Shown here: positions 1-43,492 of the stretch, piece by piece | Numbering within the stretch: position 1 is the stretch's first letter | Layout of the letters: each line of letters opens with the position of its first letter | NCBI GenBank assembly: GCA_014879445.1 | Contig: JACSSC010000033.1 | Location: 1-43,492, forward strand | Length of the DNA stretch: 43,492 bases | Direction: 5' to 3' | Source: Candidatus Competibacteraceae bacterium | GTDB lineage: Bacteria; Bacteroidota; Bacteroidia; CAIKAF01 | Notes under the pieces: model-generated | Database searches by the model: none | The model's input: only the letters and a program-made list of their open reading frames with translations | What the model was told of the DNA's origin: nothing | Translations under genes and position numbers: made by a program

Positions 1-950
<950 letters not shown>

Positions 951-1055
951 AAAAATTTGATGGCTCATTGTTTTACTCTCTTAATGGAATTAGGAGAATT
1001 CGTAATAAGCTTCGCTAATAAACCTTAGTTTTGCTACCTACTTTCTCTTCATTAT

Positions 1056-1069
1056 TTTCAAAGAACTTC
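1056..1069 (-). promoter_or_regulatory. boxA-like antitermination element in rRNA leader
   Basis: The minus strand reads GAAGTTCTTTGAAA, resembling boxA of rRNA leaders (E. coli TGCTCTTTAACA). It lies just downstream of the P1 start, where boxA would be expected to load Nus factors. Assigned by similarity and position only. Confidence 0.45.
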
Positions 1070-1086
1070 CCTTATTTTTGGGAGTG

Positions 1087-1117
1087 CAAAGATACAACGT
1101 ATTTTTATACTTCCAAA
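1087..1117 (-). promoter_or_regulatory. rRNA promoter P1 (proximal)
   Basis: On the minus strand TTTG (1114-1117), a 19-base spacer and TATCTTTG (1087-1094) match the Bacteroidota housekeeping promoter consensus TTTG-N19-TAnnTTTG. Transcription would start near 1080-1083, giving a leader of about 130 nt before 16S. Confidence 0.8.
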
Positions 1118-1172
1118 TTTATTTTGCTTTTTTTTATTTTCACTTCAAAAAACAGAACAAAAAAAAGGAATG

Positions 1173-1180
1173 CAAAGATA
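1173..1180 (-). promoter_or_regulatory. rRNA promoter P2 (-7 element only)
   Basis: A second copy of the 11-base string TGCAAAGATAC, seen at P1, occurs at 1171-1181 and gives a perfect TATCTTTG element on the minus strand. No TTG or TTTG is found 18-21 bases upstream, so this is a weaker candidate than P1 or P3. Confidence 0.45.
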
Positions 1181-1258
1181 CATTCATTTTTTTTACATCT
1201 GCTCGTTTTGTGTAAAAATTTTCAAACAACATGTTTATCATTACTGACAAACGGGCTG

Positions 1259-1290
1259 CAAATGTATACTCTCTGATTCAATCTACCAAA
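1259..1290 (-). promoter_or_regulatory. rRNA promoter P3 (distal)
   Basis: Minus strand TTTG (1287-1290), a 20-base spacer and TACATTTG (1259-1266). It matches the Bacteroidota consensus at every fixed position and reads towards 16S, about 172 bases upstream of P1. Confidence 0.75.
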
Positions 1291-1326
1291 TTTATCTATA
1301 AAAAAATTTAAGAATACCTGATTTTA

Positions 1327-2031
1327 CTATGGTGTAGAGGTGCTTATAGGAAATATCTTGCCATTGCATAAATGATATCCTTCTATTACAAAGTGTGCTA
1401 TGTATGATGCCATTTCGGTCGTAGTAACATCTGTATGATAGCCCGGAAATGTTTTTTCGAGCATAGCTGTTTGCACTGCTCCCAATGCCAATGCATTAAC
1501 TTTTATATTACGGTCGTACAACTCCATTGCCAAACATTCTGTGAGAATATTTAATGCTCCTTTACTGGCACTATAGGCCGAAAGGCCTGGGAATTTGACA
1601 CTGCCTTGCACGCCTCCCATACTGGTAATGTTTACAATGTGAGATGGGGAAGTTAGGAAAGGGATAAGTTCTCGAATCATCCGGTAAGGGGAAATGAGGT
1701 TGGTCTCAAATTGGATTCTGAGTTCTTCGTCAGTTGTCTTTTCTATAGATTGGGGATAAATGACTCCTGCATTATTAATAAGATATTGAAGTTTGCCTAA
1801 TTGCGCAATAGAATCTCTTATGATAGTAATTGATTCAGGATGATTCAAATCAAGAGTAAGGGGTATAACACGATGTTGATAATCGGGTTGAATATTCTGC
1901 ATGGATGTTTGCATTGAACGGGCAACTGCAATGACAGTAAATTGTGTATGTTGAAGAAAATACTTTGTTAATGCCAATCCAATTCCATTAGATGCGCCTG
2001 TAATTAATATATTGGGATGAGAAGTTATCAT
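1327..2031 (-). CDS. Short-chain dehydrogenase/reductase (SDR) family oxidoreductase
   Basis: This 234-residue classical SDR is predicted to be a cytoplasmic NAD(P)-dependent oxidoreductase. The Rossmann glycine motif TGASNGIG sits at residues 11-18, the NNAG motif at 86-89, and the catalytic triad can be read as S137, Y153 and K157 within YSASK. The length is normal for a single-domain SDR. The substrate cannot be told from sequence. Its ATG overlaps the hutU stop codon (ATGA, 2028-2031), so it is almost certainly translationally coupled to hutU on one transcript. Such coupling could hint at a carbonyl substrate linked to amino acid catabolism, but that is only inference. The upstream hutU promoter should drive it; no promoter of its own is visible. 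Confidence 0.9.
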
Positions 2032-3698
2032 AATTGCCCTGCTGAAGGAATTTTGAGATGATTTTTTTGAGCGGTATTTTTTGCTATTTCATAACCTGCA
2101 TCCATGTGACGAATGACGCCCATCGCAGGGTCATTGTGCAACACTCGCTTAATGCGATTTCCAGCATCTTCTGTTCCATCAGCTACAATGACCATACCTG
2201 CATGAATGGAATAACCCATACCAACGCCACCGCCATGATGAAGAGAAACCCAACTTGCACCACCGGCAGTATTGACTAGAGCATTTAGTATAGGCCAATC
2301 AGCTACTGCATCCGATCCATCCATCATTGCTTCTGTTTCGCGATTGGGTGAAGCGACTGAGCCGGTATCGAGATGATCTCTTCCAATTACAATAGGTGCT
2401 TTAACTTTTCCAGTTTTAACCAAATCGTTGAAAGCAAGGCCGGCTAATTGTCGCTCTCCTTGGCCTAGCCAGCAAATACGAGCAGGGAGACCTTGAAATG
2501 CGATGCGCTGCTGAGCCATATCAATCCAATTGTGGAGTGATGTATTATCAGGAAAAAGTTCTTTAATCACCTTGTCTGTAGTATAAATATCTTGTGGGTC
2601 ACCAGATAGGGCGGCCCAACGGAAAGGCCCTTTCCCTTCGCAAAAAAGTGGGCGAATAAAGGCAGGTACAAATCCCGGGAAATCAAAAGCATGCTGAACT
2701 TGACGTTTGTCTTTGGCCTGTCCTCGAATATTGTTACCATAGTCGAAAGTAATGGCTCCTTTGGTTTGAAGTTCAAGCATGAGTTGAACATGATGGGCAA
2801 TGGTATCAAGTGCCCGTGATACGTATTCGTCAGGGTTACTTGTTCTTAATTTATGGGCCTGATTAACCGTTAAGTTTTGAGGAAAATATCCTATTAGTGG
2901 ATCATGTGCAGAAGTTTGGTCGGTGAGTGTATCAGGCACAATATTAAGTTCAATTAATCTTTGCAACAAATCGACGGCATTACACAATACACCTATTGAA
3001 ATAGCTTTTCCTTGTTCTTTGTATAAGAGAGCTTGATTGATGGCTAGGTCAATATCAACAAACTTTTCATCGAGGTATTTGGACTCGATTCGTTTATCAA
3101 TTCTCCATTCCTCCATTTCAGCAATAAGAGCCACTCCTCCATTCATGGTAATGGCTAATGGCTGAGCACCACCCATGCCGCCAAGGCCTGCTGTTACATT
3201 CAAGGTATGTAATAAGGTTCCATTAAAATGCTTTCGGGCGCATGATGCATAGGTTTCGTAAGTGCCTTGCACGATGCCCTGACTACCAATATAAATCCAA
3301 GAGCCGGCAGTCATTTGCCCGTACATCATCAAACCCTTTTTTTCTAGTTCGTCGAAATGCTCCCAAGTAGCCCAACGTGGGACCAACATGGAATTTGAAA
3401 TCAATACCCTAGGGGCATCAGAATGAGTAGGCAATATGGCAACAGGTTTACCTGATTGAATAAGCAATGTTTGATCATTTTCTAAGATTTTGAGTGCTTC
3501 TACAATTTGATAAAACGACTCCGGATTTCGTGCCGCTTTTCCTCTACCGCCGTACACAATTAGTTCCTCAGGGCGTTCGGCCACTTCTGGATTAAGGTTA
3601 TTATAAAGCATACGAAGTGCTGCTTCCTGTATCCATCCTTTGCATTGAATTTGATTTCCGGTTGGTGTATGCAGATGTGCGATATCAATCTTATCCAT
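2028..3698 (-). CDS. hutU: Urocanate hydratase (urocanase)
   Basis: This 556-residue protein has the full usual length of urocanase, which uses tightly bound NAD+ as an electrophile to hydrate urocanate to imidazolonepropionate, the second step of histidine degradation. Diagnostic stretches are [14 protein letters not shown] near the N-terminus, [12 protein letters not shown], the NAD-binding [27 protein letters not shown] and the C-terminal [15 protein letters not shown]. The chosen ATG gives MDKIDI and lies about 17 nt below the start predicted from a TACATTTG element. The other histidine-degradation genes (hutH, hutI, hutG or ftcD) are not adjacent. The only partner is the SDR gene overlapping its 3' end, so this gene is apparently detached from the rest of the pathway in this genome. 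Cytoplasmic. Confidence 0.97.
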
Positions 3699-3718
3699 AT
3701 TAATTATTTTGATAAGGG

Positions 3719-3726
3719 CAAATGTA
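3719..3726 (-). promoter_or_regulatory. Candidate -7 element for hutU
   Basis: The minus strand reads TACATTTG, ending 20 bases before the hutU ATG. It predicts a leader of about 17 nt. The upstream TTG is too far away (27-base spacer), so only the -7 element is supported. Confidence 0.5.
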
Positions 3727-3769
3727 AATGTTAAGCAGAATATATTAGTAAAGCAACTAAAAAAAGGTG

Positions 3770-5089
3770 TTATGATTTAACTTTGAAGCCAATATCGGCG
3801 GTAATACCCAACTGAAGGAGGAATCCGGAAAGACCATAACTTTTAAGTGAAGGATCAGAAAACTCGAACAAATGCAACATTGGCATGGTGTAACGAAAGG
3901 TTGGTTTTAATTTTAATTGTTTATTGAAAAGAGAAAACTTATATCCGAAATGCATAGTAAAATCGAATTGGTTATTGAACTTGTCGGTCAGAATGGACTG
4001 ACTCACATTTGAATCGTTATTGATGACGGCACCACTACTATTTTTGATTCGATAATCGGCAAGATACATATTCCAAAAAGAGAAAATAAAGCCACCACCA
4101 ACAACAACATTACTAACTTCATAATCGGCAGTAGCGTACATACCCATGTAATGGATTGTGCCATATTCGTCCACATTATAGGTTTGTGGGGGATTTTGAT
4201 TAGAATCGTAGGCCAAGTAATAGGAATGAAATCTTTTGTTCCAGAAGTGAATGCCTGCATGAAGTGAAAGAGATGGGAGGGCATTAAAACGCACACCTGT
4301 GCCAACATCATAACCAAAGCCATTGCTGGTTGTAATGATAACAACATTAAGTTGTTCAGGATAAGAGACAAATCCGTATGAGGCGTAAAGGGGGAATTCG
4401 ATACCGAGACGTGAACCATGAAGTTGAGAGTTATATTTTCTAGGTTCTTTGGTTTGGGGCTTAGGGATATATTCCTTTTCAGGACGTGTAAAATTGCCAT
4501 CTTCAATACGCCATGTGTTGCCTGGTTTCCCTTGTTTAGTCCACTCATTATATTCTTCAACTACGGCTTCTTTTTCTTTGAATGTGTAATATTTATCGTC
4601 CACTTTTTTGGTCAAAGCCGGATAATCTTCTATCATTGGCAATACAGGATTCCGAAAGTTTTTAAAAGAGAGTTCAGCCCATTGCGAGGTGGATTTTTTT
4701 TCAATGAAATAGCGGTAATCTGTTTGGGATTTGTTACCTTTTTTTGTTCTGTATGCATATTCAAACAAAGACAAATCGCCGGAAATAATTTGTCGAACAA
4801 AATACTCTTTACCATCAATCAATCGGGATAAATATTCTTGATCTTCAAACCTAAAATATCTTATCTCTTTAGGTGAAAATTTTTCCTGTGTATCACTTCC
4901 ATTCCTGTAAAAAGAAATAGATTTTGAGAAGCGATCGTCTCTAACTGTTTTAATAAGTCCATGAATTGAATCACCATTGATTGTAACAAGAACTGCCGGA
5001 ACATAATCATCATTTGCCTGAGCTCTCAATACATGAGAAGCTGCTAAGAGCATAAAAATGGATATAACAGCTTTGCGAAACATAAGCAA
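3770..5089 (-). CDS. Hypothetical secreted protein, probable outer-membrane beta-barrel
   Basis: This 439-residue protein is not recognised. Residues 1-23 look like a Sec signal peptide ([21 protein letters not shown], cleavage after the AQ). Residues about 30-170 contain a short motif-like start ([15 protein letters not shown]) and charged, tyrosine-rich strands. From about residue 220 onward the chain alternates aromatic and polar residues (for example [22 protein letters not shown]) and ends in [15 protein letters not shown], the pattern of an outer-membrane beta-barrel. A second in-frame ATG at residue 3 is an equally good start. It stands alone: 71 bp from hutU and divergent from the peptidase gene. 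An outer-membrane location is inferred from strand pattern only; no function is proposed. Confidence 0.75.
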
Positions 5090-5207
5090 TAATTGACAAT
5101 AAAAGTACAGAAAATGTTTTAGAAAATAAGCATTTAATGAAATTTAACCAGAAAAAAACAAAGCAATTTTAAGAGAAAGAAAGTTGGATGAAATAAAAAT
5201 GAAACAG

Positions 5208-5237
5208 ATTGGCTTCATAAAATGAGATGTATATTTG
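5208..5237 (+). promoter_or_regulatory. Promoter for the M42-like peptidase gene
   Basis: ATTG (5208-5211), an 18-base spacer and TATATTTG (5230-5237). The expected transcription start, about 4 bases after the final G, falls at 5241-5242, on the ATG at 5242. It argues against the upstream ATG at 5227, which lies before and partly under the promoter element. Confidence 0.6.
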
Positions 5238-5241
5238 TAGC

Positions 5242-6168
5242 ATGAGATGTTCAATTCCTTTGCTACGCGATCTTTGCTATATCCACGCTCCATCCGGTCA
5301 TGAGCAACCGATAAAAGATTTTTTAATTTCCTACATTCAAACACACTCATCTGCTTGGAAAACCAAGCCCTTAATCATAAGTGGAAAAGATTTTCAGGAT
5401 AATATTGTTTTGGTATTTGGCCAACCAAGAACGGCGATTTTTTGCCATATGGATAGTGTTGGCTTTAGTGTAAGTTACCAAAATCAGCTTTTGCAAATAG
5501 GTGGAAGTGTATCAGAGAATGGCATGCGGATAAGTGGTGCGGATTCTAACGGATCTATTACTTGCTCCATATTGATAGATGCTGAGCATGGCATGCTGAA
5601 AGCGGACTCCCAACGCCTGATAGAATTAGGAACTACATTAGTATATGAGCCACATTGGCGTGAATACGAAGATTATATTGAATGTAGCAGTTTAGATAAT
5701 CGTCTTGGCGTGTGGGTTGCGCTACAATTAGCAGAAACGCTAAGTGATGGCATTATTGTTTTTAGCACATGGGAAGAGCATGGTGGAGGGAGTGTAGGAT
5801 ATTTGGCCAAATTTATTTATGATAATTATCAAATCAAGCAGGCATTAATTTGTGATATTACTTGGGTTACGGAAGGAGTAGCTCACGGCAAAGGGGTTGT
5901 AATTTCAATAAGAGACCGTTACATACCTAGAAAAAGTTATATTAAACGCATTATTGATTTAGCTCAAAAATCGGGCGTTATCTTTCAATTAGAGGTTGAA
6001 GATACAGGCAGCAGCGACGGTGGGTATTTACAACATGCCCCCTACCCTATTGATTGGTGTTTTGTAGGAGCACCAGAAAGTAATATGCATTCTCCGCACG
6101 AAAAAGTTCATAAGAATGATATCCTACAGATGATTGATTTGTATAAATATTTAATGAAAGAGATGTAG
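5242..6168 (+). CDS. M42/M20-type zinc metallopeptidase (aminopeptidase-like)
   Basis: This co-catalytic zinc peptidase of clan MH has all metal-site landmarks. They are H69 and D71 (CHMDS), a bridging aspartate in SSLDNR, the catalytic and ligand glutamates in TWEEHGG, an aspartate in CDITW and the C-terminal histidine in SPHEKV. The order and spacing resemble M42 glutamyl aminopeptidase/endoglucanase-like enzymes, at 308 residues versus the usual 330-360. It has no signal peptide, so it is probably a cytoplasmic aminopeptidase acting on peptides. The longer open frame begins at 5227, but that ATG overlaps the promoter element; I use the ATG at 5242 (MRCSIPLLRD). The gene is convergent with the GHMP kinase gene, with only four bases between the stop codons. 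Confidence 0.85.
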   Translation: MRCSIPLLRDLCYIHAPSGHEQPIKDFLISYIQTHSSAWKTKPLIISGKDFQDNIVLVFGQPRTAIFCHMDSVGFSVSYQNQLLQIGGSVSENGMRISGADSNGSITCSILIDAEHGMLKADSQRLIELGTTLVYEPHWREYEDYIECSSLDNRLGVWVALQLAETLSDGIIVFSTWEEHGGGSVGYLAKFIYDNYQIKQALICDITWVTEGVAHGKGVVISIRDRYIPRKSYIKRIIDLAQKSGVIFQLEVEDTGSSDGGYLQHAPYPIDWCFVGAPESNMHSPHEKVHKNDILQMIDLYKYLMKEM

Positions 6169-6172
6169 TGAT

Positions 6173-7156
6173 TTACTCTTTATCGGGGTAATAAATAAGT
6201 TTACTTCCTTGATTTTCGAATAAAAAATCAAATTTTCTGAGCGGGCTCAATGCGTTTATCACTTGATTCTGAAAAGGCAGTGGGCAATAAATCAACAAGA
6301 AACCACCACCACCTGCGCCCAGTAATTTTCCTCCAGATGCACCATGTTGAAGTGCTGTTTCGTACCAATAATTTATTTCATGATTAGAAATGGCATCAGC
6401 TAATTGTTTTTTCAATATCCAGTTTTCATGCAAAATATGGCCCATATCATCTACCCTGCCCTGTATGAGTGATGCTTGTAGATCATCTACCAGTTTCACC
6501 ATTTTTACAAGAGCATTGAATTTTTCATTTTGTGATGTATTTGCTCTTTGCGTGACAAGAATGTCGGATGCCTTACGCTGGCTGCCAACATAAAAAAGGA
6601 GGAGATTTTTTTGTAAAGAATCTAATGTTTCAGGTTGAATAGATAGAGGCGTTGTTGAAACTGAACCATCGGGCAAAAACCGAAAAACATTCAGGCCTCC
6701 ATATGCTGCGGCGTATTGGTCTTGCTTTCCAATTGGTTCTTGCAAGAGTTCAATTTCTATTTCACATGCTTCGGTAGCTAATTGTTCTTTGGTTACAGAT
6801 TGGCCGAGCATTTCATATAAGTTATGGAGTACGCCTACTGTAAAGGAGGATGATGACCCCATTCCAGTTCCGGCAGGCACATCGGCTATAGAGCTTATCT
6901 CAATGCCATTCAGGTTAAATTTTTGAAGAATTACTTTGAGGATGGGATGTTGTAACATTTGTATATCATCAACCGTTTCGGTTTGGGTGTATTTAACACG
7001 TACTTTGTCCGGTTCAAAGAATCGGTGTGAGGATATATACATATATTGATTAATCGTTGTGCTGAGTACTGCACCCGGATGGTTTGCATAAAATGCCTGC
7101 AAATCAGATCCCCCACCTACAAAGCTAATTCGAAAAGGTGTTCGAGTAATAATCAT
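6173..7156 (-). CDS. GHMP family sugar kinase (D-glycero-D-manno-heptose 7-phosphate kinase-like)
   Basis: This 327-residue GHMP kinase opens with TRTPFRISFVGGGSDL, typical of the heptose-7-phosphate kinase (HddA) and fucose kinase branch. The ATP-binding GHMP motif PAGTGMGSSSSF lies around residues 94-105, and the C-terminal glycine-rich motif GGKLLGAGGGGF is present. Members phosphorylate a sugar at C1 during synthesis of nucleotide-activated heptose (GDP-heptose) for S-layer, capsule or LPS glycans. No other sugar-nucleotide gene is next to it, so the substrate is not fixed by context. Length is normal and the protein should be cytoplasmic. A TATATTTG element lies about 50 bases upstream of the ATG. 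Confidence 0.85.
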   Translation of the reverse strand: MIITRTPFRISFVGGGSDLQAFYANHPGAVLSTTINQYMYISSHRFFEPDKVRVKYTQTETVDDIQMLQHPILKVILQKFNLNGIEISSIADVPAGTGMGSSSSFTVGVLHNLYEMLGQSVTKEQLATEACEIEIELLQEPIGKQDQYAAAYGGLNVFRFLPDGSVSTTPLSIQPETLDSLQKNLLLFYVGSQRKASDILVTQRANTSQNEKFNALVKMVKLVDDLQASLIQGRVDDMGHILHENWILKKQLADAISNHEINYWYETALQHGASGGKLLGAGGGGFLLIYCPLPFQNQVINALSPLRKFDFLFENQGSKLIYYPDKE

Positions 7157-7206
7157 ATTATAGTATTATAACAGGCCATAAACCTGTATCATAATTAAAA
7201 AGCGAA

Positions 7207-7214
7207 CAAATATA
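7207..7214 (-). promoter_or_regulatory. Candidate -7 element for the GHMP kinase gene
   Basis: The minus strand reads TATATTTG, predicting a start near 7203 and a leader of about 47 nt. The leader contains a weak 5-bp inverted repeat (ACAGG 7171-7175 / CCTGT 7183-7187). No TTTG is found at the right distance. Confidence 0.4.
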
Positions 7215-7228
7215 AAGCAAACTTGGGA

Positions 7229-8719
7229 TTATACATGAACTGTTATTGCGACTGGAAAAAGAATAGTAAATTTATTACCTTGCCCTGATTCGATTTGCAA
7301 ACTGCCACCCAATTCCTGTACAAAAATCTCGACCAGTTTAAGGCAAAGTAAATCACGATTATTCAAACTATCTTCAGTAATTGAATTCCCGTTATCTTTC
7401 ACAACAACCTGATATTGGTCATCAAATGATTGCATAGTAATTGTCAAAGAGGCGTTACTAACATGTTGGAATGAGTGGTGATATGCATGATTAGTAATCT
7501 CGTAAATTATCAAAGATAAAGGAAGTGCTTTACTTACATGAATAGCAATATCATTAATAGCGATATTAATATCAATTTTAGATTTGCTGCTATTCATGGA
7601 CTCGACCAAACCAATGATACGGTAAATGACTTTATTGAATCGGATACTTTCATAATCATACGACTCAAGAATGATTTCATGTACACCTGAGATGCCAAGT
7701 ATATGTGATTTGAGGTGAAGAAGATTTGGAGCTTGGGAAATATCTGTTTTATTGAGGTAATACGAAACAATCGCATTGACAATCGCATTATTAGATTTTG
7801 TTCTGTATTTAATTTCGTTCATCAGATTTTTTTTGTCTTCAAGTAATTGAGACAAATGCATCAATGCTTTATTACGTTCTTGCGATTCTAAATAAAGAGC
7901 AATAAGCTGTGCAATCAGCAGGCCAAATTTCACTTCATACACCGACCATTTGCGCATGGTGCCGGTATGTTCAAAGCAAATAGCACCAATCATAAGCGAA
8001 TTGGAACGAATAGGCACGTCAAGCATGGAGGAAATATGATACGGCAATAAGTATGAGTTTACCAACTCGGCGGTTTGAGGTTCGTGTAATACATCATCAG
8101 TAACAATCACATCATCCCGACAAAGCATTGCAAAATACTGTGGGAACTCTTCCTTATAAATACGCTGCCCCAACATCTGGTTAATTTCATTATTAACCTT
8201 ATCTACCTGCAAGCTAGCCACACATTCAACATAAGTTTTATCATTGTCGAACATCCAAATACTCAATCTATTTACATCAAGAGCTATATGAGCTTTGCGC
8301 ATAATTTCGATGAAAGCATCTTCCACAATATCGGTTCTCAGTTTTGATGACTTGCTAAGGGCCTCAATAAGTTTAACCTTTTCGGCAATAGACGATGAAA
8401 ATGAATCTTGCTGTATCGCAACAGAAAAAAAGAATACTTTTTCTGAATCGTTTTGAAAAATCTTCAATGTTGCTGGTAAAGCATCATTATTTGCATCGAG
8501 CAAACAGATATTATCAAAAGATGAATTTGGAGGTGATTGAAGAAACTGTGAGATGAGATTATCTACATTATTTTTATGAAGAATCGAGCTCAAATGATGA
8601 TTGGTTTTGACGGCAAGTTTTTCGACGGCAGCTTGATTGGCATGAATAATCAATCCATTATCATCTATCGAAACGATAATATCGCTGACCTGATCAAGCA
8701 TCTCAAGGGTTAGTTTCAT
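7229..8719 (-). CDS. PAS-GAF sensor protein with degenerate HisKA_2-type histidine kinase core
   Basis: This is a 496-residue soluble signalling protein with no membrane segment. Residues 1-110 form a PAS domain (DQVSDIIVSIDDNGLIIHAN). Residues about 125-285 form a GAF domain (MLDVPIRSNSLMIGAICFEH), followed by a helix at 286-312 and an ATPase-like domain at about 385-490. The helix NEIKYRTKSNN (301-311) aligns with the HisKA_2 phosphoacceptor motif EIHHRVKNN, but the acceptor histidine is K304 and its neighbour is Y305. In the ATPase domain the N-box E407 and N410 and a DNG motif (442-444) remain, while the glycines of the later G-box are largely gone (DLLCLKLVE). It therefore looks like a pseudokinase or a kinase for a noncanonical residue. 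No response regulator is adjacent; the next upstream gene is the riboswitch-linked TonB receptor. Confidence 0.85.
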   Translation of the reverse strand: MKLTLEMLDQVSDIIVSIDDNGLIIHANQAAVEKLAVKTNHHLSSILHKNNVDNLISQFLQSPPNSSFDNICLLDANNDALPATLKIFQNDSEKVFFFSVAIQQDSFSSSIAEKVKLIEALSKSSKLRTDIVEDAFIEIMRKAHIALDVNRLSIWMFDNDKTYVECVASLQVDKVNNEINQMLGQRIYKEEFPQYFAMLCRDDVIVTDDVLHEPQTAELVNSYLLPYHISSMLDVPIRSNSLMIGAICFEHTGTMRKWSVYEVKFGLLIAQLIALYLESQERNKALMHLSQLLEDKKNLMNEIKYRTKSNNAIVNAIVSYYLNKTDISQAPNLLHLKSHILGISGVHEIILESYDYESIRFNKVIYRIIGLVESMNSSKSKIDINIAINDIAIHVSKALPLSLIIYEITNHAYHHSFQHVSNASLTITMQSFDDQYQVVVKDNGNSITEDSLNNRDLLCLKLVEIFVQELGGSLQIESGQGNKFTILFPVAITVHV

Positions 8720-8816
8720 GCTATAGGTTTAAGCCCTAAAATTAAATAAAAATAGTCAGATTTACTAAAGGTAAAGAAAAAAAATCAAAAGCTTAATGAA
8801 CCATGTAGAAGCTTAT

Positions 8817-11222
8817 TCATGGGGAGAATTTAGTAAATCCAATAGATATACCTCCCAGAACATGAATACCGGCCTGTGGATAGAAATAATTTTCAGTAGT
8901 CAGTTCCCCTCCCCACACATAGCTAAATGTGTAACCGTTAGGTTCATAAAGTCTATTTGTGAAGTTATTAACCATCAAATTAAATCGGATGCAAAAATAC
9001 TTTTTAAAAGCAAGTTCATATCTCACTCTGAAATCATTTATGAAATAGGGATTCAGCATACGTTGCTGATTTGACGTATTATCGAGATATTGATGGCTGA
9101 TATATTTTCCGGTAATTTCAATATCAAGATTACGTACGGGAGAATAGGTAAAGACAAAACCTGCATTAATGTTAGGTGAAAATGCTATATCAGTTGAAGC
9201 ATAAAATACAGAATCCTGAATGCCGGTATCATAGTTATCAATATATTCGGTAAAATTCATTATTTTATTCAAGCTGAAAGCGGCATGTGCTTTCATTAAG
9301 AAAGTACGATGAGGCCGAAGTTGGCCTGACAATTCAATGCCCAGTCGATAGCTACGAGGAATATTAATTCTAGTGTATGCTCCAACGTCGTTAATTTTTC
9401 CGGTTTGTACCAATTGGTTAGAGTAGTCCATCCAGTAAATATTTGCCATCCATTCATGAATTTTGCCTCTATTTGTATAGCCCAATTCAAGATCGCGTAG
9501 CGTTTCGGGTTTGGGTTGATGTGTAATACCTGCTTCGAAATCATCGCGGTTGGGTTCTTTCGTTGCCATTCCGAAATACAGATAAAGAATATGATTTGAA
9601 TTAATGCGATAATTTATTCCGGCTTTAGGGTTAAGAAAATGATAAAATTGATCCACCGTAATCAAAGGATTATTTCGAAATCCATCCACAGTATATCGAA
9701 CCAAACGATATTGCAAATCGGCAAAAATATGAAGACCGGGATATGCTTCAAAAGTAGCTTTGGCATATAGGTTACCGTCCATTTTAAGAGAAGTATGACG
9801 ATAAAACTCATGATTAAAAGAATTATTCCCAGCAAATTGGGCCCAAACTACTTTACCATAATGGCTTCCAAAATATGTATTAAAACCGGCACCGGCCACT
9901 ACATCCCATTTTTTTTTGGCATATCGAGCAGTAAAATTTGCGCCAATGAGATGATTATCGAGCCAAAGTTGACGGATTATATCTGAATACATGATGGTAT
10001 CGTTGTTTGTAAAAACCGTATCCATATTGTATTTAGGTAAGAATTGTGATGTTTTATATTGCTCGTAATATCCTTTTCCACGTGTATAATATAAAGCCAA
10101 ATTCAGGATGGAATATTTGCCTGCCTGTTGGTCAATAAATAACTGATAATGATCTTGCTGATAGTTATCGGTTTCGTTTTCGTAAGGTTTTGAGAGGTTT
10201 CCATTATCTGTTCCGGCAGGATTAAAAGTGCGCAAAGAATCGAGCATGTAGCCGGGTACACCATACCAAGCTTGGTAAGTTCGTTCTTTTCCTGTAATTA
10301 CATTAAATCTTACGGTAGTTGATTTTCCGTAATAGCCACCGGAGAAGAAGAAAGAAGTGAGATCAGACCATGCCCTGTCAATATATCCATCTGAGTTGAT
10401 TTTAGAGAATCGTCCGGTAAAGGCAAAATGTTTTCCTAAAAGACCTGTTCCAAATTCTGCAGAATTTTTAAAAGACAAGAACATGCCTGCAGTGCTTGAA
10501 ATTTCGGCAAATGGTTCAGGTTTGAGTTGATTGGTTTGAATGCTAATTGTTCCGCCGAAAGAACCGGCGCCATGGGTTGAAGTTCCAACGCCACGTTGTA
10601 CCTGTATATTGGCTACACTAGATGCCAAATCGGGCATATCAATCCAAAACACACCTTGCGATTCAGCATCATTAATGGGTATGCCATTCATCGTTACATT
10701 GATTCGAGTAGCGTCAGTTCCACGAATACGCAGTCCGGTGTATCCTATACCAGCACCTGCATCCGAATTAACAACCACATTTGGGGTATGGTCTAAAATG
10801 TAGGGTAAATCTCTTCCGGTATTTTCTTTTCGGATGTCACTTTCGTTCAGATTGGTTTGGGCAACAGGCATGTTTTCTGAAACACGGATTCCGGCCACTT
10901 CTACTTCAGCAACTAATACAGAGAATGGAATGAGCGCAATATGATATTCGTGCTGAAAAGGTGGGAAAATTGTATCCTGATAGGTTTGGTATCCAATAAA
11001 AGAGACACGAACAGGTATTGGTTCGGGCTTCACACCTTTAATTACGAATCGGCCTTTTGCATCGGAAGTAATCCCTTTAAACGATTCGGTAAGAATAATG
11101 GAAGCCCCTACGAGGGTTTCGCCTGTATGGGCATCTGTAACAATTCCATTTAATTTATCTTGAGCTGAAAGCCCATTCATGCTTATTATCAAGCATGCAA
11201 GAAACAAAAACAATATACGCAT
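8817..11222 (-). CDS. TonB-dependent receptor under TPP riboswitch control (probable thiamine-compound transporter)
   Basis: This 801-residue outer-membrane receptor has a signal peptide (residues 1-20, ending in SAQ). A carboxypeptidase-regulatory-like beta domain follows at about 22-110 (GIVTDAHTGETLVGASI), then a plug at about 120-235 (IRKENTGRDLPYILDHTPNVV; LRIRGTDATRINVTMNGIP). A 22-strand-type barrel runs to the C-terminal IGFTKFSP. The domain order and length are typical of TonB-dependent receptors. A TPP riboswitch in the 5' leader indicates repression when cytoplasmic thiamine pyrophosphate is high. Thiamine-regulated outer-membrane receptors are known in Bacteroidota, so the likely cargo is thiamine or a precursor or derivative. 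No inner-membrane thiamine transporter (pnuT-like) or thi gene is adjacent, and energy must come from TonB-ExbBD encoded elsewhere. Confidence 0.92.
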   Translation of the reverse strand: MRILFLFLACLIISMNGLSAQDKLNGIVTDAHTGETLVGASIILTESFKGITSDAKGRFVIKGVKPEPIPVRVSFIGYQTYQDTIFPPFQHEYHIALIPFSVLVAEVEVAGIRVSENMPVAQTNLNESDIRKENTGRDLPYILDHTPNVVVNSDAGAGIGYTGLRIRGTDATRINVTMNGIPINDAESQGVFWIDMPDLASSVANIQVQRGVGTSTHGAGSFGGTISIQTNQLKPEPFAEISSTAGMFLSFKNSAEFGTGLLGKHFAFTGRFSKINSDGYIDRAWSDLTSFFFSGGYYGKSTTVRFNVITGKERTYQAWYGVPGYMLDSLRTFNPAGTDNGNLSKPYENETDNYQQDHYQLFIDQQAGKYSILNLALYYTRGKGYYEQYKTSQFLPKYNMDTVFTNNDTIMYSDIIRQLWLDNHLIGANFTARYAKKKWDVVAGAGFNTYFGSHYGKVVWAQFAGNNSFNHEFYRHTSLKMDGNLYAKATFEAYPGLHIFADLQYRLVRYTVDGFRNNPLITVDQFYHFLNPKAGINYRINSNHILYLYFGMATKEPNRDDFEAGITHQPKPETLRDLELGYTNRGKIHEWMANIYWMDYSNQLVQTGKINDVGAYTRINIPRSYRLGIELSGQLRPHRTFLMKAHAAFSLNKIMNFTEYIDNYDTGIQDSVFYASTDIAFSPNINAGFVFTYSPVRNLDIEITGKYISHQYLDNTSNQQRMLNPYFINDFRVRYELAFKKYFCIRFNLMVNNFTNRLYEPNGYTFSYVWGGELTTENYFYPQAGIHVLGGISIGFTKFSP

Positions 11223-11224
11223 AT

Positions 11225-11258
11225 GCCTGTCATTTAATATTACAACATGTCTTCAGGC
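11225..11258 (-). promoter_or_regulatory. Possible expression-platform hairpin before the receptor start codon
   Basis: GCCTG (11225-11229) and CAGGC (11254-11258) are complementary and bracket 24 bases just upstream of the receptor ATG at 11220-11222. No T-tract follows, so if this is the switch element it would act on translation initiation rather than termination. The stem is short (5 bp). Confidence 0.3.
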
Positions 11259-11286
11259 AAACTGCTAAAAGGAAGTAGTTTACCTT

Positions 11287-11383
11287 TACCTACGCCGGCA
11301 TTATCCGGATCAGGTTCTTCCCGGCAAAGCCGGGATTCGGGTATTTTCTCAGCCATCGCTAAGCGAAAAGCACCCCGAGGTTT
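11287..11383 (-). ncRNA. TPP riboswitch (THI element)
   Basis: The minus strand holds the conserved blocks of the thi-box in order. They are CTCGGGGTGC (11370-11379), GGCTGAGA (11347-11354), ACCC, a variable P3a hairpin CCCGGC-TTT-GCCGGG (11320-11334), GAACCTGATCCGG (about 11305-11317) and ATGCCGGCGTAGGT (11288-11301). The closing P1 stem pairs ACCT with AGGT. It lies about 65 bases before the TonB-dependent receptor ATG and directly below a TACATTTG promoter element. It senses thiamine pyrophosphate and is expected to shut off the receptor when TPP is abundant. Confidence 0.95.
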
Positions 11384-11389
11384 ATTGCA

Positions 11390-11397
11390 CAAATGTA
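11390..11397 (-). promoter_or_regulatory. Candidate -7 element for the riboswitch-receptor transcript
   Basis: The minus strand reads TACATTTG immediately upstream of the riboswitch; the start would be near 11386, three bases before P1. The nearest TTTG (11412-11415) is only 14 bases away, shorter than the usual spacer. That TTTG belongs to the T-tract of the preceding terminator. Confidence 0.5.
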
Positions 11398-11411
11398 ATT
11401 ATTTTTTAAAA

Positions 11412-11440
11412 CAAAAAAAGGGGAGCTAAACTCCCCTTTT
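11412..11440 (-). terminator. Intrinsic terminator of the PKD/T9SS surface protein gene
   Basis: On the minus strand AAAAGGGGAG (11431-11440), a 5-base loop and CTCCCCTTTT (11416-11425) form a perfect 10-bp stem followed by a run of T (11413-11415 onward). It sits about 20 bases after the stop codon at 11460. It insulates the downstream riboswitch-controlled receptor. Confidence 0.9.
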
Positions 11441-11459
11441 CAATCAATTATTGGAGTTA

Positions 11460-13661
11460 TTAATCAAAAACTGTAACAGTACCTTTTAATTCTATATCTG
11501 TACTTCCTTTCAGCACATAGAAATAAGTTCCGGGTATTAGTGCGCCCCCACTTGCATTTTTACCTGTGAAACACTGGTTGCAACTCATGTCCGGATTGCT
11601 TGTATTATTGATTGCTTCATATACTTTATATCCCCAACGGTTATAAATGTATAAAGTATAATCAATACACTCATTGAACCCGGGAGCAAATACAGTAAAG
11701 TCAAACCTATTGTTAATAGAACTAGAAATGGAAAGGACATTAGGCATAATGGGATTATCCACACCACCTTTCACGTCAACAAGGATTGTGGTATCAGCCA
11801 CGCAATTATTAGTATCAATTACAGTTAATGTAACAAGCTGATCTGATGAGTCAGGAAAAACATAGGTAAATCCTGGGAGGGATTCGTCAGGTGTTCCATC
11901 ATTATCCAAATCCCACTGATAGGTAAGTCCAGTTGGAGGGGTGGCTGTTTGTTGGAGTATATTAGTTTGGAAACACTGGGTTACAAATATAAAGTCGGAC
12001 TTTGGATTTTTATGAACAGTAACAAAACCTTCGGCAGTATCTACACAACCAAAATTAGAAGTAGTAATGAGTTGCACAGAATACGTTCCATAACCAGGGA
12101 AAAGCATAGAGGGATTTTGCACATCACTCGATCCTGCATAAACCGGAGAAGATGAAGCAAAAGACCAAGCGTAATCAGAAATGATTTCAGGCGCAGTAAT
12201 CTGGGTTGTATCAGTAAATTCAACATTTGTGCCATCGCAGACATTGGCAGTGGTGTAACCGGCACGTGGCAAGTCGTGTACTACAACGGTAATTGAATCG
12301 AATGCAACGCAGCCACCTGTAGTAACAACTGATGATAGAATTTCATAAGTACCAGGAGTTTGATAGATATGAGAAATAACACTTTCTTTTCGGATAATAG
12401 GTGGTCCAGTAATGGATGAACCGGGGCTAACGGAATCAATAATCAAGTCATTTTCAAAATCCCAGGTAAAGAAATCAATATTTGTATTAAGAGAAGGAGG
12501 ATTAATTAAGCTGGTTGAATCTCTAAGAAAGATTGCGTCGCCTAAACAAACAGAAAGTGGGCTGGCTGTGAGATCAAGTGTAGGTCGAGGATTAACTGTT
12601 AAATTAAAGAAATCGCTTGCTTCGCATCCTCCGGGTGCCACAATTTGCATTTTAATGGTATAAACACCGGGTATCAAAATACTAAATACCGTATCGCCTG
12701 GAGCATTTATGAAATAATCGTAAGTACCATTATTATCAAGGTCATAATTCACCTGACCAATGGTACCCGAAGAGCCACTTGCAATAAAGTTAACAGGTAA
12801 TCCGGCACATACAGGGTTAGGCTGGAAGGTTAATAGAGGCACAGGCGGTTCAGAAACAGTAATAAAGATGGTGTCGCGACAAGTGTCAATAGGTGTTTGC
12901 ATAACCAACACTAGCATTGTATCTGATTGGGGATAGATAACCTCACTGGGTAAGGCATTTTGAAGATTATTTTCCCAAAAAAGCAAAACAGAACCGGGAG
13001 GAAGCGCGGGCCCAATTTGAATATTATCTAAGCCCCAGTGGTCATATGCATTACCAGAAGAACCTCCCTGATACCATCTAAAACGGGTACAAGGAGTTTG
13101 AGCTTCAGGAGGGAGAGGGAAAGAATAGTTAGCCCAACTGTTGTATGCAGCAGGTCCTCCGGCATTGGGGGGTAAAAAGTAAAAGATATTAGTCCATGTT
13201 GCCCCACCATCAGTTGAGAAGTCAATATACACACCCTCAGTTGCTAAATCAGGGCCTTCACAAGGAGATGCATTTCCTTGAATCGCCATACAAAGGTCAA
13301 AAGAAACATTACCACCACCTGACATATTAAAATCGACTGTTTCAAGCAAGCGAGGAGCCGCTGTTGAAGAGCCCATCCAAAGGTGAGGCGACCCATCAAG
13401 ACCCGGCCCGCAAGGGTTATTAAACATTGGCGTAAGATTGGTAGTCCATCCCGTACCTAGTGTTTGTGTATTAAAATTATTGGCATAGGCATAACCATCG
13501 CCTTCAGCAAAAATAGTAACGGCCTGCCCTGCACAAATAAGTGTAGTGCTGGCAGTAGCATTAACAAAACCAATACAATCACCGCAAGATTGAGCTTGTG
13601 ACTGTTGAAATACAAAAAGCGATAAGAAGAATAGCGAAAAAATGCGTATAGAAGTTTTCAT
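11460..13661 (-). CDS. PKD-domain surface protein with gliding-motility-associated (CHU_C) T9SS C-terminus
   Basis: This is a 733-residue secreted protein. The signal peptide ends at about residue 23 (FVFQQSQAQ). Residues about 30-215 form a reelin-like beta-sandwich module (NNFNTQTLGTGWTT; VYIDFSTDGGATWTN; DHWGLDNIQI). At least four PKD/Ig-like modules with SPxVYAGSS, WDFEN and TPGTYE-type strands then run to about 640. The C-terminal 85 residues carry the CHU_C signature (YNRWGYKVYEA ... GTYFYVLKGSTDIELKGTVTVFD), which directs export by the type IX system and surface attachment. It probably acts as an adhesin or structural surface protein. It is 13 bases downstream of the small secreted gene at 13675, so the two are likely cotranscribed, and it ends at a strong terminator. 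Confidence 0.88.
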   Translation of the reverse strand: MKTSIRIFSLFFLSLFVFQQSQAQSCGDCIGFVNATASTTLICAGQAVTIFAEGDGYAYANNFNTQTLGTGWTTNLTPMFNNPCGPGLDGSPHLWMGSSTAAPRLLETVDFNMSGGGNVSFDLCMAIQGNASPCEGPDLATEGVYIDFSTDGGATWTNIFYFLPPNAGGPAAYNSWANYSFPLPPEAQTPCTRFRWYQGGSSGNAYDHWGLDNIQIGPALPPGSVLLFWENNLQNALPSEVIYPQSDTMLVLVMQTPIDTCRDTIFITVSEPPVPLLTFQPNPVCAGLPVNFIASGSSGTIGQVNYDLDNNGTYDYFINAPGDTVFSILIPGVYTIKMQIVAPGGCEASDFFNLTVNPRPTLDLTASPLSVCLGDAIFLRDSTSLINPPSLNTNIDFFTWDFENDLIIDSVSPGSSITGPPIIRKESVISHIYQTPGTYEILSSVVTTGGCVAFDSITVVVHDLPRAGYTTANVCDGTNVEFTDTTQITAPEIISDYAWSFASSSPVYAGSSDVQNPSMLFPGYGTYSVQLITTSNFGCVDTAEGFVTVHKNPKSDFIFVTQCFQTNILQQTATPPTGLTYQWDLDNDGTPDESLPGFTYVFPDSSDQLVTLTVIDTNNCVADTTILVDVKGGVDNPIMPNVLSISSSINNRFDFTVFAPGFNECIDYTLYIYNRWGYKVYEAINNTSNPDMSCNQCFTGKNASGGALIPGTYFYVLKGSTDIELKGTVTVFD

Positions 13662-13674
13662 AAATGTTTTAGAT

Positions 13675-14097
13675 TTATTGTACGGTTAGGTTTGACAAAT
13701 TAAAACTGGTATATTCCTGATTATTAGGAATAACATTAATAAATTTTTTATGAATATACAAATTAGGTTTTCCAGCTACCGAATGACATTCACCGGTAAT
13801 CGTTTTATATCCATCTAACTGGAAAGTGATAAGATATTCATCATTATTGCAAGTTTTACACTCGCCATCGTAGGCAATTTCATATTGCCAACTAATAGAT
13901 TTTGAATTGCCGGTTTTATTAACTGCTTTCAGGATAATCATTTCTGCCTGAATATTATTACCTGCAGGGTTGCATACTACGTCTTTTGCATAAATTTCAA
14001 CGCCATTGGAGGTCTGAATCAGTTTCCACTCAGCCGACTGAGCGTGAGCAAAAAGATGCATGCAAAAAACAGAGAAAACAGATAAGATGATTTTCAT
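13675..14097 (-). CDS. Small secreted hypothetical protein
   Basis: This 140-residue protein is not recognised. Residues 1-19 are a Sec signal peptide (FSVFCMHLFAHAQ). The mature part is a compact beta-rich chain with four cysteines, including a CKTC pair near residue 79 and single cysteines near 42 and 103. WKLIQTSNGVEIYAK at its start resembles the opening of START-like or lipocalin-like periplasmic modules, but I cannot assign one. It lies immediately upstream of, and probably in one transcript with, the PKD/T9SS protein. A promoter-like TTTG-N18-TATATTTT precedes it. Confidence 0.75.
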   Translation of the reverse strand: MKIILSVFSVFCMHLFAHAQSAEWKLIQTSNGVEIYAKDVVCNPAGNNIQAEMIILKAVNKTGNSKSISWQYEIAYDGECKTCNNDEYLITFQLDGYKTITGECHSVAGKPNLYIHKKFINVIPNNQEYTSFNLSNLTVQ

Positions 14098-14126
14098 AAT
14101 TTCTTTTCATTAAATTTGGTTGGGTA

Positions 14127-14156
14127 AAAATATAACATTTTATGCATCTACACAAA
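14127..14156 (-). promoter_or_regulatory. Promoter of the 14097-11460 two-gene transcript
   Basis: Minus strand TTTG (14153-14156), an 18-base spacer and TATATTTT (14127-14134); one mismatch to TAnnTTTG. The predicted leader is about 26 nt. Confidence 0.5.
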
Positions 14157-14173
14157 AAAATTTATCATTTGCA

Positions 14174-17038
14174 TCAAATCAGTTTGTATGTAAGGAATTT
14201 CCCAGTGACGGAATGTTCATTTTGAATCATTTGCTCGGGTGTTCCGGCAAAAACAAGTTGGCCACCATCGGCGCCGGCACCAGGTCCAATATCTATTACC
14301 CAATCAGCGCATTTAATTACATCTAAGTTGTGTTCAATTAGCAAGCAAGTATGTCCTCTTTCAATGAGAGCATATATGGCATCCAACAATTTTTGTATAT
14401 CATGAAAATGCAAGCCGGTTGTAGGTTCGTCAAAAAGGAAAAAAGTTTTTCCATCGCCGGCGCCCTTACTCAAGAAATAGGCCAATTTAACACGTTGAGC
14501 TTCTCCACCGCTAAGGGTGGAAGAAGATTGCCCCAGCTTGATATATCCAAGTCCAACGTCTTGTAATGGTTGAAGTTTTTGTGCGATACGTTGATCGAGT
14601 ACTGTACGTTTAGGGTGATTGGCAAAAAAGTCAATGGCTTCATCAACTGTTAATTGAAGTATATCTGAGATATCTTTACCTCTATAATTCACCTGAAGGA
14701 TTTCATCTTTAAAACGTTTTCCTTTACAATTATCGCATGGCAAAGTAATATCGGCCATAAATTGCATTTCGATGGCTACTTCGCCTTCTCCTTCGCACAC
14801 ATCACATCGTCCGCCCTCAACATTAAATGAGAAGTGAGAAGGTTTCAATCCCATACTACGAGATAATGGGAGTGATGAAAACAAGTTCCTAATCTCATCA
14901 TATACTTTTAAATATGTAACAGGATTAGATCTAGATGATTTACCAATGGGGTTTTGATCAACAAATTCAACTTCTTTAATTTCTTCAATAAAACCTGATA
15001 TTTTTTCAAAACGTCCTGACGTTTCGCCTGCCTGCTGCCCTATCGCTCTTTTAAGAGCCGGGGCTAATATATGTTTAACCAAACTGGTTTTACCAGAACC
15101 ACTTACGCCTGTAACAACCGTCAGCACCCCCAAAGGGAATTGAACTTGAATGTTTTGGAGATTATTTTCACGGGCTCCGCTTACCTCCACATACTTTTTC
15201 CAAGCCCTACGACGTTGGGGTACCTGAATTTTCTGCTCACCATTCAAATAGGCGGCTGTTAAACTATCTGTTTGGGATAGGAGATTTTTGGGGCTACCTT
15301 GAAAAACAACATATCCGCCATGAGCGCCTGCTCCAGGCCCTAGATCAATCAACGCATCGGCCTGATTCATAAAAAGCTCGTCATGCTCTACTACTACAAC
15401 GGTATTGCCTTCGTCTCGTAGTTGCTTAACTATTTGCAAGAGTTTTTCGGTATCGCGAGGATGAAGGCCAATACTGGGTTCGTCTAAGATATACAATGAA
15501 CCAACTAAACTACTTCCTAAAGAAGTTGCCAGATTAATTCGTTGCGACTCACCACCTGAAAGTGTTGATGACAAGCGATTTAGTGTAAGATAGCCCAAAC
15601 CAACTTGGTTCAAGTATCCTAAACGATTTTTTATTTCGATAAGTAAGCGCGACGCAACCTTTTTTTCGTAATCACTAAGTTGAAGTTCTTCAAAGAAAAT
15701 AAGCAGATGTGTAACAGGCATCAAAACCAATTCAATCAGATTCTTCCCACCTATTTTCACATATCCGGCTTCTTTACGCAGACGAGAGCCATGACATTCG
15801 GGACAAGTTGTTCGTCCGCGATAACGAGACAAAAGCACACGATATTGTATTTTATACACATTCTCTTCCACCATACTAAAGAAATCGTGTATGCCGGATA
15901 TTTCACGTCCTCCGTCCCATAATAATTTACGTTGGCCTGGAGTAAGTTCAGCATATGATTTGTGGACAGGAAATTCATAATCAGCAGCACGAAGAATAAA
16001 CTGCTCTTGCCATTCGCTCAACTTATCACCTTTCCAGCAAGCCACACATCCCTGATAAACTGACAAAGCTTTGTTAGGGATTACCAAATCTTCATCTATC
16101 CCCAAAACAGATCCGAATCCATCGCAATGCTTACATGCGCCATAGGGATTATTAAAAGTAAACAGATGTACGGACGGTTCTTCAAATATAATACCGTCTG
16201 CCTCAAAACGATTAGAAAATTGTTGAGTGTTCATAAACTCTCCGGCAGCATTAAAGTGATGTAGGATACATGTTCCTTGCCCTTCATAGAAACAAGTTTG
16301 AACCATATCTGCCAACTCTGAATAAAAGCCGTCGTCGTGTCTTACAGACACACGACCAACCAATAATTCCATCTGGCTTGCAGAAAGCGATTTGGCTTCA
16401 GGAATAAGTTCTTCAATTTTATGAACATGTTTATTCATCCATAACCTGCTGAATCCCTTTTGTTGATAGATCTGTAGCTCTTGTTGTAATGTACGTTCGG
16501 CCTTGATTATTATAGAAGTACATAACAAGGCCTTACTGCCCTCTGGAAGTTGTTTTATACGTTCTACAACATCTGTTATAATATGTCTTTTTACCTCCTC
16601 TCCACTTATCGGCGAGTAAGTTTTTCCAACTCTGGCAAATAGCAATTTGAGATAATCATATATTTCGGTTGATGTTCCAACTGTTGAACGTGGGTTATGT
16701 GTTTTAACTTTTTGTTCAATGGCAATGGCTGGCGAAATACCTGTAATATAATCCACATCGGGTTTATCTAATTTGCCTAGAAATTGACGTGCATACGAGG
16801 ATAAACTTTCCACATATCTTCTTTGCCCTTCGGCATAAAGTGTTTCAAAAGCAAGAGACGATTTTCCGGAACCAGAAAGGCCGGTAATTACAACAAATTT
16901 ATCACGAGGAATAGCTACATCCACATTTTTTAAATTATGTGTACGAGCGCCTTTGATGATTATATGTGAAGCCGAATCAATTTTGTTTAAATTGAATGTA
17001 TCTCTTCGCTCTTTCATGTTTCCTTCCTTATCGGTCAT
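14174..17038 (-). CDS. uvrA: Excinuclease ABC subunit A (UvrA)
   Basis: This 954-residue protein is full-length UvrA, the damage-sensing ATPase of nucleotide excision repair that loads UvrB at lesions. First ATPase: Walker A GLSGSGKS at residues 53-60, and the [12 protein letters not shown] signature with [15 protein letters not shown]. Second ATPase: [23 protein letters not shown] and [14 protein letters not shown]. The C-terminal zinc module is intact ([11 protein letters not shown] ... [11 protein letters not shown]). In the first zinc region only one CxxC pair (CKHC, about 302-305) is present. The position where E. coli UvrA has the preceding CxxC reads [13 protein letters not shown], as I recall from other Bacteroidota UvrA. 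The start at 17038 fits a TACCTTTG element about 18 bases upstream. It appears monocistronic. Confidence 0.97.
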
Positions 17039-17055
17039 TTATAATAACCACATGG

Positions 17056-17063
17056 CAAAGGTA
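17056..17063 (-). promoter_or_regulatory. Candidate -7 element for uvrA
   Basis: The minus strand reads TACCTTTG; the start would be near 17052, about 14 nt before the uvrA ATG. It supports the first ATG rather than the ATG at codon 8. No well-spaced TTTG and no obvious LexA-type operator is seen. Confidence 0.5.
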
Positions 17064-17094
17064 AGCAAGTTGTAGCGAAACACTACATCAATTT

Positions 17095-19137
17095 TTATCT
17101 ACACATCCATTTTTTCCACACCAAGCCCGAATCGGTTTGTATTGAAAAGAAATAAATCCCTTTACTCAGATTATTAACATTAACTATCGTTTGTGAATCA
17201 TTGCATTTGCTTTGCATCAACATCTTACCGTCAGCACCCAGTAATTGCCACTGACGAATAGGTTCGGTTGCATTGATATGCACGAAATCGCTCCCTGGGT
17301 TGGGAAAAATCATCACACTCTTTTCATCTGAAAAATTTGTGGTACCAATAGATACATGATCATAGACATTTATTTCATCAATATACAGATGATTCCCACC
17401 TGATGAGGTAAATTCGATTTTAAAAATCACATTGGATGTAAAATAGGAAGATGGGATATTGGTTATTGTAACTCTTTTCCATTGAGTGGTGTTGGGAGTA
17501 AAATCATTTGCTTGATGGGGGGCAGTTGGTAGTGTATCGGATAATGAAAGGCGAGTAATCCAGTATTGTCCGCAATCTTTTGATAATTTCACTTTCAGCA
17601 TATCTTTGTCTGCATCTTGATTTTTGGCAAAAGCATAAGTAAAACTAAAGACGGGTTGTTGAACTTCGGTGAGGTCGAGCCCGGGTGTGTACATAGCGTA
17701 TTGATATGACTGTGTATCGGCATTGCATGCGATATATGCTGATTGATGTCCGTTTGAGCCGTATAAGGTATTAAGTTGCCAGGTTGTTTGATGTTCAGAA
17801 AACAGATGCAAGCCCGTTTGAGGGAGAGAGTCGCGATATTCAAAATCTTCTTGAAAAGGTAGCGACTGTCCAATAGATGGTATAATTGAAATGGCACGAT
17901 GCATGGATTTGCTAACGGACTGAACACCATCTCCAACCGTAAGAGAAACATCATACCGACCAGGAGTGGTATATGCATGTTTGGGATTAGGGATAAGTGA
18001 GGTTTGCATATCTCCAAAATGCCAGCTCCATTCTGAAGGTTGATGGTATGAAGCGTCGGAAAACTGTACACTATCGCCAACACATGCCAAGTGGCGATTA
18101 ATCTTAAAATCCGCTTTGCAAAGTCCGGCAGGCACATCAACACCTGTAGCAGCTATATTCGTTAATGTCCATAATTCGTTTCGTTGTGCCACAGAGCTAT
18201 TTAGTGCTGCATGCACTCTTTGTTTTTGGCCTTCGGTAAACATACGTGCACAATAGGCATAGTCCATAAAATTCTGCACATTATCAACAATGTTGCCGCA
18301 TGATGCGCCGGATAAGTTGCAAGATTGCCATCCAATGGTGTTGGGTGTATCAAATACACCATCATCTTCGGCACAGTTGGTGGGAAGAGCACAAGGTAGA
18401 TAATAAAAACCGGGAACATTATTTCCTCCCCAAATATGATACAGATTCAGAAAATGACCCATTTCGTGAGACAAAACCACAGAACGTACCTGATTCGAAG
18501 TGCCAATATTCCCCATATAATCTCCCGAGATGACAATACCATCAAGATGAGGGATTGAATCGGCCTGAAAAGGCATAAGGGCATGACCTGCCAATCCAGC
18601 TGCATTTCTTACTATGTAAAAATTCACGTATTTATTGCGAGGCCAATGAATAAGCTCTTTAACTGTATGGTCGCCGACTGTTGTCAGTGGCGAACGGATT
18701 CGATTAATACCATTGGTGCAATTGCCGTTGGGATCAATGGTGGCCAAGCGAAATTCAATTTCCATATCTGCTGCTATGGGTTTAAAATCGGCAACAATTT
18801 CATTGGTATCTGGATTTTGTTTCCGGAAATTTCTAGTTAAAACATCAATTCCATTTCGAATTTGCTCATCTGAAATATTTTCAGAGCCATCAAAATGAAC
18901 CACATGCACAACAACAGGAATGGTATAAGGGGTAGATCTGGAAACCGACTGATATGTGAAGGCATTAGTTTCGCTTAAATGATACGATTGTATCCAATGC
19001 GTCAACAAATTCGGGTCGGATTGTAATAATACCTGACTCATGCTATCCGATTGGCATCCATACTGCAGATTACTCTGCGCATTAGACACAAAGGATGAAG
19101 AAATAATAAGAATCATCAAACCCAAAAACAACTTCAT
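17095..19137 (-). CDS. Secreted M43-type zinc metalloprotease with PKD, MAM-like and T9SS sorting domains
   Basis: This 680-residue protein starts with a signal peptide (residues 1-20, ending SNAQ). Residues about 70-320 are an M43 (cytophagalysin/pappalysin-like) protease: HEMGHFLNLYH at 224-234 supplies zinc ligands H224, H228 and H234 and catalytic E225. M291 in NFMDY is the Met-turn. The family's usual glycine at the third position after HExxH is asparagine here. A PKD domain follows (about 345-420), then a MAM-like beta-sandwich with WQLNTLYG and LYIDEINVYD (about 430-595). The last 75 residues are a type A T9SS sorting domain (IFPNPGSDFVHI to KKWMCR). The product should be exported to the surface or medium as a protease of proteins or peptides. 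It is 46 bases from the BtuF-like gene upstream. Confidence 0.92.
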   Translation of the reverse strand: MKLFLGLMILIISSSFVSNAQSNLQYGCQSDSMSQVLLQSDPNLLTHWIQSYHLSETNAFTYQSVSRSTPYTIPVVVHVVHFDGSENISDEQIRNGIDVLTRNFRKQNPDTNEIVADFKPIAADMEIEFRLATIDPNGNCTNGINRIRSPLTTVGDHTVKELIHWPRNKYVNFYIVRNAAGLAGHALMPFQADSIPHLDGIVISGDYMGNIGTSNQVRSVVLSHEMGHFLNLYHIWGGNNVPGFYYLPCALPTNCAEDDGVFDTPNTIGWQSCNLSGASCGNIVDNVQNFMDYAYCARMFTEGQKQRVHAALNSSVAQRNELWTLTNIAATGVDVPAGLCKADFKINRHLACVGDSVQFSDASYHQPSEWSWHFGDMQTSLIPNPKHAYTTPGRYDVSLTVGDGVQSVSKSMHRAISIIPSIGQSLPFQEDFEYRDSLPQTGLHLFSEHQTTWQLNTLYGSNGHQSAYIACNADTQSYQYAMYTPGLDLTEVQQPVFSFTYAFAKNQDADKDMLKVKLSKDCGQYWITRLSLSDTLPTAPHQANDFTPNTTQWKRVTITNIPSSYFTSNVIFKIEFTSSGGNHLYIDEINVYDHVSIGTTNFSDEKSVMIFPNPGSDFVHINATEPIRQWQLLGADGKMLMQSKCNDSQTIVNVNNLSKGIYFFSIQTDSGLVWKKWMCR

Positions 19138-19183
19138 ATAATGATAATTTTTACGAAATATACAAAATCAAAAAGAAAAAAAT

Positions 19184-19996
19184 TCACAATATGCTGCCGT
19201 TTTGATTTTGCCAGGCACGAATTAGTTTATTGACATAAGGCACAAATTTTATCATCCTTGAACCATACCAGCTAAACATTTCACCCTTAACAAGAAAAAA
19301 TCGTGATTTAGGAATAATAGAACGAATTTCGTCCACATGTCTTTGAGAAAAAGGAAATGGTTCGGATGGCAGGATCACTAAATCAGGTTTAGCGTTTCGT
19401 AATTTATCATCCGTTATGATGGGATAGCGGGATGTTTCATTGGCAAAGCAATTTAGGAATCCGCAAGATGTCAGCATATCATGAATAAATGTGTCGTGAT
19501 TAATGGTCATATAAGGATTTCGCCAGATAAGATAAACAACACGCAAGGGTTTAGAAATGGGTTGAATGCGTTGAAAATTGTGATGACATTTTGTAATAAT
19601 TTCAGAAGTTTCCTTGGTTTTTTTTACCATTTCCCCTATACGTGTCATCATATCAAAAGCATGCTGAACAGAACGCACATCACTTATCCAAACGGGATAA
19701 TATTTTTTCAGTAATAAAATTTTATCCTGATTATTTTCCTCTTTATTCGCAATAATCAAATCGGGATTAAGAAGTCGAATCGCATCAATAGAGAAATCTT
19801 TTGGCCCCCCAATTCTAATTTTGGTTTGCGCCCATTCTTTTGGATGCACACAATAGTTTGTAATGCCAATCACTCTATCATGCAATCCAATATCGAACAA
19901 AAATTCGGTTTGAGATGGCACAAGCGAAACGATACGTTTGGGGTATTGAGATACCGTTACCCAAAAATTCATTTGGTCTTTATACGACGAAATCAT
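19184..19996 (-). CDS. BtuF-like helical-backbone metal receptor without signal peptide
   Basis: This 270-residue protein has the fold signature of class III periplasmic binding proteins (BtuF/TroA type). KRIVSLVPSQTEFLFDIGL and VIGITNYCVHP lie near the start, LNPDLIIANKEENN in the first lobe, and VYLIWRNPYMTINHDTFIHDML in the second. Such proteins normally deliver cobalamin, haem or siderophores to ABC importers from the periplasm. This one begins MISSYKDQMNFWVTVSQYP, with no signal peptide or lipobox, and no upstream in-frame extension is visible before the preceding gene. It is 18 bases downstream of the cystathionine beta-synthase-like gene and no ABC permease or ATPase is near. A cytoplasmic role, possibly in corrinoid or metal handling, is inference. 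Confidence 0.85.
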   Translation of the reverse strand: MISSYKDQMNFWVTVSQYPKRIVSLVPSQTEFLFDIGLHDRVIGITNYCVHPKEWAQTKIRIGGPKDFSIDAIRLLNPDLIIANKEENNQDKILLLKKYYPVWISDVRSVQHAFDMMTRIGEMVKKTKETSEIITKCHHNFQRIQPISKPLRVVYLIWRNPYMTINHDTFIHDMLTSCGFLNCFANETSRYPIITDDKLRNAKPDLVILPSEPFPFSQRHVDEIRSIIPKSRFFLVKGEMFSWYGSRMIKFVPYVNKLIRAWQNQNGSIL

Positions 19997-20014
19997 GGCA
20001 AAAAAAAGAACGGA

Positions 20015-21376
20015 TTAAATCATTAAACGAATCAGGTCTGAACGAGTAATGATATAGTTTTTATCAGTTTTAAAATCGCGAACAAGTACAGCAGGTAAAG
20101 TATCAGAGAGCATATCTGAAAGCACACCACAAGAAGTATTAATATCAACAAAAGGGAGTGCTTCATCCATAATTTCGCGTACAGGTATATCAAGTTTATC
20201 AGGCGACGCTAATAAATGAGAGAAAATTTTCTTTTCGTGTAATGTTCCAACAATGCGCCCCTGTTCGGTTACAGGCACCTGAGAATAATCGTTGGAGGTC
20301 ATGAGACGAGCTGCTGCATTAATTGTTTCACCGGCCTCTATGCTGGATAACTCGTTTTTGGAGGATGCATTAATCAGGTCGCAAACTGCCAAACCTGACT
20401 TGTCGAGATATCCCATTTTCAACATCCAGTCATCATTAAACATTTTACCTAAGTAACGAGTACCATGATCAACGAATATCACTACCACAACATCATCTTT
20501 TTTAAACTGATGAGCAATCTGCATCAATCCCTGCATGGCAGCTCCCGATGAATTTCCTACCCAAATACCCTCCTCTTTAACGATGCGACGAGTCATTACT
20601 GCTGCATCCTTGTCGGTTACTTTTTCAAAATAATCTACAATAGAGAAATCTACATTTTGAGGAAGAAAATCTTCACCTATGCCCTCAGTAACATAGGGAT
20701 AAATTTCGTTTTTATCGAAGATGCCGGTTTCTTTATATTTTTTAAATACAGATCCATAGGTATCAATACCAATAACTTTGATGTTTGAATTTTGCTCTTT
20801 GAGGTACATACCCGTTCCTGTAATGGTTCCACCTGTGCCAACGCCGGCCACCAGGTGTGTAACAGCCCCTTCAGTTTGTTCCCATATTTCGGGTCCGGTT
20901 GATTCGTAATGTGCTTGTCTGTTTGAAAGATTATCATATTGATTGGGCTTCCAACTATTAGGAACTTCATTTACTAAGCGTGAAGAAACAGAATAATATG
21001 AACGGGGATCTTCAGGATCAACATTCGTTGGACAAACAATTACTTCAGCGCCAAAAGCCCTTAGTGCATCCACTTTCTCTCTGCTTTGCTTATCTGTGGT
21101 TGTGAAAATGCATTTATATCCTTTCAGGATGGCTGCAATAGCAAGCCCCATGCCGGTATTGCCTGAAGTTCCTTCAATAATGGTACCTCCGGGCTTTAGT
21201 AATCCACTTTTTTCGGCATCTTCTACCATCTTCAGGGCCATACGATCTTTAATGGAATTTCCCGGATTAAAGGTCTCAACTTTGGCTAATACAGTTGCTT
21301 CAATATCTCGTGTGATGCGATTAAGTTGAACCATCGGTGTATTGCCAATGGCTTCAAGAATATTTTTATTCCACAT
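20015..21376 (-). CDS. Cystathionine beta-synthase-like PLP enzyme with C-terminal CBS pair
   Basis: This 453-residue fold-type II PLP enzyme joins serine or O-acetylserine to homocysteine or sulfide. The PLP-binding lysine is K43 in NPGNSIKDR, the substrate loop TSGNTG is at 70-75 and the phosphate loop GVGTGGTITG lies near 185-194. Residues about 335-453 hold two CBS motifs (INAAARLMTSNDYSQVPVTE; DIPVREIMDEALPF), matching the arrangement of cystathionine beta-synthase rather than plain cysteine synthase. No N-terminal haem extension is present. It is most likely cystathionine beta-synthase (reverse transsulfuration), but cysteine synthase activity cannot be excluded. A TATCTTCG element (one mismatch) lies about 20 bases upstream. 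It leads a probable two-gene transcript with the BtuF-like gene. Confidence 0.9.
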   Translation of the reverse strand: MWNKNILEAIGNTPMVQLNRITRDIEATVLAKVETFNPGNSIKDRMALKMVEDAEKSGLLKPGGTIIEGTSGNTGMGLAIAAILKGYKCIFTTTDKQSREKVDALRAFGAEVIVCPTNVDPEDPRSYYSVSSRLVNEVPNSWKPNQYDNLSNRQAHYESTGPEIWEQTEGAVTHLVAGVGTGGTITGTGMYLKEQNSNIKVIGIDTYGSVFKKYKETGIFDKNEIYPYVTEGIGEDFLPQNVDFSIVDYFEKVTDKDAAVMTRRIVKEEGIWVGNSSGAAMQGLMQIAHQFKKDDVVVVIFVDHGTRYLGKMFNDDWMLKMGYLDKSGLAVCDLINASSKNELSSIEAGETINAAARLMTSNDYSQVPVTEQGRIVGTLHEKKIFSHLLASPDKLDIPVREIMDEALPFVDINTSCGVLSDMLSDTLPAVLVRDFKTDKNYIITRSDLIRLMI

Positions 21377-21439
21377 GTATAGAATTTTTACAGATATGCG
21401 AAGATATGAAAATTAATAAGGCACTGAGATGTGAATGCA

Positions 21440-22603
21440 TCAGTTATCAATAGAGAAATGCCTGATATTGCCTGATTCAGAATCGAAAATCATTTTTAAT
21501 TTATCCAGATTATAGGCAGGCAGACGTTGCAATGTACCTAATTGTGAAATCCAAAGCTCAGAGGTTGCAATGATTCGATTATTAAGCACAATGCGAATAG
21601 AAGTTTTTTCTGGCATACGATAAACAATTCCTTGCCCATGTTTTTCAAAAGCATCATATACCGAAAATTTCTCAACAGGAAGTGTATATCCCGCTGGGTC
21701 GTGTTTAATATATGCGGTTTCCATAATCAGCTTTAATGAATCACTTACACCTTTGCCTGGATTAAATTTGAATAATGGCTGAAATCCTTTATTGTCGTTC
21801 TGGGGTATAAAGTTGTAACGATAATTGAGATATTGAATTTCGGTAGTGCCTAAGAATAAAGTCAAATACTCATCTTCTAGCCGATTCAATTCTTTTAGCA
21901 TCAACTCAAGTGTGGCAGCGGGATATGCCAACTCTTCATTGTAAGAAATCAGATTATATTTTTGTGCTCGTATATCGTTAATCAATTTCACGGCATCTTT
22001 AGCACTTTCTGATTTGGAGCTTTTAGTCAACACCCTTTCGATTTGTCTATTTTCAACCACAACGCCACCCTCCAATATTTGACGGGTGTATATGGTATCT
22101 GACTTTTCCTTGAGATTTAAAAGGGTTAGTTGAATATTCTTACGGTCTTTTTCTTCCATTTCCTTCTCCTCTTCGCGAATGGTTTGCTGAACGGCTAATT
22201 GAGTAATGGGATTATTAATGGAATATAGAATACCATTTGAGGCCAATTCGATTGAATATTTTTGATTTTTATTTCCATGTATAAAATAAAGTTGTTGTGG
22301 ATCGGGAGCTGTAACGGACTTCATTCGAATATCGGCAATCTCATAATTTTCACTTTTATCCATAATGCCTGTATAGCCAATATGTGTTTCTGAAAATTCG
22401 GATAATGGTCCGGGAATACGAGTGATTTTTTTTATCTGAACATCAACCTCCACAATGGTCAATGGCAAGTAATAATACAGGCCACTTTTTTTCGAAACAT
22501 ATCCCAATGTGGGATTATTTACATGCTCAACTCGGTAATAGGAATGACTGCATGAAAGAGTCAAGGTTAGAAAAAATGCAAATATCAACCACTTTAATTG
22601 CAT
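21440..22603 (-). CDS. DUF4831-like lipoprotein
   Basis: This 387-residue predicted lipoprotein has a signal peptide and lipobox at LTLSC (cysteine 18). The first part (SGLYYYLPLTIVEVDVQIKK ... IPGPLSEFSETHIG) matches the opening pattern of the Bacteroidota family DUF4831. That pattern is a leucine-proline stretch followed by a PGP motif and a tyrosine/isoleucine-glycine segment. A charged helical segment (residues about 145-165, EEEKEMEEKDRKN) lies in the middle. The function of the family is unknown to me. It should be anchored in the outer or inner membrane, facing the periplasm or the surface. A TATTTTTG element precedes the start by about 12 bases. It is 63 bases upstream of the PLP enzyme gene. 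Confidence 0.8.
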   Translation of the reverse strand: MQLKWLIFAFFLTLTLSCSHSYYRVEHVNNPTLGYVSKKSGLYYYLPLTIVEVDVQIKKITRIPGPLSEFSETHIGYTGIMDKSENYEIADIRMKSVTAPDPQQLYFIHGNKNQKYSIELASNGILYSINNPITQLAVQQTIREEEKEMEEKDRKNIQLTLLNLKEKSDTIYTRQILEGGVVVENRQIERVLTKSSKSESAKDAVKLINDIRAQKYNLISYNEELAYPAATLELMLKELNRLEDEYLTLFLGTTEIQYLNYRYNFIPQNDNKGFQPLFKFNPGKGVSDSLKLIMETAYIKHDPAGYTLPVEKFSVYDAFEKHGQGIVYRMPEKTSIRIVLNNRIIATSELWISQLGTLQRLPAYNLDKLKMIFDSESGNIRHFSIDN

Positions 22604-22615
22604 ATACTTTTTTTA

Positions 22616-22623
22616 CAAAAATA
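22616..22623 (-). promoter_or_regulatory. Candidate -7 element for the DUF4831-like gene
   Basis: The minus strand reads TATTTTTG, with a predicted leader of about 9 nt. The nearest TTTG (22637-22640) is 13 bases away, too close for the usual spacing. Confidence 0.35.
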
Positions 22624-22724
22624 CAGGATTATACTTCAAATTCGATAAGATACCATAAAAAAGAGGATTAATCAAGATAATGCAATGGGAAGACAGGCAC
22701 GAACGGAATGAATACTGATAAGTG

Positions 22725-24215
22725 CTAATTCATATCAGCAAGGATGGGTTTACGGCTGATAAATGAAATGATAAACAATCCAAAAAAAGAAATGAGCCCA
22801 TTCACAACAATTAATTCATAGCCGAATTGATAACCGCCCATCCATTGAGCGGCCTGGGTATCAATCACCCAAGTAATAACAGGTGAAGCAAGGCAAACAA
22901 AAGGAACCAAAGGGTCAAAAACTTTGCGTTTGGCGAACAAACCAAAAGCAAAAAGTCCGAGCAACGGACCGTATGTATAATTAGAAAGAGTGAGCACGGT
23001 ATCAATTATAGCTCTACTATTAACGGCCTTAAACAAAAGGATAACAAGCAGAAGCAATACTGAAAAAGCAATATGAATATATTGCCTGTAACGAATTTTT
23101 TGGATATCGCTCCAGTCCTTTCTATTCTCGATATTCAGAAAATCAATGCAAAAACTGGTTGTAAGTGTTGTCATTACGGAATCTGCACTGGAGAATGTGG
23201 CAGCTGTTAATCCTACAATAAATGCCAAGCCGGCAATCCAACCCAAGTGATGCAAAGCTAAAAATGGGAAAACTTGATCTGTTAAGATTTTTTCATCATT
23301 CATGGGTAATGAAATGCCTTTTTGAGATGCAAAAATATAGAGCAAAGCACCTAAACTCAAGAAGACAAGATTTACTAAGAGCATCACAACACTAAAGCTC
23401 CAGATATTTTTCTGAGCATCACGTAGTGAAGGGCAACTCAGATTTTTTTGCATCATATTTTGGTCAAGCCCTGTCATGGCAACGGCAATAAACGCACCAC
23501 CAATAAAATGTTTCCAGAAAAAATTTCGCAGCTTCCAGTCCCAAACAAACACGTGGCTGAATTGGCTATTCCAAACTTCATTTATCATATCCACCATACC
23601 CCAATCTGAATGAATAGCAATTGCAACAATCGAAAAAACGAGGCCTGAAAGCAGCATGATGGATTGAAGAGAATCTGTCCAAACCAATGTTCTTATTCCA
23701 CCTTTGAATGTATAAAGCAACATGAGTACAATCATAACAACAACAGAAAATTCGAAAGGAATATGTAAGGGGTCAAAAACAAAAATCTGGATGGTGCTAA
23801 CTGCCAAAAACAATCGAGCAGCCGCACCTACTAAACGAGAAAGGAGGAAATAAAAAGAGCCAGTTTTTTGCGAAAAAGCGCCAAAACGATTCAAAAGATA
23901 TGAATAAATAGAAGTAAGCTGCATGCGATAATATAAAGGCAGCAGCACTTGATTGATCACAATATATCCTGCAAAATACCCGAGTACAACCTGCATATAT
24001 GAGAACTGTCCTGTATAAACGGCACCCGGCACGGAAATGAATGTTACACCTGATAATGAATCACCAATCATACCAAGCGCTACCAAATACCAATGCGACT
24101 TACGACTACCGATAAAGAAATCACTACTATTGGCATTTCTTCCTGTAATCCATGCTATAAGGAACAAACAAAAAAAATAGAAACCAATAAAACCAAGAAT
24201 CAAGTATGGGTTCAC
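22725..24215 (-). CDS. Sodium:solute symporter (SSS/SLC5 family)
   Basis: This 496-residue polytopic inner-membrane protein has about 13 hydrophobic segments. Features of the sodium:solute symporter family are the unwound first helix (LGMIGDSLSGVTFISVPG), the following GYFAGYIVINQVLLPLYYRM, and AVAMTGLDQNMMQKNLSC in the middle. GLTAATFSSADSVMTTLTTSFCIDF with paired serines is typical of a sodium site. The substrate (sugar, amino acid, carboxylate or sialic acid) cannot be told. The gene is 12 bases after the stop codon of the T9SS protein gene at 24228-26105, so they probably share a transcript. No membrane segment appears lost. Confidence 0.9.
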   Translation of the reverse strand: MNPYLILGFIGFYFFCLFLIAWITGRNANSSDFFIGSRKSHWYLVALGMIGDSLSGVTFISVPGAVYTGQFSYMQVVLGYFAGYIVINQVLLPLYYRMQLTSIYSYLLNRFGAFSQKTGSFYFLLSRLVGAAARLFLAVSTIQIFVFDPLHIPFEFSVVVMIVLMLLYTFKGGIRTLVWTDSLQSIMLLSGLVFSIVAIAIHSDWGMVDMINEVWNSQFSHVFVWDWKLRNFFWKHFIGGAFIAVAMTGLDQNMMQKNLSCPSLRDAQKNIWSFSVVMLLVNLVFLSLGALLYIFASQKGISLPMNDEKILTDQVFPFLALHHLGWIAGLAFIVGLTAATFSSADSVMTTLTTSFCIDFLNIENRKDWSDIQKIRYRQYIHIAFSVLLLLVILLFKAVNSRAIIDTVLTLSNYTYGPLLGLFAFGLFAKRKVFDPLVPFVCLASPVITWVIDTQAAQWMGGYQFGYELIVVNGLISFFGLFIISFISRKPILADMN

Positions 24216-24227
24216 AATGGTTTCAAA

Positions 24228-26105
24228 TTATGGTTTAACAAAACGCACACTTACAGCTTGAGATATTCCTTCCTGCTCGAACAACAAAATATAGGTACCT
24301 GATGATAACGATGATGCATTAAATGAAAATTGATTAACACCCGGCTTACCCATTCCTGAGAAAATCACATGCAATAACTTGCCATTCATATCAAACAAAC
24401 TCACTTTGACAGGTGCTTTTGCTTGCAAAGTTACCTGCAAATAGGTGATGTCATAAGTTGGATTAGGATAAAGAATGGGTTGAGAAGAATATGTGATTGG
24501 ATTTTGAATTGATGTTTCGGCACCATAGGGATTATCTAATTGAGCAATCCAAGTTTGATGTCGACTCAAACTATTTCCGTAAGTGCCGCATATCCAAATT
24601 TTCCCATTGCGATTATATACGGGTTGCGACCCTGAATAATCGCCCCATCTTTCGATGCTGTCGGTAAGCACAACCAAATTTCCTAATCCCTCTTTCACCG
24701 TCAACAGGTCTGAGAACTCCTGATCGGCATAGAAAATTGCCGACATACCAGGAAATCTGTTTTCGCCGGTATGCTCAAATGAAAGAATAGATTGGCTTCC
24801 CTGCGAGCCATCGCCTACCCATGATAGATTAGGATATCCAAAATCAAGCGTGTCAATGCTTATCATATAGGTTTGCACAGAGAAAGTTTGATTATCAACG
24901 CCTGATAATACGCCAAAATATATTCCACTTCTACCATTGGCCGTATCCATACTATTGGAAGCAAACTGAATCTGATTATTTTGATAAAATGCAGTTAAAA
25001 TTCTTCCGTCGTTGGTTGCTGCATATCTGTTTATCCCTTTTTGTTTGCCGTTTGGTGGCACGCCATAGGATTTGTCGAGTTGTACCACATGCTTGGTCAG
25101 AGCAAGCCCGGGCGCATTAATGGTATCGTTGATTTGTAAAAAGAAAAGCGTGTCGTTTTGAATATCAAAATTTCGGTTACTCAGGAAAAATTGACTTGGG
25201 CCTTGAATGTTTTCGCCCCATTTCACAGGATGAAGATTGCGAATATTACGACCATTATACGCCACATTATCCCATAAATTAGTTTGCAAACTTAATCCCT
25301 GATAACCCTCTTTTTTTCTTATTTGCCATATCACCGTTTGTTTAAATCCCAATTCCCAACTTACATTCTCTTTAATTTGATTTCCCGTAATGAAGAGTTC
25401 ATTTTCTGTAATATTGAGGGCGGGATAATCAAACCAGGTCGTATCGTTAAATGGATTACCAGGCAACACATAAAAATTCCATACGCCTGCAGGGTTGTTG
25501 GTTTGAGAAAAAGCAACAACAATCTTGCTGTATATCGAAGATGTTCCATTTAATATTACAGCAATAAATCGGTCTTCAAGCGGATCGTAAATAACCTTAG
25601 GGTCAAATTTGCCATTATTTAATCCTGATAGACCGGCCGGTGTACAGAAACTACCTAGTGTTTTGGATACAGATTGATTGCCATCTGTATCATAAACCCT
25701 ATACTGAACATTTGAAACAGACACGATGCGTTGACTGTCAGAAATTGCCATGTAATTATCCATAGGCACACTGTTGTTAAAAGCATTCCCATCAAAAGCT
25801 TTCTGAATAATGGGTTGAGGCAGTGTGCCTGATTTGTTGGTAGAAGTTGATGGTTTGCGAGGAAAAAGTGCAGATGCTGCCAATTTTTGTTCATATAAAA
25901 ACCGCTTGTCGGGATTACCCATAAAATCTCTAATCTCTAATGCCAACAAGCTTGCTTGCCATATATCGTCGGGCTGATCGTAAACCGATGCCGAAGCCGT
26001 TTTGTCGAAAATAAAAGAAATAGGCGACTGGGCGTGTACTTTCATAAAAATGATCATTGAACAGAAAAAAATCACTGCATGCTTTCTTATCTCCTTTGAT
26101 TTCAT
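24228..26105 (-). CDS. Secreted protein with type A T9SS sorting domain, beta-propeller-like
   Basis: This 625-residue protein has a signal peptide (residues 1-25, ending KVHAQ). The body (about 100-530) is a succession of beta-strand segments with aromatic and Asp/Asn turns (KFDPKVIYDPLEDRFIAV; WFDYPALNITENELFITGN; RWGDYSGSQPVYN). That pattern suggests a beta-propeller, but the family is not recognised. The last 85 residues are a T9SS type A sorting domain (ILYPNPTYDITYLQV, GKLLHVI, SSGTYILLFEQ). It is therefore probably exported to the surface. It leads a likely two-gene transcript with the sodium symporter. A TACTTTTG element lies about 67 bases upstream of the ATG. Confidence 0.82.
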   Translation of the reverse strand: MKSKEIRKHAVIFFCSMIIFMKVHAQSPISFIFDKTASASVYDQPDDIWQASLLALEIRDFMGNPDKRFLYEQKLAASALFPRKPSTSTNKSGTLPQPIIQKAFDGNAFNNSVPMDNYMAISDSQRIVSVSNVQYRVYDTDGNQSVSKTLGSFCTPAGLSGLNNGKFDPKVIYDPLEDRFIAVILNGTSSIYSKIVVAFSQTNNPAGVWNFYVLPGNPFNDTTWFDYPALNITENELFITGNQIKENVSWELGFKQTVIWQIRKKEGYQGLSLQTNLWDNVAYNGRNIRNLHPVKWGENIQGPSQFFLSNRNFDIQNDTLFFLQINDTINAPGLALTKHVVQLDKSYGVPPNGKQKGINRYAATNDGRILTAFYQNNQIQFASNSMDTANGRSGIYFGVLSGVDNQTFSVQTYMISIDTLDFGYPNLSWVGDGSQGSQSILSFEHTGENRFPGMSAIFYADQEFSDLLTVKEGLGNLVVLTDSIERWGDYSGSQPVYNRNGKIWICGTYGNSLSRHQTWIAQLDNPYGAETSIQNPITYSSQPILYPNPTYDITYLQVTLQAKAPVKVSLFDMNGKLLHVIFSGMGKPGVNQFSFNASSLSSGTYILLFEQEGISQAVSVRFVKP

Positions 26106-26171
26106 AATTCCTGACTGTGTTTATGGGCATCCATCATAATAATTCAGCTATTTAATGTTTGCTTATTTTTT

Positions 26172-26179
26172 CAAAAGTA
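26172..26179 (-). promoter_or_regulatory. Candidate -7 element for the T9SS protein/symporter transcript
   Basis: The minus strand reads TACTTTTG, giving a leader of about 63 nt. No TTG at the expected spacing. Confidence 0.35.
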
Positions 26180-26247
26180 CAAAAAAATAAAAATGTAATT
26201 ATCATTGAAATGATTTGCGTGCTACGATATGCTCCCATGTAAAATCA

Positions 26248-26255
26248 TATCTTTG
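26248..26255 (+). promoter_or_regulatory. Candidate -7 element for the small hypothetical gene
   Basis: TATCTTTG ends 18 bases before the ATG at 26274; predicted leader about 14 nt. No TTTG at 18-21 bases upstream. Confidence 0.4.
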
Positions 26256-26273
26256 AATTATAAATTGTAGAAG

Positions 26274-26798
26274 ATGATTGGATTGATCTTGAATAATTTG
26301 TTGACCGGCCTGCTGGCTATAAGCATGAACGGATCACCTAAGTATGATTACATTATGCCGGATGCTGGACTTCGTATTTCATTTCCTGTCATGTATCGCG
26401 ATAGCAGCTGGACTCAACAAGGCAAGCGATTTTACCGAGCTTGGGCCAACGATGGACATAGCGAATATGTTGTTGAATGTGAAGAAGTGGAGCTGCTAAT
26501 TAATTTCAAAGATTGGTCGTGGAAAACTCCTTATGACACACGCCTTAAAGCATTTTACACAAAAGTAGGCGCCGAAAAGACAGAAGAAAGCCGATACGAT
26601 TTAGGAAAAATAAAAGGATTGGATGCTATCCTGAATCTGATTCAACATAAAGAAACAATCTTTTACCGAAACGTCATTACACATGGCTTTAGTTATACAA
26701 TATACATCAAACAACCACGAGGAAAGTTAAATGATGATAAAGTACAGAAATTTAGAAAATCTTTCCGAATGATAAAAATCAGAAAAAAAACCGATTAA
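26274..26798 (+). CDS. Hypothetical protein, probably membrane-anchored or secreted
   Basis: This 174-residue protein is not recognised. The N-terminus (MIGLILNNLLTGLLAISM) is hydrophobic and could be a short signal peptide or anchor. The remainder is a mixed alpha/beta domain with many aromatic and charged residues (DYIMPDAGLRISFPVMYRD, NLIQHKETIFYRNVIT). The tail is very basic (KFRKSFRMIKIRKKTD). The motif ISFPxxxxD followed by a YVVECE-type strand resembles small secreted domains of the kind that carry PsbP-like or DUF-type folds, but no family is claimed. The gene converges with the choice-of-anchor-L gene and their stop codons overlap (26795-26798). Confidence 0.7.
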   Translation: MIGLILNNLLTGLLAISMNGSPKYDYIMPDAGLRISFPVMYRDSSWTQQGKRFYRAWANDGHSEYVVECEEVELLINFKDWSWKTPYDTRLKAFYTKVGAEKTEESRYDLGKIKGLDAILNLIQHKETIFYRNVITHGFSYTIYIKQPRGKLNDDKVQKFRKSFRMIKIRKKTD

Positions 26799-29587
26799 CG
26801 AAAAACCGAAATATTTCCGTTTAAGGTATCTTCTTCACCCTGACAATTTATATAACGAAGAATGACGAAGTACACTCCGGTAACTCCTTCGCTGCTGCCA
26901 TCCCCTTCGCCAAGCCATTCGAGATTTGGATCACTACTTTCAAACAGCAATCGCCCCCAGCGGTTGTAGATAGATAATGTAAATTCAGTAGCAAATTCAA
27001 TGTTGTTTAAATGATATGTATCGTTGATACCATCGCCATTAGGCGAAAAAGTATTTGGCAATATCATTGACGTAAGATTGGGCGTCATTTGCACATTGAT
27101 ACTGTCGTGGCCTGTACCACAAACATTAGTGATGTTTACCCAATACAATCCCTGCTGATGTACCAATATCAACGAATCTGTTGCGCCGGTATTCCAGAGG
27201 AATGAACCCATAGCGCCGGGTTGCCATAAAGCAACTGTATCGCCTTCACATAGCGTCAAATCATCAATCTCAAATACCGGAATTAAAATCTCGCTAACAT
27301 ATATTGAATCAGTAGAAGCACAAAGAATGTTATCAGTAACTGTAACGGTATGCCAACCAATATTACTAACCGTAATCGTTTGCGTAGTGGCCATATTTGA
27401 CCATAGATAAGCAGTAAATCCTGCCCCTGCATCCAAAGTAACATCGGCATCTTCGCAAAAATATGTTGAATCAATTGGAAGATTAAGGTTGGGTAATGGA
27501 TGAACTGATACCGTCATCGTATCGCGAAAACATACGAAACCGGCCGAGTCGGAAGATATCACATATGTGTATGTGAGCACACTCGGACCTGGATTATTTT
27601 GTTGAAACAAGGGGTTTGATACCAAAGGATTATTGAGATAATCACCTGGCGACCAAACAATATTAAATTGAGTTTGTGTATTATTAAAGCCAATAGAAGT
27701 AGCTGCATCAGAACATATATCCACATCCGACAAAGAGAATGTAAGCAATGGATAAATGACGACATACGATGAATCGCGCCCCTGACAGTTGTTAGCGTCC
27801 GAAACAGTAACGGTGTACCATCCACTGGTATTGATATTATTGGATTGGGTTGTAATACCATTCGACCAAGTGTAAGAAGAATATCCGGCATCGGCATTCA
27901 ACAGTGCCGTTTGTGGATAACAAACCTCCACGCTATCTGGTGTAACATTGGGCACGGGATTGGGATTAAGAATAACCATCACACTATCACCGGCACACGA
28001 AACTCCTGCTGAATCAACCACCACATAAAACATATACTGAACTGTGGAAGGCCCCGGATTCAAGCCAATAAACTGGGGATTAGGAACATTGGGGTTATCA
28101 AGATTTGTAGCAGGCGACCATGTCCAGTTCAATGTGGGTGAACCTAAAGGATCTCCAATATTGGCATAAACACCCGAACATAATTGAGCAGGATTGGTAG
28201 TAATATTAGGCGAAGGGAAAATATCAACCAAAATTGAATCAACTGCAATTAATTGCAAACAAAAATCTACAGCATAGGCATAATAGTACCCACCTATAGA
28301 TGGAATGATTGAAGTGGAATCCGATTCGAGCCCGGTAGGCGTTGACCAAGAATATAAATTAAAGGGGGTCCCCCCCGATGATTGCATGTCCAAAAGTAAT
28401 GGTGTACCGGCACAAATAGCTGTATCTAATCCAGCAATAACTGTTATGGAATCAACATCTATAATGTAAAGATTCATGGAAACAATAGGCACATAGTTGC
28501 TACAAATCCCTGCATTGATGGTAATCGACAGATACTCATTAAACTCCTGAATATTATCGCTGATGGTAGTTACCTGAAGAATGAGTGTGTCATTTCCAGC
28601 TGAAAAAATCAGGGTATCGGGCAACATATTATAGTCAACTCCCATTGTGGCATTACCTCCATAATTAAAGATAATGGTATCATTGGTAAGCGAAGGATTG
28701 CGGACGATGCGAATAGTGGCCTGACTACAACCTTCATACATCATGGTATCCTGACCGCCAAAATCAATATTGGATGAAGTTTGAACGAAGTTACTCACAA
28801 AGCTACCCTCTTCCAAAAATACACCCGAATCATAAATGGCATCGCCAACATCAGCCACTGCTAACTTAATGGTATAGTTTTGGCAAGCAAAAACCGGCGC
28901 AACGGCAGTCAGTGCAACAGTATATCCATCAAAAGCAAAGTTGTTATTGGCGCAGATATTATCAACATAATACTGACAGTTTTGGCAAGGTCCTGAAGCA
29001 CAACCACCGGCATATCCGTTATTCACGGTATTAATAGATACAGGTTGAACCGTTGATGGAATTAAGGCAATATTGGTATTAGAATATGCAGGGCCTGAAG
29101 GGTTGGGACCTGTAAGAAAAAATGCAAATACATCATTCCATCCAGAATTTACGTATTCATTATACTCTTCGGATGCGAAAATGTAACGAAACTTGATGGT
29201 ATCACCTGTAGGCACAAAATCGAACTGAAGAACCGTTGCATTATATGTGGTGCCGGCTCCAAGTGAATTAAGCGTGGCATCTCCTGGTGCTCCGTTATCG
29301 TTACTGAGAAATGTTGCTGGTGTATTGTTCAGAGCAGGGTGCAGGGAAATGTTTCCTGTAGAAAGATAAACACCACTATTAAAACCTAATCCTGACGCTG
29401 TTCCTCCCGTAAATAGCGCAAATGAATTCAGTGAAGAGCTAAATGTTTGGATATTTGAAAACTGTACACCCGGGCCAACAAGATTCTGCACACAATTAGC
29501 AGGAGTTGTGATAACGGGTGTGATTTGCCCCCAGGATACATTTATTAAAAAAATGCAAAGGCATAGAATTGTATAAATTTTTTTCAT
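26795..29587 (-). CDS. Choice-of-anchor-L adhesin-like protein with Calx-beta, Ig-like repeats and CHU_C C-terminus
   Basis: This 930-residue surface protein has a signal peptide (1-20). A choice-of-anchor-L domain (about 30-265; GNISLHPALNNT, FRYIFASEEYNEYV, GWNDVFAFFLTGP) comes first, then a Calx-beta-like domain (about 290-375; GVDYNMLPDTLIFSAG). Alternating Ig-like modules of two types follow. Type A, at 457-541 and 613-696, shares NP-x-V-x-NPxF, NPGPS and DSAG. Type B, at 542-612, 697-768 and 769-835, shares a single cysteine, DAG and GWYTVTV-like strands. The C-terminal CHU_C domain (about 845-930; TFSPNGDGINDTY, IYNRWGRLLFES) marks T9SS export and surface display. It is likely an adhesin or gliding-associated surface protein. 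A near-perfect promoter precedes it. Confidence 0.9.
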   Translation of the reverse strand: MKKIYTILCLCIFLINVSWGQITPVITTPANCVQNLVGPGVQFSNIQTFSSSLNSFALFTGGTASGLGFNSGVYLSTGNISLHPALNNTPATFLSNDNGAPGDATLNSLGAGTTYNATVLQFDFVPTGDTIKFRYIFASEEYNEYVNSGWNDVFAFFLTGPNPSGPAYSNTNIALIPSTVQPVSINTVNNGYAGGCASGPCQNCQYYVDNICANNNFAFDGYTVALTAVAPVFACQNYTIKLAVADVGDAIYDSGVFLEEGSFVSNFVQTSSNIDFGGQDTMMYEGCSQATIRIVRNPSLTNDTIIFNYGGNATMGVDYNMLPDTLIFSAGNDTLILQVTTISDNIQEFNEYLSITINAGICSNYVPIVSMNLYIIDVDSITVIAGLDTAICAGTPLLLDMQSSGGTPFNLYSWSTPTGLESDSTSIIPSIGGYYYAYAVDFCLQLIAVDSILVDIFPSPNITTNPAQLCSGVYANIGDPLGSPTLNWTWSPATNLDNPNVPNPQFIGLNPGPSTVQYMFYVVVDSAGVSCAGDSVMVILNPNPVPNVTPDSVEVCYPQTALLNADAGYSSYTWSNGITTQSNNINTSGWYTVTVSDANNCQGRDSSYVVIYPLLTFSLSDVDICSDAATSIGFNNTQTQFNIVWSPGDYLNNPLVSNPLFQQNNPGPSVLTYTYVISSDSAGFVCFRDTMTVSVHPLPNLNLPIDSTYFCEDADVTLDAGAGFTAYLWSNMATTQTITVSNIGWHTVTVTDNILCASTDSIYVSEILIPVFEIDDLTLCEGDTVALWQPGAMGSFLWNTGATDSLILVHQQGLYWVNITNVCGTGHDSINVQMTPNLTSMILPNTFSPNGDGINDTYHLNNIEFATEFTLSIYNRWGRLLFESSDPNLEWLGEGDGSSEGVTGVYFVILRYINCQGEEDTLNGNISVFR

Positions 29588-29606
29588 ATTCTTGAACTTG
29601 GGTTTT

Positions 29607-29637
29607 CAAATTTATAACTATTCTTATGAAAAACAAA
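29607..29637 (-). promoter_or_regulatory. Promoter of the choice-of-anchor-L gene
   Basis: Minus strand TTTG (29634-29637), a 19-base spacer and TAAATTTG (29607-29614), with a leader of about 16 nt. It is one of the best consensus matches in the window. Its upstream half lies inside the first codons of the divergent SUI1 gene, so the two genes share a very compact control region. Confidence 0.75.
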
Positions 29638-29958
29638 AATAATTCGATTGTTTATTCCACCAACCCCGACTTTTTTCATAAGAAAAATGAAGATAATGAT
29701 TTTGATAATCAATCAGGAAGCTTTCATCTCAACGTATATGTTGACAAAAAAAATCGTTCAGGCAAATTAGTTACCATTGTGGATGGTTATTTAGGGCCTG
29801 AGAGTGGTCTCAAAGAGATTGAAAAAATGCTGAAATCAAAATGTGGTGTTGGCGGCTCATGCAAAGACCGACTAATTATGATTCAGGGCGAACATACAGA
29901 TAAAATCATCAGATTACTGACAGATGCCGGTTATCAGGTAAGTCATAAAAAAAAATAG
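29626..29958 (+). CDS. SUI1/eIF1-family translation factor (YciH-like)
   Basis: This 110-residue protein carries a SUI1 domain at about residues 40-107. It includes KLVTIVDGYLGPESGLKEIEKML, the basic-glycine loop KCGVGGSCKDR and the strand LIMIQGEHTDKIIRLL, ending in a lysine-rich tail. The bacterial homologue YciH of E. coli has the same length (108) and is linked to initiation fidelity and stress repression of translation. The N-terminal 35 residues are acidic and polar. It is cytoplasmic. It is divergent from the anchor-L gene and 43 bases upstream of the TPR lipoprotein gene. Confidence 0.9.
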   Translation: MKNKNNSIVYSTNPDFFHKKNEDNDFDNQSGSFHLNVYVDKKNRSGKLVTIVDGYLGPESGLKEIEKMLKSKCGVGGSCKDRLIMIQGEHTDKIIRLLTDAGYQVSHKKK

Positions 29959-30001
29959 TTTAGCACAGAATTTGTTAATTTGTAAAAAAAACAAACAACG
30001 C

Positions 30002-31348
30002 ATGAAGAATTTTATCTGGATCATCATCATACTTCTCATTGCCGGCTGCACAGGTCCTAAATATTATGTAAAACAAGCTCAGAAGTATGAAAAGCAAAAA
30101 AACTACGAACAAGCCGTTGTTAACTATAACGAAGCATTACTTCAAGACCCTAATCATAAAGATGCACGAAAAGGCCTAAAAAAATCAGGGCAGCGATTGA
30201 TGAATGAACTGATTAAATCATTTGACGATGCATACAATTCTGGAAATTATCTCAAAGCCATTGAAAAATATCAGGAAATTGACCGACTTAAAAAAAATGT
30301 AGAACGCAGAAAAATAGATTTAGAAATTCCTGACGACCTTAACACTGCTTACAAAACATGTATCGAAAACCAGTGCCGAGAATATTATCACAGCGCTTTA
30401 CGCACCATTGATAATAGGGATTATGAACTCACCTCCGATTTTATTCGCAAAATCGAAAAAATCGACCCAACATACGAACATCTTGGCCAATTGCGAACCG
30501 CCGTAAAAGCAGACCCATATTACACTTCGGCTATAGATGCATATAATCGCGGAGAATTTGCCAGATCTTATCAATCTTTTCAACAGGTCGAAAAAATTGA
30601 TCCGGGATATCGCGAAACAGCCAAATACATGGAAGAATTAGGAAAAAAATATGCCATTTCAGTTGCCCTTTTCCCTTTAGAGAATCAAACACAAAATTTA
30701 CAACTCTCCGACCAATTATATCAATCTCTTGAATCAGAACTCTTCAAACAACGAAGCCGCATTATGCAGGTGAGCGACAAGGAAACAATCGCAGAAGCCC
30801 TACGGAAGGCCAACATTCCTGTTTATCTCCCTTTATCTGAAAAAGACGCTTTGAATGTGTCTAAATCTTTAGGTACCAATCGTTATATTCTTTGCACACT
30901 CAACCAAACCACCAACGAAAAAATGCCTAGACAGGAAGAAATAAAAACGGCATATCTTAAGGAACGGGTATTATATTTCGACCAATGGAGCGGAACGCAA
31001 ATGAGCAACTATCAATACCGAGAAATCAAATACAAAGAAGTGTCGGAAGAGATTAAATTTTCCATTACCATGCGTTACCGGATTTTTGACTCAACAACCG
31101 GCACACTTACTTACTCTAATCAAATCAATAAAGCAGTTATTAACCAAATCAAATTTGCCGAATATACAGGTGTAACCGAAGACCTGTATCCAACAACCGG
31201 CTATATTTCTCAAACCGACCTTCGCAAATGGAGAAGTCGATTTGATGCTGCCAATGACCGAAAATCTGATCAGGAATTATTAAACATTCTAATCCGTGAG
31301 CTCACCAAGCAGTGGATAGATGAAGTAAATGGTGCTATTTTCAAATAA
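30002..31348 (+). CDS. TPR-containing lipoprotein
   Basis: This 448-residue predicted lipoprotein (from MKNFIWIIII) has a lipobox LLIAGC. At least two TPR-like repeats lie at about 20-95 (YEKQKNYEQAVVNYNEALLQDPNHKDARKG and AYNSGNYLKAIEKYQEID), with further helical repeats to about 215. From about 215 a CsgG/LpoB-like alpha/beta domain begins (ISVALFPLENQTQNLQLSDQLYQSLESELF). It is followed by tyrosine-rich strands and a C-terminal helix. The longer frame starting at a TTG at 29972 is rejected because it would extend in front of a proper lipobox. It is likely an outer-membrane or periplasm-facing scaffold. The partner is unknown and its link to the SUI1 gene is only positional. Confidence 0.82.
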   Translation: MKNFIWIIIILLIAGCTGPKYYVKQAQKYEKQKNYEQAVVNYNEALLQDPNHKDARKGLKKSGQRLMNELIKSFDDAYNSGNYLKAIEKYQEIDRLKKNVERRKIDLEIPDDLNTAYKTCIENQCREYYHSALRTIDNRDYELTSDFIRKIEKIDPTYEHLGQLRTAVKADPYYTSAIDAYNRGEFARSYQSFQQVEKIDPGYRETAKYMEELGKKYAISVALFPLENQTQNLQLSDQLYQSLESELFKQRSRIMQVSDKETIAEALRKANIPVYLPLSEKDALNVSKSLGTNRYILCTLNQTTNEKMPRQEEIKTAYLKERVLYFDQWSGTQMSNYQYREIKYKEVSEEIKFSITMRYRIFDSTTGTLTYSNQINKAVINQIKFAEYTGVTEDLYPTTGYISQTDLRKWRSRFDAANDRKSDQELLNILIRELTKQWIDEVNGAIFK

Positions 31349-31428
31349 TCTGTTGAAAACTTGTGAGCATTAAAACTAACTTATCATTTACTTAATGTTA
31401 GGTTAATATCAACCCTGAATTGTCAACG

Positions 31429-31436
31429 TAACTTTG
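31429..31436 (+). promoter_or_regulatory. Candidate -7 element for the 31455 receptor
   Basis: TAACTTTG ends 18 bases before the ATG at 31455; leader about 15 nt. It overlaps the TTG at 31434, which makes translation from that TTG unlikely. No TTTG at the usual distance. Confidence 0.45.
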
Positions 31437-31454
31437 TGCCATATTTTTATTATT

Positions 31455-34301
31455 ATGAAAAAGGCGTTGGCCATTCTCATCATTTCTATCTCTTCTTTGA
31501 TGTATGTTTCTGCCCAAAATGGCTTTATTGCCGGCAAAGTAATTGATCATACTACAGGCGAAGAGTTGATTGGCGTAGCGGTAGTTATCAAATCAACCAC
31601 CAAAGGAACGGCCACCGACATTGATGGAAGCTACAAGCTCGAATTAGCTCCCGGCACCTACGACCTTCAGGTAACCTATATCTCATATCAAACCAAAGTA
31701 ATATCAGGTGTGGTTGTTAAGCCCAAAGAAATCACAACTTTAAATATAACACTACAAACTGCCGAAAAAGAACTTGGCGAAATTGTGATTGAGGCCAAAG
31801 CCGATCGAGAAACATCCACTGCTCTGGTATTAGAGCAGAAAAACAGCGTTGTATTGTTTGATGGTGTTAGCGCAGAACAAATTCGAAAAACGCCTGACAG
31901 AAACACTGCGGATGTATTGAGAAGAGTAAGTGGCGCCACCATTCAGGATAACTCATTTGTAATCGTTCGCGGTTTGCCCGACCGATACAATGCCGCTTTC
32001 ATTAACGGTGCTCCTTTACCAAGCTCAGAGCCCGACCGCAAGGCATTTGCTTTCGACATCTTTCCTGCTGCATTATTAAACGACCTAAAAGTCATCAAAA
32101 CAGCTATGCCTTCATTACCCGGTGAATTTGCCGGTGGTTTAATTATGATTAAAACCAAAGACATTCCCGAAAAAAATTATTATCAGATTAGCGCCGGAAT
32201 TTCGATTGATGCCATATCCACTTTCAGACCAATCTATCGCGGACAAGGAGGTAGTGCCGACTTTTTGGGTATTGACGATGGCACACGAGCCCTGCCCGAG
32301 GGAATTCCTGGTAACTCCGAATTTCAAGCCATCCAAAACTCGGGCGACAAACCCAAGTTGGTTGAATTTGCCAAAATGTTTAACAACAACTACGTCCTTC
32401 GAGAACAAACGGCCATCCCCGGTTTGAATTTTCAATTTAATATGGGACATGTTAAAAACCTAATCCCTAAAGCCAATAGAGAAAATGCGACACACAAATC
32501 CGAATTGGGCAGCGTGTTTGGAATTACATATTACAATTTAGCCACACATCGCCAATTTGTTCGGAACGATTATAATGACATTGAGCACGTTTTTCGTTTC
32601 AACGACGACCAATACAATGTAAACACTTCGTGGGGCGGTATATGGAATCTCACTTATATGCACTCCAAACTCAACGGTGCCAACAATCGAATATCATTGA
32701 AAAACATGTTTAATGTTAACACCAATGACCAATTGACCATTCGAAACGGTAAACTGTTGGCTTTGCAATATGATAACAAATCATACAACTTCTTCTATAC
32801 ACAAAATATGATGTTTGCTACCCAATTGAATGGTGAACATAACCTGCCTAAATCAAAAATCAAATTTGAATGGATTGCTGCTTATAGTCATCTCAATCGC
32901 TCCATTCCCGACTACCGTGTTTTGGAATATCGTCGCATCGACTCTACTTATCAGTATAGCGTACCTTTCAGCAACACCGTTCAACAACAAATTGCTTCCA
33001 GATTCTTTTCCAATCAACGCGACCATAATTGGATGGGCGCATTCGACTTCACATTGCCTTTCAAGCTTGGCGCCACTCGACATGAATTAAAAGCAGGCAC
33101 ATATATACAATATCGCAGCCGAGATTTTGAAGGTCGTGTTTTTGGATTAACTAAATACTCAACTACAGCGGCTAATGTTCCTGCTATTGCACAATATGAT
33201 GTGGACAGTATTTTTGATTCACGCAATTTTGATGCAAGCGGTTTATTAATCAGAGAAGTTACCAAAAAATCAGACAGCTATCTTTTTGATGCCTTTTTGG
33301 CTGCAGGTTATATTCAATTCAACAACATGTTCTTTGATAATAAACTAAAAGTAATTTGGGGTGCACGATTGGAAAGCTACAGGCAAATGCTAAATACCTA
33401 TAGTGCCGCCAATGACAATGATGTTATCAATATTGATACAAACGTGATTGACGTGCTGCCTTCAATAAATGTTATTTATAACTTTCATCCCAAAATGAAT
33501 TTAAGGATAAGTGGTTCTCAAACCGTTTGTCGTCCGGAAGCACGCGAATTAGCACCTTTTGTTTTTTACGACTTCAGCATGTTTGTTAATACCAATGGTA
33601 ATGCAAAACTTCAGCGCACAAAAATTACAAATGCTGATATTAAATATGAATTCTACCCGGTTGGTGGTCAATCTATGTCGGTAGGTGGGTTCTTCAAATG
33701 GTTTGAAAATCCTATCGAAAAAACATTATTCCCCGGACTCAGCGATGGCCGTATATTCACTTACATCAATGTACCATCTGCCTACGCTTGGGGTATTGAA
33801 GTAGATTATCGCTTTACTATTGCATCTTTTATAAAAAATAATAAATCACGATTCCTCGAAAATCTGAATTTTGCAGGCAACGTATCATACATTGCTTCTG
33901 AAGTAAATCTTGACTCTGTATCATACGCAAACGGACGACGCCCCATGCAAGGCCAATCGCCGGTGATTGTGAATGGTATGATTAGTTATGATGATAATAA
34001 GTATAATTTTGGCGTATCACTGGCTGTAAATTATTATGGTCGCAGAATTTTTGCCGTGGGTGATGTTACCTATCCAGAGCTTTGGGAAAATCCCCGTGTA
34101 CTTCTCGACTTGCAAGTGAGCAAATCTTTTCTGAATAAAAAATTAGAGCTCAAACTGAATATTCGCGATTTAATAGCACAGGATTTTATTTTCTATCAAG
34201 ATGCCAACAATGATGGAAAACTATCCGATTCGGGCGATAATGAACTTATCCGTCAAAAAATGTCGCAACGTATCTCCTTCTCAGTAGGATATAAATTCTA
34301 A
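31455..34301 (+). CDS. TonB-dependent receptor (SusC-unlike, carboxypeptidase-regulatory-like N-terminus)
   Basis: This is a 948-residue outer-membrane receptor. The signal peptide covers about 1-22 (ALAILIISISSLMYVSAQ). A carboxypeptidase-regulatory-like domain follows at about 24-112 (IAGKVIDHTTGEELIGVAVV; DIDGSYKLELAPGTYDLQV), then a plug at about 120-240 (VLRRVSGATIQDNSFVIVRGL; NDLKVIKTAMPSLPGEFAGG). The barrel extends to the terminal SFSVGYKF. No SusD-like lipoprotein follows. Instead the next gene is a secreted beta-helix protein, with 133 bp between. The upstream ATG-less extension from 31434 uses a TTG and is not used here. Substrate unknown. Confidence 0.93.
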   Translation: MKKALAILIISISSLMYVSAQNGFIAGKVIDHTTGEELIGVAVVIKSTTKGTATDIDGSYKLELAPGTYDLQVTYISYQTKVISGVVVKPKEITTLNITLQTAEKELGEIVIEAKADRETSTALVLEQKNSVVLFDGVSAEQIRKTPDRNTADVLRRVSGATIQDNSFVIVRGLPDRYNAAFINGAPLPSSEPDRKAFAFDIFPAALLNDLKVIKTAMPSLPGEFAGGLIMIKTKDIPEKNYYQISAGISIDAISTFRPIYRGQGGSADFLGIDDGTRALPEGIPGNSEFQAIQNSGDKPKLVEFAKMFNNNYVLREQTAIPGLNFQFNMGHVKNLIPKANRENATHKSELGSVFGITYYNLATHRQFVRNDYNDIEHVFRFNDDQYNVNTSWGGIWNLTYMHSKLNGANNRISLKNMFNVNTNDQLTIRNGKLLALQYDNKSYNFFYTQNMMFATQLNGEHNLPKSKIKFEWIAAYSHLNRSIPDYRVLEYRRIDSTYQYSVPFSNTVQQQIASRFFSNQRDHNWMGAFDFTLPFKLGATRHELKAGTYIQYRSRDFEGRVFGLTKYSTTAANVPAIAQYDVDSIFDSRNFDASGLLIREVTKKSDSYLFDAFLAAGYIQFNNMFFDNKLKVIWGARLESYRQMLNTYSAANDNDVINIDTNVIDVLPSINVIYNFHPKMNLRISGSQTVCRPEARELAPFVFYDFSMFVNTNGNAKLQRTKITNADIKYEFYPVGGQSMSVGGFFKWFENPIEKTLFPGLSDGRIFTYINVPSAYAWGIEVDYRFTIASFIKNNKSRFLENLNFAGNVSYIASEVNLDSVSYANGRRPMQGQSPVIVNGMISYDDNKYNFGVSLAVNYYGRRIFAVGDVTYPELWENPRVLLDLQVSKSFLNKKLELKLNIRDLIAQDFIFYQDANNDGKLSDSGDNELIRQKMSQRISFSVGYKF

Positions 34302-34434
34302 CTTGCAGTTATTCTAGCTCATTCAACTTCTCTTAACACTGTTAAGCCAATTCCTAACATCCATTTAATATCGTTTTCATGCTTGAATAACATCTCTAAT
34401 ATATCATTGCACCAACAAATAATTATATAAAATC

Positions 34435-36075
34435 ATGAAAAAAGTTTTATCAATCGCATTCGTTGCCCTGATGGGACTCGTCGCTTCGGCACAATCAACT
34501 TTTTGGGAATACACCAATTATATTGGCGCTTTTGCTCCTACTCCAACTGCACGCTGGACAGACGGATGGTGTAATTTTGACCCACAAAATGCGACATATC
34601 CTACTTCAACAATTAATGTAACTGCTAACATTACTACTAATACTACTTGGACCAGCAGCAATGTTTATCACTTAAACGATGCTGTAATTTATGTAAAGCC
34701 GGGTGCTACACTTACCATTCAGCCCGGAACTATTATACGTGGTAGCGGTAAAGGAACGCTGGTGATTGAAAGAGGAGGCAAAATCAATGCACAAGGTACT
34801 GCAAGCCAACCCATCGTATTCACATCTAACTTCACGCCTGGCAATCGTGATTATGGCGACTGGGGTGGTGTTGTCATTTGCGGTGCTGCGCGTCATAACT
34901 TAGCTGCCGGCCCCGATGCCGTTGTAGAAGGTGGTATTGGTGATGCAGCTACTCAAACAGGTGTTCATGGCGGAACCAATGATGATGACTCTTCTGGCGT
35001 ATTTTCTTATGTTCGCATCGAATTCTGTGGCATATCACTTACGCCCAATCCTAACTCTGAAATCAATGGACTTTCTATGTACTCTGTTGGTCGCAAAACC
35101 AAAATGGACCACATTCAAGTTTCTTATAGCGGTGATGATTCTTTTGAATGGTTTGGCGGTACTGTTGATCTAAAGTATATCGTAGCTTTCCATGGATGGG
35201 ATGATGATTTTGATACTGATAACGGATATCGCGGTCGTGTGCAATTTGCATGCTCTATTCGCGATAGCCGCAATGCCGACCAATCAGGTTCTAACGGATT
35301 TGAGTGTGACAATGATGCCAACGGCTCTGATCGTACACCTAAAACAAATCCAACTTTCTCTAATGTAACCATCATCGGACCTGATTATACAGGTAATCCC
35401 GATATTACTCATGCCGACTACCGTCGCGCCCTACACATTCGTCGTAATGCTGCTACATCTGTTTACAACTCCATTTTCACAGGTTATCCCTCTGCAGGAT
35501 TTCTTTTAGATGGTCGCAAAACTACTGCTAATTATTGTGGCGATACACTCGAATTCAAAGCCAACATCATTGCCGGATGCGCTAACGATTGGCACTTGTC
35601 TAATGCTGATACACTATGCATTACTGGCACATCTGATTTCGTTACACGTGGTATGCTCACTAACGACACACTTTCTGTTTCAAATGATATTAATCTTATA
35701 GACCCTTTTGGCAATAGCAACTCAAACCCTGATTTGCGTCCCGCTTCTGGATCTCCTGCTCTTACCGTGGGATCTTACTTTGGATTCACTACCGATTTCT
35801 TAAGCACTAAAGATTTAACTTCTATTCAGCAGGCAAGCATCTATCCAAATCCTGCTTCTAATCTCACAATGGTTTCATTCAACTTATCAGCATCTGCCGA
35901 TGTACAGATTTACATTTTGGACTTGAATGGAAAAATGTTGCAACAAAACATTATCCAAGCCAATGCAGGAAGCAATATGATTCCTCTTCAAATTAACACA
36001 CTGGCAAACGGTGTGTATGTTGTACAAATCATAAACGGAAAAAATCAAATGGTGCAAAAACTCATCGTTCAATAA
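34435..36075 (+). CDS. Secreted right-handed beta-helix protein with type A T9SS sorting domain
   Basis: This 546-residue protein has a signal peptide (1-20, ending ASAQ). Residues about 95-400 form a right-handed beta-helix (TLTIQPGTIIRGSGKGTLVIE; YGDWGGVVICGAA; DDSFEWFGGTVDLKYIVAF; DQSGSNGFECDNDANGS). Repeated GD/DN turns suggest calcium or surface-exposed loops. The last 80 residues are a T9SS type A sorting domain (SIYPNPASNLTMVSF, NGVYVVQIINGKN). Homologues widespread in Bacteroidota follow a TonB-dependent receptor, as here, and are often misnamed multidrug transporter. It is probably an extracellular or surface-bound partner of the upstream receptor. It ends in a strong terminator 24 bases after the stop. 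Confidence 0.88.
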   Translation: MKKVLSIAFVALMGLVASAQSTFWEYTNYIGAFAPTPTARWTDGWCNFDPQNATYPTSTINVTANITTNTTWTSSNVYHLNDAVIYVKPGATLTIQPGTIIRGSGKGTLVIERGGKINAQGTASQPIVFTSNFTPGNRDYGDWGGVVICGAARHNLAAGPDAVVEGGIGDAATQTGVHGGTNDDDSSGVFSYVRIEFCGISLTPNPNSEINGLSMYSVGRKTKMDHIQVSYSGDDSFEWFGGTVDLKYIVAFHGWDDDFDTDNGYRGRVQFACSIRDSRNADQSGSNGFECDNDANGSDRTPKTNPTFSNVTIIGPDYTGNPDITHADYRRALHIRRNAATSVYNSIFTGYPSAGFLLDGRKTTANYCGDTLEFKANIIAGCANDWHLSNADTLCITGTSDFVTRGMLTNDTLSVSNDINLIDPFGNSNSNPDLRPASGSPALTVGSYFGFTTDFLSTKDLTSIQQASIYPNPASNLTMVSFNLSASADVQIYILDLNGKMLQQNIIQANAGSNMIPLQINTLANGVYVVQIINGKNQMVQKLIVQ

Positions 36076-36098
36076 TTCAGATAACATATCTTAATTGC

Positions 36099-36128
36099 AA
36101 AAAAGGGACTCAGTTGGGTCCCTTTTTT
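36099..36128 (+). terminator. Intrinsic terminator after the beta-helix gene
   Basis: AAAAAAGGGAC (36099-36109), an 8-base loop and GTCCCTTTTTT (36118-36128) form a perfect 11-bp stem ending in a T-tract. It closes the receptor/beta-helix pair and separates it from the peptide transporter genes. Confidence 0.9.
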
Positions 36129-36252
36129 AATATTCATTCATGCCATATTTGCAACAATGATAATAAAGCGACCGTTCCATCCATAAATAATATCTAACAT
36201 TTGCAGCTACAAATACCCAAAATTATCTCAACACGAGCTGATAAATTATTGT

Positions 36253-36260
36253 TACATTTG
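36253..36260 (+). promoter_or_regulatory. Candidate -7 element for the dpp-like operon
   Basis: TACATTTG ends 17 bases before the ATG at 36278; leader about 14 nt. No TTTG at the usual distance. Confidence 0.45.
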
Positions 36261-36277
36261 TTTACAATCAAAATAAT

Positions 36278-38128
36278 ATGAATCTCAAATATGTAGCCAT
36301 CGCATGGGTTTTTGTTGTATTGTTGAGTTGCGGAAACAATAAGCAGCAACGTCAAAACAACACCGTTCATTACATGACCGACAGCAGCCGTTTTCTGTAC
36401 TTTGCCCCGGATGGCAAATGGCTACCTAGTTGGTCAAGCGACAACAACATAACTTATCATTGGATGGGCGAACCTCGCACCTTACATCCGTTTAACGAAC
36501 TACATGGCGGCAAGCTCATGATTTATGCCTTAACACATCAAACCCTTGTGGCATTAGACCTGCATACTCATCGCCTGATACCCGACCTTGCCGACTCATT
36601 GCCTAAAATTTCATCCGACGGCCTCACCTACACCTATACATTGCGACCAGAAGCTACGTTTGACGATGGAAGCCCCATATTGGCCGAAGATGTACTTTTT
36701 TCTTTCAAGGCAGCTATTTGTCCGTTGGTCAACAATCCAAACATGAAAGCGTATCTCGACCAAATTCAATCAATCCAAGCTATTGACGCATCAAATCAAA
36801 TCTCCATTTCAATGAAAGGCCCTTATCTGCTCAACGAATATTTGGCTGCCGAAGTCCCCATTCTGCAACGAAAAATTTATGACAGACAAAATGTACTAGC
36901 CCATTACACCATCGAAATGTTTAACAACGAGAACCTGGAAAATGATACGGCACTAAATAGCTGGGCTGCCTCATTCAACGATGACGCCATCGGAACAAAT
37001 CTGCATAACATATCGGGCAGTGGCCCATATCGAATTCAATCGTGGAATGTTGGCCAAAGCATCGTGTTGGAAAAAAAAGCGAATCATTGGACAACACGTC
37101 TCCCCCACCCTACTCCTATTCACATGGCCTTTGCCAATCAAATTGTATTTAAGGTGATTGCCGATGAAACCGCCCAACAATTGGCTTTCAAAAAACAAGA
37201 AATTGATGTTTCCTCTTGGCTAACTACACGTGCCATGATTGAGTTGCAAAAAGATACCGGCTTTCAAAAAAATTATCATTCCGAATTTGTAGAATTTATC
37301 AATTACAGCTATATCGCATTGAACAACAAGCCCGATGGCGTAAAAAGAAAAAAATTCTTTACCGATAAGCAAGTAAGACGTGCGCTGGCACATCTTGTGC
37401 CGGTTGACGACATCATTCGTGTTATCTATCTCGGAAAAGCCAAACGACAAACAGGACCGGTCAGTCCAGTAAAAAAAGAATACAACACCAACCTAACACC
37501 TATTGCTTATGACGTGAATAAGGCCATAGCACTATTAGAAGAAGCTGGATGGAAAGACACCGATAGAAATGGAATTCGTGATAAAATAGTGGATGGAAAG
37601 AAATTACAATTTGATGTCGAACTCGTTTATCAAGCAGGAAATCCCATCACCCACGACATTGCCGATATGATTGCAGAAGCCATGATGCCTGCAGGCATCA
37701 AAGCACGACCTACAGCTTGGGATGTTAATACGACCGTAACAAAAGCCGTTGCTCACGATTTTGATATGTTTATGGGAGCCATCAACGGATCTGTTTTGCC
37801 CGACGACTTTAAACAGCTATGGCATACTTCTTCCTGGATTGAAGGTGGTGCCAATTTCTCAGGATTCGGCAATCCTCAATCGGATGCACTCATTGACTCT
37901 ATTCGTGCCGAAATTCATGACGACGTTCGTCGCCCTATGGTCATGCGTTTTCAACAAATGGTGTACGACGAACAACCCGTCATCTTCGTTTCTTCTACTT
38001 TCCGCAAAATTGCCATTCACAAAAGATTTGAACATGCCAATATGTATTTCGAAAGACCTGGTGTTCTGCTAAACTACCTCCTTCTTCGAAAAGGGAGTGT
38101 AGCCCATACAATAAGCCCAACACACTAA
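36278..38128 (+). CDS. Peptide ABC transporter substrate-binding lipoprotein (DppA/OppA-like, SBP_bac_5)
   Basis: This 616-residue lipoprotein has a lipobox VVLLSC (cysteine 18). The chain has the class C (SBP_bac_5) layout. The first lobe shows MIYALTHQTLVALDLHTHRLIPDLADSL with SDGLTYTYTLRPEATFDDGSPILAEDVLFSF. The large middle insertion is followed by the closing lobe (HDFDMFMGAINGSVLPDDFKQLW; FSGFGNPQSDALIDSIRAEI). Such proteins bind short peptides, nickel or oligosaccharides; which one is unknown. It is longer than E. coli DppA (535). The stop is 10 bases before the permease gene, so dppA-, dppB- and dppC-like genes form one operon. Confidence 0.92.
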   Translation: MNLKYVAIAWVFVVLLSCGNNKQQRQNNTVHYMTDSSRFLYFAPDGKWLPSWSSDNNITYHWMGEPRTLHPFNELHGGKLMIYALTHQTLVALDLHTHRLIPDLADSLPKISSDGLTYTYTLRPEATFDDGSPILAEDVLFSFKAAICPLVNNPNMKAYLDQIQSIQAIDASNQISISMKGPYLLNEYLAAEVPILQRKIYDRQNVLAHYTIEMFNNENLENDTALNSWAASFNDDAIGTNLHNISGSGPYRIQSWNVGQSIVLEKKANHWTTRLPHPTPIHMAFANQIVFKVIADETAQQLAFKKQEIDVSSWLTTRAMIELQKDTGFQKNYHSEFVEFINYSYIALNNKPDGVKRKKFFTDKQVRRALAHLVPVDDIIRVIYLGKAKRQTGPVSPVKKEYNTNLTPIAYDVNKAIALLEEAGWKDTDRNGIRDKIVDGKKLQFDVELVYQAGNPITHDIADMIAEAMMPAGIKARPTAWDVNTTVTKAVAHDFDMFMGAINGSVLPDDFKQLWHTSSWIEGGANFSGFGNPQSDALIDSIRAEIHDDVRRPMVMRFQQMVYDEQPVIFVSSTFRKIAIHKRFEHANMYFERPGVLLNYLLLRKGSVAHTISPTH

Positions 38129-38138
38129 GCTCACAGCC

Positions 38139-39590
38139 ATGCTGCTGATTATCATCAAACGCACTGCCCAATTTATTCCCTCTTTTCTGCTGCTTATTAT
38201 CTTAGGATTTATCCTGCTCCATTCTGCTCCCGGTAATCCAGTTGACTCAAAACTCAATGAACAATTCGATCATTCTGGAAAAATTCAGGCAGAATCACAA
38301 CTTATCAAACAACGAAAAGCATGGGGGCTCGACTTACCCTTGTTTTATTTCTCCATCAACAGCTGGTCCATGCCCGACACACTGCACCGCATCATCATGC
38401 CTGCCGAACGCAATACGCTAAAATTATTAGTCAGACAATATGGCAACTGGCCTCTTATCTCTGATTGGTATCAACATATCAAACAATGGAAACGCTATTG
38501 CTTGCAAAATATACCTGCAGGAAATGACATAAATTTTATTCAGTGGCAACAATCCTTTGCATTGATTGATGCACTCAGCAACCTACATCATGCAGGCGAA
38601 ATTCATAATACATTTCATTCTTTGAATCTCCTCATCAAACCCTCCGCATATGATGCGAACATGCAATCGAACCTGCATGAAGCTCAACAATTGTTTAATC
38701 GAATAGAATCGCAACGCAGTGTTTGGAAAAACTATATTCCTGCTATTAGATTTCATTTCCCCAACCAATTTCATCGTTGGCTAGTTGGTAACAACAATGG
38801 TTATAGAGGTATCATACGTGGCGACTTGGGCAAATCATATACCACGGGAAAACCCGTTTTTGAACAAATTTCCGGAAAAATGTCCTGGTCGGCAGCCCTT
38901 GTTCTGTTTGCCGTTTGCATGGCTTATGCCGTTAGCATTCCGTTAGCTATGCTTAGTTTCCGATTTCATAATCGAATTGTAGATCATCTTATTTCTATCG
39001 GGCTGCTTATCCTATATGCCATCCCTACTTTTTTGGGTAGTATTTTACTGCTTACTTTATTCTCCAATCCTGATATGCTCAACTGGTTTCCTACAGGTGG
39101 ATTGGGTCCGCCCGGTGGATTTCCCGAAAACAAAAACATTTTCTATATTTTTGTTCATTCTATTTCGTACTGGATACTGCCGGTGCTTGCTTATGCATAT
39201 GGCAGTTTGGCATTTCTCACACGAACACTAAGGGCATCTTTGCTCACCGAATCTTCACACAATTATGCCATTACTGCCCATGCCAAAGGATTAACAAAAT
39301 TTCAGGTAATACAAAAACATCTTTTGCCCAACTCACTCCTTCCTCTCATCACCATTTTTTCTTCCGTATTTCCGGCTGCTGTGGGTGGTTCGGTAATGGT
39401 CGAAACCATTTTCTCACTCCCTGGCATGGGACGTGAATCTTTACAAGCTGTTTACCGTCTTGATTACCCCGTTTTGATTGCTATACTTATGCTCACCGCC
39501 CTACTCACTATGGCCGGATATCTGATATCCGATATCCTTTATGCCATAGCAGATCCTAGAATCAGACACGCTAATAAACTGCATGCTTAA
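38139..39590 (+). CDS. Peptide ABC transporter permease, DppB-like, with large periplasmic insertion
   Basis: This is a 483-residue inner-membrane protein of the BPD_transp_1 type (family normally 300-340 residues). TM1 (about 5-28) is followed by the family motif SAPGNPVDSKLNE and LGLDLPLFY. The next motif, GDLGKSYTTGKPVFEQI, comes only after about 165 extra residues (66-230), mostly helical and aromatic. The remaining five transmembrane segments are normal, with the cytoplasmic EAA-like loop AITAHAKGLTKFQVIQKHLL near residue 380. It pairs with the DppC-like permease, whose start overlaps this stop by 8 bases. No ATPase gene follows. Confidence 0.9.
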   Translation: MLLIIIKRTAQFIPSFLLLIILGFILLHSAPGNPVDSKLNEQFDHSGKIQAESQLIKQRKAWGLDLPLFYFSINSWSMPDTLHRIIMPAERNTLKLLVRQYGNWPLISDWYQHIKQWKRYCLQNIPAGNDINFIQWQQSFALIDALSNLHHAGEIHNTFHSLNLLIKPSAYDANMQSNLHEAQQLFNRIESQRSVWKNYIPAIRFHFPNQFHRWLVGNNNGYRGIIRGDLGKSYTTGKPVFEQISGKMSWSAALVLFAVCMAYAVSIPLAMLSFRFHNRIVDHLISIGLLILYAIPTFLGSILLLTLFSNPDMLNWFPTGGLGPPGGFPENKNIFYIFVHSISYWILPVLAYAYGSLAFLTRTLRASLLTESSHNYAITAHAKGLTKFQVIQKHLLPNSLLPLITIFSSVFPAAVGGSVMVETIFSLPGMGRESLQAVYRLDYPVLIAILMLTALLTMAGYLISDILYAIADPRIRHANKLHA

Positions 39591-40848
39591 ATCGCCTACA
39601 TACATAGCAAACAATCGCATCCATTGGGTAGGGAAATCAACCATCTGCATCATTTTATTAATTGCCCTTGTAGGGCTGATGGCCAATTTCTTGTCAAACG
39701 ATAAACCGCTGTTTGCTACCTATCAAGGCAAAAATATTTTCCCTGCTCTCGGATTTCATTCCTCTATCTTATCCATATATGGCGACACATTGCCTGCTCA
39801 ATATATTCCATGGAAATCGTTGGAATATGACTTTGTGATTTGGGCACCCAATCCCTTTTGCCCGGGCATAAACGATTTAACTCAAGTACAAATCCCGCCT
39901 CTTGCTAATCCCTATCAACAAAAAGTGCCTTTCAAACATTATCTCGGCACCAATCACAAAGGCGAAGATGTACTCGCTGCATTGATCTACGGCTGTCGTA
40001 ATCTATGGATTATCGCAGGATTGGCCATGCTAATCGCTACATGCATTGGCATATCCTCAGGATTATTGTCTGGATATACTAAACAAACGGGATTGGCAAT
40101 TACACGTGCCGGTCTTTTTTCCTTTTGCTTCTCCCTTTTTATTTCTGTTTTTTATCTGGCTATCAGCATCTCATACATACAAATCGCTTCGCAGCAAAAT
40201 GAATTAGCCCTCGGCATACATATCCTACGCTTGTTTCTATTGATTATTGTTAGCATAGCTATAGGCATCGCTCTCAAGCATCTCTTATCCCAAATTCCAT
40301 TTTTTCGCTCATCCATCATTGTTCCAGTTGATGCAATGATTACTCGCATCAATGAGCTATTGACAGCATCTCCGCGTATCATACTTATTGTTGCCCTTTC
40401 AGCTATAGCGGCAGGCAGCGAAAATGGCGTTGTCATAATCTTAGGATTTACCTCATGGACCGGCATTTCCAGAATAGTACGTGCCGAAACCATCAAACTC
40501 AGGCAAACCGGATTTATTGAAGCAGGAATAGCTCTAGGAATACCAGCATGGCGCATCATGCTTCGTCATATCCTGCCTAACCTAGCTGCTCCCCTTTGGG
40601 TAGCTATTTGTATCGGTATGGGAAACTTAATTATGATGGAAGCCGCACTTTCATTTCTAGGCATTGGATTGCCACCTAATTATGTTGGATGGGGTTCGCT
40701 GCTCAAAGATGCTTATAATCACCCATCTGCATGGTGGCTATTAACGCTTCCATCTATCTTTTTGGTCGTTACCATTTTCAGCTTTCTGATGGCAGGCGAA
40801 TATTTTCAGTGGCGCAACAGACATAACAAAAAAACCAAAAATTCGTGA
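39583..40848 (+). CDS. Peptide ABC transporter permease, DppC-like, with insertion
   Basis: This is a 421-residue inner-membrane permease. A first membrane segment (about 18-36) is followed by an extended periplasmic part with WAPNPF and FKHYLGTNHKGEDVLAALIYG, the latter diagnostic of DppC/OppC. Between SGYTKQ (about 163-168) and the canonical ELLTASPRIILIVALSA there are about 80 extra residues containing one or two additional hydrophobic segments. The EAA loop is intact (FIEAGIALGIPAWRIMLRHILPN, from residue 311), as is the end (SFLGIGLPPNYVGWGSLL). It is convergent with the lipid kinase gene, seven bases apart. The ATPase subunits must be encoded elsewhere. Confidence 0.9.
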   Translation: MLKSPTYIANNRIHWVGKSTICIILLIALVGLMANFLSNDKPLFATYQGKNIFPALGFHSSILSIYGDTLPAQYIPWKSLEYDFVIWAPNPFCPGINDLTQVQIPPLANPYQQKVPFKHYLGTNHKGEDVLAALIYGCRNLWIIAGLAMLIATCIGISSGLLSGYTKQTGLAITRAGLFSFCFSLFISVFYLAISISYIQIASQQNELALGIHILRLFLLIIVSIAIGIALKHLLSQIPFFRSSIIVPVDAMITRINELLTASPRIILIVALSAIAAGSENGVVIILGFTSWTGISRIVRAETIKLRQTGFIEAGIALGIPAWRIMLRHILPNLAAPLWVAICIGMGNLIMMEAALSFLGIGLPPNYVGWGSLLKDAYNHPSAWWLLTLPSIFLVVTIFSFLMAGEYFQWRNRHNKKTKNS

Positions 40849-40855
40849 AATAAAC

Positions 40856-41824
40856 TTAGACCTGTTTATTGGTGATGGTTGATATAATCTTGAGTGCTCG
40901 ATGTCGCAAAGTAAATTCAAAAGGACTATAACCCAACGACTCTCCATCTGTTTCAAGCATGATCGGCGGATCGGCTTCCACTCTCACCTGTGTAGCAGTA
41001 TGAAGTGAAACAAATGATTCTTTAGCAAAACTTCCATCATACAATTTCGGCGTGCTGGTTAATATCTTCATTTTTGAGGGCTGGTGATATAATGTAATAT
41101 CCAATATGCCATCATCCGGTATGGCGTTTGGCGCCTGCATCATTCCATTCCCGTTGAATTTGCATATCGCCACATTCAACGAAAACATCTCGCCCTCTAT
41201 CACCTCTTGCTTATCAATTATCACTTTAGCTCTGCCTGGCTTATATCGCATCAAACAACGAAAAACCTGAAACAAGTACGCAAACTTTCCCATTTTCTTC
41301 CCCCCTTTCGATTTTTCGTTTGCCGCTTTTGCCACAAATGCATCATAACCCATTCCAGCTATATTCGCAAAATATCGCTTCTGCATTTGGCCATCCTCCA
41401 TATAAGTTACTTCTCCTACATCCTGATAAAAATAATGACCCGTTTTGATAGTACGAACCGCACCTATATAATCCGACGGAATACCAATTGTTCGTACCCA
41501 ATCGTTTCCTGTGCCAACCGGTATAAATGAAAATGCGATATCGGTACTCGGTACCGTCGTTTGCAAAAAAATTCCATTTACTATCTCATTCATCGTACCA
41601 TCGCCTCCAACTCCCATAATCTTACGATATCCTTCTGCCAACGCATCACGCGTCAAAGCAATAGCATGGCCTAAACCTTCCGTTTCCTTAAGACGATATT
41701 GTATCTTATGTGCATCTAACGCCTCTAATATCTTCTTCTTGTCTCTTTTGGCTTTGTTTCCTCCCGATACAGGGTTCATTATCACAAGCCACTCTTTATC
41801 TAAATCTAATTTAGTTGTTGTCAT
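40856..41824 (-). CDS. Diacylglycerol/lipid kinase family protein (YegS/DagK-like)
   Basis: This 322-residue soluble kinase has the DAGK catalytic-domain start (EWLVIMNPVSGGNKAKRDKKKI), the nucleotide motif GVGGDGTMNEIVNG at about 72-85 and IPVGTGNDWVRTIGIP. The C-terminal beta-sandwich ends in QVRVEADPPIMLETDGESLG. Members phosphorylate diacylglycerol, phosphatidylglycerol, sphingosine or other lipids at the membrane face using ATP. Which lipid is not deducible. In Bacteroidota a sphingolipid role is conceivable because sphingolipids are made there, but no such gene is adjacent. A TATTTTTG element lies about 66 bases upstream. It is monocistronic. Confidence 0.9.
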   Translation of the reverse strand: MTTTKLDLDKEWLVIMNPVSGGNKAKRDKKKILEALDAHKIQYRLKETEGLGHAIALTRDALAEGYRKIMGVGGDGTMNEIVNGIFLQTTVPSTDIAFSFIPVGTGNDWVRTIGIPSDYIGAVRTIKTGHYFYQDVGEVTYMEDGQMQKRYFANIAGMGYDAFVAKAANEKSKGGKKMGKFAYLFQVFRCLMRYKPGRAKVIIDKQEVIEGEMFSLNVAICKFNGNGMMQAPNAIPDDGILDITLYHQPSKMKILTSTPKLYDGSFAKESFVSLHTATQVRVEADPPIMLETDGESLGYSPFEFTLRHRALKIISTITNKQV

Positions 41825-41889
41825 TTATTCATGAATATTATCAATGGGGATATCATGCGCTATCGCATCACTGATTTTTTTTAGGGCTA

Positions 41890-41897
41890 CAAAAATA
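41890..41897 (-). promoter_or_regulatory. Candidate -7 element for the lipid kinase gene
   Basis: The minus strand reads TATTTTTG; leader about 62 nt. No TTTG at the right distance. The 260-base divergent region 41825-42084 is AT-rich and shows nothing else recognisable. Confidence 0.35.
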
Positions 41898-42084
41898 TAA
41901 AAATATGATAACCTATATCACTATCCAAATTTTACACAAGATAATTTGCTGATAATAAAAAAAATAAACAATTCACATGCTGTTTCTCATTGGCATTACA
42001 TTCCCTTATATCCTCAAAAAAAAATATCCATCTCTGTTTCTTTTGTATGAAATAAAAGTTATCTTAGTATAAATTTTACTTAAC

Positions 42085-43338
42085 ATGAAACAACTTTTCT
42101 TAACAACTTTTACAGCCCTATTGGGCTTCCAAACCCTTACGTTATCAGCCCAAACCGATTGTAGCGGAAATAGATATTTCAACGAAATATTTTCCGGTTA
42201 TACACTTACTTCTGATGTGCAATATGGCGCCAATATCGGAGTTGACTTTCAAAACGTAAATCTACTGCTTGATATTTACCAGCCACAAGGCGACACCGAA
42301 ACCAATCGTCCACTGATTATTTTGGCGCATGGCGGCAGTTTCATCAGCGGTTCCAAAACATTAGATAATGCCGTGGTTGAACTCTGCCAGCGTTTTGCCC
42401 GAATGGGATACGTAACCGTTTCTATGAACTATCGCTTAGAGAGCGCCTTGAATGTTTTACTTAGTAGCAACCGCGAAAAAACTTTCATGGAGATTGTTTT
42501 TCGTGCTGTGCAAGATCAAAAAGCTGCCATCCGATATTTCAGAAAATCAGTCGCCGAAGACGGAAACCCCTATGGCATTAATCCAAATATTATTATCATT
42601 GGCGGCAGCTCCGCCGGTGGTGTACTCTCTTTACATACCTCATACTTAGACGACCCGTCTGAAGTCCCACCCATCATCGACACTACTGCCATCGGCGGTG
42701 GCATGGAAGGCCTCAGCGGCAATCCCGGATATAGCAGCTTGCCACAAGCTGTTATAAACCTCTGTGGCGCTGTGGGCGATACCGCCTGGCTTCACAATGG
42801 CAACATCCCTGTTGTTAGTGTACATGGCGATGTTGACGGAACCGTACCTTGCTATGCCGATACTGCCAAACCCATGGGCCTCCCCATCACTTTGGTATAT
42901 GGCAGCGACCCGTTACACAAAAGAGCAAATAACCAATCCATACCCAATGCAGTAAAAATCTTCTACGGCCAAGACCATGTGCCTTATCAAGGCAATAGCA
43001 CCTATATGGACTCAACCGTTACCGTTGTAAAAACCTTTCTGCACGATTTAATCTGCAACCAGGCACTCAGCAATCCCTCTCTCGAATACCCTTTGCAAGT
43101 ACAGCTTTTCCCCAATCCAGCACACAACGAACTGCGCATTCGCTTGAGCGACAAATTCGAAGGCGGAATGTTGGAAGTGTTAGATATAACTGGCAAACAA
43201 ATCATCTCTAGAATTATACATGCAGGCACCTCTGACTACCAAATCAACGAAGTGTCACAATGGGTATCCGGATATTATTTGGTTCGACTATCAGGGCCAC
43301 AAGGCACTAAAACTTTAAAGCTGCTCGTTAACCACTAA
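42085..43338 (+). CDS. Secreted alpha/beta hydrolase (carboxylesterase-like) with type A T9SS sorting domain
   Basis: This 417-residue protein has a signal peptide (1-22, ending LSAQ). Residues about 45-325 form an alpha/beta hydrolase: the oxyanion motif ILAHGGSF near residue 80, the nucleophile elbow GGSSAGG with Ser176, acid D251 in HGDVDGTVP and His298 in YGQDHVPY. The HGG motif and GxSxG elbow are of the esterase/lipase branch (BD-FAE/HSL-like). Likely substrates are ester groups of polysaccharides or small esters. The last 75 residues are a T9SS type A sorting domain (QLFPNPAHNELRI, QWVSGYYLVRL). It is followed at once by a T run and the GC-rich terminal element. Confidence 0.9.
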   Translation: MKQLFLTTFTALLGFQTLTLSAQTDCSGNRYFNEIFSGYTLTSDVQYGANIGVDFQNVNLLLDIYQPQGDTETNRPLIILAHGGSFISGSKTLDNAVVELCQRFARMGYVTVSMNYRLESALNVLLSSNREKTFMEIVFRAVQDQKAAIRYFRKSVAEDGNPYGINPNIIIIGGSSAGGVLSLHTSYLDDPSEVPPIIDTTAIGGGMEGLSGNPGYSSLPQAVINLCGAVGDTAWLHNGNIPVVSVHGDVDGTVPCYADTAKPMGLPITLVYGSDPLHKRANNQSIPNAVKIFYGQDHVPYQGNSTYMDSTVTVVKTFLHDLICNQALSNPSLEYPLQVQLFPNPAHNELRIRLSDKFEGGMLEVLDITGKQIISRIIHAGTSDYQINEVSQWVSGYYLVRLSGPQGTKTLKLLVNH

Positions 43339-43353
43339 TTTTTTTATTGATTT

Positions 43354-43492
43354 GGGCGCCCGCCCCGCGCTTTCAGCTGCGGGGCGCCGGGCTATCCAGG
43401 GCTGCGCTTCGCTCCGGTGCTGCGCACCGCTGCCTCTGGGCAGCGCCCTTCCTATCCCTGCCGCATAACAGCCAACACCATCCCCCTCCTCC
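43354..43492. repeat. GC-rich hairpin-dense intergenic element, cut by the window end
   Basis: After the hydrolase stop codon and a T-tract the composition jumps from AT-rich to strongly GC-rich. Visible inverted repeats are CGCCCCGC (43361-43368) with GCGGGGCG (43379-43386), CGGTGC (43415-43420) with GCACCG (43424-43429), TGCC (43431-43434) with GGCA (43439-43442), and AGGGC (43398-43402) with GCCCT (43445-43449). The last two complement each other as outer arms. No coding potential is seen. Strength as a dispersed repeat cannot be tested within this window; the window ends inside or just after it. Confidence 0.6.

Follow-up and report, generated by a model that had tools for sequence, protein, structure and literature searches.

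A gene in the window, by which we mean the whole stretch of 43,492 nucleotides analysed here, encodes a PAS-GAF protein whose HisKA_2 core was predicted to have lost its phosphoacceptor histidine. The question arises whether such a protein can still be a kinase, and whether it has been retained for some other role. Pseudo-histidine kinases are an accepted concept, but few of them have been characterised. The best reading of the data below is that the protein is a HisKA_2-class pseudo-histidine kinase retained by selection.

Domain organisation of the protein

The coordinates and strand of the open reading frame at 7229-8719 (minus strand, as for all features of the gene below) were verified; the frame is complete, codes for 496 amino acids and represents a real gene, with orthologues at loci L002 and L003. 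The domain order is PAS, GAF, a pseudo-HisKA_2 segment and HATPase. The PAS domain (about residues 13-100, 8420-8683) matched the Pfam profile PAS_8 under its cut-off (E=6e-4, 20.0 bits), and the AlphaFold model places strands at residues 14-100. The GAF domain (about residues 132-276, 7892-8326) scored 42.2 bits with PF01590, the cut-off being 22.4. A DHp-like helical hairpin, located by PF07568 and by the model, occupies residues 286-352 (7664-7864) within helices 260-324 and 330-352, and is followed by the CA (ATPase) domain (residues 358-491, 7247-7648), which belongs to HATPase_c by profile (PF02518, 31.3 bits against a cut-off of 26.4).

With the HisKA_2 profile itself (PF07568) the window protein gave 19.1 bits, below the curated cut-off of 22.3, and the orthologue in genome G006 gave 19.8 bits, also below it. 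The orthologue in genome G001 scored 39.8 bits, above the cut-off although its acceptor histidine is gone, thus a profile match can hide catalytic loss.

In the AlphaFold model (pLDDT 88.5, mostly about 90 in the CA domain) the PAS, the GAF, the two-helix hairpin and the ATPase fold are intact, and among its structural matches was the histidine kinase domain of EL346 (TM 0.64-0.68 by target length). EL346 (PDB 4R39/4R3A), a solved HWE/HisKA_2 kinase, is also the closest solved kinase core by sequence; it differs in its sensor, which is LOV and not PAS-GAF, and in its intact motif, EVQHRVKN. The model and the catalytic residues together point to a protein in which the fold has probably been kept and catalysis lost.

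The phosphoacceptor position

The homologues came from three sources: 60 near relatives, 395 class genomes and a scan of genome contigs. The alignment comprised 48 homologues, column counts were taken over 40 His-bearing relatives, and the tree contained 45 rows. The motif of the His-bearing relatives in this alignment is E-[IV]-[HN]-H-R-V-K-N-N, and residues 302-310 of the window protein read EIKYRTKSN, as had been described. The loss of the phosphoacceptor was confirmed, while the position assigned to it, K304, turned out to be one residue off. The invariant histidine is the one preceding the arginine; it is found in column 305 in 40/40 His-bearing relatives, and the window protein has Tyr there (TAC, 7805-7807). 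Since the alignment and the EL346 motif give this register, the lost phosphoacceptor is residue 305, K304 (7808-7810) merely adjoins it, and K304 is ruled out as the acceptor position. The conservation of column 304, proposed earlier as a check, is that of a variable site, with His or Asn in nearly all His-bearing relatives and Ile in L060.

The acceptor loss is not unique to the window sequence, being found in two orthologues from other genomes. The E-x-x-H-R histidine of HisKA_2/HWE kinases is missing from all three proteins: residue 305 is Phe in G001 (TTC, motif EVKFR) and Asn in G006 (AAC, motif ETNNR). E302 and R306 of the DHp are retained, and the VKNN which follows the acceptor is not (TKSN, VRSS and AKYI). 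No conserved histidine was found elsewhere in the first helix, where a lone His near residue 289 is not common to the orthologues, and none of the direct orthologues has His at 304 or 305. A sequencing or assembly error in a histidine codon can practically be dismissed; TAC is indeed one step from CAC, but the independent genomes, which have Phe and Asn at 305 and have lost four further catalytic residues along with the His, refute it.

The ATP site

Judged by its residues, the ATP site has suffered more than the original prediction supposed, because the true Mg-chelating position is not N410 but 411, which is His. E407 and D442-N443-G444 are intact in the window protein, so this part of the earlier description stands; E407 matches a Glu which, in the HWE/HisKA_2 superfamily, stands where the first Asn of the N-box would be (PMC12148442). 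N410, listed with them, is not the Mg-chelating residue. The N-box Asn with this role in HisKA_2/HWE kinases (PMC12148442) falls in column 411, where it is present in 40/40 His-bearing relatives and replaced by His in the window protein (7487-7489), Tyr in G001 and Ile in G006. The G-boxes are degenerate, as predicted: the D-box D442-N443-G444-N445-S446 (7382-7396) keeps DNG and has lost the second Gly (column 446; S/E/E in the three proteins), and the Gly of the G2-box, column 459 (7343-7345), is Cys in the window protein and in G001 and Glu in G006. The N-box Asn and the G-box glycines expected of HATPase_c are therefore lacking. E407 and DNG being present, the window protein may still bind nucleotide weakly.

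In RT-HK, a HisKA_2/HWE kinase, a single mutation, be it of the His or of the Mg-binding Asn, is enough to abolish autophosphorylation (PMC12148442). Because of this analogy it is strongly implied that the three proteins would not autophosphorylate, and their residues make autokinase or tyrosine-kinase activity very unlikely.

Orthologues and the origin of the losses

Identity to the window protein is 41% for the G001 orthologue, from the same genus, and 35% for the G006 orthologue, from the same family; all three are full-length open frames, with 35-41% identity, and they form a clade with 100/100 support in the 45-row tree. Five losses are common to the three: H305 (Y/F/N), N309 (S/S/Y), N411 (H/Y/I), G446 (S/E/E) and G459 (C/C/E), at positions conserved in 38-40 of the 40 His-bearing relatives. 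The G006 protein additionally lacks Glu407, which is Gln. Common descent with the His-bearing HisKA_2 kinases is indicated by the GAF, DHp and CA regions, which can be aligned with the 40 relatives. The alignment and the tree show that the ancestors of the window protein belonged to a His-bearing PAS-GAF-HisKA_2 family of Bacteroidota, and that the catalytic residues were lost in the lineage leading to the three proteins.

On the tree the loss of the histidine requires two changes, one in these three proteins and a separate one in G090 (L035), in which H305R, N411F and a deletion of the D-box DNG were found in a group that is otherwise His-bearing. The G090 row is long-branched and its exact placement is less sure, while its group is supported 100/100. 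This parallel, independent loss suggests a tendency of the orphan kinase family towards pseudokinase conversion. In two relatives of G090 (L028 and L033) the His is present and the second D-box Gly is already missing.

Constraint and distribution

Domain identity among the three orthologues is 22-30% in the PAS and 48-51% in the GAF, the most conserved part. In the ATPase domain outside the catalytic boxes the three are 30-39% identical, which equals the mean of 33% in His-bearing pairs chosen for a similar divergence of the GAF. The identity of the H-box and N-box falls from 79% and 76% in His-bearing pairs to 36-43% and 29-50% in the three, and that of the DHp outside the H-box is 30-44%, if anything below the His-bearing pairs (mean 51%). 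For the last 73 codons, compared between G001 and G002, we obtained dN 0.077, dS 1.07 and dN/dS 0.07, a value which refers to two relatives and not to the window gene, and of which the G002 copy may be broken. Strong constraint is thus shown for the ATPase C-terminus, including the degenerate G-boxes; selection on the helical hairpin and on the remaining ATPase fold is inferred.

The distribution of the gene is patchy: it occurs in 3/16 family genomes, with a fragment in a fourth, G002. This fragment (L016:1-570, G002:C66) comprises the last 73 codons only, joined to unrelated sequence in which there are repeat-like NHREHKG frames, and lies 348 bases from the contig start, where truncation and an assembly break are indistinguishable; no further pieces of the gene were found in G002. 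The gene is dispensable, since it is carried by 3/16 family genomes and G002 has only its last 73 codons.

Genomic neighbourhood

The neighbours of the window gene are genes for a TonB-dependent receptor on one side and a GHMP kinase on the other, all on the same strand. The G006 orthologue is at a contig end, the neighbours differ across the three genomes and no conserved operon partner was found among them; a scan for promoters and terminators gave results no better than shuffled sequences. A WD40-repeat protein gene (L069:11848-13803) lies directly upstream of the G001 orthologue, and a 439-residue frame of the window (3773-5089, minus strand, TTG start as listed) has no Pfam match.

It had been remarked that no response regulator is adjacent, and none was found on the whole window contig. 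This is uninformative, since the His-bearing relatives also have none: at the loci examined no response regulator was found, save a receiver-bearing 812-residue frame in L055. Orphan status is usual for the PAS-GAF-HisKA_2 family. The genome of the window (G000) contains 21 receiver matches. It also has two ordinary HisKA_2 genes, and after each of them comes a response regulator gene. Ordinary HisKA_2 kinases are present in all three carrier genomes (3/3) as against 3/13 other family genomes, a co-occurrence which is suggestive and comes from one small related group. Between G000, G001 and G006 the ordinary kinases do not pair off as one-to-one orthologues, and a common partner kinase among them was rejected.

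The His-bearing PAS-GAF-HisKA_2 kinases of Bacteroidota (L004, L022, L024-L027, L029, L046-L054) resemble the window protein in their length of about 500 residues, in homology from the GAF to the C-terminus and in having no response regulator next to them at the loci checked. They differ in having the full catalytic set, and one clade of the relatives lies in paa clusters while the window gene does not. At nine loci of this clade (L072:8076-9239, L073:8947-10461, and L046-L049 and L052-L054 near 7.7-9.2 kb) a His-bearing GAF-HisKA_2 gene stands between paaD and paaG of a phenylacetyl-CoA epoxidase cluster, in the order paaA-B-C-D-kinase-paaG, which suggests that the clustered relatives are a phenylacetate-linked sensor. 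A family-wide association with phenylacetate was rejected: paaA occurs in 21/24 carriers but also in 284/395 class genomes, and because it is so common only the physical clustering in the one clade is informative.

Discussion

We favour, at odds of roughly two in three, a HisKA_2-class pseudokinase which has lost catalysis, whose fold is kept under selection and which would work by ligand-gated binding of a partner. The lost catalytic residues, the fold and the purifying selection support the original prediction as regards catalysis, while ligand gating and the partner are inferred only. A change in the ligand state of the PAS or GAF domain would shift the helical hairpin, and this shift would alter the affinity for another signalling protein, for instance a response regulator or an active kinase whose gene lies at another place in the genome.

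The closest precedent is DivL of Caulobacter, a HisKA-class protein. Like the window protein it bears PAS, has Tyr for the acceptor His, keeps its fold and lacks kinase activity, having been reused as a binding module; it has neither kinase nor phosphatase activity and binds DivK~P through its old kinase core (PMC4211667). The specific binding of DivK~P persists in the Y550F mutant (PMC4211667), which fits the Y/F variation at residue 305. DivL differs in being tied to DivK/CckA and in still binding ATP weakly (PMC4211667), whereas the window family has a HisKA_2 core, Y/F/N at the acceptor among orthologues, and no Mg-binding Asn. Partner binding, DivL-like in principle, is most likely the mode of action; the same docking mode should be assumed with caution, given the Asn of G006 and the lost VKNN motif. 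A subgroup of EL346-like LOV histidine kinases in the same HWE/HisKA_2 superfamily also lacks the acceptor His, as noted from an alignment (PMC10359499); these have a LOV sensor, while the window family has PAS-GAF and additional N-box and G-box losses.

A special case of the favoured explanation, in which the inactive DHp docks a response regulator as in DivL and titrates or dephosphorylates it, seems rather doubtful. The DHp helices with E302 and R306 are present, and in DivL a DHp that performs no catalysis does bind DivK~P (PMC4211667), but the VKNN motif is lost, the DHp outside the H-box is if anything less conserved in the three than in His-bearing pairs, and no cognate response regulator was found on the window contig or at the relatives' loci examined. 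That the gene is a decaying relic, a dispensable orphan kinase which lost catalysis and has no present function, is unlikely: the few carriers, the C-terminal fragment beside unrelated sequence in G002 and the unconserved neighbourhood would agree with it, but three genomes keep full-length open frames at only 35-41% identity, with a GAF that is 48-51% identical and the low dN/dS at the ATPase end. The suggestion that the protein is an active kinase of another kind, an ATP-binding enzyme whose target would be Tyr305 or a residue in some other protein, draws on E407, DNG and the Tyr at the acceptor position. It is disfavoured and highly improbable, as Tyr305 is Phe or Asn in the others, the Mg-binding Asn411 is His, Tyr or Ile, Gly446 and Gly459 are replaced, and G006 lacks even the Glu407 equivalent.

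Returning to the pseudokinase, a more definite proposal can be put forward only tentatively, namely that these are lineage-specific PAS-GAF HisKA_2 pseudokinases which would sense a small molecule and capture, in a ligand-dependent manner and without phosphotransfer, an active kinase or a response regulator whose gene lies elsewhere. No paper on such a family was found in the literature searched, which largely excluded subscription papers. The His-bearing relatives, the three-species clade without the catalytic set and the independent second loss form a small natural series, which could be used for asking why histidine kinase cores persist after catalysis is gone.
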